Shown here one piece after another: positions 1 through 64,000 of a stretch of DNA of 64,000 nucleotides. Made by a program: the position numbers and the translations under genes. This DNA is from Phycisphaerae bacterium (GTDB taxonomy: Bacteria; Planctomycetota; Phycisphaerae; Sedimentisphaerales; Anaerobacaceae), in contig JAIPFM010000144.1 of assembly GCA_021736645.1 (NCBI GenBank), positions 1-64,000 on the forward strand, written 5' to 3'. The notes beneath the pieces were generated by a model that saw only the letters and a program-made list of their open reading frames with translations, searched no databases and was not told where the DNA came from. Every line of letters starts with the position of its first letter. Position 1 is the first letter of the stretch.

Positions 1-22
1 AAACTATGCATAAGGACTGTTT

Positions 23-217
23 ATGAGAACCACACTTGATTTACCTCAAGGTTTGATTGAAGAGGCCATGAGTGTATCCCATTTCAAGACCAAGACGGCC
101 TTGATTATCCGGGCATTAGAAGAATTTGTTCGCCAGAATAAGATCGCCAAGATTAAGCAGTACAAAGGTCAGGTCGACCTGGATATTGATCTGAATGCCT
201 TACGGGACCGTTCATGA
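23..217 (+). CDS. vapB: VapB-type antitoxin
   Basis: A 64-aa protein that opens MRTTLDLPQGLIEEAM, the short beta-strand plus helix pattern of ribbon-helix-helix VapB antitoxins, followed by a charged C-terminal tail of the kind that wraps the toxin. It would bind and neutralise the PIN nuclease encoded next and repress the shared promoter. Its stop overlaps the toxin start by 4 nt (ATGA at 214-217), so the two are translationally coupled. AAGGA lies 7-8 nt before the ATG. Only 22 nt of upstream sequence is in the window, so the promoter is not visible. The pair looks somewhat AT-richer than the genes at 0.8-13 kb, as is common for mobile toxin-antitoxin modules. Confidence 0.85.
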   Translation: MRTTLDLPQGLIEEAMSVSHFKTKTALIIRALEEFVRQNKIAKIKQYKGQVDLDIDLNALRDRS

Positions 218-597
218 GTGTCCTGGTCGATAGCTCAATATGGATTGACTACTTGAGGCGTGCCAATCACAGCCAGGCCCTGGATAGGCTGATTGACGAT
301 AATGAATTGGTGGTCAATGACCTGATCCTGGCTGAACTGATCCCCGCACTCATGCTGAAACGACAACAGCACCTGATTAAGCTTCTAAAAGCGATTCGTC
401 GGTTGCCACTTCGCATTGACTGGGATGATTTGATCAAGATGCAGGTCAAATGTCTTGGTCAGGGCATTCATAAAGTGGGTATCCCGGATCTAATCATTGC
501 TCAGAACTCAATCCAGAACAAAGCCCCACTCTACACACGAGACAAGCATTTTCAGCGTCTGAGCTTGCACATCCCATTACGCCTGTTTTTGGAGTAG
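214..597 (+). CDS. vapC: VapC-type PIN-domain ribonuclease toxin
   Basis: A 127-aa PIN-domain protein. The acidic residues expected for Mg2+ binding are visible: Asp6 in VLVDSSIW, Glu41 in LILAELI, Asp93 in VGIPDLIIA and Asp110 in YTRDKHF. Family members cleave RNA (often tRNA or rRNA) when the antitoxin is degraded. It starts inside the antitoxin stop codon (ATGA overlap). Length and motif spacing are normal for VapC, so it looks intact. The RNA target cannot be read from the sequence. Confidence 0.88.
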   Translation: MSVLVDSSIWIDYLRRANHSQALDRLIDDNELVVNDLILAELIPALMLKRQQHLIKLLKAIRRLPLRIDWDDLIKMQVKCLGQGIHKVGIPDLIIAQNSIQNKAPLYTRDKHFQRLSLHIPLRLFLE

Positions 598-637
598 GTC
601 GGCTACTTATTTGTCTTGCTGCTTTTGGGTTTCTTGG

Positions 638-666
638 TTGAAACCAGCCAGAGAACAACGTATATA
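638..666 (+). promoter_or_regulatory. Putative sigma70-type promoter for the GT4 gene
   Basis: TTGAAA (638-643), a 17-nt spacer and TATATA (661-666). A transcript from here would carry about 125 nt of 5' UTR that includes both heptamer arrays before the glycosyltransferase ATG at 799. Confidence 0.5.
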
Positions 667-673
667 GACTGTA

Positions 674-708
674 GTTTTCAGTGTTCAGTGTTAGGTTTTA
701 AGTAAGTA
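674..708 (+). repeat. Heptamer array 1 (five 7-bp units)
   Basis: Reads GTTTTCA GTGTTCA GTGTTAG GTTTTAA GTAAGTA in strict 7-nt register. It lies between vapC and the GT4 gene, downstream of the putative promoter at 638-666. Confidence 0.7.
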
Positions 709-732
709 TTGGAATGGGCTTTCACCCATGCT

Positions 733-781
733 GTTCTAGGTTTTAGGTTTTAGGTTTTAGGTCCTGGGTTCCAGGTTCTGC
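733..781 (+). repeat. Heptamer array 2 (seven 7-bp units)
   Basis: Reads GTTCTAG, then GTTTTAG three times, then GTCCTGG, GTTCCAG and GTTCTGC. It ends 17 nt before the start codon of the glycosyltransferase. It is the cleanest array in the window. Confidence 0.85.
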
Positions 782-798
782 TTTAAGAAGGATCGTGC

Positions 799-2106
799 AT
801 GAAGATCATTCAGATTACACCCGGCTCCGGGGATAATTTTTATTGTGAAAACTGTCTGCGTGACCTGGAGATGGTCAAGGCATTGCGCAGCCTGGGTCAT
901 GATGTGCTCATGGTGCCTCTCTATCTCCCTTTGCAGATCAAAAAAGACGAGGGCGTGGCCAATGCGCCGATCTTTTACGGGGGTGTGAATGTGTACCTCC
1001 AGCAGAAGTTCACCCTATTCCAGAAGACACCGCGCTGGCTGGACAAGTGGCTGGACTCAAAACGCCTGCTCACGTGGGTGGCGCCCAAGGCAGGGATGAC
1101 AAGTTCCAGGGACCTGGGCGAGACCACGGTATCCATGCTCAAGGGAGAGCACGGGCACCAGATCAAGGAACTTCACCGATTGATGGACTGGTTGGCACTG
1201 GAGGAAAACAGGCCGGACGTGGTGTGCCTGTCCAATGTGCTCCTGGCAGGTCTGGCTGAATCGCTCAAGGCCCGCCTCCAGGTCCCTGTGGTGTGCTGGC
1301 TCCAGGATGAAGAGTGCTTTGTGGATACGCTGGAGCAGCCCTATGCCGGTGAGGCCTGGAATTTGCTGCAAGAGATTTCTGGCGAGTCGATTGACGGATT
1401 CGTGTCGGTCAGTGAGTTTTACAAACAACGCATGGTGTCGCGACTCAATGTGAATGAGTCCAAGGTCAAGGTGATCCCTCTGGGCATCAATCTTGATTTG
1501 TATACGCCTGCACCCGATCCGCCTATTGTTCCGGTGATTGGTTTTCTGTCGAGACTCTGCAGGCTGCGCGGCCTGGACACCCTGGTGGAGGCCTTTATTC
1601 AACTCAGGCAAACAGAGTCACTGTCGAATGTGCGTCTGCACATGGCAGGGGGCTCCAATACCGCAGATGAGCCGTTCATTGCGTCTCTGAAATCCAGGCT
1701 GGATCAGGCCGGTTTGTTGGGAGACGTGCTGTTTGAACAGGACTTTACGTTCGAAGCGCGCCATAGATTTTTACAGGGCGTATCCGTGGTGTGTGTGCCT
1801 GAAACGGAACCGGCAGCGCATGCACTCTATGTACTGGAAGCTCTGGCCATGGGCGTGCCCGTGGTGGAGCCCTACATGGGTGCCATACCTGAACTGATCG
1901 AAACCACACAGGGTGGGGTACTCTATCAGGGCGAGAATGCAGATGCCGTGGCACAGGCCCTGGAGCCGCTGCTTGCCGATCCGATGAAGGCAAGAACCCT
2001 GGGCGACAAGGGACGTCAAGGCGTGCTCGAGCATTTTGACATCAAAGATGTGGCAGCCAGTATTATTGCGTACTATGACACTGTCGTATCTCAAGCTCGT
2101 GGGTAG
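799..2106 (+). CDS. GT4-family glycosyltransferase
   Basis: A 435-aa protein with the two Rossmann-like lobes of GT-B enzymes. The N-terminal acceptor lobe starts MKIIQITPGSGDNFYCENC. The linker carries VIPLGINLDLY, and the C-terminal nucleotide-sugar lobe begins with VIGFLSRLCRLRGLDTLVEA. Near the C-terminus EALAMGVPVVEP and the preceding Glu form the E-x7-E donor-binding motif typical of GT4. No membrane segments are seen, so it should act in the cytoplasm. AGAAGGATCGTGC precedes the ATG. It is followed after 54 nt by a secreted beta-helix protein in the same direction. The sugar and acceptor are unknown; a role in cell-surface or exopolysaccharide synthesis is only inference. Confidence 0.85.
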   Translation: MKIIQITPGSGDNFYCENCLRDLEMVKALRSLGHDVLMVPLYLPLQIKKDEGVANAPIFYGGVNVYLQQKFTLFQKTPRWLDKWLDSKRLLTWVAPKAGMTSSRDLGETTVSMLKGEHGHQIKELHRLMDWLALEENRPDVVCLSNVLLAGLAESLKARLQVPVVCWLQDEECFVDTLEQPYAGEAWNLLQEISGESIDGFVSVSEFYKQRMVSRLNVNESKVKVIPLGINLDLYTPAPDPPIVPVIGFLSRLCRLRGLDTLVEAFIQLRQTESLSNVRLHMAGGSNTADEPFIASLKSRLDQAGLLGDVLFEQDFTFEARHRFLQGVSVVCVPETEPAAHALYVLEALAMGVPVVEPYMGAIPELIETTQGGVLYQGENADAVAQALEPLLADPMKARTLGDKGRQGVLEHFDIKDVAASIIAYYDTVVSQARG

Positions 2107-2160
2107 AGGATTGTCTGATTGGCCGTTGCTTCCAAGCGACATCTGGCAGGAGATAAGAGT

Positions 2161-4359
2161 ATGAGACCAGCCGTGTTGGTATTTTTGTGTATGACGACTG
2201 TGGCATGGGGCGCACAGACAATCCATGTCTCCCCTGCAGGGGGGACGGTGTCGGACGGCAGCTTAGAACATCCTTATGCAACGCTGGAGCAGGCACGCGA
2301 CGCCATTCGTGCGGGGCGTAAAAGCGGTGTCATCAAACGGGATGACGAGGTGACGGTCCTGATTGAGCCGGGGATCTATGTCCAGGCCGGCACCCTGAAG
2401 CTGAGCCGGGAAGACGGCGGTAGTACGAAGTCGCCAGTCATTTATCAGGCGTCGAAGCAGGGAAAGGTGCACCTGGTCGGCGGAGTGTCACTGGATCCAA
2501 CGCGGTTCAAGCCGGCGACTGATACGGCTGTCCTGGAAAGACTGCAGCCTGCGGCACGTGCTCACGTTGTTGTATGTGATGTGTCAGCGCACGCTCCCAG
2601 GGGCGGCTTTCCTCCGTTCAAAACCGCCTATCAAGGGGTGCCCGCAGAACCGCTGCTGTACGTCAACGGTAGTCCCATGACCATGGCACGCTGGCCCAAC
2701 CTGACGTCGGACCAGGGCAATTGGGCCGGGTTTACCAAGGTGATCGACACCGGCTTACCTGACACGGAGTCCAAAGATCCGGCCAAAAAGAAGAGGCGCG
2801 CCGGTTCGTTTGTGTTCGATGACCCTCGCCCCACGCATTGGGATATCGACCAAGGCGTCTGGCTCTTCGGCTACTGGACGCACGACTGGTCCGATGAAGT
2901 GATCCGCATCGCGTCCTATGATGCGGACCAAAAGCTCATCCAATTGGCCGCGCCGCATAATTACGGGATCATGGCCGGGACCTGGGGACGCAATGAACGC
3001 CGCTTCTACGCCCTGAACCTGCTGGAAGAGTTGGATGCCCCGGGCGAGTGGTACCTGGACCGCACCCATAACCTGCTTTATCTCTATCCGGAATCCGGGT
3101 TCGCCTGCGCACAGGTTGTGCTCACAACACTGACCACACCCATGGTGGACATTGACGGGACCGAGCACCTCAGGTTCCGTGAACTCGATCTTGAGTATGG
3201 ACACTCACTCGGGTTTTCCGTCAAGAACGCCAAGGATGTGCACATCGAGGGCTGCGTGGTCGCCAATTTTGCAGCAGGCGGCGTGTCGCTGAACGGGACC
3301 GACTGCTCCGTACGTTCCTGTGACCTCTTTAATTTGGGTCGAGCCGGTATCAGCGTCAGCGGGGGGGACAGGAAAACACTGACTAACGGCAACAATGTGA
3401 TTGATAACAACCACATCCACCATTTCGGTTTGTTCCAGCGAACCTACGCGCCTGGCATAGGACTCAATGGTTGCGGCAACGTGCTGCGACACAACTGTAT
3501 TCATGACGCGCCGCATACCGCCGTACTCTACGGAGGCAACGAGCATCTGATCGAATTCAACAACGTCTATCGCGTGGTGATGGAGACCGGCGACGCAGGT
3601 GCGTTTTATACGGGGCGCGACTGGACCACCCAGGGCAATGTCCTCAAATACAACTACATCCATGATCTGGGCGGAGGAGACGCGGATCACGTCAACACCA
3701 TGGGTTTCTATTTCGACGATTGCGACTGCGGCGACGAAGTCACTGGCAACGTCTTCTTTCGAGCCGGTCGCGCGATCATGATCGGCGGCGGCCGTGAGCA
3801 CCCCATTACCAACAATCTTGTTGTGGAATGTCCCATAGGCCTGCACATCGATTCACGCGGCATGAGCTGGGCGCAGTGGAACGAACCCGACACGAGTTGG
3901 TGGTTGGAAGGCAAGGCCGAGAAGATGGACTATAAGCAGCCGCCCTGGAGCGAACGTTACCCACGTTTGGCCCGCATCATGCAGGACAGTCCCCGCGAGC
4001 CGCTCTACAATCCCATACGCAACAACCTGTTCATAGACTGCACACAACAGGTCTGCAATTTTGACGGTAAGGTGATGGACTTGATGGACAAGTTCGAACT
4101 CGAGAACAACCTGGCCGTTTTTACTGCCAGCACCCAGGAGATCCCCCTGAAAAAGGGCATCAAAGGCTTCCGCACACTGAACGGCACATTGCAGGCCCCG
4201 ATCGACTTCGGGTTTGAAGACCGTGACGCCGGCAATTTCAACCTGCGTTCAAATGCCAAGCTCACTCAAATCGCGCCCCATTTTCAAGCCATCCCGTTCG
4301 ATAAGATCGGCCTGTACAAAGACGAGTTTCGTAAAGAACTACCGGACAAGTCATTTTAG
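2161..4359 (+). CDS. Secreted right-handed parallel beta-helix protein
   Basis: About 732 aa from the ATG at 2161, chosen because AGGAG sits 8 nt upstream and the product opens with a Sec signal peptide (MRPAVLVFLCMTTVAWGAQ). An in-frame TTG at 2119 would put 14 polar residues in front of it. The region after the signal (IHVSPAGG...GSLEHPYATLEQARDAIR) is the usual entry to secreted pectate-lyase-like beta-helix proteins. The middle (residues about 330-560) is rich in N/H/G repeats such as NNVIDNNHIHHFG and LIEFNNVYRV, typical of parallel beta-helix coils. Such proteins are commonly polysaccharide lyases or glycoside hydrolases. The substrate cannot be assigned and no catalytic residues were identified with confidence. 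Confidence 0.8.
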   Translation: MRPAVLVFLCMTTVAWGAQTIHVSPAGGTVSDGSLEHPYATLEQARDAIRAGRKSGVIKRDDEVTVLIEPGIYVQAGTLKLSREDGGSTKSPVIYQASKQGKVHLVGGVSLDPTRFKPATDTAVLERLQPAARAHVVVCDVSAHAPRGGFPPFKTAYQGVPAEPLLYVNGSPMTMARWPNLTSDQGNWAGFTKVIDTGLPDTESKDPAKKKRRAGSFVFDDPRPTHWDIDQGVWLFGYWTHDWSDEVIRIASYDADQKLIQLAAPHNYGIMAGTWGRNERRFYALNLLEELDAPGEWYLDRTHNLLYLYPESGFACAQVVLTTLTTPMVDIDGTEHLRFRELDLEYGHSLGFSVKNAKDVHIEGCVVANFAAGGVSLNGTDCSVRSCDLFNLGRAGISVSGGDRKTLTNGNNVIDNNHIHHFGLFQRTYAPGIGLNGCGNVLRHNCIHDAPHTAVLYGGNEHLIEFNNVYRVVMETGDAGAFYTGRDWTTQGNVLKYNYIHDLGGGDADHVNTMGFYFDDCDCGDEVTGNVFFRAGRAIMIGGGREHPITNNLVVECPIGLHIDSRGMSWAQWNEPDTSWWLEGKAEKMDYKQPPWSERYPRLARIMQDSPREPLYNPIRNNLFIDCTQQVCNFDGKVMDLMDKFELENNLAVFTASTQEIPLKKGIKGFRTLNGTLQAPIDFGFEDRDAGNFNLRSNAKLTQIAPHFQAIPFDKIGLYKDEFRKELPDKSF

Positions 4360-4372
4360 GTGCCACGATTGA

Positions 4373-4388
4373 GCAGGACCTGTCCTGC
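4373..4388. other. Short perfect dyad between beta-helix and PH-like genes
   Basis: GCAGGAC-CT-GTCCTGC, 7-bp arms with a 2-nt centre, in the 65-nt gap before the small membrane protein gene. It could be a hairpin in the transcript or an operator. No T-tract follows, so it is not a standard terminator. Confidence 0.3.
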
Positions 4389-4424
4389 GTGCAGTCAAAG
4401 AGAGAGTTCCCTGCGAGGTTAACC

Positions 4425-4886
4425 ATGATTTACGAATATGAGCATACCCAGCCTGGAACACTGATGCGGATCGTTTTCGGCGGTTTCATCGTCTTCTTTG
4501 CCTGCGTTGCCCTGGTCACGGCCGGTCGTGACCCATGGGAGAGTCGGCTCCCAATCCTCCTGGCCTTGGGCATCTTGGTGGGGTGCCTGTTCCTCTTCCA
4601 TGCGTTGACGGTGACGGTGTCGACCGACGCCATCCAACTCCGCTTCGGTATCGGGCTCATCCGAAAACGCTTTGCCGTGGCCCAGGTGCAGGACGCCGCG
4701 GTTGTCAGGAATCGCTGGTACTACGGCTGGGGAATACGACTGGGGCCCCGCGGGTGGATCTTCAATGTCTCGGGATTCGATGCCGTGGAAATCCGGATGA
4801 AAAACAATCGGCAGTACCGTATCGGCACGGATGATCCGGAGGCCTTATTGGCGGCCATCCAGTCCGCAATAACAAAGAGCATGTAA
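4425..4886 (+). CDS. Small membrane protein with PH-like domain
   Basis: About 153 aa from the ATG at 4425, which has GAGG 8 nt upstream; a GTG at 4389 would add 12 residues with no clear ribosome site. Two hydrophobic segments (residues about 12-31 and 40-62) are followed by a soluble C-terminal domain of about 90 residues with alternating strands (TDAIQLRFGIGLIRKRFAVAQ...GWIFNVSGFDAVEIRMKN...YRIGTDDPEALLAAIQSAI). That pattern resembles bacterial PH-like (bPH/YdbT-type) membrane proteins. Function unknown. It is convergent with the large exported protein gene; a 22-nt palindrome lies between them. Confidence 0.65.
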   Translation: MIYEYEHTQPGTLMRIVFGGFIVFFACVALVTAGRDPWESRLPILLALGILVGCLFLFHALTVTVSTDAIQLRFGIGLIRKRFAVAQVQDAAVVRNRWYYGWGIRLGPRGWIFNVSGFDAVEIRMKNNRQYRIGTDDPEALLAAIQSAITKSM

Positions 4887-4930
4887 CGCCTTAGCCGATG
4901 GATGGGGAGGCGCCTGCACTTGTCGGGTCA

Positions 4931-4952
4931 ATTTTGCAGTTAACTGCAAAAT
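4931..4952. other. 22-bp perfect palindrome between convergent genes
   Basis: ATTTTGCAGTT followed by its exact reverse complement AACTGCAAAAT. It sits between the 3' ends of two converging genes (ending at 4886 and 5128). As RNA it folds into an 8-bp stem with a TTAA loop on either strand, so a bidirectional transcription barrier is possible. Perfect symmetry also suits a dimeric DNA-binding protein. Nothing else is evident in the 4887-5127 gap. Confidence 0.5.
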
Positions 4953-5127
4953 CTTATGGGTCACTCCTTTCTCATCTGAAGTAGAATGCATATTGAGCCC
5001 AAAAGCATAAAGGCCAGGTCTGGCCCAGCGAAGCTCCACTTTTGTGCCTTTTGTGAGCCAGCACATCCCGCGACTCCTATTCAAATTACGGAGTGAATCA
5101 CATACTCCCAATCGGATGAGCATGGCT

Positions 5128-7869
5128 TCAGTTGACAGGCGACTTGCTGGTATAGTTTCTGGTTTTGGTGCCGGACTCGTCGTATTCCGTGACATTGTAC
5201 TCATAGTCCTCTTGGTAATTTCCGCTGAGCGTCTGGTATAGGATTCTCTGGCCCGTGGGCGTGTAGGTTGCCTGCCATTGGATAATACCTGGAGCAATGT
5301 ACCCCTTGTGCAGGCCGACCGGCAATCCCTTTTCATAGTGCGCTTCGGTTTTGCGAAACCAGCCATGTTCTTCGTCCTTGATATCCACAGTCAATTCGCC
5401 GTGACGTTGATTGTCCTCGTAAAAGGAGATTTCGCGATACACTTCTATACCGTCTGTTAAAGAACGAACCACGTGTCTGCCTTGAAGTTGGCCCTTTCCG
5501 TCCACATAGTACGTCTTCCTTTGGTTTCCCTTGGACTCTTCCTTTTTCACCCACCCCTGGCTCAGGTAAAATTCTTTTTCATTGAAATCGTCATCGTTCA
5601 CCAGACCGATGGCAAGCAGTTTCTTGAGGTCCATACTGTCTATCTCGTCGTAGAATTGCCTGAATGCAGGATTGTCCTTGGCCCGATTGCTGGCCATCTT
5701 CTTGGCCAGGGCCTCCAGCTTGGCCCGGGCTTTTACCACAGCCAATTTGTGCATGCTGTTTTCTTTGTACCAGTCCAGAGACTGTATGGCTTTATTGAAT
5801 GCCCCCAGCTTTTGAGAGACTTCGGCGGTCATCTTGCCGTTGTTTTCTTTGAGAATCTTCTGGTAGGCTGCCCGATGTTCATCCAAACGTTTTTTCAGGA
5901 ATTGGCCATACCAGAGGTCGCTGCGCGTGAATACATCGTCCAGGTCATAACGCACTGTGGTCTTGCCATAGGACACGGTTTTGGCGGACTGGATTTCGCC
6001 AATACGATCCAGAAACGTGTCAAACTCCGTGGACACGCGAGCATTTCGGTGAGCAATTTCCAGGCGGTAGGTGCCGATTCTCGCCTTGAATTCGTCGTAA
6101 TTCTGTCTCGCGGCGTGCATATCTTGCCTGTCGCTCAATAGACCGGTTCCCTCGGAGATCAGCTGATACGGCTTGACCACGGCCCCCACGGTCTTGCCAA
6201 TGACAAGGTTCTTGATGATGTCCAGGCCCACGTCGTTGACCGATCGCAGCACACCCCGCGTGGTGGCCCAGAGCACTGAGGGATCGTTGCCTGCTGCCAA
6301 ATCGGCCTCGAACTGTTTTTGGGATTCGGCAAAGGCCTTGCGCGATGTTTTGGTATAGTTGTCCAGGCCCAGCGCATAATACGTTCCCTGTGCCACCGTG
6401 GTGCCGTAAAACTCCAGAATGCTTTCGTCGCCAGTCATGTTTGACAGGAATTCTCCTTCTGCACGTTTGAAGCCATGGAATGCCCCAATCCCGGCATCCA
6501 CATGGCCCAGAACGGTTTTACATTCCTGAAGAGACTGCGCCTTTGCTGCCTGCCTGCTGATTTCCTGATCAAACTTCTGGGCCTGATTCATACCTCGCTT
6601 GTTTTTGGCCAGAAGTTTGTTTTCTAATTGACTGGCCGTGTAGGGAATGCCCGTTTTCTTGTCCAGGTAGCGCACGCCGCCCTTACGCATTTCTTGGGTG
6701 ATATCCATGCCCTCCAGGTGGGCCATGGTGGCCAGGTTGCCATTCCTCGTGGCCCCTCGAATGGCGTAATATCGGTTTCGATTCTGCTGGTAGAGCTTGT
6801 CCTTATAGGCCGAGGCAGTGATAAAATCTCCCTTTTTCAGGGCCTGTTTATATTTCTCGGTTGTGCCTTCGATTTCAATATCATCATATAGACTACTCAT
6901 TTTGTACTCAGACCGAATCTTTTCCAGGCATCTACTCTGGACTGTTTTTACGGCCTGTTGATACTCATCATCAAGCAGATTCGGATTGACCATACCTGAA
7001 CTTTTTACAGTGTGTCCGCCCTTGACCAGAACCATGGAATCTTCGAAACTAAGAGACTGGCCCTTTTGCACCTTCTGAACCACGGTGTCGATGTCCGGGT
7101 AACGTGTCTTTTTGGTTGGATTTTCAGATTCGATGCGTATGGTGGCCTTGACCAGCATCTGCACATCGTCCACTGACATGTGGGCAGTATTTTTTAAGGC
7201 CGCCCCATGGCTTTTTTTGACATTGTCAAGGAGGTACAGACTCGGGTCCTTGTAAATCATCTTCCCTTCTGGTGTAAAAAATGCCCCCACCACCATTTCC
7301 GGATCTTCGAAGTAACCGGCCTGAAAACGGCGTTTTGCATCTTTGGGTGTAAAAATAGTGGTCTCGAGTTCTGCGATCGTGGCAGATCCTCCCTTTTGGT
7401 ATTTGCCGTTGACCCGGTCCTCCACGGTATACCCCATACCCTTGGCAGCCGTGAGAACCCGATCGAAGTCCGTCTTGGTAACCAGGGAGGCCAGGTCAAT
7501 ATCTCCCAGTACACCCCTGGATTTGAGATTTTGTGAAAAATCCGTTTTCGTAAAATCCAGGTATGTCCCTGTAAACGCAGGGATCTTAACGCCAGCCTTG
7601 TCGAACACGGCCTTGAGTTGATAGTAGCGTTCAGGTTCCAAGGTGCGGGCCATGGTCAGGATATCGCCTCGGACCTCAAACAGCTCCTTAAAAGAGGTGT
7701 TTCCGTCTCTGGCGAGCTTCTCTTCCAGGGACAGGGTGTAGTCGTTGGTTTTGGCGGCATTGGCCCTGTAATCATCGCCGGGAATTGCGCCCAGTACTGG
7801 GACATGGGACATAAAAAGCGTGAGGAAAACCCATGAAAACCAGAGACATGATTTCTGCATTGACTTCAT
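5128..7869 (-). CDS. Large exported protein with C-terminal MORN-like repeats
   Basis: About 913 aa when started at the ATG at 7869, which has AGGAGG 7 nt upstream and overlaps the preceding lipoprotein stop by 4 nt (ATGA). It opens with a signal peptide (MKSMQKSCLWFSWVFLTLFMSHVPVLGA). Most of the protein is charged and predicted helical with no domain I recognise. The last 150 residues show spaced Y/F..G..HG motifs (YVDGKGQLQGRHV, FYEDNQRHGELTV, HYEKGLPVGLHKGY, YTPTGQRILYQT), a pattern like MORN/YwqK-type repeats. It is coupled to the lipoprotein and presumably works with it at the cell envelope. The function is not known. Confidence 0.7.
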   Translation of the reverse strand: MKSMQKSCLWFSWVFLTLFMSHVPVLGAIPGDDYRANAAKTNDYTLSLEEKLARDGNTSFKELFEVRGDILTMARTLEPERYYQLKAVFDKAGVKIPAFTGTYLDFTKTDFSQNLKSRGVLGDIDLASLVTKTDFDRVLTAAKGMGYTVEDRVNGKYQKGGSATIAELETTIFTPKDAKRRFQAGYFEDPEMVVGAFFTPEGKMIYKDPSLYLLDNVKKSHGAALKNTAHMSVDDVQMLVKATIRIESENPTKKTRYPDIDTVVQKVQKGQSLSFEDSMVLVKGGHTVKSSGMVNPNLLDDEYQQAVKTVQSRCLEKIRSEYKMSSLYDDIEIEGTTEKYKQALKKGDFITASAYKDKLYQQNRNRYYAIRGATRNGNLATMAHLEGMDITQEMRKGGVRYLDKKTGIPYTASQLENKLLAKNKRGMNQAQKFDQEISRQAAKAQSLQECKTVLGHVDAGIGAFHGFKRAEGEFLSNMTGDESILEFYGTTVAQGTYYALGLDNYTKTSRKAFAESQKQFEADLAAGNDPSVLWATTRGVLRSVNDVGLDIIKNLVIGKTVGAVVKPYQLISEGTGLLSDRQDMHAARQNYDEFKARIGTYRLEIAHRNARVSTEFDTFLDRIGEIQSAKTVSYGKTTVRYDLDDVFTRSDLWYGQFLKKRLDEHRAAYQKILKENNGKMTAEVSQKLGAFNKAIQSLDWYKENSMHKLAVVKARAKLEALAKKMASNRAKDNPAFRQFYDEIDSMDLKKLLAIGLVNDDDFNEKEFYLSQGWVKKEESKGNQRKTYYVDGKGQLQGRHVVRSLTDGIEVYREISFYEDNQRHGELTVDIKDEEHGWFRKTEAHYEKGLPVGLHKGYIAPGIIQWQATYTPTGQRILYQTLSGNYQEDYEYNVTEYDESGTKTRNYTSKSPVN

Positions 7870-9233
7870 CCCTGCACCTCCTCTTGCCATGTGTTCATAA
7901 GAAGCCTGGCATACTCGCGCGACTGCGGACTGCTGTCAGGTTCATTCTGGACTCGTGCCAGCTGCTGTTGGGCACCCTGGATATCCCCGGACTGCTTGAG
8001 CAGGATCGCATACCCCAGAACCACAGAATCCCGGAATACGGGTGTGCCCATATCTCCCAGGAATGTCAGTCCCCTGGACAGTTGGCCGTCCAGAATGTAG
8101 CTGGAGGTCAACATGCTGACCAGGGCTCCGTCCAGCTTGTCGTCCGTACCCTGCGCGCATACCGCCTTGACCACGGCCTCTGCGTGGTCCATACACTCCG
8201 AAAAATTCTGCTGGCGAAAGCACAGCTCTGTCAACATTACCAGGGCATCCCTCTGCTGGGGCTGTAACGTTAAAACCGTCTCAAGCGTGAGTTGTGCCCT
8301 GAGGTCATAATCTGCCTGGTCACTGACCTTAAGGTACAGGGCCCCCAGCAGCAATTGATACGCTACGTTCTCAGGTGCCAGATCTACAGCAGACCGACCG
8401 TATTGAATGGCCAACTCATAGGCTGCGAGATCCAGTTCCGATTCTGCAATGTGCGCCAGATCAATGGCCTTGCGATATCTCAGCTCGGCCAGCGCCGCAT
8501 AGTTTTCCAGAGAAGGATCAGACGCCAGCGTCTCCAGTAGCCTGGCCTCGTCCTGAAAGACACCCGGTTTGGGCGGCTCACCCGTGGTCCCGTGCGACCG
8601 CTGCACTGGATTTTCCGGCTCAGGCCCGGTGATCTGGAGTCTCACCAGGGTCTTGTCCTCTGGGAGTATGCCTGGCCCGACCCGGATCAGATAGCGTCCT
8701 CCCTGTGTGCACGGGAATTCCACAGCATTTGAGAAAGGCATCTCAGGATGGATCATGCCGCTGGCCACTACATCATTGTGATCCGTGACAATGCTGTATT
8801 GCAGAGGTATGGCACGGCTGACCAGCCATTGGATCTCATAGATTCCCTCCATTGCTGCGTCAAACTGGCAGCACAGGCCGTCACCTGTCAAGGGCGCGAC
8901 AAAGGCGTCATCTCCTGGTTGAAAGATCCGGGCTGCAGGGTCGATCCGGTCTGTACTGGCCACAAAGATCGCCTTTGACACGGGGCTCTTCTCCAGGGTG
9001 GATGCCGTGTCAGCACCCACCGGAGGCGATTCAGTATCCCGGGGCATGTCATCATTGTTTGGCCGAGGCGTCTGCCCTGTATCAGCACGCGGGGACATGG
9101 GCCCGGCAGTCCCGGCCTCTTCTCCAGGCCGGGGTTTGGAGTCCTCCTTGTTACAGCCGGACACGACCAGACTCATCAGGAGACACAGAGTACACAGCCA
9201 AAGACAACGGAGCTTGGAAATGTGGATAACCAT
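7866..9233 (-). CDS. Lipoprotein with TPR-like C-terminal half
   Basis: About 455 aa. The start at 9233 is chosen because GAGGAGAATT precedes it and a lipoprotein signal follows directly (hydrophobic stretch ending LVVSGC, Cys about residue 27). A low-complexity linker of P, E, D and T comes next (to about 110), then a beta-rich segment, then a helical region from about 230 with TPR-like spacing (LAYELAIQYGRSAVDLAPENVAYQLLLGALYLK, LETVLTLQPQQRDALVMLTELCFRQQNFSECMDHAEAVV). TPRs mediate protein contacts, so it is probably a membrane-anchored partner of the exported protein whose start it overlaps. No more specific function can be given. Confidence 0.75.
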   Translation of the reverse strand: MVIHISKLRCLWLCTLCLLMSLVVSGCNKEDSKPRPGEEAGTAGPMSPRADTGQTPRPNNDDMPRDTESPPVGADTASTLEKSPVSKAIFVASTDRIDPAARIFQPGDDAFVAPLTGDGLCCQFDAAMEGIYEIQWLVSRAIPLQYSIVTDHNDVVASGMIHPEMPFSNAVEFPCTQGGRYLIRVGPGILPEDKTLVRLQITGPEPENPVQRSHGTTGEPPKPGVFQDEARLLETLASDPSLENYAALAELRYRKAIDLAHIAESELDLAAYELAIQYGRSAVDLAPENVAYQLLLGALYLKVSDQADYDLRAQLTLETVLTLQPQQRDALVMLTELCFRQQNFSECMDHAEAVVKAVCAQGTDDKLDGALVSMLTSSYILDGQLSRGLTFLGDMGTPVFRDSVVLGYAILLKQSGDIQGAQQQLARVQNEPDSSPQSREYARLLMNTWQEEVQG

Positions 9234-9592
9234 AATTCTCCTCTGCAAAAAGATTGATTGTTCGATGTGGTGGTCCAGACCCTGTCCATGCGGCGTCAAA
9301 CACAGGAAGTGTCGATTCCAATGTCATGTGATTCAAGCGTTCGAAACAGGGGCTCGTCACGATTCAGACCATCCGGGCTACGTGGGTCAGGCATTGGTTA
9401 CATTGTCTTAGTCTCTCACTCATACATACTATGAGCAATTTCCCTATAATTCCAGGAATAAATGCCATGGCCCTATTTTGACATGGCATCTATTCCACAC
9501 GAGGAGCACGTCCTCAAGGGAGCCCAAGCGATTGTGGAGCAGCAAGCAGAGCATGACTTCTTGGCTTGCGAGGCCTGTTTGTTTTATGTACA

Positions 9593-9621
9593 TTGGCAAG
9601 AAGGTAAAAATCGGGTATTTT
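9593..9621 (+). promoter_or_regulatory. Putative promoter of the ABC transporter operon
   Basis: TTGGCA (9593-9598), 17-nt spacer, TATTTT (9616-9621), about 55 nt before the ATPase ATG. The rest of the 440-nt divergent gap (9234-9675) holds nothing else I can support. Confidence 0.45.
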
Positions 9622-9675
9622 AATGGCTGATGACGAGTCATTATTGTAACCAGTTTGGGATTGGAAGGAAATCCT

Positions 9676-10383
9676 ATGATTGAACTCAAAGGTGTTTATA
9701 AAGAATATGCATCGCCTGAAACGACCCAGGCTGTGCCTGTGCTTTCAGGGATTGATCTGGCCATTGACGCGGGGTCGTCCGTGGCAGTGGTGGGGCCGTC
9801 CGGGTGCGGCAAGAGCACACTGCTGAATCTGATCGGGGCACTTGATACGCCGACAAAGGGCCAGGTGATCCTGGATGCACAGGATCTCAGCAGGCTGGAT
9901 GATAGGAGCCAGTCTCAGTTACGCAATCAGAAGGTGGGATTTATATTCCAGATGCACCATCTCCTGCCCCAGTTGACAGTGCTTGAGAATGTGCTGGTGC
10001 CTACCCTGGCCAACAAGCATGCTGACCGGGCAAAAGACACAGTGCGTGCCAAATCGTTGCTGGAACAGGTCGGGCTTCAGGATGTGACTGCGCACCTGCC
10101 GTCTCAGCTTTCTGGCGGACAACGCCAGCGCGTGGCTGTGGCCCGGGCCCTGATCAACCAGCCCAAGGTCCTGCTGGCAGACGAACCCACCGGCGCCCTG
10201 GATCAGGCCACCGCAGAACAGATCAGTGACCTGCTCGTGGAGATCCACAAGACCCAGGGCGTGACACTGGTCATGGTCACCCATGCCAAGTCCCTGGCAG
10301 CGCGCATGGACAAGCTCTACACCCTGGACAAGGGCCGCCTCGTCCCCTCTGCTGAAAACCGAAAACTGAAAACCGAAAACTGA
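9676..10383 (+). CDS. ABC transporter ATP-binding protein (LolD/MacB type)
   Basis: About 235 aa from the ATG at 9676 (GGAAGG upstream). Walker A GPSGCGKST is at about residues 40-48, followed by a Q-loop (FIFQMHHLLPQLTVLENV), signature LSGGQRQRVAVARAL and Walker B VLLADEPTGALD. The QMHHLLPQLTVLENV region and overall length match ATPases that pair with FtsX-fold permeases (LolD, MacB, FtsE). The permease follows 15 nt downstream, so the two form one transporter, of the mechanotransmission or lipoprotein-release class rather than a solute importer. The last nine residues (ENRKLKTEN) are encoded by a heptamer array that runs through the stop codon and look acquired. Confidence 0.92.
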   Translation: MIELKGVYKEYASPETTQAVPVLSGIDLAIDAGSSVAVVGPSGCGKSTLLNLIGALDTPTKGQVILDAQDLSRLDDRSQSQLRNQKVGFIFQMHHLLPQLTVLENVLVPTLANKHADRAKDTVRAKSLLEQVGLQDVTAHLPSQLSGGQRQRVAVARALINQPKVLLADEPTGALDQATAEQISDLLVEIHKTQGVTLVMVTHAKSLAARMDKLYTLDKGRLVPSAENRKLKTEN

Positions 10384-10386
10384 TCC
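10352..10386 (+). repeat. Heptamer array 3, overlapping the ATPase stop codon
   Basis: CTGAAAA CCGAAAA CTGAAAA CCGAAAA CTGATCC in strict 7-nt register. The unit is the reverse complement of TTTTCAG. It encodes the C-terminal residues of the ATPase and contains its stop codon. Confidence 0.8.
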
Positions 10387-10398
10387 GAAGGAGCCCCT

Positions 10399-13300
10399 AT
10401 GTCCTGGTGGCGATTCATCATTAAAAGTCTGTGGTATGCCAGACGTACACACGGTGCCGTGCTTTTGGCAGCAGCCGTGGGTACCGCCGTACTCGTCGGG
10501 GCCCTGGCCGTGGGCGATTCCATGCGATTCACCCTGGGGCAATCCATGGGTCAGCGTCTGGGCAAGACGCAGATGGCCTTGACTGTGCCGCATGGTTTTG
10601 TCACGACCGACCTCAGCGTTCGTTTGTCCAAGGCCCTGGATGCCACAGTGGCCCCTGTGCTGTTCAGCCGGGGAATTGTGAGTGATGGGGCTGGAAAAAA
10701 ACGCATCAATCAGGTCAACATCTATGGTGTAGACTCTCGATTTTTTGAATTGGGGGACGGCGGCAATCCCCTGGATGGACTGGCTGCAGACGCGGTGATC
10801 CTGAATGACGCGGTCATGGAAAAGCTGCAGGTCCAGGCAGGCGACACGGTGGTCCTGCGTCTGGACAAGCCTGAGACCCTGTCCAGGGATCTGGTTCTCG
10901 TGTCAGAGGCCAATCGCACTGTGGCCTCCCGGCTGACTGTCGGTGCAGTGGCCCGGGCCGATCAGATGGGCCGATTCAGTCTGGAAGCCAATCAGGCCGT
11001 GGCTGCCAATGTATTTGTGCCCATGGACTGGCTGGCCGCCCAGATGGGTCAGCCCGGCATGATCAATGTCATGCTCGTGTCAGGCACGGCTGCCACAGAG
11101 GCCCAGGCCAATGCCGCGGTTCAAACCTGCTGGGATGCCAGGGATGTGGGACTCGAGGTGGTGACTTTGACGCAGGACACCGCCTACGAACTGCGAAGCA
11201 GACGCGTGTTCTTTGAAACCTCGATCAGTGACATCCTGCTCGCCCAGGCGGACCAGGCATCCGGCGTGCTCACGTATTTTGTGAACCGCCTGGAGGCCAA
11301 TGCAAAGCACACGCCGTACTCCATGGTGGCGGCCGTGAAGGGGCCGGGCCTGAGCCTGCCTGAGCTGGGACCGGACGATATGGTGGTGTCCCAGTGGCTG
11401 GCCGATGATCTCGGACTGACAGTCGGCCAGGACGTGACAGTGGCCTATTACGTGCCCGGTGTACAGCAGCGGGGGCTGGTTGAAAAGGCGAAGACGTTCA
11501 AGGTCAGGCAGATCATTCCCATGGACCATCCGGCCGTGGACGCCAATCTCATGCCGGAGTTTCCGGGCATGTCCAATGTGGACAACTGCCGGGACTGGGA
11601 CACGGGCGTGCCTGTGGTGCTGGATGAAATCCGTGACAAGGATGAGGACTACTGGGATCAATACAGGGGCAGCCCCAAGGCCTTTGTGAGTCTGGGCGCA
11701 GGCCAGGCCCTGTGGGCCAATCAGTACGGTAATCTCACGGCCGTGCGTGTGGCCGGCACAGACGCCATGGTGCAAGGCCAGGTCCGCCGCCTCTTGACCA
11801 CACTCGATCCTGCAGCCCTGGGTCTCTATTTCAATCCGGTGCGTGCCATGAGTGAGAAGGCCCTGGCCCAGGGTACGGACTTCGGGCCGCTGTTTCTGGG
11901 GTTGAGTATGTTTCTGATTGTCGGTGCCATGATCCTGACAGGTCTGCTCTTTGCCTTTTCCATTGAGAGTCGGGCCGATCAGACCGGCCTGCTCCTGGCC
12001 CTGGGGGTGCCCGGTCGATCTGTGATGCGAGTCTATCTGCTGGAAGGGCTGGTGCTGTCTGTGGTAGGATCGATTGTGGGCGTGGGCGTGGGCCTGGTCT
12101 ATGCCAAGGGATTGACTCTGGCCTTGAACTATCTCTGGCAGGGCGCCATTGCCTCGGCATCTGTGCTGTTTTTTGCATCCGTGAAGAGCTGTGTGACCGG
12201 GGCCGTCAGCGGTATTGTCACGGCAGTGCTGGCCATGGTCGTGACATTACGAGGTCAGCGCCGCATACAGGCCAGGGCCCTGCTGGCAGGGGACACAGGG
12301 ACGCTCCAGAAGCCTGGCAAGGATCGTAAGGATCGGGTCAAGCTCGCGGTGGCCATTGCGGCCCTGTTCGGCGCGATTGTGATGGTGCTTGTGCCGAGCC
12401 AGGACAGCGAGATGCAGGCCGGTTTGTTTTTTGGGGCAGGGGCCCTGTGTCTTGTCTTTGGCCTGTGCCTGTCTGACTGGCTCCTGGCACGACTGCTTCA
12501 GGCATGGCACGGTCAGACCCTGAGCACGCAGTCCCTGGCCCTGCGCAACACCACCAGACGGCGCAGCCGAAGTGTGGCTGTGATCAGTCTGCTGGCTGTG
12601 GGTGTGTTTGTGGTGGTGGCTGTGTGTGCCAATCGACGCGACCCCCTGGCCACCTCCCTGTCCAGGGCGTCCGGTACGGGCGGGTTTGCGTGGATCGGTC
12701 AGTTCAGTGCAGGTGTACTTCAGGACCTCAACACCGCGCCAGGGCAAGAGGCCCTGGGTCTGGACAAGGCCCTCCTGGTAAAGACTCACTTTGTGCCCAT
12801 GCGTGTGCATGACGGCGATGAAGCCAGTTGCCTGAATCTCAACCGGGCTCAGAGTCCCAGGTTATTGGGTGTGGACCCCAATGCCCTGGCCTCTCGAAAG
12901 GCCTTCACGTTTGTCAAGACGCAGGAGGTGACCGATGATCCCTGGCTGCTGCTGAATCTGGACCTGGGCCCCAATAAGGTGCCCGTGATTGTCGACAAGC
13001 CCACTGCGGACTGGGGTTTGAATAAAGGGACTGACAGCCTGGCCTACAGAGATGACCAGGGCCAGCTTTTTTATGGCCGGATCGTGGGTGTGATGGGTGG
13101 GTCCATGCTGCAGGGCAATCTCATCATGTCAGAGAAAAACTTTACAGCACGTTTTAAATCCGAAGAGGGCTACAGGCAGGTGCTCATTGAAACAGACCCC
13201 AATCAGATCCAGGCCGTGGGCGACCACCTCACAGATCGTCTCCAGGACCTGGGCCTGTCACTCACAGGCTCGCGCGAACGCCTGGCAGCCCTGAGTCAGG

Positions 13301-13689
13301 TGGAGAACACGTACCTCAACATGTTCCTCGCCCTGGGTGGTCTCGGCCTGGCCCTGGGCAGCGTGGGCATGGCGTTGGTCGTGTTGCGAAACTGCCTGGA
13401 CCGCAGGGCGGAATTCGCCATGCTCAGGGCCGTGGGTCTGGACCGGGCGCACATTCAGCGTCTGGCGTTTTACGAGCACTGGGGCCTGCTCATGGCCGGC
13501 CTGTTCTGGGGCACGCTCGCGGCTGCCATTGCCGTGACACCGGCGGTGCGTCAATCATCTTACAAGGTCCCCTACACAGGCATCGTGCTGCTGCTGGCAG
13601 GCATGGCCGTGTTCGGTGCCCTGTGGGTCTGGTTCGCAGTGCGCGCGGCCTTGCGAGGCAGCTTGATGGAGAGCCTGAGGAGCGAGTAG
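10399..13689 (+). CDS. Giant FtsX-like ABC transporter permease
   Basis: 1096 aa, far longer than the roughly 400 aa of LolC/E or MacB-like permeases. It has an N-terminal membrane segment (residues about 17-40), a first extracytoplasmic domain (to about 495), a first block of transmembrane helices (about 500-625), a second central helix block (about 650-740), a second extracytoplasmic domain (about 745-970) and a C-terminal FtsX block (about 975-1085). This is the two-FtsX-domain architecture seen in large MacB/YbbP-like permeases. SD GAAGGAG precedes the ATG at 10399. It pairs with the upstream ATPase; no periplasmic adaptor is adjacent. The substrate is unknown; lipid or lipoprotein extraction is possible. 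Confidence 0.85.
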   Translation: MSWWRFIIKSLWYARRTHGAVLLAAAVGTAVLVGALAVGDSMRFTLGQSMGQRLGKTQMALTVPHGFVTTDLSVRLSKALDATVAPVLFSRGIVSDGAGKKRINQVNIYGVDSRFFELGDGGNPLDGLAADAVILNDAVMEKLQVQAGDTVVLRLDKPETLSRDLVLVSEANRTVASRLTVGAVARADQMGRFSLEANQAVAANVFVPMDWLAAQMGQPGMINVMLVSGTAATEAQANAAVQTCWDARDVGLEVVTLTQDTAYELRSRRVFFETSISDILLAQADQASGVLTYFVNRLEANAKHTPYSMVAAVKGPGLSLPELGPDDMVVSQWLADDLGLTVGQDVTVAYYVPGVQQRGLVEKAKTFKVRQIIPMDHPAVDANLMPEFPGMSNVDNCRDWDTGVPVVLDEIRDKDEDYWDQYRGSPKAFVSLGAGQALWANQYGNLTAVRVAGTDAMVQGQVRRLLTTLDPAALGLYFNPVRAMSEKALAQGTDFGPLFLGLSMFLIVGAMILTGLLFAFSIESRADQTGLLLALGVPGRSVMRVYLLEGLVLSVVGSIVGVGVGLVYAKGLTLALNYLWQGAIASASVLFFASVKSCVTGAVSGIVTAVLAMVVTLRGQRRIQARALLAGDTGTLQKPGKDRKDRVKLAVAIAALFGAIVMVLVPSQDSEMQAGLFFGAGALCLVFGLCLSDWLLARLLQAWHGQTLSTQSLALRNTTRRRSRSVAVISLLAVGVFVVVAVCANRRDPLATSLSRASGTGGFAWIGQFSAGVLQDLNTAPGQEALGLDKALLVKTHFVPMRVHDGDEASCLNLNRAQSPRLLGVDPNALASRKAFTFVKTQEVTDDPWLLLNLDLGPNKVPVIVDKPTADWGLNKGTDSLAYRDDQGQLFYGRIVGVMGGSMLQGNLIMSEKNFTARFKSEEGYRQVLIETDPNQIQAVGDHLTDRLQDLGLSLTGSRERLAALSQVENTYLNMFLALGGLGLALGSVGMALVVLRNCLDRRAEFAMLRAVGLDRAHIQRLAFYEHWGLLMAGLFWGTLAAAIAVTPAVRQSSYKVPYTGIVLLLAGMAVFGALWVWFAVRAALRGSLMESLRSE

Positions 13690-13696
13690 AAAAGCG

Positions 13697-13724
13697 GTTT
13701 CTGGTTTCTGGTTTCTAGTTTTTG
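13697..13724 (+). repeat. Heptamer array 4 (four units)
   Basis: GTTTCTG GTTTCTG GTTTCTA GTTTTTG, starting 8 nt after the FtsX permease stop codon. The remainder of the gap to 13873 shows nothing else I can support. Confidence 0.8.
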
Positions 13725-13873
13725 GCTACGAGGCAAGGAAGATAAGACATTGGCTGTCGCCTTGGCGAGCGTGCCCTGTAGGCATTGATCGCCCGGCCCA
13801 TTTCATGGAAAGCTTGCGATGGGAGGCCATGCAATCCTGTACATAGAGGTTGATCAGACGCTGAATGAGAAGT

Positions 13874-14626
13874 TCATTTGGCGTGGCCCCTTGATGCAAG
13901 TCTTTCTGCTAATTCTTCTTCTCTGGCTTGGGAAAGTGCCGAGGCAATTAAACCGGTTGGAACAGCCACGATGCCAAGACCAACCATAAGGACAAAAAAG
14001 GTGAAGAACTTGCCGCCAGGAGTGACTGGAAACATATCACCGTAGCCTACGGTTGTCAGAGTCGTGACGGCCCACCATAAACTGTGGAAAACCGATTTAA
14101 AAACCTCTGGCTGCGCTGCGTTTTCAAAATAATAAATGCCGACGGCTGACAGATATAGCATAATTACAGCTACAAAACCGAACAGAATCAACTCTTCTTT
14201 TGCAATGACCAAGGCTCGATGGAATCTACTTATTGCCTTGTTGTACTTGAACAATTTCAGGATTCTCACCAACCTAAGAAGTCTAAATATCCTCACAGCC
14301 CTGAGATCAAGGCCGGTTGACAAATAGAAGGGAAGGATGGCTGCCAAATCAACCAAACCATAAAAACTGAATAGAAATCTTAGCTTTCTCTCAGAAACCA
14401 TAATACGCAGGACATATTCGAGAGTGAAAATCAAGACTGTAATGACTTCAATCCCGTACAGGATGTCTTTGGTTGTTTTGGGTAAATCTGGAAGCGTGTC
14501 TATAGAGAAAGTCACCAGGGATAATACGATGAGAGACTGTATTGTGAAGGCAAAGATTCGCCCTTGGCGGTGATCCGTATTGTTCAACAGCTTGCTGATC
14601 TTCTCTTTAATCAATGTTTGTCTCAT
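13874..14626 (-). CDS. Voltage-gated-type potassium channel
   Basis: 250 aa with six transmembrane segments. The S4 segment carries regularly spaced arginines and lysines (DLRAVRIFRLLRLVRILKLF), and the pore loop contains the K+ selectivity filter TVGYGD followed by the pore-lining helix. It belongs to the Kv/KvLQT-like ion-transport family in the inner membrane, with a short cytoplasmic C-terminus and no RCK/TrkA domain. Base composition across 13.9-14.65 kb is visibly AT-richer (about 40-45% GC by eye) than both neighbours, which suggests horizontal acquisition. It is a single gene, convergent with the ABC operon. The physiological role is not evident from context. Confidence 0.92.
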   Translation of the reverse strand: MRQTLIKEKISKLLNNTDHRQGRIFAFTIQSLIVLSLVTFSIDTLPDLPKTTKDILYGIEVITVLIFTLEYVLRIMVSERKLRFLFSFYGLVDLAAILPFYLSTGLDLRAVRIFRLLRLVRILKLFKYNKAISRFHRALVIAKEELILFGFVAVIMLYLSAVGIYYFENAAQPEVFKSVFHSLWWAVTTLTTVGYGDMFPVTPGGKFFTFFVLMVGLGIVAVPTGLIASALSQAREEELAERLASRGHAK

Positions 14627-14650
14627 CTCTAACCTAACCAGCTATCATGG

Positions 14651-16552
14651 TCACTTCTTGACACCTGCGATGGCTTCTCCCTTGCCGATCAGTAGGATGT
14701 TGAGACGAGGGGGTGTGGTCATGCCGTGGCCCAGGAAGAAGCCGGGGTGGGGCGGTTTGTTGTATACCACATTTTGCCAGGCCATGGCCAGGCGGTACTG
14801 TGGGTCATGCATGAGCGTGACCAGGCGGTGGGTTGTGGGGATCGTGGTGGTGTAGAGTCGCAGGGACTTTCTGTCCGGTGCGGTGAGGAGCAGTTCTTCA
14901 CGCCAGTCGCCCAATATGTCACCCATGATGTTGGGGCCGCGTCCGCCGCGACTCGCTTCAGCCTGGAAGACACGGTCTTCGCGGCCTGTGTTCCAGTTCC
15001 ATTTGGTGACCGTGGATCCGGACAGCAATTCGCGGAGCAGGTCACCATCCCACCAGATGACCCAGGCGCTTGACCTCGGATTCGGACCGATCTGATTGCC
15101 TTTCATGTCACGAAGTCCGCCCGGGCCGCCCCAGGCCTCGTATCCCCGGGTGCGGGGATCGATGTCTGCGGCCATGCCGCCGCCCACGTCAATGCCGGGA
15201 CTGTGCTTCCAGATCACCTCACCGGTCTTGGCATCGCGCATGGCTGCACCTGGGCTCTGAAACCGGACTGTATCGTCTTCGTTTTCGTGGATCGTAAAGA
15301 CCTCCAGGCCTGGGCGGTCCGGGTCCATGTCACTGAGGTGCATGGCGTCACCATGTCGAAAGCCCGTGGAATACAGACCCTGTCCATTGTCATCCACGAC
15401 CATGGCGTGATACACGATTTCGTCTCTGCCGTCCGCGTCCACGTCCGCCACGGACAGCGAGTGACCGCCCATCCCCGAGAAGGGCGATGCATCCGTATAG
15501 GGCGGCTGGCTGATGCCCGTGTCAAAGACCCACCGGTTCGTCAGTGTGTTGTCACGCCAGTCCCAGGCCGCCATGACGATGCGCCCGTACACACCGCGGC
15601 ACATGACCACACTGGGACGGACGCCGTCCAGATAGGCCACGCAGGCCAGGAAGCGGTCGCACCGATTGCCGTAGCTGTCATTGCCGCCGTTGCCACCGAT
15701 GCCGCCCCAGCCGTTGATCGGGTCACGACCCGGGATATAGTCCACGGTCTTCAAGGCTGCGCCGGTCTGTCCGTCAAAGATCGTGAAGTACTCGGGACCG
15801 CTGAGTATGCGCCCGTGTGTGCGGTCGCCTTCCTTGTGGATGCGCCAGTCCCTGTCCTTGTCGCCAATAACCTTGCCCCGGCCGTCCACTGTACCGTCCG
15901 CTGTCTTGCAGGCCATTTCTGCTTTGCCGTCTCCATCCAGGTCGTACACCATGAACTGTGTGTAGTGTTCTCCATCGCGGATATTGATGCCCAGGTCGAT
16001 GCGCCACAGGTGCGTGCCGTCCAGTTTGTAGGCATCGAACACGGGCGTGCCTGTGATGCCGGGAAAGGAGTTGTCCTGACCTCGCGAGATCTGGTGCAGG
16101 ATGATTTCGTATTCGCCGTCTCCATCCAGGTCTGCGACAGATGCATCGCCCGGCCGGTAGTCAGGCAGGGGCTTGATGGGGATCTCGAGATACGGCTTGT
16201 CCCAGGCCTGCACGGTGCGAGTGGGGGCCAGTTCCCGCTGGTCCAGCACGGGCCGAAGGAAATACTGCAGGGTCTGCTGGAGGTCGGCCTCGCGGTCCAC
16301 GAAATTGGTGGACCCGGCGATGGGGTCCTGATGGATCTTGACCGGTGCTCCAGCCCCACTCTGCCGGTAGAGATTGAAGGCCAGGGCCTCGGGATCCGTG
16401 CCGAAAAGGCGCCACCCAATGTAGACCGTGTCGTCCGACTGTTTGACGGCCACCAATCCACGCGTGAGGTTTTCCATGTGGCGCTGGGGCAGGGCTGCGC
16501 CTGTGAAGGTCAACAGCGCGACGAGGATGGTTTTGAGTGACGCATCTACCAT
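14651..16552 (-). CDS. Rhamnogalacturonan lyase, PL11 family
   Basis: 633 aa. An N-terminal signal peptide (MVDASLKTILVALLTFTGAALP) is followed by the PL11 beginning HMENLTRGLVAVKQSDDTVYIGWRLFGTDP and many Asp/Gly-rich calcium-binding turns of the eight-bladed propeller (ASVADLDGDGEYEIILHQ, VYDLDGDGKAEMACKTADGT, VADVDADGRDEIVYHAM). The C-terminus has the family's ILGDWREELLL and MHDPQYRLAMAWQNVVYNKPPHPGFFLG. Family members cleave the rhamnogalacturonan I backbone by beta-elimination outside the cytoplasm. Length is normal. SD AGGAG lies 9 nt before the ATG. It is divergent from the Gfo/Idh-RraA-enolase operon, so a link to breakdown of pectin-derived sugar acids is plausible but inferred. Confidence 0.93.
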   Translation of the reverse strand: MVDASLKTILVALLTFTGAALPQRHMENLTRGLVAVKQSDDTVYIGWRLFGTDPEALAFNLYRQSGAGAPVKIHQDPIAGSTNFVDREADLQQTLQYFLRPVLDQRELAPTRTVQAWDKPYLEIPIKPLPDYRPGDASVADLDGDGEYEIILHQISRGQDNSFPGITGTPVFDAYKLDGTHLWRIDLGINIRDGEHYTQFMVYDLDGDGKAEMACKTADGTVDGRGKVIGDKDRDWRIHKEGDRTHGRILSGPEYFTIFDGQTGAALKTVDYIPGRDPINGWGGIGGNGGNDSYGNRCDRFLACVAYLDGVRPSVVMCRGVYGRIVMAAWDWRDNTLTNRWVFDTGISQPPYTDASPFSGMGGHSLSVADVDADGRDEIVYHAMVVDDNGQGLYSTGFRHGDAMHLSDMDPDRPGLEVFTIHENEDDTVRFQSPGAAMRDAKTGEVIWKHSPGIDVGGGMAADIDPRTRGYEAWGGPGGLRDMKGNQIGPNPRSSAWVIWWDGDLLRELLSGSTVTKWNWNTGREDRVFQAEASRGGRGPNIMGDILGDWREELLLTAPDRKSLRLYTTTIPTTHRLVTLMHDPQYRLAMAWQNVVYNKPPHPGFFLGHGMTTPPRLNILLIGKGEAIAGVKK

Positions 16553-16633
16553 GACAGCATCTCCTGAAAAAAGGGATTACACCTGTTGAACATGCATTCT
16601 ACTGGGCTCAATGACGCCTTTCCACATAAATCA

Positions 16634-16662
16634 TTGCAATCGGGCATGGGCTGGTCTATGAT
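16634..16662 (+). promoter_or_regulatory. Putative promoter of the exported sugar-acid operon
   Basis: TTGCAA (16634-16639), 17-nt spacer, TATGAT (16657-16662), about 58 nt before the oxidoreductase ATG at 16721. Confidence 0.55.
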
Positions 16663-16720
16663 AGCCGGCAATGTGGTTGGTCAATTTCCCAGGGCAGATT
16701 CAGGAAAAAAGGAGTCTCAT

Positions 16721-18013
16721 ATGGAAAAGGTCAGTCGTCGGCAGTTCTTACAAACTGCCATAGGAGGGAGCGTGGCGATCTCAGGTATGTTGGGCAGTGC
16801 CGGCGCGCAGAACCCGCCGCAGAGTCGCTTGAAAATGGGTCTCATCGGGTGCGGCTGGTACGGTATGGTGGATGCGCAGGCCGCGCTGAAGGTTGGAGGC
16901 GTGGAGATCATTGCGATCTGCGATGTGGACTCTCAACATCTCAAAGACAGTGCAGACAAACTCGAATCACTCCAGGGCACACGCCCTCAGATGTTCAAGG
17001 ACTACAAGAAACTCCTGGCTGTGCCAGAATTGAAGGCCGTGATCATTGCCACACCCCCGCACTGGCATGCACTGCCGTTCCTGGCAGCCCTGGACCGGGG
17101 CCTGGACATCTATGCAGAGAAACCCCTGGCCTATGACATACGCGAGGGCCAGGCCATGGTGGCAGCCGCCAAGAAAACCGACCGGATCGTCCAGGTAGGC
17201 TTCCAGCGAAGGCAGAGCACGGCCATTCGTGAGGTCCGTGACTACATCCAGCAGGGCCGCCTGGGGCGGATCATTCAGGCCGAGGTGCAGATTCACTACA
17301 CGGCCGGGATGCGTGACACCACAGTGCAGGACCCGCCTGAGTCACTGGACTGGGACCTCTGGTGCGGGCCTGCGCCCAAACTGCCGTACAGTCCCCAGAT
17401 CGGGCACTTTGCCTGGCGTCTTGAAAAGGCCTACGGCAATGGGCACCTCGTGGACTGGGGCATTCACCTCATGGATGCAACGCGCTGGATTCTGAACGAG
17501 ACCATGCCCAGTTCAGTACAGGCCAGCGGCGGTATCTACGTGTTCAAAGACAAGATCACCACGCCGGATATCATGAACGCCCACTTCGAGTTTGACACCT
17601 GCCCGGTGAACTGGCAGCATCGCATGTGGGGGGCCAGGGAATACACACCCAGCCTGTCCAATGGGATCATGCTCTACGGTGAAAAGGGCACGGTCTTTGT
17701 CACGGACAATCGCTGGGAGATCATGTCCAAGGACAGAAACAGTCAGCCCCAGGTCAAGGAATCGCGTGCAGATGCGGGCACCCTGCACATGGCAGATTTT
17801 CTGACCTCCGTGCGCACCCGTCAGCAGCCCTTGTGTTCTCCGCAGGATGCCTGCAACTCGACCTCCACAGTACAGCTGGCCATGATCGCCTATGAACTGG
17901 GACGCAAGATCCAATGGGATCGGGACGCGCAGCAGATCACCGGCAATCGCAGGGCCGTGGCCCTGATGAAACGTGAGTATCGAGCGCCCTGGGAGCATCC
18001 GTTCAAGGGATGA
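16721..18013 (+). CDS. Tat-exported Gfo/Idh/MocA family oxidoreductase
   Basis: About 430 aa from the ATG at 16721 (AAAAAAGGAG upstream). The twin-arginine signal is MEKVSRRQFLQTAIGGSVAISGMLGSAGAQ. The Rossmann dinucleotide site follows (KMGLIGCGWYGMVDAQAA), then the conserved EKPLAYDIREGQAMV motif with the catalytic Lys, and the C-terminal domain with WRLEKAYGNGHLVDWGIHLMDATRW. Family members oxidise or reduce sugars, inositols or amino sugars with NAD(P). The Tat signal implies folding with bound cofactor before export, as in many PVC paralogues. It is the first gene of an operon with two further exported enzymes and a transporter. The substrate is unknown. Confidence 0.92.
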   Translation: MEKVSRRQFLQTAIGGSVAISGMLGSAGAQNPPQSRLKMGLIGCGWYGMVDAQAALKVGGVEIIAICDVDSQHLKDSADKLESLQGTRPQMFKDYKKLLAVPELKAVIIATPPHWHALPFLAALDRGLDIYAEKPLAYDIREGQAMVAAAKKTDRIVQVGFQRRQSTAIREVRDYIQQGRLGRIIQAEVQIHYTAGMRDTTVQDPPESLDWDLWCGPAPKLPYSPQIGHFAWRLEKAYGNGHLVDWGIHLMDATRWILNETMPSSVQASGGIYVFKDKITTPDIMNAHFEFDTCPVNWQHRMWGAREYTPSLSNGIMLYGEKGTVFVTDNRWEIMSKDRNSQPQVKESRADAGTLHMADFLTSVRTRQQPLCSPQDACNSTSTVQLAMIAYELGRKIQWDRDAQQITGNRRAVALMKREYRAPWEHPFKG

Positions 18014-18059
18014 AGGATGAAAGCTGAGGCGTGAAGTGCGAAGTGTGACGTAGGAAGTT
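18011..18059 (+). repeat. Heptamer array 5, starting at the stop codon
   Basis: TGAAGGA TGAAAGC TGAGGCG TGAAGTG CGAAGTG TGACGTA GGAAGTT. The first unit contains the TGA stop of the oxidoreductase gene. The units vary but keep 7-nt spacing throughout. Confidence 0.65.
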
Positions 18060-18077
18060 TAGAAAAGGGAGATTTTG

Positions 18078-19049
18078 ATGAAAAATCTAAGACTCAGTAT
18101 ATCTGTTTTTGTGCTGGTACTGCTGGCTGGACAGTGGGTGGCCAATGCCCAGGATAGCGTCAAGGTTGAACCGCCCGTGATTTCCAGTCCCGCCCTGGCT
18201 GTACAGTGTACGCCCAAATGGACAGGTCCGCGATCCGAGGATGGACGGCCGCGTGTGTCCGACAGTCTGCTGGAACGCATGAAGAATGTGTCCGTGACCA
18301 TGGCCTGGGGCATTGTGCGTCAGGCAGGGTACACCAGTTGTTATGAAACAGGACTTGGGTGGCACATCCTGCGTCCTGATGAGGCCATTGTGGGACGTGT
18401 GCTCACGGCCCAGTACATGCCCTCACATCCGGACATCAACAAGGCCATCATGGACCAGGGCAAGGCCGAAGGGCGTATCGGCAGCTCCAATTCCTGGCCC
18501 ATTGACATGCTAAAAAAAGGCGATGTATATGTGGCGGATGGGTTCGGCAAGGTCCTGGACGGGACCTTGATCGGTGACAACCTGGCCAATGCGATCCACG
18601 CCAATTCAGGCAAGGGTGTGATTTTTAATGCGGGCATCCGTGACCTGGAGGGCATCGAGGCTGTGGAAGGATTCAACGTGTGGCACAAGGGGGCTGATCC
18701 CAGTTATCTCAAGGACGTGATGCTCACGGCCATCAATGTGCCCATCCGCATCGGTCAGGCCTTGGCCTGCCCTGGGGACGTGGTGTTGGCCAAAAAGGAA
18801 GGCATTGTGTTCATCCCGGCCCACCTGGCTGACAAGGTCGTGACAGAGGCCGAAGGCATCCTGCTTCGTGACACCTTCGGGCATCAGCGTCTGCGAGAGG
18901 GCAAGTACACACCCGGACAGATTGACCGTCGCTGGACCGAGGATATTCAGAAGGACTTCCGCGAATGGCTCAAGGCCAACAAGGACCAGTTGCCTGTGTC
19001 CAGCGATGTGATTGAAGACATGCTCAAATCAGAAACCCGCAACTGGTAG
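18078..19049 (+). CDS. Exported RraA-like (HMG/CHA aldolase superfamily) protein
   Basis: About 323 aa from the ATG at 18078. The first 25 residues are a Sec signal peptide (MKNLRLSISVFVLVLLAGQWVANAQ). The rest resembles the RraA/HMG-CHA aldolase superfamily, with VYVADGFGKVLDGTLIGDNLANAIHANSGKGVIFNAGIRDLEGIEAV corresponding to the core in which an Arg-Asp pair (here GIRD) supports substrate and metal binding. Most relatives are cytoplasmic and under 250 aa; this one is exported and has an extra N-terminal region. A retro-aldol or decarboxylase role on a keto-acid is more likely than RNase E inhibition, given its place between an oxidoreductase and a sugar-acid dehydratase-like enzyme. That role is inference. 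Confidence 0.8.
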   Translation: MKNLRLSISVFVLVLLAGQWVANAQDSVKVEPPVISSPALAVQCTPKWTGPRSEDGRPRVSDSLLERMKNVSVTMAWGIVRQAGYTSCYETGLGWHILRPDEAIVGRVLTAQYMPSHPDINKAIMDQGKAEGRIGSSNSWPIDMLKKGDVYVADGFGKVLDGTLIGDNLANAIHANSGKGVIFNAGIRDLEGIEAVEGFNVWHKGADPSYLKDVMLTAINVPIRIGQALACPGDVVLAKKEGIVFIPAHLADKVVTEAEGILLRDTFGHQRLREGKYTPGQIDRRWTEDIQKDFREWLKANKDQLPVSSDVIEDMLKSETRNW

Positions 19050-19093
19050 AGACAAGGAGCGTGATACGGATCTGCCCTGGAAGGAATGTACTC

Positions 19094-20458
19094 ATGACAC
19101 AACACCCAGTGAAGCACACAGACTATTCAAGACGGTCCCTGCTGAAGGGCGCAGGTCTGGGACTGGCGGGCCTGAGTCTGGCCGGCCTGGCCGGGGCCCA
19201 GGTCGAGGACCAGGTCGCGTATGTCACTCAAAATGTCAAACGCAGTTCCAGTCCCTCTGCCTTGAAAATCACGGATCTGCGCATCGCGGTCCTGAGTCGT
19301 GCACCCATGCGGTGTCCCCTGATCCGCATTGACACCAATCAGGGGATCTCGGGATATGGCGAGGTTCGGGACGGTGCCAGTGAAAAGTATGCGCTCATGC
19401 TCAAGAGCCGGTTGCTGGGCCAGAATCCATGTCACGTGGAACGGCTGTTCAAACGCATCAGGCAGTTTGGCGGGCACGCACGTCAGGGCGGGGGCGTATC
19501 CGGTGTGGAAATGGCCCTGTGGGATCTGGCAGGTAAGGCCTATGGCGTGCCCGTGTATCAGATGCTGGGCGGTCAGTATCGGGACAAGGTGCGCCTGTAT
19601 GCAGATACACCGGACGGCAGCATTGAAGGTCTCAAGCTCCGCATGGAGCAGGGATTCACGTACGTGAAATACGACTGCGGCATCAACACCATCCGGAATA
19701 TCCCCGGGGCCCTGAGTTATCCCCCCAATGACACGCCCTGGAACGGCAAGCACCCCTTTACCGGGATTCAGTTGTCTGACAAGGGCGCGGCCCTGATGGG
19801 CGAGCGATTCGCCAAGGTGCGTGAGATCGTGGGCTGGACCATTCCTGTGGCCTCGGATCACTTTGGCCACATCAGCGTGAACAGCTGCATCAAGCTGGGC
19901 AAGGCGCTGCAGCCGTATCAACTGGCGTGGCTCGAAGACATGGTGCCCTGGGAATACACGGACATGCTCAGGGAAATCAAACAGGCCATTGATGTGCCTC
20001 TCCTGACCGGCGAGGACATCTATCTATTGGAGGGAGGATTCAAGCCGCTGATCGATGCCAGGGCCGTGGACATGGTCCATCCGGATCTGGCCACTGCTGG
20101 CGGTATCCTCGAAACCAAGAAGATCGGGGACTATGCAGAGCAGGCAGGCATTGCCATGGCCATGCATTTTGCAGGCTCGCCCGTGTCCTTTATGGCCAAT
20201 CTGCACTGCGCAGCAGCCACGGAAAACGTGATCGCCCTGGAACATCACTCTGTGGACATCCCCTGGTGGGAAGATCTTGTGACTGGTATTGACAAGCCGC
20301 TCCATAAAAACGGATTCGCCGGCGTGCCCCATGGCCCGGGCCTGGGGATCGAGCTCAATCTGGATGTGGTGAAGGAACACCTGGAACGGGGCGCGGAACT
20401 GTTTGGGCCTACGGACGAATGGAACCGTGATCGATCCAATGATCGACTGTGGAGCTGA
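19094..20458 (+). CDS. Tat-exported mandelate racemase/muconate lactonizing (enolase superfamily) enzyme
   Basis: About 454 aa from the ATG at 19094. The Tat signal is DYSRRSLLKGAGLGLAGLSLAGLAGAQ. The enolase-superfamily N-terminal capping domain includes SGVEMALWDLAGKAYGVPVYQMLGG. The barrel bears VKYD (acid/base Lys), the metal ligands in VASDHFGH, LAWLEDMVPW and LLTGEDIY, and the terminal catalytic region MAMHFAGSPVSFMANLHCAAATEN. Superfamily members abstract a proton alpha to a carboxylate, typically dehydrating or epimerising sugar acids. Export with bound Mg2+ fits Tat. With the neighbouring genes it suggests periplasmic sugar-acid conversion, followed by uptake through the transporter encoded 23 nt downstream. 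Confidence 0.9.
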   Translation: MTQHPVKHTDYSRRSLLKGAGLGLAGLSLAGLAGAQVEDQVAYVTQNVKRSSSPSALKITDLRIAVLSRAPMRCPLIRIDTNQGISGYGEVRDGASEKYALMLKSRLLGQNPCHVERLFKRIRQFGGHARQGGGVSGVEMALWDLAGKAYGVPVYQMLGGQYRDKVRLYADTPDGSIEGLKLRMEQGFTYVKYDCGINTIRNIPGALSYPPNDTPWNGKHPFTGIQLSDKGAALMGERFAKVREIVGWTIPVASDHFGHISVNSCIKLGKALQPYQLAWLEDMVPWEYTDMLREIKQAIDVPLLTGEDIYLLEGGFKPLIDARAVDMVHPDLATAGGILETKKIGDYAEQAGIAMAMHFAGSPVSFMANLHCAAATENVIALEHHSVDIPWWEDLVTGIDKPLHKNGFAGVPHGPGLGIELNLDVVKEHLERGAELFGPTDEWNRDRSNDRLWS

Positions 20459-20481
20459 AACTCGGGTGACAGGACGGACCG

Positions 20482-21786
20482 ATGAACAATGACCGCTCAT
20501 GGATGATGCATTTTAAATATGTCGCGCTCTTGTGCCTGATCCTCTGTGCAGGGATCTGGCCCACCTCGTATCGCAGTATGATGGGACCTCTGCTGATCGG
20601 GATGTTCGCTTCTCTGGCCCTGTTTGCCTTGAGCCATCCCATACTGAAGTCCTTTGCCTTTACACTGTGGGTCTTTGCCTTTGTCACGGTGTCCATGGTG
20701 TATCCCAGGGTATTCCTGACCTGGGGTAAGTTCGACCTGGGCATCCTGATTGTGCCGCTCATTCAGATCATCATGTTCGGCATGGGCACCACCTTGAGCG
20801 TCAAGGACTTTACCCGTGTGTTCAAGATGCCCTGGCCCGTATGTGTGGGCCTGGTGCTCCAGTTTTCCATCATGCCACTGACCGGTTATGTGCTGGCCAC
20901 GAGCCTGGGATTCGAACCGCAGGTCGCCGCAGGTGTGGTGCTGATCGGGTCCTGTCCTGGCGGCGTGGCCTCAAACCTCATGACATTCCTGGCAGGGGGT
21001 GATGTGGCCCTGTCCGTGACCATGACGTCCTGTTCCACCATGGTCTCTCCCCTGATGACTCCCTTTCTGATGCAAAGGCTCGCAGGTCAGTTCATTGAGA
21101 TCAATTTTCTGGGCATGATGTTCAGTATCATCAATATGATCATTGTGCCGATTGTCGCAGGTCTTATTACTAATCGGATTCTCTACAGCGAGCACAAGGT
21201 CCTGCGCACCGGCAAGGTTCTGGCCGGGATTAGTGGAGGCTGCATTGCTTTGGCATGTGTTCTGTTCCAGTTCGCCCCTGCCAAGGTCTTCACCTACGGA
21301 GACGCGTCCCTGCAGAAAGACGGTTTAGTGGTCGGCTTCCTGTTGATCGGTGTGGTGGCCCTGGCCCAGCTTATCATTCGCACCTGGCTTGCAGGCCCAG
21401 AGCGATGGATGGACAGGGCACTTCCGATTGTGTCCATGGTGGGCATCTGTGCCATCATTGCCATTATCACGGCCCGTTCTGCTGACAAACTCATGTCCGT
21501 GGGGCCGCTCCTCATAGTGGCGGCTGTGGTGCATAATTTCGTGGGGTACATTCTGGGCTACTGGTTTGCCAGACTGGCCCGCCTGGATGAACGCGCCTGC
21601 CGCACTGTGGCCTTTGAGGTCGGCCTGCAAAACGGTGGCATGGCCTCTGGTCTGGCCATGAACGTCCTCAAGAGCGCACCCGCGGCCCTGGCCCCTGCCA
21701 TCTTCGGACCGTGGATGAACATCTCCGGATCGGTGTTGGCCACCTGGTGGCACCGTTCGGCTGGCAAGACTGAAGGTAAGAAGTGA
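20482..21786 (+). CDS. BASS-family (bile acid:sodium symporter-like) transporter
   Basis: 434 aa with about ten transmembrane helices. The family signature region is clear: VVLIGSCPGGVASNLMTFLAGGDVALSVTMTSCSTMVSPLMTPFLMQ, matching the crossover motif of the BASS/PanS fold, and a second repeat has VAFEVGLQNGGMASGLAM. BASS proteins are Na+-coupled importers of organic anions such as keto-acids, pantoate or bile acids. It is the last gene of the operon with three exported enzymes, so it most likely imports their acidic product; this is inference. An extra N-terminal hydrophobic pair (to about residue 75) precedes the core. The last codons overlap an 8-bp repeat array. Confidence 0.88.
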   Translation: MNNDRSWMMHFKYVALLCLILCAGIWPTSYRSMMGPLLIGMFASLALFALSHPILKSFAFTLWVFAFVTVSMVYPRVFLTWGKFDLGILIVPLIQIIMFGMGTTLSVKDFTRVFKMPWPVCVGLVLQFSIMPLTGYVLATSLGFEPQVAAGVVLIGSCPGGVASNLMTFLAGGDVALSVTMTSCSTMVSPLMTPFLMQRLAGQFIEINFLGMMFSIINMIIVPIVAGLITNRILYSEHKVLRTGKVLAGISGGCIALACVLFQFAPAKVFTYGDASLQKDGLVVGFLLIGVVALAQLIIRTWLAGPERWMDRALPIVSMVGICAIIAIITARSADKLMSVGPLLIVAAVVHNFVGYILGYWFARLARLDERACRTVAFEVGLQNGGMASGLAMNVLKSAPAALAPAIFGPWMNISGSVLATWWHRSAGKTEGKK

Positions 21787-21811
21787 AGAAGACCAGAAGG
21801 TAAGACGATGA
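21772..21811 (+). repeat. Octamer array overlapping the transporter stop
   Basis: GAAGGTAA GAAGTGAA GAAGACCA GAAGGTAA GACGATGA in 8-nt register. It encodes the C-terminal EGKK of the transporter and runs past its stop. It may be a relative of the heptamer arrays with a longer unit. Confidence 0.45.
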
Positions 21812-21919
21812 AGAAACAGAAATAACCATGAGCATGGCTCTTGCCATTTGTTTTATGGGCGAATGGAGCTTCTTGCGCTACACCAAGTCATTCCCTGATC
21901 TCAAAAAAACCTTTATCAT

Positions 21920-21936
21920 TCTCATGCTCCTCTCAT
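21920..21936 (+). promoter_or_regulatory. Direct repeat with 11-bp spacing upstream of the PepSY/two-component operon
   Basis: TCTCAT (21920-21925) and TCTCAT (21931-21936), start to start 11 bp, about 90 nt before the PepSY-like gene. OmpR/PhoB-family regulators bind such head-to-tail half-sites one helical turn apart. It may be the autoregulatory site of the response regulator encoded at 22629. Confidence 0.35.
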
Positions 21937-22021
21937 GATTGTCCTGATATTTTGTATGTCAGTATCGTCGACGATGGTTTTACTATTGAAAAGTTGGCAC
22001 TTGATGAAAGGAAATTGAGCC

Positions 22022-22591
22022 ATGAAAAAGAACCTGTGGAAAGTCGGTTGTGTAATGTTGGTATGTCTGGTGGGGGCATTGATGTATGCTGGAGAAGAAC
22101 GCGTCTCCCTGGTGCCTGTGGCTGTGAGCAACGCGATTGCCAAGATGTTCCCTGGGGCTGCGATTGAAGGTGTGGCCATGGAAACAGAAGGCATCGAAGT
22201 GTATGAGGCTGAGGTTGAAGGCGAAGATCTTGAGGGCGAGGTCACTGTCACGCCAGAAGGTGTGGTTATCGAAAAGGAGATGGAAGTTGACTTCGATACG
22301 CTGCCTAAAGAGGTGAAGGCTGCCTTGATCAATCTGGCCGATACTGATAACATCAAGGAGGTCAAAGAAGAAACCGTGTATTATGAGGTGGTCCTGAAAA
22401 AACTCGAGAGACCCAAGGTCGGGTATGAGGCTGAAGTGGTTTTGGACGGCCGGGAAGTCATCGTTGAATTGAATGCCAAGGGCAAGATTTTGGCCAAGAA
22501 TGTTGAGCAGGACAATGACGAGGATCAGGGTCAGTCTGGTTCAGACCATGATGATCAAGATGAGGGCGACAACGAAGACCATGAAGGTTGA
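22022..22591 (+). CDS. Exported PepSY-like protein with acidic tail
   Basis: 189 aa. A signal peptide (MKKNLWKVGCVMLVCLVGALMYAGEE) is followed by two tandem repeats related to the PepSY-like/DUF2874 fold (VAVSNAIAKMFPGAAIEGVAMETEGIEVYEAEVE and LPKEVKAALINLADTDNIKEVKEETVYYEVVLKK). The last 28 residues are almost all D, E, N, Q, G and H, a likely metal-binding tail. It lies 37 nt upstream of a response regulator and kinase in the same direction. Small PepSY-type periplasmic proteins often sit beside two-component systems and may modulate the sensor or be its regulated output. AAAGGAAATTGAGCC precedes the ATG. Confidence 0.75.
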   Translation: MKKNLWKVGCVMLVCLVGALMYAGEERVSLVPVAVSNAIAKMFPGAAIEGVAMETEGIEVYEAEVEGEDLEGEVTVTPEGVVIEKEMEVDFDTLPKEVKAALINLADTDNIKEVKEETVYYEVVLKKLERPKVGYEAEVVLDGREVIVELNAKGKILAKNVEQDNDEDQGQSGSDHDDQDEGDNEDHEG

Positions 22592-22628
22592 GCTGCAATT
22601 GCCATGCACTAAGAGGTATTCAGAATAG

Positions 22629-23303
22629 ATGCGTTTATTGATTGTGGAAGATTATGCCCCGCTCCGTCGCTCTCTGACTAAGGGATTGACGGAAGCGGGG
22701 TTTGCAGTGGATCACACAGGAGATGGTGAGGAGGGTCTATGGTTTGCTCGGAGCAATGACTACGATGTGATTATTCTGGATATCATGCTGCCTGGACTGG
22801 ATGGCTTGAAGGTGTTGGACACGATTCGCGCAGAAGGCAAGAGCACTCATGTCTTGCTCCTGACTGCCAAAGACATGGTGGCGGATCGTGTCAAGGGATT
22901 GAATATCGGGGCGGACGACTACCTCATCAAACCGTTTGCATTTGAAGAGTTGCTTGCGCGCGTGCGTGCCCTGGTACGCAGGGAGTATCAGCAGAAACGG
23001 CCCTGTATTGAAGTCGGGGATCTTTGCATTCACATGGATTCGCAGCGGGTATTGCTCGGCCAGACCAGTATAGACCTGACACCCAGGGAATACGCGCTCC
23101 TGGAGTACCTGGCCATGCGCGTGGGCCAGCTGGTGTCTCGTACGGACATTTGGGATCACGTGTATGAATTCAATGCCTGTGCCACGAGCAATGTGGTGGA
23201 TGTGTATATTGGATACCTGCGTAAGAAAATCGACCGTGCCGGCATGACTCCTCTCATCAAGACCATACGTGGGCGTGGTTATGTGTTGGGGGAGTTGCTG
23301 TGA
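22629..23303 (+). CDS. OmpR/PhoB-family response regulator (system 1)
   Basis: 224 aa. Receiver domain with the acidic pocket (LLIVEDYAP), phospho-acceptor Asp51 in VIILDIMLPGLDG, Thr in LLLTAKD and Lys in DDYLIKPFAFEELLAR. The C-terminal winged helix includes LTPREYALLEYLAMRVGQLVSRTDIWDHVYE and VVDVYIGYLRKKID, typical of PmrA/QseB/CusR-like regulators. The stop overlaps the kinase start by 4 nt (23300-23303). It is 37 nt after the PepSY-like gene and probably in one operon. Candidate targets are the 11-bp-spaced repeats at 21920 and 31167. Confidence 0.95.
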   Translation: MRLLIVEDYAPLRRSLTKGLTEAGFAVDHTGDGEEGLWFARSNDYDVIILDIMLPGLDGLKVLDTIRAEGKSTHVLLLTAKDMVADRVKGLNIGADDYLIKPFAFEELLARVRALVRREYQQKRPCIEVGDLCIHMDSQRVLLGQTSIDLTPREYALLEYLAMRVGQLVSRTDIWDHVYEFNACATSNVVDVYIGYLRKKIDRAGMTPLIKTIRGRGYVLGELL

Positions 23304-24751
23304 TGCGTTCACTTCAGACACGTCTTTTACTGGGTGTGGTGGCAGCCCTGATCGTCCTGTTGGCGGTGTTTTCCACGTCGGTGTACTGGGGATTCCACAG
23401 GACTCTGTTTGCCCAGTTTGATGGTGTGCTGGCTGCCATGGCCGATATTCTGTCAGTATCTGTGGAAATGGACGCCAATGAAGTGGATGTGGAATTGGAA
23501 GTCCAGCGTATGGCGGAATTCAATAATCCGGATCTGCCCATGAACTATCAGATCTGGCACATGGATGGGACGCCCATGGCCAGGTCGCCCCTGCTGGGCG
23601 ATTCGGATTTGCCGAGACCTTCACACTTAAACCCAGAGGAAGGCCCGCGTTTTCTTACGCTCAAGGACAACAGGTTTCGGCCCATTCGTGTTGTCTGTCT
23701 TGTGGTTCGTCCCAAGGTTGAAAATTCACATGAAGGTGAAGAATCCAGTGAGCCGAAGTATTTCATGGCCTCAGAGAGGAGCGACCTGGTTTTGGTGGTG
23801 GCACGTGATCTGTCCGGCCTCTACACCCAGCTCGATACTTTGTCACGTCTGTTAATGGGTGTGGCTTTGGGCACTGTGGTTCTATCGGTTTGCATTGGTT
23901 TTGTGATTGTGCGTCAAGGGCTCAAGCCTTTAAAAACCATTGCAGGTCAGATTGCCGAGATTGGCGAGCATGACCTGTCTGTCCGGATCCAAGGGACACC
24001 CGTACCCGCGGAAATTGAGCCCATTCAGATGCGATTGAATGATCTCCTTGATCGGTTGGATACAGCGTTTCAGCGGGAAAGACGCTTTACTGCGGATGCA
24101 GCCCACGAATTGAGGACACCCTTGGCAGGGCTTCGATCCATTCTGGAAGTCTGTTTGGCCCAGCCTCGCGATGCAGTGGCCTACCGAGAAGCTTTGTGTG
24201 ACGGTCTCTCGGTCTCCTGTGAGATGCAGGTCATGGTGGAAAACCTATTGACCTTGGCACGCCTGGAAGGCAGGGATATCTTGCTGAATCAAGAATCCAT
24301 TGCTCTGAGCGATCTGGTCAATATCTGTTGGCGTCCCTTGTCAGACAAGGCCCTTGAGAAGAGGCTTCAGTTTGACAATGAGGTCGATTCAAGCCTGACC
24401 TGTGTGTCAGATCCTACGTATCTGGCCATGATCTTCACCAACTGCCTTGACAATGCCGTGACCTATACCGACATAGGAGGAAAGATTCGTGTCGGTGCTT
24501 CCGTGCAGACCTTGCATGCGCAGGTTATCTTCACCAACACGGGCTGTACCCTAACCCAGGAAGAATTAATACAGTGTTTTGACCCATTCTGGCGGGCCGA
24601 TGTATCACGCTCGGCTTCAGGCAACCACTGCGGTCTGGGCCTGGCCCTGGTCAAACGCATTGCACTGGTTCTAGGGGGAGAAGTCTCCGCGAGTGTCAGT
24701 CCGCAGCATGAGTTTTCATTAACCTTACATCTGCAGTCCGATTCTCAATGA
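23300..24751 (+). CDS. Sensor histidine kinase (system 1)
   Basis: 483 aa. TM1 at residues about 9-31, a periplasmic sensor domain of about 145 residues, TM2 at about 183-207, HAMP (RQGLKPLKTIAGQIAEIGEHDLSVRI), HisKA with phospho-acceptor His269 in FTADAAHELRTPLAGLRS, and an ATPase domain with the N-box IFTNCLDNAVTYT and G-box GLGLALVKRIA. The periplasmic part has an acidic patch ENSHEGEESSEP that includes an ExxE pattern of the sort that binds ferric iron in PmrB; this resemblance is only suggestive. The architecture matches metal or envelope-stress sensors (CusS, PmrB, QseC). Confidence 0.95.
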   Translation: MMRSLQTRLLLGVVAALIVLLAVFSTSVYWGFHRTLFAQFDGVLAAMADILSVSVEMDANEVDVELEVQRMAEFNNPDLPMNYQIWHMDGTPMARSPLLGDSDLPRPSHLNPEEGPRFLTLKDNRFRPIRVVCLVVRPKVENSHEGEESSEPKYFMASERSDLVLVVARDLSGLYTQLDTLSRLLMGVALGTVVLSVCIGFVIVRQGLKPLKTIAGQIAEIGEHDLSVRIQGTPVPAEIEPIQMRLNDLLDRLDTAFQRERRFTADAAHELRTPLAGLRSILEVCLAQPRDAVAYREALCDGLSVSCEMQVMVENLLTLARLEGRDILLNQESIALSDLVNICWRPLSDKALEKRLQFDNEVDSSLTCVSDPTYLAMIFTNCLDNAVTYTDIGGKIRVGASVQTLHAQVIFTNTGCTLTQEELIQCFDPFWRADVSRSASGNHCGLGLALVKRIALVLGGEVSASVSPQHEFSLTLHLQSDSQ

Positions 24752-24779
24752 TCAGCATTCAGCTTTCCTGTTTCATCAT
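24752..24779 (+). repeat. Heptamer array 6, directly after the kinase stop
   Basis: TCAGCAT TCAGCTT TCCTGTT TCATCAT, beginning at the base after the TGA stop of the system 1 kinase gene. Confidence 0.55.
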
Positions 24780-24837
24780 TTCATGGTATATTGCCGTCAT
24801 GATTCAAATTCAAAAGGTAGAAATGAACGGGTTCATT
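24764..24837 (+). promoter_or_regulatory. Putative feo promoter and operator dyad
   Basis: A TATATT -10 hexamer (24787-24792) has a weak TTTCCT -35 match 17 nt upstream (24764). At 24822-24837 lies the dyad AATGAAC-GG-GTTCATT (7-bp perfect arms), about 32 nt before the DtxR-like ATG. A dimeric metalloregulator binding here could autoregulate the feo genes. The dyad is not the textbook DtxR, IdeR or MntR box, so the assignment is inference. Confidence 0.4.
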
Positions 24838-24868
24838 GTGTCATGACAACTGTCTCTGGGAGGACCCC

Positions 24869-25903
24869 ATGACCTTACATCCAGGTGTTTTGTTGGCCAT
24901 CGGGGCTGGCATTCTTGTATGCCTGGGCCTGTTGTTTTGGCCCAGACGGGGGTTGATCAGTCTGTGGAAGGATCTGCACCTCAATACCAGTCGGACACGC
25001 ATGGAGCACGTGCTGAAGCATCTGTTCAATGCCGAGAATCTGCATCGTAAAACAACGGCCAAAAATCTCTGCATCAGAGTGGGCATGGGGCTTCGCAAGA
25101 CACAGGCCCTGTTAAACCGCATGGAATCTAACGGTTTGATCAAGCAGGACGATCAGGGCAACATCAGCCTGACAGATGAGGGCAATTCCTATGCCATTCG
25201 TATTGTGCGAGCGCATCGTTTGTGGGAGCGTTATCTGGCAGATGAAACGGGTTTGAGTGGCGATGAATGGCACCAAAAGGCTGAGCGATTGGAACACACG
25301 ACCTCGCCGGAGCAGGTCGAGGCCCTGGCCGCACAATTGGGCAATCCCCTGTACGATCCACATGGCACGCCCATTCCGACGGTGGATGGCGTGGTGGGTC
25401 CGCCTCAGGGTCAGCCCGCAACCTCTTTTGCGGTGGGGGAGGTGATTGTGGTGACACACGTGGACAAAGAACAGGATCACCTCTATTCCCAGATTCAAGC
25501 TGAAGGCATTGTGCCTGGTATGCAGTTGCGTATCCTGGAAACATCAGCCCAGCGAATTCGCTTTGGATCGCAGGACAACGAACACGTGTTGGCGCCTGTA
25601 GTGGCCGCTCGAATCATAGCCATGCCATTGCCTGCTGAACAAATTGAGGTCCTGTCCAATGAAACCCTGTCCAGCCTGCAACAGGGTGAGACTGCCAGGG
25701 TGGTTCGGTTTGCCCCGACCTGTCGGGGCATTGAGCGGCGACGCTTGATGGATTTGGGTATTCTGCCCGGAACCCAGGTACAGGTGACTTTGAACGGCCC
25801 GTTTGGCGATCCCAAGGCCTTTCTGGTGCGTCAGACTGCCATTGCCCTGCGCAAGGAACTGTCCAATCTCATCTTCATTGAAAGAACAGAGGGAGCATCC
25901 TGA
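24869..25903 (+). CDS. Membrane-anchored DtxR-family regulator fused to FeoA-like domains
   Basis: About 344 aa from the ATG at 24869 (GGGAGGACCCC upstream). The N-terminus is a transmembrane helix (residues about 5-25). A DtxR/MntR-like winged helix follows (EHVLKHLFNAENLHRKTTAKNLCIRVGMGLRKTQALLNRMESNGLIKQDDQGNISLTDEGNSYAIRIVRAHRLWERYLADETGL), then an SH3-like segment (about 190-245: SFAVGEVIVVTHV...GIVPGMQLRILE) and a clear FeoA domain (about 265-340: LQQGETARVVRF...RRRLMDLGILPGTQVQV). The gene overlaps feoB by 1 nt. It probably senses Fe2+ or Mn2+; the FeoA part may act on the transporter directly, as free FeoA does. A membrane anchor is unusual for a DtxR regulator. Confidence 0.85.
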   Translation: MTLHPGVLLAIGAGILVCLGLLFWPRRGLISLWKDLHLNTSRTRMEHVLKHLFNAENLHRKTTAKNLCIRVGMGLRKTQALLNRMESNGLIKQDDQGNISLTDEGNSYAIRIVRAHRLWERYLADETGLSGDEWHQKAERLEHTTSPEQVEALAAQLGNPLYDPHGTPIPTVDGVVGPPQGQPATSFAVGEVIVVTHVDKEQDHLYSQIQAEGIVPGMQLRILETSAQRIRFGSQDNEHVLAPVVAARIIAMPLPAEQIEVLSNETLSSLQQGETARVVRFAPTCRGIERRRLMDLGILPGTQVQVTLNGPFGDPKAFLVRQTAIALRKELSNLIFIERTEGAS

Positions 25904-26700
25904 TGTCGAGTCGATCCTGTGCGTCCACATCCTGCAGTGCCTGTCCCAGCGGCCAGTTAACAAAGCTGGGCGAAGGTGAGCAGGTGTGGGACTATGTTGT
26001 GGCCCTGGCCGGGAATCCAAACACCGGCAAGAGTACGGTATTCAATGCCTTGACCGGTCTGCGACAGCACACAGGCAACTGGCCTGGCAAGACGGTGGTG
26101 CGTGCAGAAGGGGGATTTGCCTATGAAGGCAAGCAATACCAGATCGTGGATCTGCCAGGCACCTATTCGCTGCTGTCTGCCAGCCCGGATGAAGAGGTGG
26201 CCCGCGATTTCATCTTGTTTGATCGCCCGGATGTGACAGTGATCGTGGCTGATGCCACGCGTCTTGAACGGAATCTGAATCTCGTGCTGCAGGTCCTGGA
26301 GATCACGGACCGGGCCGTGTTGTGCGTCAATTTGGTGGATGAGGCGCGCAGGCACGGCATTGTGGTGGATACGCAGAAACTGGAAGAACGTCTCGGCATT
26401 CCTGTGATCGGGACTGCGGCTCGTCAGCGTCAGGGCCTGGACCAGTTGCTCCAGGCCATCAGTGACGTGGCCTCGGGGCGGCGTGTGTGTCACCCTTATC
26501 ATTTGCAGAATGAGCCGCCTGCCTTGAAAGAGGCCATTCGGACGCTGGTGGAGAAGATCGAGACCCTGTTTCCAGGCCTGCCCAATGCCCGCTGGGTAGC
26601 CCTGCGAATCCTGGAGGGAGACAAGCGTATGATCGCGGCTGTCCAACTGGGCGAATTTCATCAGGTGCGTAAGCAGCCCACGGAGGCGGCTCATGAATAA
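25903..26700 (+). CDS. feoB: FeoB N-terminal GTPase subunit (split FeoB)
   Basis: 265 aa. The FeoB G domain carries G1 GNPNTGKST, G2 in GNWPGKTV, G3 DLPGTYSL and G4 NLVD, followed by the helical region and a stop at 26698. The N-terminus has clustered cysteines (C-x4-C-x2-C within residues 6-14), which could bind metal. The membrane part that normally continues in the same chain is encoded in a different frame starting 8 nt before this stop, with its own Shine-Dalgarno (GGAGG at 26682-26686, 6 nt from the ATG). FeoB is therefore genuinely split into a soluble GTPase and a permease, coupled translationally. Confidence 0.9.
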   Translation: MSSRSCASTSCSACPSGQLTKLGEGEQVWDYVVALAGNPNTGKSTVFNALTGLRQHTGNWPGKTVVRAEGGFAYEGKQYQIVDLPGTYSLLSASPDEEVARDFILFDRPDVTVIVADATRLERNLNLVLQVLEITDRAVLCVNLVDEARRHGIVVDTQKLEERLGIPVIGTAARQRQGLDQLLQAISDVASGRRVCHPYHLQNEPPALKEAIRTLVEKIETLFPGLPNARWVALRILEGDKRMIAAVQLGEFHQVRKQPTEAAHE

Positions 26701-28132
26701 TCGCGATTCCAACGCAGAAGATATCCTGGCCCAGGCAGCTTCCCTGCGCTGGGAACTGGGTGAAAAGGTCCATGAAACCCTGATGGAATCGATCTTCGAA
26801 GAGGCCGCCGGCATTGCCAATGATGTGGTCTCCCATACAGGGCAGAAGGCCAAGGTCTGGGACCGATCCCTGGACTGGTTGTTTACCAGTCGATTGACGG
26901 GCTTCCCTATCATGTTTGCCTTGCTGGCCGGTGTCCTCTGGCTGACCATCACAGGGGCCAATGTCCCTTCCTCGTGGCTGGCCTGGGTGCTGCTGGATAC
27001 AGTGCATCCCCTGTTGAAACAGGGGGCAGCCTTTATCCACATGCCCTGGTGGCTGGCGGGTGTGCTGATTGATGGCATGTACATGGCCACGGCCTGGGTG
27101 GTGAGTGTGATGCTGCCGCCCATGGCGATATTTTTTCCGCTGTTTACCCTGTGTGAAGACTTCGGGTATCTGCCGCGCGTGGCCTTTAACATGGATGCTC
27201 TGTTCAAGAAGGTCGGGGCCCACGGCAAACAGGCCCTGACCATGAGCATGGGCTACGGCTGCAATGCCGCGGGGATTGTGGCATGCCGCATCATTGACAG
27301 TCCCAGGGAGCGTCTGATCGCCATTATCACCAACAACTTTGCAGTGTGCAACGGTCGCTGGCCCACCCTGTTTTTGATCTCCTCGATTTTTATCGGGGGC
27401 ATGGTGTCCTCGCCTCTGTTGGGATCTCTGGTCTCCTCGGGCACAGTGCTGGCTGTCATGATGCTGGGCGTCTTGTTCACGTTCGGGGTCTCGTGGCTGC
27501 TCTCCAATACCATGCTTCGAGGCGAGGCCTCGATCTACAGCCTGGAGTTGCCGCCTTATAGACCCCCCCGGTTCTGGCGAACCATGTACACGTCCCTGAT
27601 CGACAGGACCATCTATGTACTGTGGCGCGCCATTGTCTTTGCCTTGCCTGCAGGCGCCGTGATCTGGTTGCTGAGCAATGTCACGATGGGCGGTGAGACG
27701 CTGGCTGTGCACATCATTCACTGGCTCAATCCCTTTGGTGTGTTGATCGGCCTCAATGGCGTGATCCTGCTGGCCTATATCATTGCCATTCCGGCCAATG
27801 AGATTGTGATTCCCACGGTGCTCATGCTGACCGTCTTGACCACAGGTACAGCAGGCGTGGGTGCGGGCAATGGCGTGATGTTTGAACTGTCGGAAGGTGA
27901 CACAGCAGCCCTGCTGCATGCCGGGGGCTGGACCCTGTTGACGGCAGTCAATCTCCTGTTGTTCTGCCTGCTGCACAATCCCTGCTCTACCACTGTCTTT
28001 ACCATCTGGAAGGAGACACGTAATCTCAAGTGGACCACAGTCGCTGCTTTGCTGCCTTTGGTGATGGGGCTGTTGACCTGCTTTTTTGTGGCGCAGGTCT
28101 GGCGCTTGGTGGCAGGGGGAGTGACCCCTTGA
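26693..28132 (+). CDS. feoB: FeoB membrane permease subunit (split FeoB)
   Basis: 479 aa. After about 65 soluble residues there are about nine to ten transmembrane helices with both Gate regions. The first contains GYGCNAAGIVACRIIDSPRERLIAII followed by NNFAVCNGRWPTLF, keeping the conserved Cys; the second ends in LLHNPCSTTVFTIWKETRNLKW. Gate 1 reads GCNAAG and NNFAVCNGR rather than the classic GCxVPAIMATR and PFMSCxARLP, which marks a divergent FeoB clade. It transports Fe2+ across the inner membrane, powered or gated by the GTPase encoded just upstream. It ends 24 nt before the second response regulator, so feo and system 2 may be co-transcribed. Confidence 0.9.
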   Translation: MNNRDSNAEDILAQAASLRWELGEKVHETLMESIFEEAAGIANDVVSHTGQKAKVWDRSLDWLFTSRLTGFPIMFALLAGVLWLTITGANVPSSWLAWVLLDTVHPLLKQGAAFIHMPWWLAGVLIDGMYMATAWVVSVMLPPMAIFFPLFTLCEDFGYLPRVAFNMDALFKKVGAHGKQALTMSMGYGCNAAGIVACRIIDSPRERLIAIITNNFAVCNGRWPTLFLISSIFIGGMVSSPLLGSLVSSGTVLAVMMLGVLFTFGVSWLLSNTMLRGEASIYSLELPPYRPPRFWRTMYTSLIDRTIYVLWRAIVFALPAGAVIWLLSNVTMGGETLAVHIIHWLNPFGVLIGLNGVILLAYIIAIPANEIVIPTVLMLTVLTTGTAGVGAGNGVMFELSEGDTAALLHAGGWTLLTAVNLLLFCLLHNPCSTTVFTIWKETRNLKWTTVAALLPLVMGLLTCFFVAQVWRLVAGGVTP

Positions 28133-28156
28133 GGGCCCCAATAACTGGAAAAAATC

Positions 28157-28840
28157 ATGCGTATTTTGATCGTAGAAGACGATTGTGAACTGGCGGACAT
28201 CCTCAGGCGGGCCCTGACCGAGCAGTTGTATCATGTGGATATAGCCTCGGAGGGCCAGACAGCCGAGCATCTGCTGCGATCGGAGACATTTGATGCCATC
28301 ATTCTGGACTGGATGCTGCCGCTGGTCGACGGGATCACTGTGTGCCGGAATTTTCGGGCCGCAGGCAAGACCACACCGGTGATCCTGCTGACTGCACGTG
28401 ATAAGGTGGAGGACCGGATTATGGGCCTGGACGCCGGGGCTGACGACTATCTGGTCAAGCCGTTTTCCATGGGGGAACTGCTGGCGCGGATCAGGGCGCT
28501 GCTTCGCAGGTCAGAATCACAGCCCCAAGAGGTGCTTGAGGTCGGCACGCTCAGCCTGGACCCGAGTCAGTCCTACATTCAGCAGGGGGCTCGCAGGATT
28601 GAGCTGACGGCCAGGGAATTTGCCCTGATGAAGTTCTTTATGCGTCATCCCGATCAACTGGTCACACGCACGGCCATACTGGAAGATGTGTGGGATGCCA
28701 ATTATGAAGGACTGGGCAATGTGGTGGACGTGTATGTGAATTATCTTCGCAACAAACTCGAGCAGGAAGGCGAGCCCCGCATGATCGAGACCGTGCGAGG
28801 CCGTGGGTATATCCTGAGAGGGCCATCCCATGTCACTTAG
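28157..28840 (+). CDS. OmpR/PhoB-family response regulator (system 2)
   Basis: 227 aa. Receiver with RILIVEDDCELADILRRAL, phospho-acceptor Asp51 in AIILDWMLPLVDG, LLTARDKVEDR and DDYLVKPFSMGELLARIRALLRR. The winged helix has LTAREFALMKFFMRHPDQLVTRTAILEDVWD and VVDVYVNYLRNKLE. It overlaps the kinase start by 11 nt. It follows feoB after 24 nt, linking this system to iron uptake. PmrA, QseB and CusR are the nearest functional analogues by layout. Confidence 0.95.
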   Translation: MRILIVEDDCELADILRRALTEQLYHVDIASEGQTAEHLLRSETFDAIILDWMLPLVDGITVCRNFRAAGKTTPVILLTARDKVEDRIMGLDAGADDYLVKPFSMGELLARIRALLRRSESQPQEVLEVGTLSLDPSQSYIQQGARRIELTAREFALMKFFMRHPDQLVTRTAILEDVWDANYEGLGNVVDVYVNYLRNKLEQEGEPRMIETVRGRGYILRGPSHVT

Positions 28841-30617
28841 TATTTCCCAGCGTCTTACGCTGACTGTGGCACTGATGACCGGGCTGATCCTGGTACCTGC
28901 GTGCACGCTGCTCTGTTTGACATTGAAACGCACCATGGAAGCCAGTGTTCTGGATCTGGCCTATTCTCAGGCCTTGGAGGTCGAACGCAGCGTCTGGACG
29001 CAACTGGATGAGGATATCCTGTTCGATTTTGAAGGCCAGCGTGTCACCTTTGATACGCTCAATATTGCAAAATCCGATTGGGGACTCATTCGAGGCAACG
29101 GCCTTGTGGATACTGCCGCGGGTGTCCTGAAAGACGAGTCTGTGTTGCCCGCCGAATGCACGCGCGTCTTGCGTCTCCTGTCGAATCGTTCTTTTGCCGT
29201 GGCTGCTGTGCCATTGACACCGGATCATCCTTTCACATGGGTGGATTTGCCCGAACCTGTTAGGCACACCATTGAAGACCGAATGGCCGGCGGCACCTTT
29301 CTCTGGGCCAAGGCCGATGTCCTGAAAGAAGACAACATCTATGTTGTACAGATGCTCGATGCGACGCAGATCATGATGTTTTCAGTCACTGAGCAGGGTG
29401 AGTGTGTGGAGGTTGGGGCGGACCCTCTCATCCAGTCACTGCCGAGCGGCATGGCTGAAATTCTGTCGCAGGGGCAGGGGCTGCTCGCGCACAGAATCAC
29501 AGGGTGGCACGTGTATGAGGGAGAATTAATTGCCGAGGTGCAGGGTGTGGACCCCAATGGGGTACAGATCCATGTGGGAGTCAATCGTTTTGGCCAGGAA
29601 TATGAATTGGATGAGAACGGCGTGCCTGCAGCCCTGCTGGAGCCGTCCAGGCTCTATGTGATGGCCGCTATGGACATCACCCGGGAAAAGGCCAGAGCCA
29701 CTATGCTGGGCGGAGGCATCATGTTGGGCGGCGTCGGAATATGGGGACTGTTCATTGCCGTTGCCTGGCTGGTGACGAAGCGAGCCCTGGGGCCGGTGCA
29801 TGACATGATTCTGCAGGCAGACCGGATCATGCCCTCCAAACTGAATGAACGCCTGCCGGTGCGGAGCGCGACGGATGAATTGGGCCGTGTAACCAAAACA
29901 GTGAATCGCATGCTGGATCGTCTGCAGCAGGGATATCTGCGGGAACGGCAGTTTACCGGTGATGTGTCTCACGAATTGAGGAATCCCCTGGCCAAGGTGA
30001 TGGCTGAAATTGAACTGGCTCAGTCCAAGGAACGTGATGCAAAGGAACATCAAGAGATCCTCGCGCGACTCAAGGGCTACACGCAGGCATTGCAGCACCT
30101 GGTAGACTCTTTGCTTATGCTGGCCCGTCTGGACACCGGCTTTCAGAACCTGGAGATTCAGCCTTTTGACGTGGCGGAACTGGTGGTTGAAACACTGAGG
30201 ACATTCTCCAAGGCCTTCGCCTCCAGAATCCATATTGAACTGGGGCCCAGTATCAGCCCCTTGATGGCCATTGGGCACGCGTCGCTTATCAGTGTCCTGC
30301 TGGGCAATCTGCTCGACAATGCCCTGAGGTACAGCCCGGAGACCAGTCCTGTTCACTTGCGTATCCACCGACAGGGAAAGACCATTCAGTTCAGGGTGGA
30401 AGACGAGGGCTTTGGCATTCCGGAAGACCAACGCATCCTCGTGTTCGATCGTTTCTACCGCCTTGAAAAATCACGTTCCAAGAAAACGGGCGGCGCGGGT
30501 CTTGGCCTGGCCATTGTGCAGGCCATTGCCGAGATGCACCACATGACTGTGGACATCACACAGGCGCACACACGAGGGACCGTTGTGAGTTTCGCTTTGC
30601 CTGCACAACAAGATTAA
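28830..30617 (+). CDS. Sensor histidine kinase (system 2)
   Basis: 595 aa. TM1 at residues about 10-32, a large extracytoplasmic region (about 33-290), TM2 at about 293-316, HAMP (TKRALGPVHDMILQADRIMPSKLNERLPV), HisKA with His381 in RQFTGDVSHELRNPLAKVMAEIELAQ, and an ATPase domain with LLGNLLDNALRYSP and GGAGLGLAIVQAIAEMH. The sensor domain is about twice the size of that in system 1 and has no motif I can name. The start codon lies inside the response regulator gene (11-nt overlap). No terminator is evident after the TAA; the GC-rich hairpin element follows about 65 nt later. Confidence 0.95.
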   Translation: MSLSISQRLTLTVALMTGLILVPACTLLCLTLKRTMEASVLDLAYSQALEVERSVWTQLDEDILFDFEGQRVTFDTLNIAKSDWGLIRGNGLVDTAAGVLKDESVLPAECTRVLRLLSNRSFAVAAVPLTPDHPFTWVDLPEPVRHTIEDRMAGGTFLWAKADVLKEDNIYVVQMLDATQIMMFSVTEQGECVEVGADPLIQSLPSGMAEILSQGQGLLAHRITGWHVYEGELIAEVQGVDPNGVQIHVGVNRFGQEYELDENGVPAALLEPSRLYVMAAMDITREKARATMLGGGIMLGGVGIWGLFIAVAWLVTKRALGPVHDMILQADRIMPSKLNERLPVRSATDELGRVTKTVNRMLDRLQQGYLRERQFTGDVSHELRNPLAKVMAEIELAQSKERDAKEHQEILARLKGYTQALQHLVDSLLMLARLDTGFQNLEIQPFDVAELVVETLRTFSKAFASRIHIELGPSISPLMAIGHASLISVLLGNLLDNALRYSPETSPVHLRIHRQGKTIQFRVEDEGFGIPEDQRILVFDRFYRLEKSRSKKTGGAGLGLAIVQAIAEMHHMTVDITQAHTRGTVVSFALPAQQD

Positions 30618-30682
30618 GGCACTGAAGGGTTTCATTTTTAGCAGCGTCTTATGCCTCCATGAGCAGCCAAAGATCTCTGCGA

Positions 30683-30829
30683 CTTAGACACTCTAAGCCA
30701 CCCTGCCGGCTTCGGCTCGCTGCAGCGGCCGTCTGCAGCGTTGGCCGGCATCGATCCCCGGAGGACCTGTTTCGGCCGCCTTGCATCAGGCCGCTTCGAT
30801 CAGCCTCCCCCTCGGGGCAGGCGAGCCGA
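30683..30829. other. GC-rich multi-hairpin element (possible structured RNA or REP-like repeat)
   Basis: Within about 150 nt lie several perfect stems: CTTAGA-cac-TCTAAG (30683-30697); CGCTGCAG-7 nt-CTGCAGCG (30718-30740); GCCTCCCC-CTC-GGGG-c-AGGC (30803-30822); and the outer arms TCGGCTCGC (30712-30720) with GCGAGCCGA (30821-30829). GC content is clearly above the flanks and no convincing reading frame covers it. It sits between the system 2 kinase and a decayed gene on the minus strand. The active strand cannot be told from symmetry alone. Confidence 0.45.
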
Positions 30830-30852
30830 TGCGACGGTTTTATTAGAGCGCC

Positions 30853-31092
30853 TTACTTAAAATGAACTCGAACGCCCACGGTGGCCATGTTAGACCCGCC
30901 TGACACATTATTGATCAGCCCAAAGACACCGGAGCGATGGTGGATTCGTGTGAACAAGGACACACGCGGATGATGAGGGATCTTACACTCCCATTCGAGC
31001 ATTAGATAATTCAGGACATTTGATGTTTCTCCCATTTTATCTATGGCAAACACACTCCAGGTGACAAAATTCTAGTTGGGCAATAGCCGCAT
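30853..31092 (-). pseudogene. Remnant of an outer-membrane beta-barrel gene (C-terminal part)
   Basis: On the minus strand the reading frame gives NYLMLEWECKIP, then RIHHRSGVFGLINN and SGGSNMATVGVRVHFK, ending with a terminal amphipathic strand and near-terminal Phe as in outer-membrane barrels. In-frame stops interrupt it upstream (TAG at 31074-31072 between LLPN and NFVTWSVF, and TAA further up), and the arn promoter region lies immediately beyond, so only the last 70-80 codons survive. The HRS triplet recalls the H-x-S motif of PagL-type lipid A deacylases, but that link is weak. An intact start codon and ribosome site are missing. Confidence 0.5.
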
Positions 31093-31166
31093 GTCAAGAC
31101 CTTAACACCCTGCAGAGGAAATAGACACAGGCGATATTCTTCTGATTTGGTCAATAATTAGTGCTC

Positions 31167-31211
31167 CCTAATGTCTTTCTAATCTTCCTCTAATCAAGTG
31201 CCGGGTACAGT
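31167..31211 (+). promoter_or_regulatory. PmrA-box-like triple direct repeat and promoter of the arn operon
   Basis: CCTAAT (31167-31172), TCTAAT (31178-31183) and TCTAAT (31189-31194): three YCTAAT hexamers each exactly 11 bp apart, with 5-nt spacers. PmrA of enteric bacteria binds YTTAAK-N5-YTTAAK upstream of arn. A TACAGT -10-like hexamer (31206-31211) places the third half-site beside the -35 region, as at promoters activated by OmpR-family regulators. The arnB ATG is at 31283. Confidence 0.6.
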
Positions 31212-31282
31212 GCGCCCGACAACAGGGAACATTGTAGTTCCATGACAGGATTCAAACTGTGCCACAGGGGGGCATTGGAAGT

Positions 31283-32440
31283 ATGAGACACGCGTTTTTG
31301 CCGTTTTCGAGGCCGTCCATCACGGAAGGTGACATCGAGGCTGTGGCCCAGGTGCTTCGGTCCGGTTGGATTACGACCGGGCCGAAGGCGTCCGAGTTCG
31401 AACAGGCCTTTTCCCACTATACCGGCGCGTGCGGCAGCGTGGCTGTGGCCTCTGCCACCGCAGGCATGCACGTGATGCTCGCGGCCCTGGGCATTGGCCC
31501 GGGTGACGAGGTCATCACGCCTTCCATGACCTGGGTGTCCACCGTGAATCTGATCACACTGGCCGGTGCCACACCGGTGTTTGCAGATATTGACAGGGAC
31601 ACACTCATGGTGTCTGCCCGGACCATTGAACCCTGCCTGTCCTCGAGAACGCGTCTGATCGTGCCGGTCCATTTTGCCGGTTCGTGTGTGGACATGGACC
31701 CGATACGAAATCTGGCCAGGGACAAGGGCGTGGCCTTGGTTGAAGATGCGGCGCATGCCGCAGGCACGCAGTACAACCGCTGTACCATAGGCCGCACAGG
31801 CACGGCCATTTTTTCCTTTCATCCGATCAAGAACCTGACAACCGGGGAAGGCGGCATGGTGTGTTCAGATGACCCGGACCTGCTGGACCGGATCAAGCGA
31901 CTGAAGTTTCACGGTCTGGGTGTGGATGCCTTTGACCGCACCATGCAGGGCCGATCCCCCCAGGCCCAGGTGTTGGAACCCGGGTACAAGTACAATCTGA
32001 CTGACATGGCAGCCGTGCTCGGCCTGGGCCAACTGGCCAGGCTGGATGCCATGAACCAGCGGCGCAGAGTGCTGGCTGAGTGTTATCAGCAGCATCTAAT
32101 GGACATTGATGAGGTCATGCCCCTGGCAGAGGTCCCGCATTGCACGCGCCATGCGTGGCATCTTTTTATTGTACGTATAGATACCGACCGTACAGGGATG
32201 AGTCGTGATGAATTCATGGCCCGGCTCAAGGCCCTGAACATTGGTACAGGCCTGCATTTCAGGGCTGTGCATCAACAGAAATATTTCGCAGAGACTCTGG
32301 GATTGAGTCCCGGATCTCTGCCCAATACGGAATGGAATTCGGACCGAATCTGTTCTCTGCCATTGTGTCCGGACATGACCGAAGAGGATGTGCTGGATGT
32401 GGTTGAAGCGGTCAAAGCAGTGTTAAGTGTTAAGTGTTAA
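31283..32440 (+). CDS. arnB: ArnB, UDP-4-amino-4-deoxy-L-arabinose aminotransferase
   Basis: About 385 aa from the ATG at 31283 (MRHAFLPFSRPSI matches the usual ArnB start MSDFLPFSRP; an upstream GTG at 31259 adds eight unmatched residues). DegT/DnrJ/EryC1/StrS fold, with SGWITTGPKASEFE, SSATAGMH-like SATAGMHVML, DEVITPSMTWVSTVNLI, VEDAAHA and the PLP-binding Lys183 in FSFHPIKNLTTGEGG. The distal half KFHGLGVDAFDR...APGYKYNLTD-like segment and TEWNSDRICSLPLCPDMTE are ArnB-specific. It converts UDP-4-keto-pentose to UDP-L-Ara4N in the cytoplasm. It is the first gene of the arn operon. Its last codons (VLSVKC) fall in a heptamer array. Confidence 0.95.
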   Translation: MRHAFLPFSRPSITEGDIEAVAQVLRSGWITTGPKASEFEQAFSHYTGACGSVAVASATAGMHVMLAALGIGPGDEVITPSMTWVSTVNLITLAGATPVFADIDRDTLMVSARTIEPCLSSRTRLIVPVHFAGSCVDMDPIRNLARDKGVALVEDAAHAAGTQYNRCTIGRTGTAIFSFHPIKNLTTGEGGMVCSDDPDLLDRIKRLKFHGLGVDAFDRTMQGRSPQAQVLEPGYKYNLTDMAAVLGLGQLARLDAMNQRRRVLAECYQQHLMDIDEVMPLAEVPHCTRHAWHLFIVRIDTDRTGMSRDEFMARLKALNIGTGLHFRAVHQQKYFAETLGLSPGSLPNTEWNSDRICSLPLCPDMTEEDVLDVVEAVKAVLSVKC

Positions 32441-32462
32441 GTTGTTGGTTGTTCGTTTGAGG
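32421..32462 (+). repeat. Heptamer array 7, overlapping the arnB stop
   Basis: TGTTAAG three times, then TTGTTGG, TTGTTCG and TTTGAGG. The arnB TAA stop lies in the third unit, and the array continues to within 13 nt of the arnC ATG. Confidence 0.85.
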
Positions 32463-32474
32463 ACTTGAATAAAA

Positions 32475-33467
32475 ATGAAACCTTATTGTTCAATTGTGAT
32501 TCCGGTGTTTAATGAGAAGGGCAACCTGGACGAACTCATTGACCGGGTCTTGACAACCTGCCAACTCCTGGATCAACCCTTTGAGGTCATTCTGGTGGAT
32601 GACGGCAGTCGGGACGGGTCTGCTCAGAAGATCGTGGCTGCTGCCGAGCATTTTGAATCCCAGGTCGTGGGTGTGCTGCTGAATCGTAATTACGGTCAGC
32701 ATGCTGCGGTCATGGCAGGATTCACCGAGGCCAGGGGCGACGTGGTGGTGACCCTCGATGCGGACCTGCAAAATCCGCCCGAGGAGATTCCCCGTCTTGT
32801 GGCAGCGATCGAGGAAGGGGCCGACGTGGTGGGGACCGTGCGCATGAATCGCCAGGACAGCCTGTTTCGACGCCTGGCATCACGCATTGTCAACCGGGCT
32901 GCGCAAAAGGCCACGGGCGTGTACATGCGGGATTACGGCTGTATGCTGCGTGCCTACCGCATGCCCATTGTCAAGGCCATGCTGCAGTGCCATGAGCGCA
33001 GCACCTTTATTCCAATCCTGGCCAACAGCTTTGCAGCCAGGACGCGTGAAATTGAAGTCCGTCATGCAGAACGTACTCAGGGTGATTCCAAGTACAGCCT
33101 GTGGAAGCTGATCAATCTGCAGTTCGACCTGCTGACATCCATGACCACGGTGCCGATTCGTCTTCTGAGTGTCCTGGGATTGCTCTTGTCCATGGTGGGT
33201 ATGGTCGTGGGATTGATCCTCCTGGGAGGACGTCTTATGTATGGCTCAGAGTGGGCCGTGCACGGCGTCTTGACGCTCATGGCAGGGCTCTTCTTCTTTA
33301 TGGGCGTGCAAATGATCGGCCTGGGCCTGCTGGGAGAGTACATTGGACGCATCTATCATGATGTCCGTGCCAGACCTCGCTATTTTGTGCGCCAGGTCGT
33401 TGGCCGCTCAGAAAATACGGTAACCGAATGGTCGCAGGCCACTGAAATATCTATGGAGATAAAATGA
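32475..33467 (+). CDS. arnC: ArnC, undecaprenyl-phosphate 4-deoxy-4-formamido-L-arabinose transferase
   Basis: 330 aa GT2-family enzyme. The catalytic domain shows [32 protein letters not shown] and [16 protein letters not shown], with two C-terminal transmembrane helices (about residues 230-262 and 268-295) before the amphipathic end. ArnC moves Ara4-formyl-N from UDP to undecaprenyl phosphate on the inner face of the inner membrane. DLQNPPEE and [13 protein letters not shown] are characteristic of ArnC and close to DPM1-type enzymes; operon context settles it as ArnC. It overlaps arnA by 4 nt (ATGA). Confidence 0.93.
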
Positions 33468-35539
33468 TGACATGCATTGTATTAGGCTATCATAACATCG
33501 GCTGCGCGGGTCTGGAGGCTCTCTTGGAAAATGGCTTTGATGTGGCCGCCGTGTTTACCCATACGGATGATCCTCACGAGACCGTGTGGTTTGATTCCCT
33601 GGCCGAGAAGGCAGCAGCAGCCAATATCCCTGTGTTTGCCCCGGACGATATCAATCATCCGCTCTGGGTGCAGCGTATTGCGGACATGAAACCGGATGTG
33701 ATCTTCTCATTCTATTACCGTCATCTGGTCAGCCAGGCCATCCTGGATATCCCGCCGCAGGGCTGCATCAACCTGCACGGTTCTCTGCTGCCCAGGTACC
33801 GGGGACGCTGCCCGATCAACTGGGTTCTGCTCCATGGCGAAAAAGAGACTGGCGTAACCCTCCATCACATGACTGTCAAGCCGGATGACGGTGACATCAT
33901 TGATCAGGTGCGTTTTGAAATTGATGATCAGGACACGGCACTCACTCTGCATCACAAGTCGACTGAGGCGGCCCAGGATCTCTTGACCCGGACCCTGCCT
34001 CTGATCAAGAATGGTCAGGCCCCGCGCAGACCCCAGGATTCGTCGCTGGCCAGCTATTTTGGCGGGCGCCGTCCAGCAGACGGTCTGTTGAACTGGCATG
34101 GATCGGCAGACGACATACGCAATGCCATCAGGGCCCAGACGCGGCCGTATCCAGGGGCGTTTTCGTATCTGGCCCAGACCCGATGTACGATCTGGGAAGC
34201 CACTGTCGTACCACAGGCATCATCTCAGCCCGGAACCGTGATGTCTGTGTTACCCCTGATCATTGCGTGCGGCAGAGATGCCATTCAGGTGGATTTCGGC
34301 CAACAGGCTGGCGGCGTGTATGTGAACGGGATGCAACTGGCCCGGGATTTAAATCTGGCTCAGGGCATGCGATTCGGTGACGATCCTGCCACTCGACTGG
34401 AGACCACACGGATCAAGCGCGTCCTGATCCTGGGCGTCAATGGTTTTATTGGCAGTGCCCTGAGTGAACGCCTGTTGCGCAGCGGGCGTTATGAAGTGCA
34501 CGGCCTGGATCTTAGATCCACCTATGTCAAGGACCTGATCGGCAGGCCCGGGTTTCATTTTGAAGAGGGCGACATTTCCATTCACCGCGAGTGGATCGAG
34601 TATCACGTCAAAAAGTGCGACATTGTCCTGCCCCTGGTGGCCATTGCCACGCCCATTGAATACACACGCAATCCATTGAAGGTATTTGAACTGGACTTCG
34701 AAGAAAATCTCCGCGTGGTTCGCTACTGTGTGAAATACGGCAAGCGTCTGATCTTCCCTTCCACGTCCGAGGTCTATGGCATGTGCCAGGACGAACATTT
34801 TGACGAGGAGACATCCAATCTTGTGGTGGGGCCAATCAACAAACAACGCTGGATCTACAGTTGTTCCAAGCAACTGTTGGATCGTGTGATCTGGGCCTAT
34901 GGTGACAAGGAAAAACTGCCGTTTACCCTGTTTCGTCCGTTTAACTGGATCGGGCCCAAGCTCGACAGTTTGAACTCTGCGCGCATTGGCAGTTCACGTG
35001 CCATCACGCAACTTATACTTAATCTTGTGGAAGGCACGCCCATCCAGTTGATCGATGGGGGGCAGCAGAAACGCTGCTTCACAGACGTGGCAGATGGGAT
35101 CGAGTGCCTCTTCCGCATCATTGAAAACAAGGATCGGATCTGCGAGGGCCGGATCTTCAATATCGGCAATCCGGACAACGAGTTCAGCATTCGCGACCTG
35201 GCTGAAATGCTGATCAGACAGTTTATACAGCATCCCCTGCGTGATCAATTCCCGCCGTTCGCAGGCATCCAGGAGATCGAGAGCGGCACCTACTATGGCA
35301 AGGGATACCAGGATGTGCAGCACAGGAAACCCAGTATCCGAAATGCCAGGCGTCTTTTGGACTGGCATCCCAGTATTGGATTGGAAAAATCCGTGAGCCA
35401 GGCCCTGGACTTTTTCCTGCGTCAGGCCATGGCCGGGGGGTACGTGGATCAGGATAGGGAGGTCGGACCGTGCATCCCGATCGAGTCCATGCCGGTCCAG
35501 CACAAGAAAGCGTCCAGGCTGGAGCCTGTCACAAGTTAG
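33464..35539 (+). CDS. arnA: ArnA, bifunctional UDP-Ara4N formyltransferase / UDP-glucuronate decarboxylase
   Basis: 691 aa (E. coli ArnA is 660). The N-terminal formyltransferase domain has [19 protein letters not shown] (catalytic Asn and His) and DDGDIIDQ (Asp). The C-terminal dehydrogenase/decarboxylase from about residue 322 has [26 protein letters not shown] (Ser and Glu pair), and [10 protein letters not shown] (Tyr-x3-Lys). Both active sites appear intact. The extra length is mostly a C-terminal tail after about residue 660. The enzyme oxidatively decarboxylates UDP-GlcA and formylates UDP-Ara4N. The UDP-glucose dehydrogenase that would supply UDP-GlcA is not in this window. Confidence 0.95.
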
Positions 35540-35560
35540 GGTATGATCAGGATGGGTGCC

Positions 35561-36997
35561 ATGTCGTTATTTACAAAATGCATGTGGATGGGCGTGGCTG
35601 CCCTGGGGGTCGTGGGAGCGGCTGGGTGTGTGTCTTATGAAGACCAGCCGTTGTCTGCGGAAGACAGGCTGGACAGTTATATGGCGCGCACGCTCGACAG
35701 CCATGAACTCGGTGTCTACGTGCACCAGGTCATGGCTTCGGACGCCTGGCCCCCTGGGCAATGGGATCTGCCTCACCTGACCCTGGCTGCTTTCTTTTAT
35801 AATCCTGAACTGGCCGTGGCCCGAGCCCGGTGGGCCGTGACTGAGGCATCGGTATCCTCTGCGTCTCAGCGTCCCAACCCCACGCTCTCGCTGGGTCCCG
35901 GCTACAATACCACGACGGGTAAATCAGGTGATGTGTCTCCCTGGATTGTGGGGATGGCCTTGGATGTGCCGCTGGACACGGCGCGCAGGCGCGGGGTCAG
36001 AGCAGCGCAGGCGACATGGCTGTCCGAGGCGGCCCGCCTTGAGATCGCGAGTACGGCCTGGACTGTGCGTCATCAGGTGCACGAGGCCTTTTTGACGCTG
36101 TATGCGGAGACTCAGTTGACGCAGACTCTCCACAGAGAGTGGCAGTTGAACGGTGACAAGGTCCGTTTCCTGACACATGCGTATGAAGCCGGTGAAGTGT
36201 CGGGTCTGACACTGTCTCAGGCCAGGATTGAACGGGCCAGAAGTCATACAGCCTGGTTGAAATCCGGCCAGGACAGATCGCTTGCCGTGGCCAGACTGGC
36301 CGAGGCTGTGGGCCTGCCTGCGGAATCCTTTGAGGGGATTCAGTTTGATTTTCAGGCCTTTGAAACCGAGGTTCCCTCCGAGGTACCGACCGCCGAGATC
36401 CAGCGTCAGGCCCTGTTGAATCGTGCAGATCTGCTGGCAGCCCTGGCCGAGTATCAGGCCAGTCAGTTCGCGTTGCAGCAGCAGATTGTCAGGCAGTACC
36501 CTGAGATCCAGATCGGTCCGGGTTATGAATTCGATCAGGGCGATGACAAATGGAGTCTGGGGCTGTCAGTGACACTGCCTGTGTTCAATCAAAACCAGGC
36601 AGAGATTCGCGTGGCCGAGGCCGCTCGTGAAGAGGCCGCTGCAATATTCCAGGCCATGCAGGCCCAGGTGATTGCACAGATCACCCAGGCCGTGACCCAG
36701 TACAGGGCCAGTGTCGAGGTCTTACGTTCGTCCGAAGGCCTCGCGCGTGACATGGCCGTTCAAATGGAACGGGTTGAGACAATGGTCCAGGTCGGAGAAT
36801 CTCTGGCTGTGGACAGGCTGGACAAGGCCCTTGAATACAGTGCTGCGCAAACAGCGAGACTTGAGGCCCGTATCCAGGTGCACAAGGCCTTGTCGCAGAT
36901 CGAGGACGTGATGCAGATTGCGTCTGATCTGTCAGAGGGGTCGCAAAAAGGACTGGCCATGTTGACCACGCATCAAGGAGAAACAGCCCATGAATAG
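35561..36997 (+). CDS. TolC/NodT-type outer membrane efflux lipoprotein
   Basis: About 478 aa from the ATG at 35561 (AGGA 8-9 nt upstream); alternative in-frame ATGs at 35543 and 35552 would lengthen it by up to six residues. Signal with a lipobox (GVVGAAGC), then two repeats of the outer membrane efflux protein fold with long coiled-coil helices (AFFYNPELAVARARWAVTEASVSSASQRPNPTLSLGPGY, and LLNRADLLAALAEYQASQFALQQQIVRQYPEIQIGPGYEFDQG). It forms the outer-membrane exit duct of the tripartite pump encoded next and overlaps the adaptor gene by 8 nt. It starts about 20 nt after arnA with no terminator between, inside the arn operon. Confidence 0.88.
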   Translation: MSLFTKCMWMGVAALGVVGAAGCVSYEDQPLSAEDRLDSYMARTLDSHELGVYVHQVMASDAWPPGQWDLPHLTLAAFFYNPELAVARARWAVTEASVSSASQRPNPTLSLGPGYNTTTGKSGDVSPWIVGMALDVPLDTARRRGVRAAQATWLSEAARLEIASTAWTVRHQVHEAFLTLYAETQLTQTLHREWQLNGDKVRFLTHAYEAGEVSGLTLSQARIERARSHTAWLKSGQDRSLAVARLAEAVGLPAESFEGIQFDFQAFETEVPSEVPTAEIQRQALLNRADLLAALAEYQASQFALQQQIVRQYPEIQIGPGYEFDQGDDKWSLGLSVTLPVFNQNQAEIRVAEAAREEAAAIFQAMQAQVIAQITQAVTQYRASVEVLRSSEGLARDMAVQMERVETMVQVGESLAVDRLDKALEYSAAQTARLEARIQVHKALSQIEDVMQIASDLSEGSQKGLAMLTTHQGETAHE

Positions 36998-38084
36998 ATG
37001 GACTCAATGGATTGGACTGGGTGTCTTGTTGGCAGGGGCCTGGGGCGTCTGGTGGCTGTTCACGGGCATGCCCGTGTCTGAGGAGGTCTCTGAAACGCCC
37101 GTGGAGACTGTGGTGCCAGTCCAGGTGGGGCAGATCGAGGTCAAGACCCTTCATGGGTATGTGCAGGCCTATGGGGCTGTGGTGCCGGATCCCGGTACAG
37201 GAGATCGCTTGCCGGGCAGTGCGTGCGTGACATCGCCTCTGGACAGTCAGATCACGGAGGTGACCTGCAAAATCGGGCAGTCCGTATCCCAGGGTCAGCC
37301 TCTGTTCCGTTTGTATGATCGCGATGCCCAACTGGCCGAGCAGGAGGCCAGGCAATCCTTGGATGCAGCGCTGCAGACTCTGGCACGTCAGGAAAAACTG
37401 ATGGCCCTGGAGAGCACCTCAGAGAAGCTCTTACTGGAAGCCAAGCAGCAATGGGCTCAAGCGCAAAGTCGCTTTAGTCAGACTCAGGCTGCACTGACCC
37501 TGTATGAGATCACGGCACCCAGCGCAGGCACCATTACCGATATACCCGTCAGATCCGGTCAGGCCGTGACTCGTGCTCAGGTCCTGGCCACGCTCGTGAA
37601 CCAGGATCAACTGGTCATTCGGACCGGGGTCCCCAGTGCACAGGTCGGCGCAGTGCAGCCCGGCCAGACCGTGGAGATTCGGGTACAGGACGATGCCCAT
37701 GCTGCGGAGTCTGCCATGAAGGGCAAGGTGCTTTATGTGGATTCTCAGGTGGATGCGGACAACGATACGGTGATGGTGCTGACACAGTTGCCATCACAAT
37801 CCGGCCTGCGCAACGGCCAGTTTGTCAGTACGCGTATTGTGGTGGCTGAACATCTCGATTGTCTGGCGGTGCCTGTGGAGAGTGTGGTGACCACCGTTGA
37901 GGGTCAGACTGTGGTGGCGCTGGTCCAGGGGGATGAGGCCGTGCCTACGCCCGTGCAACCGGGCCTGGCTGAGGGGGCATGGATAGAGATCACAGGCCAG
38001 GGATTGGTCAAGGATATGCCAGTCGTCACACGCGGTGCCTATGGGTTGCCCGGTCGGACACGTATCCGAGTCATTGGACAATAG
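36990..38084 (+). CDS. RND periplasmic adaptor (membrane fusion protein)
   Basis: 364 aa. An N-terminal membrane anchor (about residues 8-26) is followed by a lipoyl-like half (ACVTSPLDSQITEVTCKIGQSVSQGQPLFRLYD), an alpha-helical hairpin (AEQEARQSLDAALQTLARQEKLM...LLLEAKQQWAQAQSRFSQTQAALT), the second lipoyl half (LYEITAPSAGTITDIPVRSGQAVTRAQVLATLV), then beta-barrel and membrane-proximal domains. It bridges the RND pump and the TolC-type duct. It lies 20 nt upstream of the pump gene and overlaps the duct gene by 8 nt. The substrate is not deducible. Confidence 0.92.
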   Translation: MNRWTQWIGLGVLLAGAWGVWWLFTGMPVSEEVSETPVETVVPVQVGQIEVKTLHGYVQAYGAVVPDPGTGDRLPGSACVTSPLDSQITEVTCKIGQSVSQGQPLFRLYDRDAQLAEQEARQSLDAALQTLARQEKLMALESTSEKLLLEAKQQWAQAQSRFSQTQAALTLYEITAPSAGTITDIPVRSGQAVTRAQVLATLVNQDQLVIRTGVPSAQVGAVQPGQTVEIRVQDDAHAAESAMKGKVLYVDSQVDADNDTVMVLTQLPSQSGLRNGQFVSTRIVVAEHLDCLAVPVESVVTTVEGQTVVALVQGDEAVPTPVQPGLAEGAWIEITGQGLVKDMPVVTRGAYGLPGRTRIRVIGQ

Positions 38085-38104
38085 GCTTAGCCATTGGAGT
38101 TTGC

Positions 38105-41100
38105 ATGGGTTCAAACGACTCTCCTGAATACGGAACACCATCTTCATCCCCGCTGGGGCGGTTTGCCACACGCCACACTTTTGCGATCCTGTTTGTGACG
38201 GTGTCCCTGTGTCTGGCAGGCGCGTACTGTGCACTGCATCTGTCCTCCTCCGTCTTTCCCCAGACGGATTTTCCCCGTGTGGTGATTCTGGTCGACAACG
38301 GTGTGATGCCCGGCGACGAAATGATGGCCACGATTACACGTCCGATCGAGGAGGTCATGAAGGACATTCCAGGTGTCACCACGATCCGGACGGCCACGGG
38401 TCGGGGCTCTGCAGAGATCAATGTATTCTTCAACTGGCGCGTGGACATGGTGCAGTCCGAGCTCTATGTGCTGGGTCGTTTGTCTCAGATACAGAGCACG
38501 CTGCCGCCGGATACCGAGACTCGCGTGCACCGTCTGACCTTTTCGGCGTTTCCGATCATTGGTGTGAGCCTGACCAGTGAAACACGGGACATCACGCATC
38601 TGTGGGAAACCGCCCGATATGATCTGAAGCCTCGTTTCCTGCGTATTTCAGGCGTGGCCAGGGTTGATCTGGTGGGGGGGCGCACCACAGAATACCATGT
38701 CACTGTGGATCCGATCCGGCTGCAGAGTGCCCAGTTGAGTTTGTCGGAGGTGACCGACGCACTGACGCAGAATAACCTGGTCTCACCTGCGGGCATGCAC
38801 GAGGAGAATCACAGCCTCTACCTGACTGTGGTGGATGGGCGACTGCGCGGCCCCGAGGACATAGACGACTTCGTGGTGAAGGTCGTGAAGGGCCGACCGA
38901 TCCGAATCGGTGACGTGGCGACCGTGGCCCGCGGGCCGGAGCCGATCTACAATATTGTGACGGCCGATGGGCGTGAGGCCGTGCTGCTCAACATTCGAAG
39001 TCAGCCTGACGGGAGTACGCTGAACATTGCGCACGCCCTGAAGCAGACGCTGGAGGCTCTGAAAACGGAACTGCCGCCTGACATGAAACTGGCGTTCTTT
39101 TACGATCAATCCCTGATCGTGCGAGAGTCCGTTCATAGTGTGTGGGAGGCCATTGTATTCGGCGTGTTCCTGTCCGTGGTCATCCTGTTTCTGTTCCTCA
39201 AGAACTGGGGCTCCACCTTTGTGGCCATCCTGGTGATTCCGGTCACTGTCCTGATTACGGCCATGACCATGAAGCTGCTGGGCATGACCTTCAATCTCAT
39301 GACCCTGGGTGGTATTGCCGCATGTATTGGCGTGGTCATTGACGATGCCATTGTGGTGGTGGAGGCCATCCACACCAAGCTGGTTCAGGGTATGAACAGG
39401 ATTGAGGCCGTGCAGACGGCCGTTAGCGAGATGTTCAAACCGCTGGTGGCATCCACATTGACGCCGGTGGTGGTCTTCTTCCCCTTGACATTCCTGGACG
39501 GGATCACGGGCGTGTTTTTCCGGGCCCTGGCCATCACCATGGTGGTGGCGCTGTTGATGTCCCTGGTCCTGGCCGTGACACTGACACCCTCCATGGCCGG
39601 GTGGGTGATGCGCGTTCGTAAAACCGGGGGGTCGGCTGAGTCCATCGTGGCCTGCGGGCCCGTGCTCAGGGGGGCCATTGGCATCTATGAGGCGGTTTTG
39701 AAAATGGCATTGCAGCACCGATGGGTGACCCTGGGCCTGTGCCTGCTGTTGATACCGGCTGGTGCAGGTGTGTATCAGCGCTTGGACAGCGAATTTCTGC
39801 CTCCCATGGATGAAGGGGGCTTTGTAATCGATTACCAGGGACGGGCAGGAACCAGTCTGGCCCAGACAGACGGGATGCTGAAACAGGCTGAGATCATTCT
39901 TGTGGGCACACCGGAAGTGGAGAGTTATTCCCGCCGCACAGGTGCCCGCCTGGCCCTGGCCATAGCAGAACCCCACACCGGTGATTTTCTGGTCAAGCTC
40001 AAGCCGGATCGTGATCGCAGTACAGAGGACGTCATCTCTGAGCTGCGCAGTCGATTTAACGAAGCCGTGCCCGGGCTGGAATGGGAATTTCCCGGTATAC
40101 TCGGTGACCTGATCGGGGATTTAATGTGGTCTCCATCACCCATTGAAATCAAGCTGTTCTCCACGGACCTCGAGTTTCTCAAAGACCAGGCGCCAAAGAT
40201 CGAAGCTCAGATACAGGCGGTTCATGGGGTGGTCGATACGTTCGACGGTCTTGTTTACACGGGCAATGCCTTGAGTTTGCACGTGCGTTCCCTGGCCGCT
40301 CAGCGTTTTGGATTGACCACAGAGTCCATTGCCAATGCCGTGAGTACGGCCATGCTCGGGCAGACGGCCTCATCCATCCTGGAAGGAGACCGTGTGATCG
40401 AGATTCGTGTGCGGGTGGATTCCAATAGTCTGGCGCGTGTGTCGACATTGCAGGATTTGCCCATTCGGTCTCAGTCCGGCACGCTCGTCAGATTGTCTCA
40501 AGTGGCCGATATTGTGGAAGAACCCGGTCAACTCGAGCTTCGCAGGGAGGACATGCGTCAATGTGTGGCTGTCACAGCCCGTCTGGAGGGTCGCGACCTG
40601 GGCAGCGGTATGGCGGAGATCAAAAAACAACTGGACCAGGATGCCTCGATTCCGCCCGGAACCCTGGATTTTGGAGGCCTGTACGAACAACAGCAGACCT
40701 CGTTCATCAATCTGTTGATTGTCCTGGCCATGGCCATCATTCTGGTCTTCACAGTGCTGTTGATTGAGTTTCGAAGTTTCAAAGAACCTCTGGCCATCGT
40801 GTTTGGTGCGGTGCTCGCCCTGTTTGGCACACTCCTGGGCCTGATGTTGACTGGGACCTCCCTGAATGTGGTTTCCTTTCTGGGCGCGATCATCGGTATC
40901 GGGATCGTGGCCAAAAATGGAGTCCTGATGCTGGATCTGGTGGAGCACCACCGCATGCAGGGGCTCAGTTGGGATAATGCCCTGATCCGTTCCGGGAGTC
41001 GGCGTCTGCGACCGGTACTCATGACCAGCCTGGCCACGATTCTGGGCATGCTTCCCCTGGCGTATGGTATTGGGTCGGGTGCGGATATGCTGCGTCCCCT

Positions 41101-41197
41101 GGCCATTGCAGTCATTGGCTCAGTGTGTATGTCTGTGTTGTTCTCGCTGGTGGCCACACCGGTGCTGTATCGAAGTCTATTTGGCGGTCGTTCATGA
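38105..41197 (+). CDS. RND multidrug efflux transporter (inner membrane pump)
   Basis: About 1030 aa from the ATG at 38105 (GGAG upstream), with the twelve-helix RND topology and two large periplasmic loops. The proton-relay acidic pair is present in TM4 (GGIAACIGVVIDDAIVVVEAIH), and the second half ends with FLGAIIGIGIVAKNGVLMLDLVEHHR and RRLRPVLMTSLATILGMLPLAYGIGSGADM. The IDDAIVVVE form resembles hydrophobe/multidrug (HAE) rather than heavy-metal pumps. Its stop overlaps the arnD start (ATGA at 41194-41197), which ties efflux and Ara4N synthesis together translationally. The natural substrate is unknown; a cationic peptide or lipid-active compound would suit the operon. Confidence 0.93.
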   Translation: MGSNDSPEYGTPSSSPLGRFATRHTFAILFVTVSLCLAGAYCALHLSSSVFPQTDFPRVVILVDNGVMPGDEMMATITRPIEEVMKDIPGVTTIRTATGRGSAEINVFFNWRVDMVQSELYVLGRLSQIQSTLPPDTETRVHRLTFSAFPIIGVSLTSETRDITHLWETARYDLKPRFLRISGVARVDLVGGRTTEYHVTVDPIRLQSAQLSLSEVTDALTQNNLVSPAGMHEENHSLYLTVVDGRLRGPEDIDDFVVKVVKGRPIRIGDVATVARGPEPIYNIVTADGREAVLLNIRSQPDGSTLNIAHALKQTLEALKTELPPDMKLAFFYDQSLIVRESVHSVWEAIVFGVFLSVVILFLFLKNWGSTFVAILVIPVTVLITAMTMKLLGMTFNLMTLGGIAACIGVVIDDAIVVVEAIHTKLVQGMNRIEAVQTAVSEMFKPLVASTLTPVVVFFPLTFLDGITGVFFRALAITMVVALLMSLVLAVTLTPSMAGWVMRVRKTGGSAESIVACGPVLRGAIGIYEAVLKMALQHRWVTLGLCLLLIPAGAGVYQRLDSEFLPPMDEGGFVIDYQGRAGTSLAQTDGMLKQAEIILVGTPEVESYSRRTGARLALAIAEPHTGDFLVKLKPDRDRSTEDVISELRSRFNEAVPGLEWEFPGILGDLIGDLMWSPSPIEIKLFSTDLEFLKDQAPKIEAQIQAVHGVVDTFDGLVYTGNALSLHVRSLAAQRFGLTTESIANAVSTAMLGQTASSILEGDRVIEIRVRVDSNSLARVSTLQDLPIRSQSGTLVRLSQVADIVEEPGQLELRREDMRQCVAVTARLEGRDLGSGMAEIKKQLDQDASIPPGTLDFGGLYEQQQTSFINLLIVLAMAIILVFTVLLIEFRSFKEPLAIVFGAVLALFGTLLGLMLTGTSLNVVSFLGAIIGIGIVAKNGVLMLDLVEHHRMQGLSWDNALIRSGSRRLRPVLMTSLATILGMLPLAYGIGSGADMLRPLAIAVIGSVCMSVLFSLVATPVLYRSLFGGRS

Positions 41198-42138
41198 TAA
41201 GAAAAAATGCACCAAAACAGACCACGTCTTTGGGGCTTCGGATCGATGTGGATACCCTGCGCGGTACCAAGGTGGGTGTACCGACGCTTCTGCGCCTGCT
41301 GGACGAGGCCCAGGTCAAGGCCAGCTTTTTCTTTTGCGTGGGGCCGGACAACATGGGACGTCATCTCTGGCGTCTCCTCAGGCCTGCGTTTTTATGGAAA
41401 ATGCTTCGCACGCGGGCCGCCTCGCTGTACGGGTGGGACATCCTCCTGAGAGGCACGTTCGGGCCAGGGCCTCGCATAGGGAGACGTCTGGGCTGGCTCA
41501 TCCAGGAGGTCGAAATCGCCGGTCATGAAGTGGGGCTTCACGCCTGGGATCACCATGACTGGCAGGCCCATATCGAGACGCTCAGCAGGGAAGAGGTCTT
41601 TCGCTGCCTGGAAAAGGGTGTGACTGAGCTGACGCGCATCCTGGGGCATCCGCCCCGGTGTTCGGCTGCGCCTGCGTGGAAGTGCACGGATCAGGTGCTT
41701 GAGGCCAAAGAACAGTTTGATTTCAGCTACAACAGTGATTGTCGGGGTCAAACCTGTTTCTGGCCGCTTGTTCTGGAGCGTGCTGTCTCCCAGGCGCAGG
41801 TGCCTGTGACACTGCCCACGTACGACGAAATGATTGGATGTCACGGTGTCACGGACGATAATTTCAATCAGGCCATTCTTGACCGGGTGAAGCCCAAGGC
41901 GATGAATGTCCTGGCCATCCATGCGGAAGTGGAGGGGGGCGTCAAGCAGGGGCTGTTTCAGCAGTTTCTTCAGGAGGCCAAGTCACGGGACATTGAAATC
42001 ATGCCCCTGGGACAAATATTGAAACGGTATCCAGCCAAGACCTATGGGCTCATTGAACGCTCGGCCATTGAGGGCAGAGATGGGTGGCTGGCCAGACAAG
42101 GTGATGTGAAAAACAACCAGGACAAAGATGATGCGTAA
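41194..42138 (+). CDS. arnD: ArnD, 4-deoxy-4-formamido-L-arabinose-phosphoundecaprenol deformylase
   Basis: About 314 aa from the ATG at 41194. Polysaccharide-deacetylase (NodB) fold with LRIDVDTLRGTKVGVPTLLRLL, FFFCVGPDNMGRHLWRLLRPAFLWKMLRTRAASLYGWDILLRG and VGLHAWDHHDWQ, all close to ArnD (metal-binding Asp and His residues in place). It deformylates undecaprenyl-phosphate-Ara4FN before transfer to lipid A. The start is embedded in the RND pump stop, and the arnT gene starts 11 nt before its own stop. Normal length, intact. Confidence 0.95.
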   Translation: MIRKNAPKQTTSLGLRIDVDTLRGTKVGVPTLLRLLDEAQVKASFFFCVGPDNMGRHLWRLLRPAFLWKMLRTRAASLYGWDILLRGTFGPGPRIGRRLGWLIQEVEIAGHEVGLHAWDHHDWQAHIETLSREEVFRCLEKGVTELTRILGHPPRCSAAPAWKCTDQVLEAKEQFDFSYNSDCRGQTCFWPLVLERAVSQAQVPVTLPTYDEMIGCHGVTDDNFNQAILDRVKPKAMNVLAIHAEVEGGVKQGLFQQFLQEAKSRDIEIMPLGQILKRYPAKTYGLIERSAIEGRDGWLARQGDVKNNQDKDDA

Positions 42139-43798
42139 AGGTTCTCTCTTACTGATACTCGGTTATTTGATGGTGTATATTCTGCCCCTGGGCGTGCGTC
42201 CTCTGGTGATCCCGGACGAGACACGGTATGCGCAGATGGGGCGGGAGATTCTGGACTCCGGGGATTGGATCGTGCCGCACCTCAATGGTCTTCGGTATTT
42301 TGAAAAGCCCATTTTGGGGCACTGGGCCCATGCCATCAGCCTCAAGGTCCTGGGTAACCATGCCTTTGCCGCGCGTCTGCCCTCTGCACTGGCAGCCGGT
42401 GTCACGGCCGTGCTCCTGCTGGTCCTGGTGAGCCGTTTTGGGGGCGGTCCCTCATTGGGCCTGTTGTGTGCCGGTTTCTTTCTGACCTGCATCGAGGTGT
42501 TCATCGTGGGCACCCTCTGTGTGCTTGACAGTCTGCTGGCTCTGTTTGTCACAGGGGCCATGGTGGCCTTCTTTTTTGCGTATCATGCAGACACGGCCGC
42601 CAGAAAACGTGCGTATGCTGTGCTGTTCGGGCTCTGCTGCGGCCTGGCCTTCTTGACCAAAGGACTGCTGGGTGTGGTCATTCCCGGTGTGGCGATCGTG
42701 CCGTTTCTGATCTGGCAGCGACGCACGCACCAGCTATTTCGGCATCTGTGGCTCGTGATCGTGACGTTTCTGGCCGTGGCCGCACCCTGGCTCATCCTGA
42801 TCCAGCGCCGCGAACCGGATTTCTGGCACTATTTTTTCTGGGTGGAACACGTCGAGCGTTTTCTCAAACCGGGCACAGGCCAGCACCAGCAGCCCTTCTG
42901 GTATTTCATCCCGGTCCTGGTAGGGGGGTGTTTTCCCTGGACCCTGCTGCTTGTACCGGCCGGGTTAGGCCTGCGCAAGCTCGATGATCCGGACGGACTC
43001 TTGAAATATGCCATCTGCTGGCTCGTCTTTCCGTTTTTGTTTTTCTCCGCGAGCGGCGGCAAGCTGGCCACGTATATTCTACCCTGTTTTGTGCCGCTGG
43101 CCCTGTTGCTGGGCAAGGGCCTGTGGACCTACTGCCAGTCCGGGACTGCGGTGCACTTCAAGGGCGCCTTGCGCAACGGCGCGATCTTGTCGTTCTTGCT
43201 GGCAATCGGCATAGCTGCCACACAACTCCTGCCTCAGACTCCAAAGATCTATGGCCTGTCCGAGACGTGGAAATGGCAAGTCATGATCGCAGGAGGATTG
43301 TTGTTTGCCGGCGGTTTTTATCTGGCGGCCCGCGTGAAAACCGTGACACACAAGCTGACGTTTTGCCTGGTGTCACCCCTGGTCCTGATGTGTGCCGCCT
43401 CCTTCATCCTCCCGGACCAACTGAGAATCCGAAAAATGCCGGGCGAGTTTTTGAGAAAAAACATGCCGTATCTCCAGGCCGCAGACATCCTGTTTGCAGA
43501 TGAAGTGCTGTCACCCACGCTGGGTTGGTTTGCACATCGCCAGGATATTTTTATCCTCGGAGAAAAGGGAGAACTCGATTATGGCCTGGGCTACAGCGAT
43601 GCCAAGCACCGCTTTCTCAAGAATGAAGAATTCAAGGATTTCCTGATGTCTCACGCGGACAAGCATGTGGTCTTTCTGACCCGAACGCGTGATTATTACA
43701 ATGAATACGAACAGCTTTTGCCTCCGCCCACCCATTCAGAGTCCTCCGACGGTTTTACGCTGCTGGAGTATGATCCTGAACTGGTCTTGGGCCTATGA
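42128..43798 (+). CDS. arnT: ArnT, undecaprenyl-phosphate-Ara4N : lipid A transferase
   Basis: 556 aa GT83-family integral membrane enzyme with about eleven to thirteen transmembrane helices in the first 410 residues and a C-terminal periplasmic domain. The first periplasmic loop has DETRYAQMGREILDSGDWIVPHLNGLRYFEKPILGHW (Asp-Glu and FEKP motifs of ArnT/PMT enzymes). FLKPGTGQHQQPFWYFIPVL and the LPCFVPLALLL region are also ArnT-like. It moves Ara4N onto lipid A on the periplasmic side, lowering negative charge and polymyxin binding. ATG ATG at 42128-42133 leaves the exact start ambiguous. It is the last gene of the operon; a terminator follows about 110 nt later. Confidence 0.92.
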   Translation: MMRKGSLLLILGYLMVYILPLGVRPLVIPDETRYAQMGREILDSGDWIVPHLNGLRYFEKPILGHWAHAISLKVLGNHAFAARLPSALAAGVTAVLLLVLVSRFGGGPSLGLLCAGFFLTCIEVFIVGTLCVLDSLLALFVTGAMVAFFFAYHADTAARKRAYAVLFGLCCGLAFLTKGLLGVVIPGVAIVPFLIWQRRTHQLFRHLWLVIVTFLAVAAPWLILIQRREPDFWHYFFWVEHVERFLKPGTGQHQQPFWYFIPVLVGGCFPWTLLLVPAGLGLRKLDDPDGLLKYAICWLVFPFLFFSASGGKLATYILPCFVPLALLLGKGLWTYCQSGTAVHFKGALRNGAILSFLLAIGIAATQLLPQTPKIYGLSETWKWQVMIAGGLLFAGGFYLAARVKTVTHKLTFCLVSPLVLMCAASFILPDQLRIRKMPGEFLRKNMPYLQAADILFADEVLSPTLGWFAHRQDIFILGEKGELDYGLGYSDAKHRFLKNEEFKDFLMSHADKHVVFLTRTRDYYNEYEQLLPPPTHSESSDGFTLLEYDPELVLGL

Positions 43799-43904
43799 AT
43801 CGCCTTGGTGTAGGTGTTCCACTTTGCCAAAATACGAGAGAGTGTCATGTTGTTTGTCCGGTTGGGAGAGGTTCAACGAGTTGATGAAGAAGCCATGTTC
43901 ATTT

Positions 43905-43940
43905 CACGACCACGGTTGAGTATTGGGTCGTGCGTTTTTT
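43905..43940 (+). terminator. Rho-independent terminator of the arn-efflux operon
   Basis: CACGACC (43905-43911) pairs with GGTCGTG (43926-43932) around a 14-nt loop, followed by CG and six T residues (43935-43940). It lies about 107 nt after the arnT stop and before the GH172 gene. Confidence 0.65.
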
Positions 43941-44037
43941 GTTAGATTGACTTGAGTAAATTTGCGAGTTGATATACCATACGCACTTGTGTCCTGCGAC
44001 CGTATGATTGAAACCACATATATCATGGAGTGTCAGC

Positions 44038-46044
44038 ATGAAATCCATTCAGATCTATCTCTTGGCGGTCTTGTGCGTCATCTTTGGCCTCAGGTGCCCA
44101 TACGCCTCAGCGGCCCTTTCCGCGTCTGAGCAGCCCCTTATCCCGGGTATTGAGCAATTGGGTCGCCTGGATCGTCTGGCGGAGTTTCATCGATCGACTT
44201 TTGTGGGGTCTGTCTCCAGTTATGACCGCACGGGCGGCAATGATGACGGATTCGGAGGAAAATACTCCTTTGTGCGCAAAGAGGGGGATGCCCTGGTCCT
44301 GGCCGATCTTCAGGGACCGGGCGTGATCTATCGTATCTGGACACCCACGCCCACGGACGACTGGATGGAGTTCTACTTCGATGGAGAGGCCGCACCGCGC
44401 GTAACCGTGCGTTTTCGAGAGTTGTTTCTCGGCGTGCATTCGGCCTTTCCCAGACCGCTGGTCGGTTATGGTGCAGGGGGATTCTATAGCTATGTCCCTC
44501 TGCCGTATAAGAAATCCTGTAAGGTCCTGATTCGGGCACCGCGTGTTCAGTTCTATCAGATCAACTATGCCACGTACCCGGAGACGACCGAGGTGGCATC
44601 GTTTTCTGTTGAGCGCTCTGAGGGTGGTCGTGCCAGCCTTGAAAAGGCCAAGCGTCTGTTTGCGGCCAGCGGGTCGGATGTCAGCGACTACGTGACCCCT
44701 CCAGGAAGCACCGTCAAACGGTTCAACAAACGGATAGAGCTGGCGTCCGGCCAGACCACTACCGTGTTTCAGACTGACCAGCCCGGGCGAATCGTGGGCC
44801 TCCGTATGTCACCGCCCCAGGCCCTGGCAGGGAAAGCTCGCGACCTCGTGCTCAGGGCCTATTGGGACGAGGATGAGAAACCGGCCATTGAGGTGCCTGC
44901 AGGAGACTTCTTTGGCTATGCGTGGGGCAGTCCAGCCATGACCTCGCTGTTGATCGGTACGAATGACCAGCACAATTATTGTTACTGGCCCATGCCCTTT
45001 GATCAAGGTGCACGCATTGAGTTGGCTTTGGAGCGTGACCAGGGCACGTTGCTCGCCCTTGAGATGGAAGTCCTGTTTGTCCCTGTCCCAAGAAAAGCCG
45101 ATGAGGGCAAATTCTATGCGCTTTGGCGACGGGAGAATCCCACGACAAAGGGCACACCCTTTACCTTTGTTGAGACACTGGGGCGAGGTCACCTGGTCGG
45201 CTGCATCCAGCAGTCACAGGGTATGGAGTCCGGGAGCACGCTTTTCTTTGAAGGGGATGATCAAACGACCATCGACGGCCAACTGGTGATTCATGGCACC
45301 GGGTCAGAAGACTTCTACAATGGCGGCTGGTATGACGTCCCGGGCCGCTGGGAGACGTCTCGTTCGTTTCCCCTGAGCGGCTGTCTGGCCTATCAGAAGC
45401 ACCTCACACGCACCGGGGGCTATCGTTTCATGCTAGGAGATGCCTATGCTTACCGCGAGAGTATCCTGCAGACCATCGAGCATGCGCCCACAGGCAACGA
45501 ACAGATCAATGATTATTGCGGCACGACCTTTCTGTACTCGGAAAAACGGCCGACCTGTGACATGACACTTCCATCCGTGGCAAAAAGGCGTGTAGTTGAC
45601 CTGAAGCGCATTGTCTTTGCCGCCTGGTGGAATGTCCCGATCTCCGCGTTTTCCTTCAATAATGCAACCCTCACCAAGGATGTGGTGAAACTGAATGGCC
45701 AGGATGTCCGTTTTCTCTCCATGCGTTCCCAGGGAGGTGACTGGTTTGGGCATCACTTTATCAGCTTTAACTGTGAACTGCCTGCTGCCGGCCTTTATCG
45801 AATCAGTCTTGATGTGGTCAAGGGGCCCGCTGCCGGTATGGTTCAGCTCTTCCAGGATGAAGCCCCTGTGGGCCCGGCAGTCGATATGTATGCTGCGAAG
45901 TCGGATCAGGTTCAGGCGTCACTGGGTACGCTGGTATTGCCTGAGGGCAAGAACAACCTGCTCTTCAAGATCACAGGCAAGAATGAAAAGTCCTCCGGTT
46001 TGGGACTGGATCTTGTCAACATCATCTGCGAGAGGATTGACTGA
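44038..46044 (+). CDS. Secreted DUF2961 / glycoside hydrolase family 172 protein
   Basis: About 668 aa from the ATG at 44038 (GGAG upstream). A signal peptide (MKSIQIYLLAVLCVIFGLRCPYASA) is followed by the GH172 start region (RTGGNDDGFGGKYSFVRKEGDALVLADLQGPGVIYRIWTPTP...WMEFYFDGE) and the central IDGQLVIHGTGSEDFYNGGWYDVPGRWETSRSFPLSGC, with candidate catalytic acids in GTGSEDFYN. The C-terminal 150 residues look like a separate beta-sandwich. Characterised GH172 enzymes act on difructose anhydride or arabinan-type fructo/arabinofuranosides. The substrate here is unknown. It is transcribed separately from arn, and a GNAT acetyltransferase gene follows directly. Confidence 0.88.
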   Translation: MKSIQIYLLAVLCVIFGLRCPYASAALSASEQPLIPGIEQLGRLDRLAEFHRSTFVGSVSSYDRTGGNDDGFGGKYSFVRKEGDALVLADLQGPGVIYRIWTPTPTDDWMEFYFDGEAAPRVTVRFRELFLGVHSAFPRPLVGYGAGGFYSYVPLPYKKSCKVLIRAPRVQFYQINYATYPETTEVASFSVERSEGGRASLEKAKRLFAASGSDVSDYVTPPGSTVKRFNKRIELASGQTTTVFQTDQPGRIVGLRMSPPQALAGKARDLVLRAYWDEDEKPAIEVPAGDFFGYAWGSPAMTSLLIGTNDQHNYCYWPMPFDQGARIELALERDQGTLLALEMEVLFVPVPRKADEGKFYALWRRENPTTKGTPFTFVETLGRGHLVGCIQQSQGMESGSTLFFEGDDQTTIDGQLVIHGTGSEDFYNGGWYDVPGRWETSRSFPLSGCLAYQKHLTRTGGYRFMLGDAYAYRESILQTIEHAPTGNEQINDYCGTTFLYSEKRPTCDMTLPSVAKRRVVDLKRIVFAAWWNVPISAFSFNNATLTKDVVKLNGQDVRFLSMRSQGGDWFGHHFISFNCELPAAGLYRISLDVVKGPAAGMVQLFQDEAPVGPAVDMYAAKSDQVQASLGTLVLPEGKNNLLFKITGKNEKSSGLGLDLVNIICERID

Positions 46045-46050
46045 AACCCT

Positions 46051-46581
46051 ATGGAGTCTATGAGTCAAATTCGGCTTAAAGAACCTGGTTGGCAGGATGT
46101 CAGACTCCTCTCGACGTTGGGATCTCAGACCTTTGTCGAGTCCTATGGGTGTGCCCTGGACGCCGCCCAACTGGATGCATATGTCACCCAGGCATTTGCA
46201 GAGGCGCGAATAGCCCAGGAGCTGAAAGATCCCACCATTTACTACCTGCTGGCCATGGATCACGACCAGGCCTGTGCCTATGCAAAACTCATTCCCAGTC
46301 AGGTACCGCAGTCTCTGTCACTGTCTCCGGACAGGGCCATTGAATTGAAGCGATTGTATGTAATCCCGAAATACTGGGGCCAGGGCGTAGGCGCGCGTCT
46401 GATGGAGGCTTTGCTTGACTGGGCTTCTGCGCATGATCACCAGTCTATGTGGCTGCGGGTCTGGGAGAAAAATGTACGTGCCATCACCTTCTACCGGCAA
46501 TGGGATTTTCGCCATGTCGGGCAGGAACCCTATTGTGTGGGGGATTGTTCGGAAACTGTCTGGCTCATGGTGCGATCCTAG
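46051..46581 (+). CDS. GNAT-family N-acetyltransferase
   Basis: 176 aa. The GNAT core is visible: LKRLYVIPKYWGQGVGARLMEALLDWA holds beta4 and the acetyl-CoA pyrophosphate loop (Q-x-x-G-x-G/A), and WLRVWEKNVRAITFYRQWDFRHVG is the characteristic alpha4-beta6 region. It starts 6 nt after the GH172 stop, so the two may be co-expressed. The acceptor amine is unknown. The RibT/RimI-like subfamily with VxxxNxxAxxFYxxxGF is the nearest pattern. Confidence 0.88.
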   Translation: MESMSQIRLKEPGWQDVRLLSTLGSQTFVESYGCALDAAQLDAYVTQAFAEARIAQELKDPTIYYLLAMDHDQACAYAKLIPSQVPQSLSLSPDRAIELKRLYVIPKYWGQGVGARLMEALLDWASAHDHQSMWLRVWEKNVRAITFYRQWDFRHVGQEPYCVGDCSETVWLMVRS

Positions 46582-46607
46582 CGACATGGAGCAGAAAGGG
46601 GAGCCAT

Positions 46608-47834
46608 ATGGAAATGGCGAGTCCTAAATCGAAGTGTCTAACGGTCGTCCTGGGTGTGATCCTCCTGGGGGTGGGCATTGGGCTTGGACGCTGGTCTCAG
46701 TCCTGGCCGGTGATCGAGAGTCAGGCGTCGGATGAGGCCCAGACGCAGGGCGAACACCCGGTCTCTGAGGCGGACGAGCCTGTGATTCACTTGAGCGACG
46801 CCCATCAAAAGGAATTCGGCATCACCATGACACCCTGCGGCTCCGGACTGTTGGAGATCCGTCAGGCATTTCCCGGAGAAATCGAACTGAATTCGGATCA
46901 TGAGGTCCGGCTCTGTGCACGCGTGGGCGGTGTGGTGCGTCAGGTCACAAAGGGCCTGGGCGATGCTGTGCGGGCCGGTGACATCCTGGCCGTCATTCAG
47001 AGCCCTGAACTGGCTGAGATGCGTGCCAGGTATCTCAGTGCCAGCGAACGCCTGACCCTGGCAGAAACCCTGTACGTCCGGGAAAAGGATCTGTACGCCC
47101 AGACCATCACCTCGCAGCAGGATTATGAGGCCGCTGCCGCTGCCCTGGCTGAAGCGCGAATTACTTTGCGTGCAGTAGAACAGGCCTTGCTGGCCCTTAG
47201 CCTGACTGCCGACTCCCTCAGTCAACTCCCGAATCTGTCCCCTGAAGCCTTTAGTGACTATGCTGTGACGGCCCCGTTTTCCGGCACGATTATCGACAGA
47301 AAGATCGTTAAGGGGCAATCCGTGGAAGCCACGGCTGAGGTGTTTACTGTGGCAGACATGAGCCGGGTGTGGATTGATGTGAGTGTGCCCGCAGAAGCGG
47401 GCGCGTCCGTGCATCCAGGGCAGTTGATTGTGGTGACTGATACACCGGGTCAGGTGACTGCTGAGGCGAAGATCCGGTATGTGGCGCCGATCATTGACGA
47501 GGCCACGCGCACGATCCTGGCACGGGCCGACCTGCCGAACGAGGCGGGGCAGTGGCGGCCGGGCCAGTTTGTCACGGTCCAGGTGGTCACGGCCCGGGTA
47601 GAGGCTTCGCTGGTGGTGCCGAAGACAGCGCTGCAGCCTGTGGACGATCGGTTCTGTGTGTTTGTACACACGGATCAGGGGTTTGTGCCTTGCTTTGTCA
47701 CCTGCGGTCGATCCAATGAAACGTCTGTGGAGATTCTGACCGGCCTGGAGCCAGGGCAATCGGTGGTGACAACGGGCGCGTTTACACTCAAGGCCGAGTG
47801 GCTCAAAAACACGTTTGGCGGGGATGACGATTGA
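46608..47834 (+). CDS. CzcB/CusB-like heavy-metal RND periplasmic adaptor
   Basis: About 408 aa from the ATG at 46608 (AAAGGGGAG upstream). A membrane anchor (about residues 8-26) precedes an acidic linker and the adaptor domains: lipoyl half (ARVGGVVRQVTKGLGDAVRAGDILAVIQSPELAEMRARYL), a long helical hairpin (SASERLTLAETLYVREKDLYAQTITSQQDYEAAAAALAEARITLRAVEQALLAL), the second lipoyl half (DYAVTAPFSGTIIDRKIVKGQSVEATAEVFTVADMSRVWIDVSV) and the beta-barrel. The NRVWI-type strand and PGQFV are typical of CzcB/CusB. It pairs with the HME-type pump 63 nt downstream. No dedicated outer-membrane factor is adjacent. Confidence 0.9.
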   Translation: MEMASPKSKCLTVVLGVILLGVGIGLGRWSQSWPVIESQASDEAQTQGEHPVSEADEPVIHLSDAHQKEFGITMTPCGSGLLEIRQAFPGEIELNSDHEVRLCARVGGVVRQVTKGLGDAVRAGDILAVIQSPELAEMRARYLSASERLTLAETLYVREKDLYAQTITSQQDYEAAAAALAEARITLRAVEQALLALSLTADSLSQLPNLSPEAFSDYAVTAPFSGTIIDRKIVKGQSVEATAEVFTVADMSRVWIDVSVPAEAGASVHPGQLIVVTDTPGQVTAEAKIRYVAPIIDEATRTILARADLPNEAGQWRPGQFVTVQVVTARVEASLVVPKTALQPVDDRFCVFVHTDQGFVPCFVTCGRSNETSVEILTGLEPGQSVVTTGAFTLKAEWLKNTFGGDDD

Positions 47835-47838
47835 GGTT

Positions 47839-47887
47839 GTTCACGGTTCATGGTTTTAAGTTTTAAGTGTTAGGTGTTAGGTTCAGG
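47839..47887 (+). repeat. Heptamer array 8 (seven units) between adaptor and pump
   Basis: GTTCACG GTTCATG GTTTTAA GTTTTAA GTGTTAG GTGTTAG GTTCAGG. It starts 5 nt after the adaptor stop and ends 10 nt before the pump ATG, filling the whole spacer and supplying part of the ribosome-site context. Confidence 0.9.
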
Positions 47888-47897
47888 GAAGGACCTG

Positions 47898-50800
47898 ATG
47901 ATAAAGAGATTGATTGAATTTGTCACTGGAAACCGTCTGCTGATGGTCGTCCTGGGCGTGCTTGTGATGGGTGCGGGCGCGGTGAGCATGCTTGCGTTGC
48001 CTGTGGATGCCTTTCCTGATGTGTCCCCCAATCTGGTGCAGGTCTTTACAGAGACCGAAGGTCTGGCCCCTGAAGAAGTGGAGACCTATGTGACCTATCC
48101 GGTGGAGACTGTCATGAATGGTCTGCCCGGTGTGGAGATGGTGCGCTCCGTATCCAACTTCGGCCTGTCTGTGGTCAATGTCACCTTCCGGGACGGTATG
48201 GACATCTACTTCTGCAGGCAACTGGTCAACGAACGCCTGCAGGAGGCACGCGAGCAGATCCCGGCAGGGCTTGGAGACCCGGCCATGGGACCGATTTCCA
48301 GTGTGATGGGGCGTGTGCTTTACTATTATCTGGAAGACGACACAGGGGCCTATTCTCTGGAAGACCTGCGGAGTATGCAGGACTGGATCATCAAACCGCA
48401 GTTGCAGACCCTTCCCGGTGTCACAGAGGTCCTGGGTATTGGCGGGTTTGAAAAACAATATCAGGTTGTGATCCGACCTGAGGCCCTGGTGCAGTACGAT
48501 GTCACCCTGTCGGAGGTGCTTGAAAAGATTCAGGCCAACAACCTCAATACAGGGGCCCAGTTCATTGAAAAAAACGACGAGGAGTATCTCGTGCGATCGG
48601 TCGGCCTGGCCACCTGCGTGAGTGACCTGGAACAGATCGTGATCAAGGCGAAGGAAGGCACGCCCGTGCTGCTCAAGCAGATCGCAGACGTGCGCATTGG
48701 CGGGGCCGTGCGCCGTGGTCTTCAAACGCGAGACGGTCGCGGTGAGGTGGTGGCCGGCCAGGTGATCCGCCTGTTCGGCACCAATGCCTCGACCGTCATT
48801 GCCCGTGTGGAAGAGAAGCTGTCGACCCTTAACCGAATGCTGCCAGAGGGGGTCCGAATCGTACCGTACTACGAACAGAAGACACTGGTTCAGGCCTGTG
48901 TGGCCACAGTGACCTGGGCCCTGGTGGTGGGGATCGGTCTGGTGGTGCTGGTCCTGGTGGTCTTTCTGGGGAACCTTCGGTCGAGTCTGGTGGTGGCCTT
49001 GTCCCTGCCCTTTGCCCTGTTGTTTGCCTTGTTGGGCATGAAGTTCTTTGGCCTGTCTGCGAATCTCATGTCCTTTGGCGGACTGGCCATTGCCATCGGC
49101 ATGATCGTGGACGGGGCCATTGTGGTGGTGGAGAACGTGGACCGTCAGTTTCGCATGAATCGGAGTGGGCTTTCCCGTGGCCAGTTGGTGGTACGAGGAG
49201 GCACAGAGGTGGGCCAGCCGATCCTGTTTGCCATCGGTATTATCATTGTCGTCTTTCTGCCGTTGTTCACACTCCAGGGTGTGGAGGGTAAGACCTTTCG
49301 GCCCTTGGCCTACACCATTGCCCTGGCCATGCTGGGATCCTTGATCTATGCGTTGTTGTTATCCCCTGTGCTGGCGTCTCTGCTCATGCGTCTGCCTTGT
49401 GAGACCCTGGCCAGAAAAAAACGCTCTCTGGGTGACACTGTACTGTACGGCCTGGAACGGATATACGCGCCGATGGTGAGCCTTTTTGTGAGATGGCGTG
49501 TCCTGGCCGTGGGACTTCTGGGGGTCCTGTTGTGTGTTGGCGGGGTGGTGGCCCCATACCTGGGCTCAGAATTCACACCCGAATTGCAGGAAGGGGCCAT
49601 GACACTGCGTCTGACACTGGCGCCGTCCATTGCCCTGGAAGAGGGCAAGCGTGTCACCACGCGTGTGGAACAACGCCTGATGAAGATTCCGGAGGTCGCT
49701 CATGTGGTCAGCCGCATGGGACGCGGCGAGGTTGGGGCGGATACAGACCCCACCAATATCGCGGAACTCTACATCCTGCTCCAGCCGAGGGAACAGTGGC
49801 GCACCGCACGAACCCAGGAAGAACTCCAACAGCAGATCCGTGACGAAGTCGGCGAGGTACCCGGCGCTCTGGCTGCTTTTTCCCAGCCGATTGCCATGGA
49901 GCTGGAGGAACTGCTGGAGGGTGTGCGTGCCGAATTGGCCGTCAAGCTATTTGGCGATGACCTGGAGACACTCAAGCACAAGGCCGATGACATCGCCCGC
50001 ATCCTGTCCACTGTGTCAGGCGCTGAGGATGTGCAGCCCGTGCAGATGACGGGCACGCAACAGGTGGTGATCCGTATTGACCGCAGTGCCATTGCACGTC
50101 ACGGCATCAATGTGGCCGACGTTCAGCAGGTCGTGCGCGCAGGTCTGGGCGGGGCCGTGGTGGGCCAGGTGTTTGAAGGGGTCAAACGGTTTGACATCAA
50201 TGTGCGTTTTGCCGCGAATGCCAGAAACACGATCGAGGCCATGGGCCGTGTGCTGATCCCTGCGCCCAATGGCACGCGCATTCCCCTGGCTGACCTGGCC
50301 TCCATCCGGGAACAGGTGGGTCCGCGACAGATCACACGTGAGCAGAACCAGCGTTTCATCACTGTGGGCTGTAATGTGATCGGCCGCGACATCGGATCCT
50401 TTGTGCAAGAGGCCCAGACCGCACTGGCCCAGGGCGTGACCCTGCCGCCCGGGTACTTTGTCACATGGGGTGGTGAGTTTCAACTACAACAGGCTGCCAA
50501 CCGGCGCCTGCTCATGGTCATCCCTGTGACACTGGTGATCATTGTGCTGCTCCTGTTTTCCAGCTTCAACTCTCTGCGCAATGCCCTGTTGATTTTTCTG
50601 ATCATCCCCCCGGCCCTGGTGGGCGGCATCCTGGGGCTCTGGCTGACCGGGCAGCATCTTTCAGTGCCGTCGTCCATTGGATTTATCGCGCTGTTCGGTA
50701 TTGCCCTGGAAAACGGCATGGTCCTGGTGACCTACATGAACCAGCTTGTGCGAGAGGGTCTCTCTCTGGAGGAGGCCTCTGTGCTGGGTGCGTGTCGGCG

Positions 50801-50996
50801 CCTGCGCCCGGTCCTCATGACTGCTGTGACCACGGCACTGGGCCTGATCCCGTTACTCCTGTCCACAGGCACGGGCAGTGAAGTCCAGCGTCCCCTGGCA
50901 GCCGTGGTGATTGGCGGTCTGGTCACAGCCACACTCCTGACCCTCCTGGTTGTCCCAGCCCTGTACCGATGGTTTGCCGTGTCCTTGGAAGCGTGA
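47898..50996 (+). CDS. CzcA/CusA-like heavy-metal efflux RND pump (HME family)
   Basis: About 1032 aa from the ATG at 47898 (GGGAAGGA upstream). The HME pattern shows from the N-terminus: LIEFVTGNRLLMVVLGVLVMGAGAVSMLALPVDAFPDVSPNLVQVFTETEGLAPEEVETYVTYPVE. TM4 has AIAIGMIVDGAIVVVENVDRQF, the D-G form typical of metal exporters. The end has IGFIALFGIALENGMVLVTYMNQL and RRLRPVLMTAVTTALGLIPLLLSTGTGSEVQRPLA. Substrates of relatives are Co, Zn, Cd, Cu or Ag ions moved from periplasm or cytoplasm outward. With the adaptor upstream it would need an outer-membrane duct encoded elsewhere, possibly the TolC-type protein of the arn operon. Confidence 0.93.
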   Translation: MIKRLIEFVTGNRLLMVVLGVLVMGAGAVSMLALPVDAFPDVSPNLVQVFTETEGLAPEEVETYVTYPVETVMNGLPGVEMVRSVSNFGLSVVNVTFRDGMDIYFCRQLVNERLQEAREQIPAGLGDPAMGPISSVMGRVLYYYLEDDTGAYSLEDLRSMQDWIIKPQLQTLPGVTEVLGIGGFEKQYQVVIRPEALVQYDVTLSEVLEKIQANNLNTGAQFIEKNDEEYLVRSVGLATCVSDLEQIVIKAKEGTPVLLKQIADVRIGGAVRRGLQTRDGRGEVVAGQVIRLFGTNASTVIARVEEKLSTLNRMLPEGVRIVPYYEQKTLVQACVATVTWALVVGIGLVVLVLVVFLGNLRSSLVVALSLPFALLFALLGMKFFGLSANLMSFGGLAIAIGMIVDGAIVVVENVDRQFRMNRSGLSRGQLVVRGGTEVGQPILFAIGIIIVVFLPLFTLQGVEGKTFRPLAYTIALAMLGSLIYALLLSPVLASLLMRLPCETLARKKRSLGDTVLYGLERIYAPMVSLFVRWRVLAVGLLGVLLCVGGVVAPYLGSEFTPELQEGAMTLRLTLAPSIALEEGKRVTTRVEQRLMKIPEVAHVVSRMGRGEVGADTDPTNIAELYILLQPREQWRTARTQEELQQQIRDEVGEVPGALAAFSQPIAMELEELLEGVRAELAVKLFGDDLETLKHKADDIARILSTVSGAEDVQPVQMTGTQQVVIRIDRSAIARHGINVADVQQVVRAGLGGAVVGQVFEGVKRFDINVRFAANARNTIEAMGRVLIPAPNGTRIPLADLASIREQVGPRQITREQNQRFITVGCNVIGRDIGSFVQEAQTALAQGVTLPPGYFVTWGGEFQLQQAANRRLLMVIPVTLVIIVLLLFSSFNSLRNALLIFLIIPPALVGGILGLWLTGQHLSVPSSIGFIALFGIALENGMVLVTYMNQLVREGLSLEEASVLGACRRLRPVLMTAVTTALGLIPLLLSTGTGSEVQRPLAAVVIGGLVTATLLTLLVVPALYRWFAVSLEA

Positions 50997-51046
50997 AGGT
51001 GAAGAAGAAAACTTATAAGGCATGCGGCACTTTACATTTTATTCCC

Positions 51047-51077
51047 TTGACATAGGCATTCGTATTAGGCATATATA
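51047..51077 (+). promoter_or_regulatory. Promoter and repeated operator of the second vapBC pair
   Basis: TTGACA (51047-51052) with an AT-rich -10 region (CATATA or TATATA, 51070-51077). TAGGCAT occurs twice (51053-51059 and 51066-51072), 13 bp apart, overlapping the core promoter. Antitoxin-toxin complexes commonly bind such repeats for autoregulation. Confidence 0.55.
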
Positions 51078-51115
51078 TACATACGATAGAAGCATCAATG
51101 AAAGGGGAATATATA

Positions 51116-51307
51116 ATGCGTACCACCTTAAACATAGAAGACGAGTTGCTGGCCAAGGCCTCTGCCTTGACTGGGGTCAATGAGAAAACCTCCCTGGTAC
51201 GCATGGGGCTGGAGGCCTTGATCGGCCTCAAGACAAGCGAACGTCTGGCCAAGCTGGGGGGAACGGAAAAAGAGCTTGAAAAAATTCCACGCCGCCGCAG
51301 GAGTTGA
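51116..51307 (+). CDS. vapB: VapB-type antitoxin (second pair)
   Basis: About 63 aa from the ATG at 51116 (AAAGGGGAA 8 nt upstream); an in-frame ATG at 51098 would add six residues including that site. The start MRTTLNIEDELLAKASALTG is the ribbon-helix-helix pattern of VapB/Arc-MetJ antitoxins, followed by EKTSLVRMGLEALIGLK and a basic C-terminus (RRRRS). The toxin gene follows 3 nt later. It should neutralise that toxin and repress the promoter at 51047-51077. Confidence 0.88.
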   Translation: MRTTLNIEDELLAKASALTGVNEKTSLVRMGLEALIGLKTSERLAKLGGTEKELEKIPRRRRS

Positions 51308-51310
51308 CCC

Positions 51311-51673
51311 ATGGTACTTGTAGATACCTCCGTGTGGATATCCCACCTGCGAGACAATCATCCGCTACTGGCCAACCTGTTAAACCAGGCACGCGTGGTC
51401 TGTCATCCTTTTGTCATAGGTGAATTGGCGTGCGGCAATCTAAAGAATCGTCATGAGATTCTGACCTCACTGGATCGGTTACCCACCTCCGAAGTCGCCA
51501 CCCATGACGAAGTGTATGCATTTATCGAAACACGGCGTCTGATGGGAAAAGGCCTTGGCCTGATCGATATACATCTCCTGGCTTCTGCCATGTTGAGTCA
51601 GATCCCACTCTGGACTCAGGACAAGCGACTTCACCAAGCAGCCAAAGATCTGAACATAGCCTACAAGAAATAA
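51311..51673 (+). CDS. vapC: VapC-type PIN-domain toxin (second pair)
   Basis: 120 aa. PIN motifs are intact: Asp5 in VLVDTSVWI, Glu39 in VIGELACG, Asp86 in GLIDIHLLAS and Asp104 in TQDKRL. Predicted Mg2+-dependent RNase. It shares little sequence with the VapC at 214-597 beyond the fold, so the two pairs are not a recent duplication. Heptamer array 9 starts 2 nt after its stop. Confidence 0.9.
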   Translation: MVLVDTSVWISHLRDNHPLLANLLNQARVVCHPFVIGELACGNLKNRHEILTSLDRLPTSEVATHDEVYAFIETRRLMGKGLGLIDIHLLASAMLSQIPLWTQDKRLHQAAKDLNIAYKK

Positions 51674-51674
51674 G

Positions 51675-51716
51675 TTTCAATCTTCATCCTATAGCTTTCA
51701 GCCCTCATCCGTCAGC
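51675..51716 (+). repeat. Heptamer array 9 after the second vapC
   Basis: TTTCAAT CTTCATC CTATAGC TTTCAGC CCTCATC CGTCAGC, a degenerate array keeping 7-nt spacing. Units resemble those of array 6 and the reverse complement of array 5. Confidence 0.65.
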
Positions 51717-51727
51717 CGACTCCCCCC

Positions 51728-51756
51728 TTGAACAATCTCTGCTCTGTTGCTATGAT
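51728..51756 (+). promoter_or_regulatory. Putative tex promoter
   Basis: TTGAAC (51728-51733), 17-nt spacer, TATGAT (51751-51756), about 70 nt before the tex start. Confidence 0.5.
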
Positions 51757-51823
51757 GTCTGGCTTGCCTTTGGCTGTGGTACTAATGGATTAGTTTTTAG
51801 GACGTTTGACAGGAGACGATGAA

Positions 51824-54109
51824 TTGAACGCTTTGCACATTCAGAAGATCGCTTTGGAATTGGGGATTGGGGCACATCAGGTTTTGGCCACTGCGGAGCT
51901 GCTGGAAGAGGGGGGCACGGTGCCGTTTATTTCACGGTATCGTAAGGAAAAAACCGGGAGCCTGGATGAGGTGGCGATTACTGTGATTCGTGATCGGCTG
52001 GCCCAGTTAAAAGAACTGGATGCACGGCGAGACACGATTCTCAAGACTATTTCGGATCAGGGTAAGCTCTCGGACGAACTCAAGGCCAGGATCGAGGCGG
52101 CCGAGACCTTGACTGTGCTGGAGGACCTGTACCTGCCGTACAAGCCCAAACGTCGAACCCGTGCCACCATTGCCAAGGAGAAGGGGCTCGAACCGCTGGC
52201 TGTGCTGGTGTTTGAGCAGAAGGCGGACCTGAACCCCGTGACAGAGGCGCACGCGTATGTGGATGCGGAGAAGGGTGTGGCCAATGTGGATGAGGCATTG
52301 GCCGGTGCTCGGGACATCATCGCGGAGTGGATCACTGAGGATGCCCAGGCCCGCGAGCGCATTCGTGAGTTTTACACGGCCCAGGGGATCTACGAGTGTA
52401 AGGTGATCAAGGGCAAGGAGCAGGACGGATTTAAATACGAAAATTATTTTGACTGGTCCGAGCCGGTGACTAAGTCACCGTCACATCGTATCCTGGCCAT
52501 GCGGCGCGGAGAAAAAGAGGGCTTTCTGAGGCTGCGTATTACAGTGACAGAGCAGGAGGCTGTGTATGTGCTGGAGGCACTGTTCTTGAAAGAAGCCTGT
52601 GCCAGTACGGATCAGGTGAAGGCTGCGATCGCCGATGCCTACAAGCGGCTGCTGGCCCCGTCCATTGAAACAGAGATTCGTCTGGCCAGTAAGAAGAAGG
52701 CCGAGGTGGAGGCAATTGCCGTGTTTGCCGAGAATCTGCGGCAGTTGCTGCTGGCATCACCGTTGGGGCAGAAACGTGTGCTGGCTCTGGACCCGGGATT
52801 CAGGACGGGCTGCAAGGTGGTGTGTCTGGATCGTCAAGGTAAGTTGTTGCATGACGATGTGGTGTATCCGCATTCCGGGGCTGGCGCGGCTGCAACTGCA
52901 GCCGAGACTGTGAAATCCCTGGTCGAGCGGTTCGAGATCGAGGCGATTGCCATTGGAAACGGCACGGCCAGTCGCGAGACGGAGGCCTTTGTCAAGAAGA
53001 TCGAGTTGACACGCAAGGTGGCTGTGGTCATGGTCAATGAGAGCGGGGCGTCCGTGTACAGTGCGTCGGATGTGGCTCGTGAAGAGTTCCCGGACAAGGA
53101 TGTGACAGTGCGAGGCGCTGTGTCCATTGGACGACGGTTGACAGATCCCCTGGCCGAACTGGTCAAGATCGATCCCAAGAGTATTGGCGTGGGCCAGTAC
53201 CAGCACGATGTGGATCAGTCGCAACTCAAGCAGGGGCTGGACGACGTGGTGATCAGTTGCGTGAACTCTGTGGGCGTGGAACTCAATACCGCCAGCAAAC
53301 AATTACTCACCTATGTGTCCGGTCTGGGGCCGCAACTGGCTCAGAATATTGTGGCCTATCGGAATGAGAACGGGGCCTTCTCGTCTCGCAAGGCGATCTG
53401 CGAGGTGCCCAGACTGGGGGCCAAGGCGTTTGAGCAGGCTGCCGGTTTTTTACGGATTCGGGACGCAGCCAATCCTCTGGACCGCAGTGCAGTGCATCCT
53501 GAGCGCTATGCGATTGTGGATGCCATGGCCGCGGACGTGGGTTGCACAGTGGCGGAATTGATGACCGACGGGACCAAACGTCAGAAGATTCAATTGGATA
53601 AGTACGTGACAGAAGACGTGGGCCTGCCCACGCTCAACGATATTATGGCCGAACTGGCCAAGCCTGGACGTGATCCGCGCCAGCAGTTTGAAATGTTTGA
53701 ATTCGCTGAGGGGATTGAAAAGATCGAGCATGTGCAGCCTGGTATGACCCTGCCTGGTATTGTTACGAATATCACGGCGTTTGGCGCATTTGTGGATATT
53801 GGTGTGCATCAGGACGGCCTGGTGCATGTGAGCGAGATGTCCCATCATTATATCAAGGACCCCAATGAGGTGGTCAAGGTACATCAGAAGGTGACCGTGA
53901 CTGTCAAGGATGTGGACGTGGTCAAGAAGCGGATCAGCCTCTCCATGAAGGTGGGCAAGCCTGAGCCTGCACGCACGAGGTCCGTTAATCAGACTTTAAA
54001 TAAACCGGTCACCCCCAAGGCCCGGCCTGTTTCCAAAAAGAATCCGCCCAAGCCCCGAAAAGACCCCAATGAGCCTCTGGGAGATAGACTTCAGATTATC
54101 TGGAATTGA
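51824..54109 (+). CDS. tex: Tex family transcription-accessory RNA-binding protein
   Basis: About 761 aa from TTG at 51824, which has AGGAGA 7 nt upstream; an earlier TTG at 51806 overlaps that site. Domain order is that of Tex: N-terminal helical region (FISRYRKEKTGSLDEVAITVIRDRL, LYLPYKPKRRTRATIAKEKGLEPLA), YqgF-like RNase H fold (VLALDPGFRTGCKVVCLDRQGKLLHDDVVYPH), helix-hairpin-helix motifs (SGLGPQLAQNIVAYRNENGAFSSRKAI), and a C-terminal S1 domain (PGMTLPGIVTNITAFGAFVDIGVHQDGLVHVSEMSHHYIKDP) with a basic tail. Tex binds nucleic acid and affects transcription and toxin expression in other bacteria. Intact length. Confidence 0.95.
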   Translation: MNALHIQKIALELGIGAHQVLATAELLEEGGTVPFISRYRKEKTGSLDEVAITVIRDRLAQLKELDARRDTILKTISDQGKLSDELKARIEAAETLTVLEDLYLPYKPKRRTRATIAKEKGLEPLAVLVFEQKADLNPVTEAHAYVDAEKGVANVDEALAGARDIIAEWITEDAQARERIREFYTAQGIYECKVIKGKEQDGFKYENYFDWSEPVTKSPSHRILAMRRGEKEGFLRLRITVTEQEAVYVLEALFLKEACASTDQVKAAIADAYKRLLAPSIETEIRLASKKKAEVEAIAVFAENLRQLLLASPLGQKRVLALDPGFRTGCKVVCLDRQGKLLHDDVVYPHSGAGAAATAAETVKSLVERFEIEAIAIGNGTASRETEAFVKKIELTRKVAVVMVNESGASVYSASDVAREEFPDKDVTVRGAVSIGRRLTDPLAELVKIDPKSIGVGQYQHDVDQSQLKQGLDDVVISCVNSVGVELNTASKQLLTYVSGLGPQLAQNIVAYRNENGAFSSRKAICEVPRLGAKAFEQAAGFLRIRDAANPLDRSAVHPERYAIVDAMAADVGCTVAELMTDGTKRQKIQLDKYVTEDVGLPTLNDIMAELAKPGRDPRQQFEMFEFAEGIEKIEHVQPGMTLPGIVTNITAFGAFVDIGVHQDGLVHVSEMSHHYIKDPNEVVKVHQKVTVTVKDVDVVKKRISLSMKVGKPEPARTRSVNQTLNKPVTPKARPVSKKNPPKPRKDPNEPLGDRLQIIWN

Positions 54110-54256
54110 CTCTTTGATGTCTGATAATCATGTGGGGTTTCTTCAATAGTGGCTGACTTTGAGAAAGTAAGTTGGCGTTTGCCCAATTATTTCCCATAGT
54201 TTGAAAAGACGTAGAGTTTCAGATTTGAGCTATACCATATGTCTTGGGGGATATAT

Positions 54257-54697
54257 ATGTACGACGAACGGCCCATCATGTTGCTGGACAGTAATGCCTT
54301 GGAGGCAGGGAAACTGAAGCAGGTCCTGAGTGAGGCGTCGATGTCTTGCCCTGTTGTGCATTGTATCGATAGCTATGATGCGATGGAATACCTGGTAGAG
54401 GAACTGGGTGAGAGACCCTGTCTGATTCTGATGAATATCTATGCCTCCGGCATGCCCGGGCTGGATTTTCTCAAGTGGATTAAGTCCAATGAAGCACTTC
54501 AGACTATTCCCATCATCGCCCTGGCAGATGGCCAAAAGGAACATTATGTGAATGCCTGTTTTTCCCTGGGGGCCGCTGGATACATTATCCGGGCTGAGGA
54601 ATATGATACCTTCAAGAAGAATGTTGACATCATCCTCAATTACTGGGAGCTAAGTCGGTTGCCCTCCAGTCATATGAGCTATCAAGACACTTGTTAA
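54257..54697 (+). CDS. Degenerate (pseudo-)receiver domain protein
   Basis: About 146 aa from the ATG at 54257 (GGGGG 6 nt upstream). The fold pattern of a stand-alone response-regulator receiver is clear (IMLLDSNALEAGKLKQVL, PCLILMNIYASGMPGLDFLKWIK, IPIIALADG, LGAAGYIIRAEEYDTFKKNV), but the chemistry is changed: the phospho-acceptor Asp is Asn60, the Thr/Ser is Ala90, and the conserved Lys is Arg112. Asp11 of the acidic pocket remains. It therefore probably works without phosphorylation, as a protein-interaction switch. No output domain is attached and no kinase gene is adjacent; it lies between tex and larE. Confidence 0.8.
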   Translation: MYDERPIMLLDSNALEAGKLKQVLSEASMSCPVVHCIDSYDAMEYLVEELGERPCLILMNIYASGMPGLDFLKWIKSNEALQTIPIIALADGQKEHYVNACFSLGAAGYIIRAEEYDTFKKNVDIILNYWELSRLPSSHMSYQDTC

Positions 54698-54715
54698 GGC
54701 CCTGAATGGCCGCAT

Positions 54716-55549
54716 CTAAGGGGACTGAAACGCCTGCTTCTGTTGATGGCTGAGGGTTTCATTGAGAGAGCCGCTGCGGAAGCCCTGAAGGTCCATGGTG
54801 ACATAGGTAAAGCCAAGGGCCTTGATCGATTCTGTGATGCGTCCCCTGTATTCCAGCAGCCTCGACATGTCATCGCCTGTCACCTCAATGCGAGCGAGCG
54901 TATCGTGGTGACGAACTCGAAATTCCACAAAGCCCAGAGACCGCAACAGGTCTTCCGCTTTTTCCACCTGGGCCAGCCGGTCCGCGGTGATTTCCAGGCC
55001 ATAAGCCATACGTGAGGCCAGGCAGGGTGAGGCCGGGATGTCTGCAGTGGCCAGATTCATGTCGCGACTCAAAGCCCGGATGTCTGCTTTGGTCAATCCG
55101 GCGTCCATGAGGGGGCTGCGCACATTGAGTTTTTGTGCGGCCTGATTACCAGGGCGGTAGTCCGCCTTGTCGTCGAAATTGCTCCCACAGATCACCATGC
55201 CAAACCCGGCCTGTTCAGCAATCCGCTTGAGCACTGTATATAAATGAGATTTGCAGTGAAAGCAGCGGTCCGCCTTGTTGGCTGCATAGGCCTGATCATT
55301 TAACTCTTCCACAGTCACTTCCTGAACTCTGGCACCCATGGCCCTGGCATTGTCCATGGCCTGGTCATATTGAGATCGAGCCAGAGACGGACTCACACCA
55401 ATACAGGCGAGTACTTTGTCGGAGCCCAGGGTATCTACTGCCGCTTTGAGTAGAAACGTACTGTCCACGCCCCCGGAATAGGCCACCACGACCTGCTTGA
55501 GGTCTCTCAGAATCCCCTGTAATTTTGCGTATTTCTGTAATGTATTCAT
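54716..55549 (-). CDS. larE: LarE, ATP-dependent sacrificial sulfur transferase
   Basis: 277 aa. The PP-loop SGGVDST is at residues 25-31, KADRCFHCKSHLY at 92-104 and ASPCLASR with Cys176 at the same position as the sulfur-donating cysteine of Lactiplantibacillus LarE. The enzyme adenylates and thiolates the biscarboxylated pyridinium for the nickel-pincer cofactor of lactate racemase. larA, larB and larC are not in this window, so partners must be elsewhere or the protein serves another enzyme. The putative promoter (55558-55586) is so close that the transcript may be leaderless; no Shine-Dalgarno precedes the ATG. Confidence 0.93.
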   Translation of the reverse strand: MNTLQKYAKLQGILRDLKQVVVAYSGGVDSTFLLKAAVDTLGSDKVLACIGVSPSLARSQYDQAMDNARAMGARVQEVTVEELNDQAYAANKADRCFHCKSHLYTVLKRIAEQAGFGMVICGSNFDDKADYRPGNQAAQKLNVRSPLMDAGLTKADIRALSRDMNLATADIPASPCLASRMAYGLEITADRLAQVEKAEDLLRSLGFVEFRVRHHDTLARIEVTGDDMSRLLEYRGRITESIKALGFTYVTMDLQGFRSGSLNETLSHQQKQAFQSP

Positions 55550-55557
55550 GGTGGGGG

Positions 55558-55586
55558 AGTGTAGCGAGGGGGCTGGAATTTGGCAA
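55558..55586 (-). promoter_or_regulatory. Putative larE promoter, possibly leaderless
   Basis: On the minus strand: TTGCCA (55586-55581), 17-nt spacer, TACACT (55563-55558). The expected transcription start would fall within a few nt of the larE ATG at 55549. Confidence 0.4.
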
Positions 55587-55601
55587 GGAAAAAGGGGGCA
55601 G

Positions 55602-55629
55602 GTTCAGGATGCAGGGCTCAGGGTTCAGG
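55602..55629 (+). repeat. Heptamer array 10 (four units)
   Basis: GTTCAGG ATGCAGG GCTCAGG GTTCAGG, between larE and tRNA-Thr. Confidence 0.75.
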
Positions 55630-55654
55630 ATTGGCTGCGTGGGCCATTCCGTTG

Positions 55655-55682
55655 ACTTTGAACTCAGAACTTTGCACTTAAT
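55655..55682 (+). repeat. Heptamer array 11 next to the tRNA 3' end
   Basis: ACTTTGA ACTCAGA ACTTTGC ACTTAAT, ending 7 nt beyond the 3' end of the minus-strand tRNA gene. Confidence 0.65.
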
Positions 55683-55689
55683 TTAGGAA

Positions 55690-55761
55690 AGCCGACGGAG
55701 GGACTTGAACCCTCAACCTCAGCTTTACGAAAGCTGTGCTCTACCATTGAGCTACGTCGGC
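55690..55761 (-). tRNA. tRNA-Thr (anticodon CGT)
   Basis: On the minus strand the 7-bp acceptor stem GCCGACG/CGTCGGC, D arm (GTAGCTCAATGGTAGAGCA), anticodon stem CAGCT/AGCTG with loop TTCGTAA (anticodon CGT, reading ACG) and T arm with GGTTCAAGTCC are all present. About 72 nt including the discriminator; no CCA is encoded. Confidence 0.95.
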
Positions 55762-55774
55762 AACAAAAGTCCAG

Positions 55775-55803
55775 AGTTTACTATTTTGAAGGACCTGTGT
55801 AAA
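55775..55803 (-). promoter_or_regulatory. Promoter of tRNA-Thr
   Basis: On the minus strand: TTTACA (55803-55798), 17-nt spacer, TAAACT (55780-55775), about 14 nt before the mature tRNA 5' end. Confidence 0.6.
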
Positions 55804-55819
55804 GAGGGATTTTTTACAC

Positions 55820-55848
55820 TTTACTGGGCCTGGACTGGTTGATATAGA
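55820..55848 (+). promoter_or_regulatory. Putative promoter of the HtrA-like protease gene
   Basis: TTTACT (55820-55825), 17-nt spacer, TATAGA (55843-55848), about 50 nt before the start codon and divergent from the tRNA promoter. Confidence 0.4.
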
Positions 55849-55898
55849 TGGGGCAATAAGATTGAATTCTGGCGTTTTATCAATGGAGTATGGCGTTT

Positions 55899-57047
55899 AT
55901 GGAACTGAATCTGTCTTGCCCCCCGCAAAAAGCCCCTGAATCCGGGCATCGTTTGACTGTGCTGTTGCTGGTGCTGGTTGTAATCGTGATCATATTTCAG
56001 ACGGGCCTGTGGTTTTCCGGGTTCTACAGTAGCCCCAGCGTCCAACTGCGTGCCATCACACCCCGGGGGGATCTGGCCCAGGATGAGAAGACCACGATTG
56101 AACTGTTTCAGGAAGCGTCCCCAAGTGTGGTGTATATCACCAGCCTGACCGTTCAGAGGAATTTGTTCAACCTCAGGGCCACGGCCATTCCGCGTGGTAC
56201 GGGTTCCGGGTTTGTGTGGGATGACCGGGGCACGATCATTACCAACCTGCACGTAGTCAGTGGCGGTACAGAGGCTCAGGTGACCCTGTCCGATCAATCT
56301 TCCTGGCTGGCCAAGCTTGTCGGGGTGGAGGCGGACAAGGACCTGGCTGTGCTGCACATTGACGCACCCAGAGAAGCACTCAAACCCCTTGCTTTAGGCA
56401 CATCAGGCGATCTTCTGGTGGGGCAGAAGGTGTTTGCCATTGGTAATCCCTTTGGACTGGACCAGACACTCACCACAGGCGTGATCAGTGGATTGGGCCG
56501 GGAAATTCAATCACAGAGCGGTCGCCCCATTGAAGGTGTGATTCAGACCGATGCGGCCATCAATCCCGGCAATTCAGGCGGGCCATTACTCGATAGTGCC
56601 GGGCGTTTGATCGGCATCAACACTGCCATTGTCAGCCCGTCAGGCGCCTATGCCGGTGTGGGATTTGCAGTGCCCGTGGATGTGGTGAACCGTGTGGTCC
56701 CCCAGATTGTAGAATTTGGACGCGTACGCAAGCCAGATCTGGGTATCGATATGGCCGACGTTAGCATGCGTATTGGTAGGTCGAGAGTCAAGGGCATTTT
56801 GGTGCGGGGTGTGAATCCCGGGAGTGGCGCGCAAAAGGCTGGTATCAAGCCACCTCAATTGGATCGCTTCGGTTACCCTGTCCAGGTGGATCTGATCATC
56901 GCCTGCGACAATGTCCCGGTTGAGACCCAGAACGACCTGTTTCGTATCTTGGATCAGCATGAAATCGGTGATACGGTCAAGGTCAGGATTAGACGCAATG
57001 ACAAAACTTTTGAGGCAAACGTGATTCTTCAAGACCTGGTGCCTTAA
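55899..57047 (+). CDS. HtrA/DegS-like membrane-anchored serine protease
   Basis: About 382 aa from the ATG at 55899 (GGAG 10 nt upstream); an ATG at 55890 is too near that site. One N-terminal transmembrane helix (about residues 18-41) is followed by a trypsin-like domain with the triad His118 in [11 protein letters not shown], Asp148 in [11 protein letters not shown] and Ser226 in NPGNSGGP, then one PDZ domain (about 285-380: [17 protein letters not shown]...[37 protein letters not shown]). A single PDZ and a membrane anchor suit a DegS/HtrA-type envelope quality-control protease. Its last 4 nt overlap convergently with pgi. Confidence 0.93.
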
Positions 57048-58705
57048 GGACCGGTCTCCTGTTGCATTTGTTTGTAGGCATTGATCAGGCCATTGGTGGA
57101 TGCATCATGGCCTGTCACATCCTGGTCGCCTCTCAGTTCCGGTAGGATGGCATTGGCCAGTTGTTTGCCGAGTTCCACACCCCATTGATCGAAGCTGAAG
57201 ATATTCCAGATTACCCCCTGCAAAAATATTTTGTGTTCGTACAAGGCAATGAGTGAGCCCAGAGATCTGGGTGTGATCTTCTTGAGGAGTATTGAGTTGG
57301 TGGGGCGGTTGCCTTCAAAGACCTTGAAGGGCAGCAGGGCCTTGATTTCTTCATCTGTCTTGCCTGCAGTCTTGAGCTCGGCCTGGACTTCTTCTGTGGT
57401 CTTGCCCTGCATCAGCGCCTCCGTCTGTGCAAAGAAGTTGCTCATCAGCTTGGCATGGTGGTCGCCAAGCGGATTGTACGTCTTGGCAGAGGCAATAAAA
57501 TCGCACGGGATGAGTTTCGTGCCCTGGTGGATCAACTGGTAAAACGCGTGCTGACCATTGGTCCCAGGCTCGCCCCATACGATCGGGCCCGTCTGATATG
57601 TCACAGACTTGCCGCTGCGATCCACATACTTACCGTTGCTCTCCATGTTGCCCTGCTGGAAGTAGGCTGCAAAGCGGTGCATGTATTGATCGTAGGGCAG
57701 GATGGCCTCGGTCTCTGCCTCAAAGAAGTTGTTGTACCAGAGTCCGATCAGGGCCAGGATCACGGGTAGGTTGTCCTCCAACGGAGCATCCTTGAAGTGC
57801 ATGTCCATGGCATGCGCACCGCAAAGCAGGGCCTGGAAGTGATCGAAGCCAATGGTGCAGGCAATGGACAGGCCAATGGCAGACCAGAGTGAATAACGAC
57901 CGCCCACCCAATTCCAGAACACGAACATGTTGGCAGGATTGATGCCGAATTTTTCTACTTCCGTCTGGTTGGTGGACACGGCAACAAAGTGCCTGGCCAC
58001 ATGGCTTTCATCTGTGGCCGCCTTGAGAAGCCAGTCCCTGGCGGAATGGGCATTGGTCATGGTCTCCTGAGTGGTAAAGGTCTTGGAGGCCACAATAAAG
58101 AGCGTGCTTTCCGGTCTGACCTGCTTGAGGACTTCTGCGAGATGCGTGCCATCCACATTGGACACAAAGTGGGGGGTAATGCCCTGCCAATAGGGCCGCA
58201 GGGCTTCAGTGACCATGACCGGGCCAAGATCAGACCCGCCTATACCGATGTTGACAATGTCTGTAATGGCCTTGTCTGTGTAGCCTGTCCACTCGCCGGA
58301 TATGAGCTTTGACGAAAATGCCTTCATCTGCTCCAGCACGGCATTGACTTCTGGCATCACATCTTCGCCATCCAACAGAATGGGGGTATTGGACTGATTC
58401 CGCAGTGCAGTGTGCAGGACTGCCCGGCCCTCAGTTTCATTTATTTTCTGACCTGACAACAACGAATCAATGGCCTCTTTGACGTGTGTTTCTTGTGCCA
58501 AAGCAAATAGCAGGTCCAGCGTGTCCTGGGTGATACGGTTCTTGGAGTAGTCCACCAGCATGTCTTCAAATTGCCTGGAAAACCGGGAAAAGCGATCGGC
58601 ATCCTCAGCGAACAAGTTTTTCATATGCACAGATTGCATTGTCTGGAAATGGTCTGTTAATTTGGCCCAGGCATGGGTTTGCGTTGGGTCTATGGACTGA
58701 AGCAT
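57044..58705 (-). CDS. pgi: Glucose-6-phosphate isomerase
   Basis: 553 aa, the usual length of proteobacterial-type Pgi. Signatures include [21 protein letters not shown], the conserved [42 protein letters not shown] and [27 protein letters not shown]. It interconverts glucose-6-phosphate and fructose-6-phosphate in glycolysis and gluconeogenesis. It is transcribed alone, convergent with the protease gene and divergent from rodA. Confidence 0.97.
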
Positions 58706-58755
58706 GACTATCCCTTTCTATGGTTCTGCACAGGACTGTTCCTGAAAAAGCCAGG

Positions 58756-58784
58756 ATTATACAATGTCTCTGTTTTGAAGTCGA
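58756..58784 (-). promoter_or_regulatory. Putative pgi promoter
   Basis: On the minus strand: TCGACT (58784-58779), 17-nt spacer, consensus TATAAT (58761-58756), about 50 nt before the pgi ATG. The rest of the 308-nt pgi-rodA gap holds only heptamer array 12. Confidence 0.5.
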
Positions 58785-58977
58785 AGAGATTATGAACCCC
58801 CTGTATGTACTTTCTTTACACGTCTACTCCATGTTTTCCAGGTCACACCAAAAGAGGATCTGCTGGAATATTGGGTTGTAAAGGGTTATTGTGTAAAAAA
58901 TATGGGGCATTTGTGTGGCAATTTGGGGGTGTTGGCCGATAATTGCTTTTAAGTAAGAGGTGGGGCCGTATCCCACA

Positions 58978-59012
58978 CCAGAAACCAACAACCAGTAACC
59001 AGAAACGAGTCC
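58978..59012 (+). repeat. Heptamer array 12 immediately before rodA
   Basis: CCAGAAA CCAACAA CCAGTAA CCAGAAA CGAGTCC, ending 1 nt before the TTG start of rodA and occupying the position where a Shine-Dalgarno would lie. Confidence 0.8.
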
Positions 59013-59013
59013 T

Positions 59014-60171
59014 TTGCCCAAAGATCTCTACAACACAAGTCGCCTGGATGACCGCATCGCCAAGGTCGTGGTCCTGCTCATGGCCATTGGTACGGTGTTT
59101 GTCTTTTCTGCCAGTGCCACCCTTGATCGGGCTTATGACCTGAAACGTCTGTACACATATGTAAGTGTACGGCAGATCCTGTTTTTTCCCATTGCGTGTC
59201 TAGTGATGTACCTGGTGTCTCTGTTTGATCACACACGCCTGAGTTTTTCCAGAGGGGTATTGCGTTCCTTGACACCGTATTTGCTGGTGCTGAGTATTGT
59301 TTTGTGCGCGGCTGTGCTGATTCCGGGTATTGGCGCGGAAAAGAATTTTTCACGTCGATGGTTCAGTCTGGGCGTGGGGCCTGTGACCATTAATTTTCAA
59401 CCTTCTGAATTTGGCAAATGGACCATCATATTTTTTGTGGCTGCTGTGTGTGCCCGTCTGAAGTTCAAACTGAGATCATTCTGGCTGCACCTGCTCCCCA
59501 TTTGTCTGGTCATTGGTGTGGTGGCCGGATTGATTGTGATTGAGGATTTGGGCACGGCTGCCCTGGTGGCCCTGGTCAGCTATCTCATGCTGTGTGTGGG
59601 CGGAGGCAAGTGGTGGCATCTGATCAGTCCTGTGCCTGTGGGGGGTGCTGCCTTCTACTTCATGATCATGAAGGAACCCTACCGATTGAAGCGGTTGATT
59701 GGTTTTCTGGAGCCGGAAAAATGGGCGGATACAGTCATGTACCAGGCCAACCAGTCTCTTGTGGCCATGGGGTCTGGTGGGCTGTTTGGCAAGGGCCTTG
59801 GCAACGGCATCTGTAAATACGGCCATGTGCCTGAAGATACCACAGACCTTGTGTTTGCCATTATTGGCGAGGAACTGGGCCTGGTAGGTACCTTGGCGGT
59901 CATTCTCATCTTTGTTTATCTACTCTGGCTGGGCCTGCGCGTGGTGCTCAAGTGCAGGCATGGCTTCAGCCAACTCCTGGCCACTGGCATTGTCCTGGTT
60001 CTGGGCATTCAAGCGGCCCTGAACATTGGTGTGGCCACTGTGGTGTTACCCACCAAAGGCATTCAGTTACCATTTCTCAGTGCAGGCGGAAGCAGCCTCC
60101 TCATGTCTGCGGCAGCGGCCGGAGTACTGCTGAACATTGCCAGGCAGGCAGAAGCCGAAGCTGCTGAATAA
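59014..60171 (+). CDS. rodA: RodA/FtsW/SpoVE-family peptidoglycan glycosyltransferase
   Basis: 385 aa with about ten transmembrane helices. SEDS signatures: RRWFSLGVGPVTINFQPSEFGKW, VIEDLGTAALVALVSYLML, YQANQSLVAMGSGGLFGKGLGNGICKYGHVPEDTTDLVFAIIGEELGLVG and VVLPTKGIQLPFLSAGGSSLL. SEDS proteins polymerise glycan strands with a class B PBP for elongation (RodA) or division (FtsW). Neither a PBP nor mur/fts genes are nearby, so RodA versus FtsW is not settled. The TTG start lacks a Shine-Dalgarno because a repeat array fills that space; the first internal ATG would cut into TM1, so TTG is kept. Confidence 0.88.
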   Translation: MPKDLYNTSRLDDRIAKVVVLLMAIGTVFVFSASATLDRAYDLKRLYTYVSVRQILFFPIACLVMYLVSLFDHTRLSFSRGVLRSLTPYLLVLSIVLCAAVLIPGIGAEKNFSRRWFSLGVGPVTINFQPSEFGKWTIIFFVAAVCARLKFKLRSFWLHLLPICLVIGVVAGLIVIEDLGTAALVALVSYLMLCVGGGKWWHLISPVPVGGAAFYFMIMKEPYRLKRLIGFLEPEKWADTVMYQANQSLVAMGSGGLFGKGLGNGICKYGHVPEDTTDLVFAIIGEELGLVGTLAVILIFVYLLWLGLRVVLKCRHGFSQLLATGIVLVLGIQAALNIGVATVVLPTKGIQLPFLSAGGSSLLMSAAAAGVLLNIARQAEAEAAE

Positions 60172-60203
60172 CAGGACTTCCGCAAAAAGCCCTGTGGCGA
60201 TCA

Positions 60204-60224
60204 GTTCTTAGTATTCAGTTTTCT
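60204..60224 (+). repeat. Heptamer array 13 (three units)
   Basis: GTTCTTA GTATTCA GTTTTCT, 32 nt after the rodA stop. Between this and array 14, at 60261-60286, lies a third kind of short periodic text (CTCTCCGTG TCCCCCGTG CCTCTGTG). Confidence 0.6.
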
Positions 60225-60392
60225 GAAAAAGGCCTGCCCTTTGCGTTCTGCATTGATAGCCTCTCCGTGTCCCCCGTGCCTCTGTGCGAGGAAATACTTT
60301 TTGAGATTTTTGTATTCTGGCAAGGAAGGAAAATAAGCATGGATCGCACGTCCCGGTTTGCCGGTCAAACAGCCCGCACAGCGGTTCAACTA

Positions 60393-60427
60393 CTGAAAAC
60401 TGAACACCTAACACTAAAAACCGGAAC
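60393..60427 (+). repeat. Heptamer array 14 beyond the queA 3' end
   Basis: CTGAAAA CTGAACA CCTAACA CTAAAAA CCGGAAC, ending 8 nt from the queA stop (queA is on the minus strand). Confidence 0.75.
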
Positions 60428-60434
60428 GCAGCGA

Positions 60435-61490
60435 CTACACAATCAACATGGCATCACCGTATGAGTAGAAGCGGTACGCCTTGGCAATGGCGTGTTCGTA
60501 GGCTGCAAACATGTTGTCCAGACCGGCAAAGGCACCCACCAGCGCCAGGAGTGTGGATTTGGGCAGATGGAAATTGGTGACCATGGCGTCCACGATCTTG
60601 TAGGTATATCCTGGCATGATAAAGAGCGAGGTCGGGCCGTGGAAGGGGGCAAGGTCCCTGTTTTGAACGGCGCTTTCCAGGGCGCGCACGCTCGTGGTCC
60701 CAATGGCAACAATGCGACCTCCTGTGGCCTTGGCCTGATTGATGATGTCCGCATTGGCCTGGTCTATCTCGACCTGTTCGCTGTGGATGGGGTGGTCTGT
60801 GAGTGTCTCGGCAGTGACTGGTTTGAATGTCCCGAGCCCCACATGCAGCGTGACCTTGGCAAAGAGAATGCCTTGGGCCTTGAGCTGATCCAGCAGGGCG
60901 TCCGTAAAATGGAGGCCTGCTGTGGGGGCTGCCACCGCACCGCACTCCTCTGCAAACACCGTCTGATACCGCTGCCTGTCCTTGGCAGCCTGGGCCGTGT
61001 CCTGATCACGTCTAATGTAGGGCGGCAGGGGGGGGAAACCAATCAGCTCCAGGATTTCTTCACAGGGCAAACCCCTGTCACTGTCGACCTGGATCACGCA
61101 TCTGCCTTCATCCCGTCTTTCCTTGAGTATGGCCGGGATGGTCTGTGTCTGATCCTGCGTCAGGAGCAGAAATGTCTCATTGAGTTTGACCTTGCCTGCC
61201 CCCCGGAGCATGACCTCCCACAGTGTGTCACTCATGGCCCGCACGAACAGACCCTCGAGTCTGGCCCCGGTTTGTCTGCGTCCATAAAAACGGGCAGGCA
61301 GGACCTTGGTGTTGTTGAGCACGAGGCAGTCGCCTGCCTGCAGGTGCTCGCCAATATGAAAGAACTGTGTGTCTGTGACATGACGGGACGCTCGATGCAG
61401 AACCAGCAGTCTGGAATCACTGCGTTTGTCAGCCGGGTGCTGAGCAATCAATGCCTGAGGCAGGTGGTAATTCAGCAGTTTAGTTTTCAT
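60435..61490 (-). CDS. queA: QueA, S-adenosylmethionine:tRNA ribosyltransferase-isomerase
   Basis: About 351 aa from the ATG at 61490. Typical QueA beginning (MKTKLLNYHLPQALIAQHPADKRSDSRLLVLHR), then DCLVLNNTKVLPARFYGRRQTGARLEGLFVR, the conserved AAPTAGLHFTDALLDQLKAQGI, VTLHVGLGTFKPV and IVAIGTTSVRALESAVQ. It forms epoxyqueuosine in tRNA from preQ1 and the ribosyl group of SAM. It overlaps the miaA 3' end by 11 nt, so two tRNA-modification genes form one transcript. Intact, normal length. Confidence 0.96.
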   Translation of the reverse strand: MKTKLLNYHLPQALIAQHPADKRSDSRLLVLHRASRHVTDTQFFHIGEHLQAGDCLVLNNTKVLPARFYGRRQTGARLEGLFVRAMSDTLWEVMLRGAGKVKLNETFLLLTQDQTQTIPAILKERRDEGRCVIQVDSDRGLPCEEILELIGFPPLPPYIRRDQDTAQAAKDRQRYQTVFAEECGAVAAPTAGLHFTDALLDQLKAQGILFAKVTLHVGLGTFKPVTAETLTDHPIHSEQVEIDQANADIINQAKATGGRIVAIGTTSVRALESAVQNRDLAPFHGPTSLFIMPGYTYKIVDAMVTNFHLPKSTLLALVGAFAGLDNMFAAYEHAIAKAYRFYSYGDAMLIV

Positions 61491-62415
61491 TGGATTCAAT
61501 CAACTCCCTGGCCTTGTTTGTGACAGATTCAACGGTATCCTGTTCCTGGATATCGATCCACTTGACCTGTCTGAAGGTCTTGAACCAGGTACGCTGCGCC
61601 TTGGCCAGGCGGCGCGTGTTGATTTTCATGCGTTCAATGGCTTCATCCTGTGTGAGCAGGCCATGCAAATGATCGATGATCTCAGCGTATCCAATGGCAG
61701 CCCTGGCCTGCTGGCTCAAGGGGGACTCTTCTGCCAGCAGGGAACGAATCTCGTCAATCAGGCCGGCCTCAACCATCTTTTTGACCCGTGCATTGATTCT
61801 GCGGCTCTCCATGTCCTTGGCACGGCGCAGGCCGAGGACAATCCAGTCGTGGCGTGGACTGGATGCGTCGAACTGGGTCTGAAAGCTGGAAATGGGCTTG
61901 CCAGTGACACGATAGACCTCCAGGGCCCTGACAATACGTCGCTGGTCATTGGCACTGATTTTCTGGGCAGCTTCAGGATCAATCAAGGTCAAGGCATGAT
62001 GCAGGGCAGGCAGGCCGTCTACTTGAACCTGCTCAATGAGTTCTGCTCGCACTGTTTCATCTGCGCCGGGTCCGTCGAACAGGCCATACAGCATGGCCTT
62101 GACGTACAATGCAGTACCGCCCACGGCAATGACCGGCTTATTCTTTGCCTGAATCGCATGCACGGCCTGATACGCCTCGTCATAGTAACGACCCACATTG
62201 TAGGAATCGTCACTGGGTTCCACCAAATCAATCATGTGATAGGGGATCGCCTGCTGGCGTTCCAACGAGGGTTTGGCAGTGCCGATGTCCATGCGTTTGT
62301 AGATCTTCATGGAGTCCACGCTGATGATCTCAGCCTGAATCTGCTGAGCCAGTTCAAACCCCAGCGTGGCCTTGCCTGAGGCTGTGACGCCTAGTATGAG
62401 AATTCGTTTTTTCAT
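61480..62415 (-). CDS. miaA: MiaA, tRNA dimethylallyltransferase, with variant P-loop
   Basis: About 311 aa from the ATG at 62415; an upstream in-frame start would add 24 residues not typical of the family. MiaA motifs are present: SVDSMKIYKRMDIGTAKPS, DLVEPSDDSYNVGRYYDEA, VAVGGTALYVKAMLYGLFDG-like IAVGGTALYVKAML, DPEAAQKISANDQRRIVRALEVYRVTGKPIS and the C-terminal AQRTWFK-type end. The nucleotide-binding loop reads GVTASGKAT instead of GPTxSGKT, so Ala replaces the Mg2+-liganding Thr right after Lys. It prenylates A37 of tRNAs reading UNN codons. It lies upstream of queA and divergent from the polyprenyl synthase, which supplies the related isoprenoid pathway. Confidence 0.94.
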   Translation of the reverse strand: MKKRILILGVTASGKATLGFELAQQIQAEIISVDSMKIYKRMDIGTAKPSLERQQAIPYHMIDLVEPSDDSYNVGRYYDEAYQAVHAIQAKNKPVIAVGGTALYVKAMLYGLFDGPGADETVRAELIEQVQVDGLPALHHALTLIDPEAAQKISANDQRRIVRALEVYRVTGKPISSFQTQFDASSPRHDWIVLGLRRAKDMESRRINARVKKMVEAGLIDEIRSLLAEESPLSQQARAAIGYAEIIDHLHGLLTQDEAIERMKINTRRLAKAQRTWFKTFRQVKWIDIQEQDTVESVTNKARELIESNEN

Positions 62416-62480
62416 GAGTTCTTTAAGAAAAAAGTCGAAGGGGCTACATTGATTCATGAACCCATCTTGCCTTATTTTCA

Positions 62481-62509
62481 TTATCAATCACTGTAAAAAC
62501 CGTTATAAT
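62481..62509 (+). promoter_or_regulatory. Putative promoter of the polyprenyl synthase gene
   Basis: TTATCA (62481-62486), 17-nt spacer, consensus TATAAT (62504-62509), about 50 nt before the ATG at 62559. Confidence 0.55.
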
Positions 62510-62558
62510 ACCGTTTTGTTGCGAAAACGCAAAGACTCAGTCTTGATTTGAGCAGGCT

Positions 62559-63473
62559 ATGACAGCAGAGAACACCGCGATTGACATGGATACAGAATTC
62601 TATGAACGTCTCAGAAGCAGGGCAAAGCAAGTGGACACCCTGCTCTTGCGTTATCTCGGCGAGGCCCAGGTGGGGGGGCAATTCCGGGAGGTCCTGGAGT
62701 ATGCTGTGGTGGCACCTGGCAAGCGTATCCGGGCCGTTTTGCTGTTGTGGACCTGCGAACTGATCACAGGTCAACCTGCCCGTACGCAGGTAGAAGTAGC
62801 AGCCGTGGCCCTGGAAATGGTGCACACCTATTCTCTGATCCACGATGATTTACCTGCCATGGATGACGATGACTTTCGCCGCGGCAGGCCCACATGCCAC
62901 AAGGCCTTTGATGAGGCCATGGCCATTCTTGCAGGGGATGGTTTGCTTACCCTGGCCTTTGAACTCCTGGCGGATCAGGTGAAGCCTCCGGTATTGGCTG
63001 TGTCTCTGATTAAAGCCTTGGCCCGGTGTGCCGGCCCTGATGGCATGATCGCCGGACAGGTGGCGGATCTGAAGGCAGAGAAAACACCGACAGACCTGCA
63101 GGGGCTTCAGTATATCCATGTGAACAAGACAGCCAAGATGTTCCAGTGCGCCACAGTCATGGGGGCCCTGTGCGGTGGGGCGACCCAGGAAGAGGTGCGG
63201 CTTTTGGGCGAGTATGGGTTAAAGATCGGTCTTGGGTTCCAGATCGCAGATGACATACTGGATGTCAGCGCCTCCACAGAGCAGCTTGGCAAGACGGCTG
63301 GCAAAGACGAGAAAGCCGGGAAAACGACTTATCCCGCACTGTTGGGCATGGATCGAGCCAGGGAACAGTTGAATGCATTGACCCAGGACGCCGTCGATAT
63401 TCTTGCCCCATTTGGCAATCAAGCGGAATTCCTCAGGCAACTCGCTCTGGTCCTGTTGACCCGCACGAGATAA
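62559..63473 (+). CDS. ispA: Short-chain polyprenyl diphosphate synthase (farnesyl/geranylgeranyl type)
   Basis: 304 aa trans-isoprenyl diphosphate synthase. First Asp-rich motif HDDLPAMDDDDFRRGRPTCHKAFDEAMAILAGDGLL, KTAKMFQCATVMGA and second motif GLGFQIADDILDV. Two residues between the DD pairs of the first motif, as in bacterial FPP synthases (DDLPAMDD), favour farnesyl or geranylgeranyl product. It condenses IPP with allylic diphosphates in the cytoplasm for undecaprenyl phosphate, quinones or carotenoids. Intact, normal length. Chain length cannot be fixed from sequence alone. Confidence 0.93.
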   Translation: MTAENTAIDMDTEFYERLRSRAKQVDTLLLRYLGEAQVGGQFREVLEYAVVAPGKRIRAVLLLWTCELITGQPARTQVEVAAVALEMVHTYSLIHDDLPAMDDDDFRRGRPTCHKAFDEAMAILAGDGLLTLAFELLADQVKPPVLAVSLIKALARCAGPDGMIAGQVADLKAEKTPTDLQGLQYIHVNKTAKMFQCATVMGALCGGATQEEVRLLGEYGLKIGLGFQIADDILDVSASTEQLGKTAGKDEKAGKTTYPALLGMDRAREQLNALTQDAVDILAPFGNQAEFLRQLALVLLTRTR

Positions 63474-63514
63474 GAAATCTCTCAACTCCCAGCCCGCATT
63501 TCAGCACGCCCATC

Positions 63515-63537
63515 TTGGGGCCCCAATCCCCTTTTTT
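63515..63537 (+). terminator. Possible terminator after the polyprenyl synthase
   Basis: TTGGGGCCCCAA (63515-63526), then TCCCC and six T residues. GGGG can pair with the second CCCC across a 7-nt loop just before the T run. The stem is short, so this is tentative. Confidence 0.3.
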
Positions 63538-63685
63538 GTGGAAGCGTTCGCTTCACCCTCGTTTCTTGCCGAGATTAAAGGTATACTGGGTATCGTCCAG
63601 TGTGTTTTCTCATGACTTTGAACTGCCAGGGGTGGTTATCCGGCACTGAGACTCACTGTTTTAATTGGCAACTAGGAATAGGGTA

Positions 63686-64000
63686 ATGGTGAAAACAACG
63701 CGAATCCTGAAGTTTTATGTGGGTGTACTCCTCTTGATATTTGTGCCACAGGCCCGTGCACACCTGCTGATAAACGAATTCATGGCCACGAATAGGAGCT
63801 ATCCTGTAGGATCACCCGGTGATTTCGATGACTGGATTGAACTCTACAACGATTCGAACGAGTCGATTGACGTGGCCGGACTGTACTTGACGGACGACAT
63901 GTCGAATCCAACCCAATGGCAGTTTCCCCTTGACCGGCCCCGTGTAACGACCCTCAGGCCCCATGAATATCTGATCGTTATGGCCGATAATGATCTGGAG
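63686..64000 (+). CDS. Secreted lamin-tail-domain protein (partial, runs off the window)
   Basis: The first 105 codons are present. A signal peptide (MVKTTRILKFYVGVLLLIFVPQARA) is followed at once by a lamin-tail domain: LLINEFMATN, DFDDWIELYNDSNESIDVAGLYLTDD, PTQWQFP and LRPHEYLIVMAD. In bacteria this domain sits at the N-terminus of secreted CotH-kinase or repeat-rich surface proteins. The C-terminal part that would decide the function lies beyond 64000. AGGAATAGGG precedes the ATG. Confidence 0.85.
   Translation, partial: MVKTTRILKFYVGVLLLIFVPQARAHLLINEFMATNRSYPVGSPGDFDDWIELYNDSNESIDVAGLYLTDDMSNPTQWQFPLDRPRVTTLRPHEYLIVMADNDLE

Follow-up and report, generated by a model that had tools for sequence, protein, structure and literature searches.

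Our analysis of a 64,000-nucleotide stretch of DNA (the window) indicates that three direct repeats upstream of arnB most likely constitute a Pho box—a prediction that, on sequence grounds, would place the arn operon together with its RND pump in the phosphate-starvation regulon. The array reads CCTAAT-N5-TCTAAT-N5-TCTAAT, with half-sites at positions 31167–31172, 31178–31183 and 31189–31194 of the + strand; they form tandem direct repeats with an 11-bp period from start to start, run in the same orientation as arnB and end about 90 bp before it. Both the sequence itself and a pattern search bear out the original prediction of a triple YCTAAT array at 31167–31194 with 11-bp spacing. A -10-like hexamer, TACAGT (31206–31211, + strand), lies 11 bp past the third half-site, and no good -35 hexamer could be found 17 bp before it; the third half-site occupies the expected -35 place instead. 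The array had been described as standing beside the -35 region; it is better put as replacing the -35 element, the arrangement typical of a Pho box (about 10 bp upstream of the -10, here at 11 bp). An Rfam search of positions 30500–31400 returned no match. On the − strand, a strong sigma-70-like promoter (TTGACA-N17-TAGAAT, 11/12) at 31069–31097 points away from arnB and reads into the gap after a kinase gene, where no Rfam match was found either.

The downstream operon, encoded on the + strand, follows the order arnB-arnC-arnA-[RND tripartite efflux]-arnD-arnT, with overlaps or gaps of <40 bp throughout. Its first gene, arnB (ORF 31283–32440), encodes the UDP-L-Ara4O aminotransferase (NF008658, 573 bits against a curated cut-off of 631) and starts at ATG 31283, with GTG 31259 as an alternative. 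It is followed by arnC (32475–33467; NF007986, 485 bits, cut-off 529) and a two-domain arnA (33464–35539; NF005998, 1081 bits, above the cut-off), and the operon closes with genes for the deformylase ArnD (41197–42138; NF011923, 395 bits, above the cut-off) and the L-Ara4N transferase ArnT (42128–43798; NF009784, 485 bits, cut-off 567). Between arnA and arnD lies a complete RND efflux system (35543–41197), comprising a TolC-like outer membrane factor (35543–36997; TIGR01844), a probable RND membrane-fusion protein (ORF 36990–38084; named by position and sequence, with no family match at 1e-45) and an RND permease (38108–41197; NF033617, 629 bits, below the cut-off), the start of which is uncertain inside a longer frame (37979–41197). 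In those relatives whose loci reach that far, arnD comes directly after arnA, so that the pump looks, from this gene order, like an insertion into the arn operon in this lineage.

In the window, YCTAAT-N5-YCTAAT occurs only as the two overlapping pairs of the arnB array, with 0 expected from 100 shuffles; the genome search named in the original prediction recovered the same two pairs alone from the whole assembly (5,883,370 bases, 88% complete; reversed control, 1). A motif common in random intergenic sequence would have spoken against the prediction, and it proved not to be common—a triple YTAAY array appeared in 0 of 20,000 trials with simulated intergenic sequence of the same length and composition. 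A search of the genome for degenerate copies brought to light a further array, ATTAAT-N5-TCTAAT-N5-CCTAAC-N5-CTTAAT, on contig C139 upstream of a DUF3450 gene, with its four half-sites 10 bp before the -10 element TACTAT; in the three-mismatch search of the exact motif the background equalled the control, though this array surfaced through it. The C139 locus contains, in order, genes for a TonB-dependent receptor, DUF3450, ExbB-like proteins, ExbD, TonB, a TPR protein and a PhoB-type regulator, followed by a pstS-like gene, with the Exb/TonB names assigned from position and sequence. The position of this array beside a phoB/pstS-like locus suggested a Pho box, an idea then tested on pstS. Across the genome, YTAAYN6YTAAYN6YTAAY gave 8 matches in 6 places (reversed control, 0), namely the pstS promoter (C34:3880–3930; four half-sites), two places at the C139 locus, the second at another of its genes, a paralogous locus on contig C35, one place on contig C142 and arnB; an additional array, one of its half-sites imperfect, belongs to the porin gene adjoining pstS. 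The triple array on C142 (L165 5240–5266) lies some 115 bp upstream of a gene for an alpha-L-fucosidase; having no clear phosphate link, this place is a point against the Pho reading.

For the test on pstS, the pstS-family loci of the genome and its relatives were compared: in the 400 bp upstream, 19 of the 30 have at least two YTAAY half-sites spaced at 11 bp and 16 have three or four, with arrays of three or more at 15 of the relatives' 29 loci. A matrix was built only from these 15 arrays of the relatives, with the window's own genome left out. When both strands of the window were scanned—the genome-wide comparison being made by pattern searches—the arnB array ranked first of about 128,000 positions at 15.8 bits (next, 12.6), a score within the range of the genome's own Pho arrays in the same matrix (11–24 bits). 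Among 59 genomes of the order, 27 four-half-site arrays were counted, compared with 2 for the control. Arrays were also found upstream of PhoB-type regulator genes in the relatives G144 and G135, and G076 has a PhoB-type gene, preceded by an array, that is convergent to arnT where the arn locus ends. The motif is found, as would be expected of a Pho box, at pst and phoB genes of both the same genome and its relatives; since autoregulation of phoB is usual, its occurrence before phoB genes ties the array to PhoB. Two genomes of the same genus (G052 and G053) differ from the window's genome in having neither a pstS-family match (TIGR02136) nor a triple YTAAY array. Among 29 other arrays, a TAnnnT hexamer follows at a spacing of 10 in 17 and of 11 in 2, and the 11 bp seen at arnB, against the usual 10, counts against the Pho reading. 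A further point against it is the final base, which is T in each of the arnB half-sites but C in 36 of 45 of the relatives' Pho half-sites and in the last half-site of every one of the 15 training arrays; in the genome's own Pho arrays, T is the final base in 13 of 18.

Five full-length OmpR/PhoB-type regulators are encoded in the genome, two of them in the window and the others on contigs C231, C101 and C139. The C231 gene adjoins a kinase gene and phoU, that on C101 is accompanied by a kinase, and that on C139 belongs to the pstS-like locus. Among NCBIfam models, PhoB matches the C231 and C139 proteins best, at scores below the curated PhoB cut-off, and a PhoB-type regulator is present, as a Pho box would require. 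The three share a recognition helix, DR(A/T)VD(V/A)(Q/H)I, of the same type as in the relatives' array-linked PhoBs, and the array-linked regulators of G144, G135 and G076 are 53–60% identical to the C139 and C101 PhoBs but 33–36% identical to the window pair. That pair had been correctly placed within 9 kb upstream of the array. The regulator at 22629–23303 (+ strand) is CusR/CzcR-like (TIGR01387, 243 bits; helix SNVVDVYI), and that at 28157–28840 (+ strand) is RppA/CusR-like (NF041734, 248 bits; helix GNVVDVYV). Of the two two-component systems upstream of arn, one is accompanied by a gene for a small acidic protein and the other stands at the end of a group of DtxR/FeoA-like and feoB genes. 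The suggestion that these regulators control arn found no support: their closest models are CzcR/CopR and RppA, not PmrA (190–209 bits against a cut-off of 330, with higher scores for the CzcR/RppA models), their recognition helix is of a different kind, and no YTAAY array was found before the operons of either, so that we judged them unlikely to bind the array. No PmrA orthologue was recognized among the five full-length OmpR-type regulators, the window pair falling below the PmrA cut-off. This outcome cautions against assigning arn regulators by proximity to two-component genes.

The resemblance to a PmrA box noted in the original prediction is reasonable by sequence. A PmrA/BasR-like box would be bound by the regulator at 22629 or 28157, acting with its kinase, and would activate arn on exposure to metal ions or cationic peptides. 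Indeed, arn is the classic PmrA target, both regulators lie close by, enteric arnB loci (fetched as ArnA relatives) bear YTAAK pairs, in some cases including CCTAAT, 10 bp upstream of the -10, and G076 encodes, divergently from a glycosyltransferase-arn cluster that bears a different triple array, a regulator whose helix is PmrA-like. However, control by a PmrA-like protein is unlikely here, because arrays of this class turn up again at pstS and phoB loci and are absent from the operons of both window regulators, whose NVVDVY helix differs from that of the PhoBs and whose sequences match CusR-type models best. Additionally, there is no enrichment of PmrA-type pairs in which a half-site ends in G (YYTAAG-N5-YYTAAK, 4 in the genome vs 20 in the control). 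Compared with the hexamers of the PmrA box, YTTAAK-N5-YTTAAK, the half-sites can be read either way: YCTAAT differs from YTTAAT at position 2, and 18 of 107 enteric half-sites have C there. A third half-site was thought to be one more than usual, which is true in comparison with most enteric PmrA boxes (two half-sites in 43 of 50) but not with Proteus arnB, which has three, or with the Pho boxes of this lineage, which have three or four.

The letters of the half-sites separate the two families only weakly, as the likelihood under the Pho model exceeds that under the PmrA model by only about 4 bits. Promoter geometry was tried as a discriminator and dropped, since a 10-bp spacing is equally found in enteric PmrA boxes. 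With the -10 spacing common to PmrA boxes and so small a likelihood gap, the assignment depends on the genome context and on the classes of regulator, and it is the genome context that decides. The small gap and the OmpR-family geometry common to both would also suit dual binding, in which PhoB and another OmpR-family regulator integrate phosphate and envelope signals; with no second-regulator sites of the same class seen elsewhere in the window, we hold this to be more doubtful still. Least credible of all is that the repeat arose by chance and plays no part in regulation. The motifs are short, and in 0.4% of the simulated regions a triple hexamer repeat of one kind or another, similar in quality and spaced at 10–12 bp, did appear. 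Yet the array is unique in 5.88 Mb, has the position and orientation of a promoter element, keeps the -10 spacing and matches an independently derived Pho matrix, all of which supports the earlier view of a head-to-tail OmpR/PhoB-family half-site array at a promoter.

With the array read as a Pho box, scarcity of phosphate would lead to phosphorylation of one of the PhoB-type regulators (C139, C101 or C231), which would then bind the three YCTAAT half-sites head to tail, replacing the -35 element, and recruit sigma-70 RNA polymerase to TACAGT, 11 bp downstream. Binding would presumably activate rather than repress, switching on arnB-arnC-arnA-[RND pump]-arnD-arnT, probably as a single transcript through arnT. 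The likely physiological purpose would be to cap lipid A with L-Ara4N, a sugar that contains no phosphate, when the cell responds to phosphate starvation.

Known systems offer several points of comparison. According to PMC1906773, the SphR (PhoB) box of Synechocystis pstS2, CTTAATTCtatCTTAATTTcgaCTTAATCA, has the nearly identical CTTAAT-N5-CTTAAT-N5-CTTAAT at 11-bp spacing, and SphR of cyanobacteria depends on three or more CTTAACCT-like repeats. The features that this box shares with the arnB array are a minimum of three direct repeats, an 11-bp period and a YTAA(C/T) core. SphR boxes are cyanobacterial and lie upstream of phosphate genes, whereas the array described here precedes an arn operon, has C as the second base in 3/3 half-sites and comes from a lineage in or near Sedimentisphaerales, an order of Planctomycetota. 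The E. coli Pho box, as summarised in the same paper, likewise consists of tandem direct repeats that have an 11-bp period and lie some 10 bp upstream of the -10; it has a CTGTCAT-type core and usually two repeats, as opposed to YYTAAY and three at arnB. In Klebsiella pneumoniae, PmrA binds CTTAAT-N5-CCTAAG in pbgP, and the enteric PmrA/BasR box (PMC3973317) agrees with the arnB array in its target operon, 6+5 geometry, similar TAA core and a -10 about 10 bp on. It differs in having PmrA as its regulator, usually two half-sites and G or T as the last base, as against three half-sites, PhoB-type regulators and C/T-type arrays common to pstS in the present case. Proteus arnB promoters (L040, L042, L043, L045, L048–L050) share with the arnB array three half-sites (YTAAK-like) at 11-bp spacing upstream of arnB; some of these half-sites end in G, no -10 is found at 10–11 bp in these promoters (TAnnnT lies at 21 bp in most), and the regulator is presumably a different one.

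A link between arn and phosphate has a precedent in Pseudomonas aeruginosa, where ArnB was detected only under Pi limitation, comparable to what we propose, with no direct Pho box at arn described in the accessible text (PMC9769906); in the same species, phosphate-limited membrane lipid remodelling raises polymyxin tolerance (PMC8528852). In the accessible portion of the open-access literature, we found no arn operon with a direct Pho box and no Pho box for planctomycetes. The present analysis brings a polymyxin-type lipid A modification into a predicted phosphate regulon outside proteobacteria, supplies a Pho-box matrix for an order lacking one in that searched portion, and suggests that L-Ara4N capping can be a phosphate-starvation response and not only a defence against cationic peptides.

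In the order, arn is rare (13 of 161 genomes), and none of the available stretches of its other arn loci, several of which are on contigs that end before arnB, has a YTAAY array at arnB, a point that counts against the Pho reading. Two relatives have arrays of at least three half-sites at their arn loci. In G076, the array TTTCGG-N5-TTTCAG-N5-TTTCAG (contig C114; L101 7900–8520) stands 10 bp before TACACT, between a divergent two-component system and the glycosyltransferase-arn cluster; the regulator beside the cluster has the helix SNVIEVHI, which we take to be PmrA-like. In G144, ATTCAG-N5-CTTAAG-N5-ATTCAG-N5-GTTCAT (contig C100; L102 6855–6893) precedes arnB. The different letters suggest that these arrays may serve regulators other than that of the arnB array described here. 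On balance, we lean slightly towards an evolutionary scenario in which the arn operon of this lineage, with its built-in RND pump, came directly under PhoB, so that starvation itself would trigger L-Ara4N capping, and G076 kept its own under the different, adjacent PmrA-like system, the one with triple boxes of the TTTCRG type—changed half-site letters would then have rewired the same operon from one OmpR-family regulator to another. Finally, the window's genome has a fourfold TTCAT repeat at 11-bp spacing (G000:C234:26199–26236), the sole place of this pattern in the genome and a possible box for another OmpR-family regulator.
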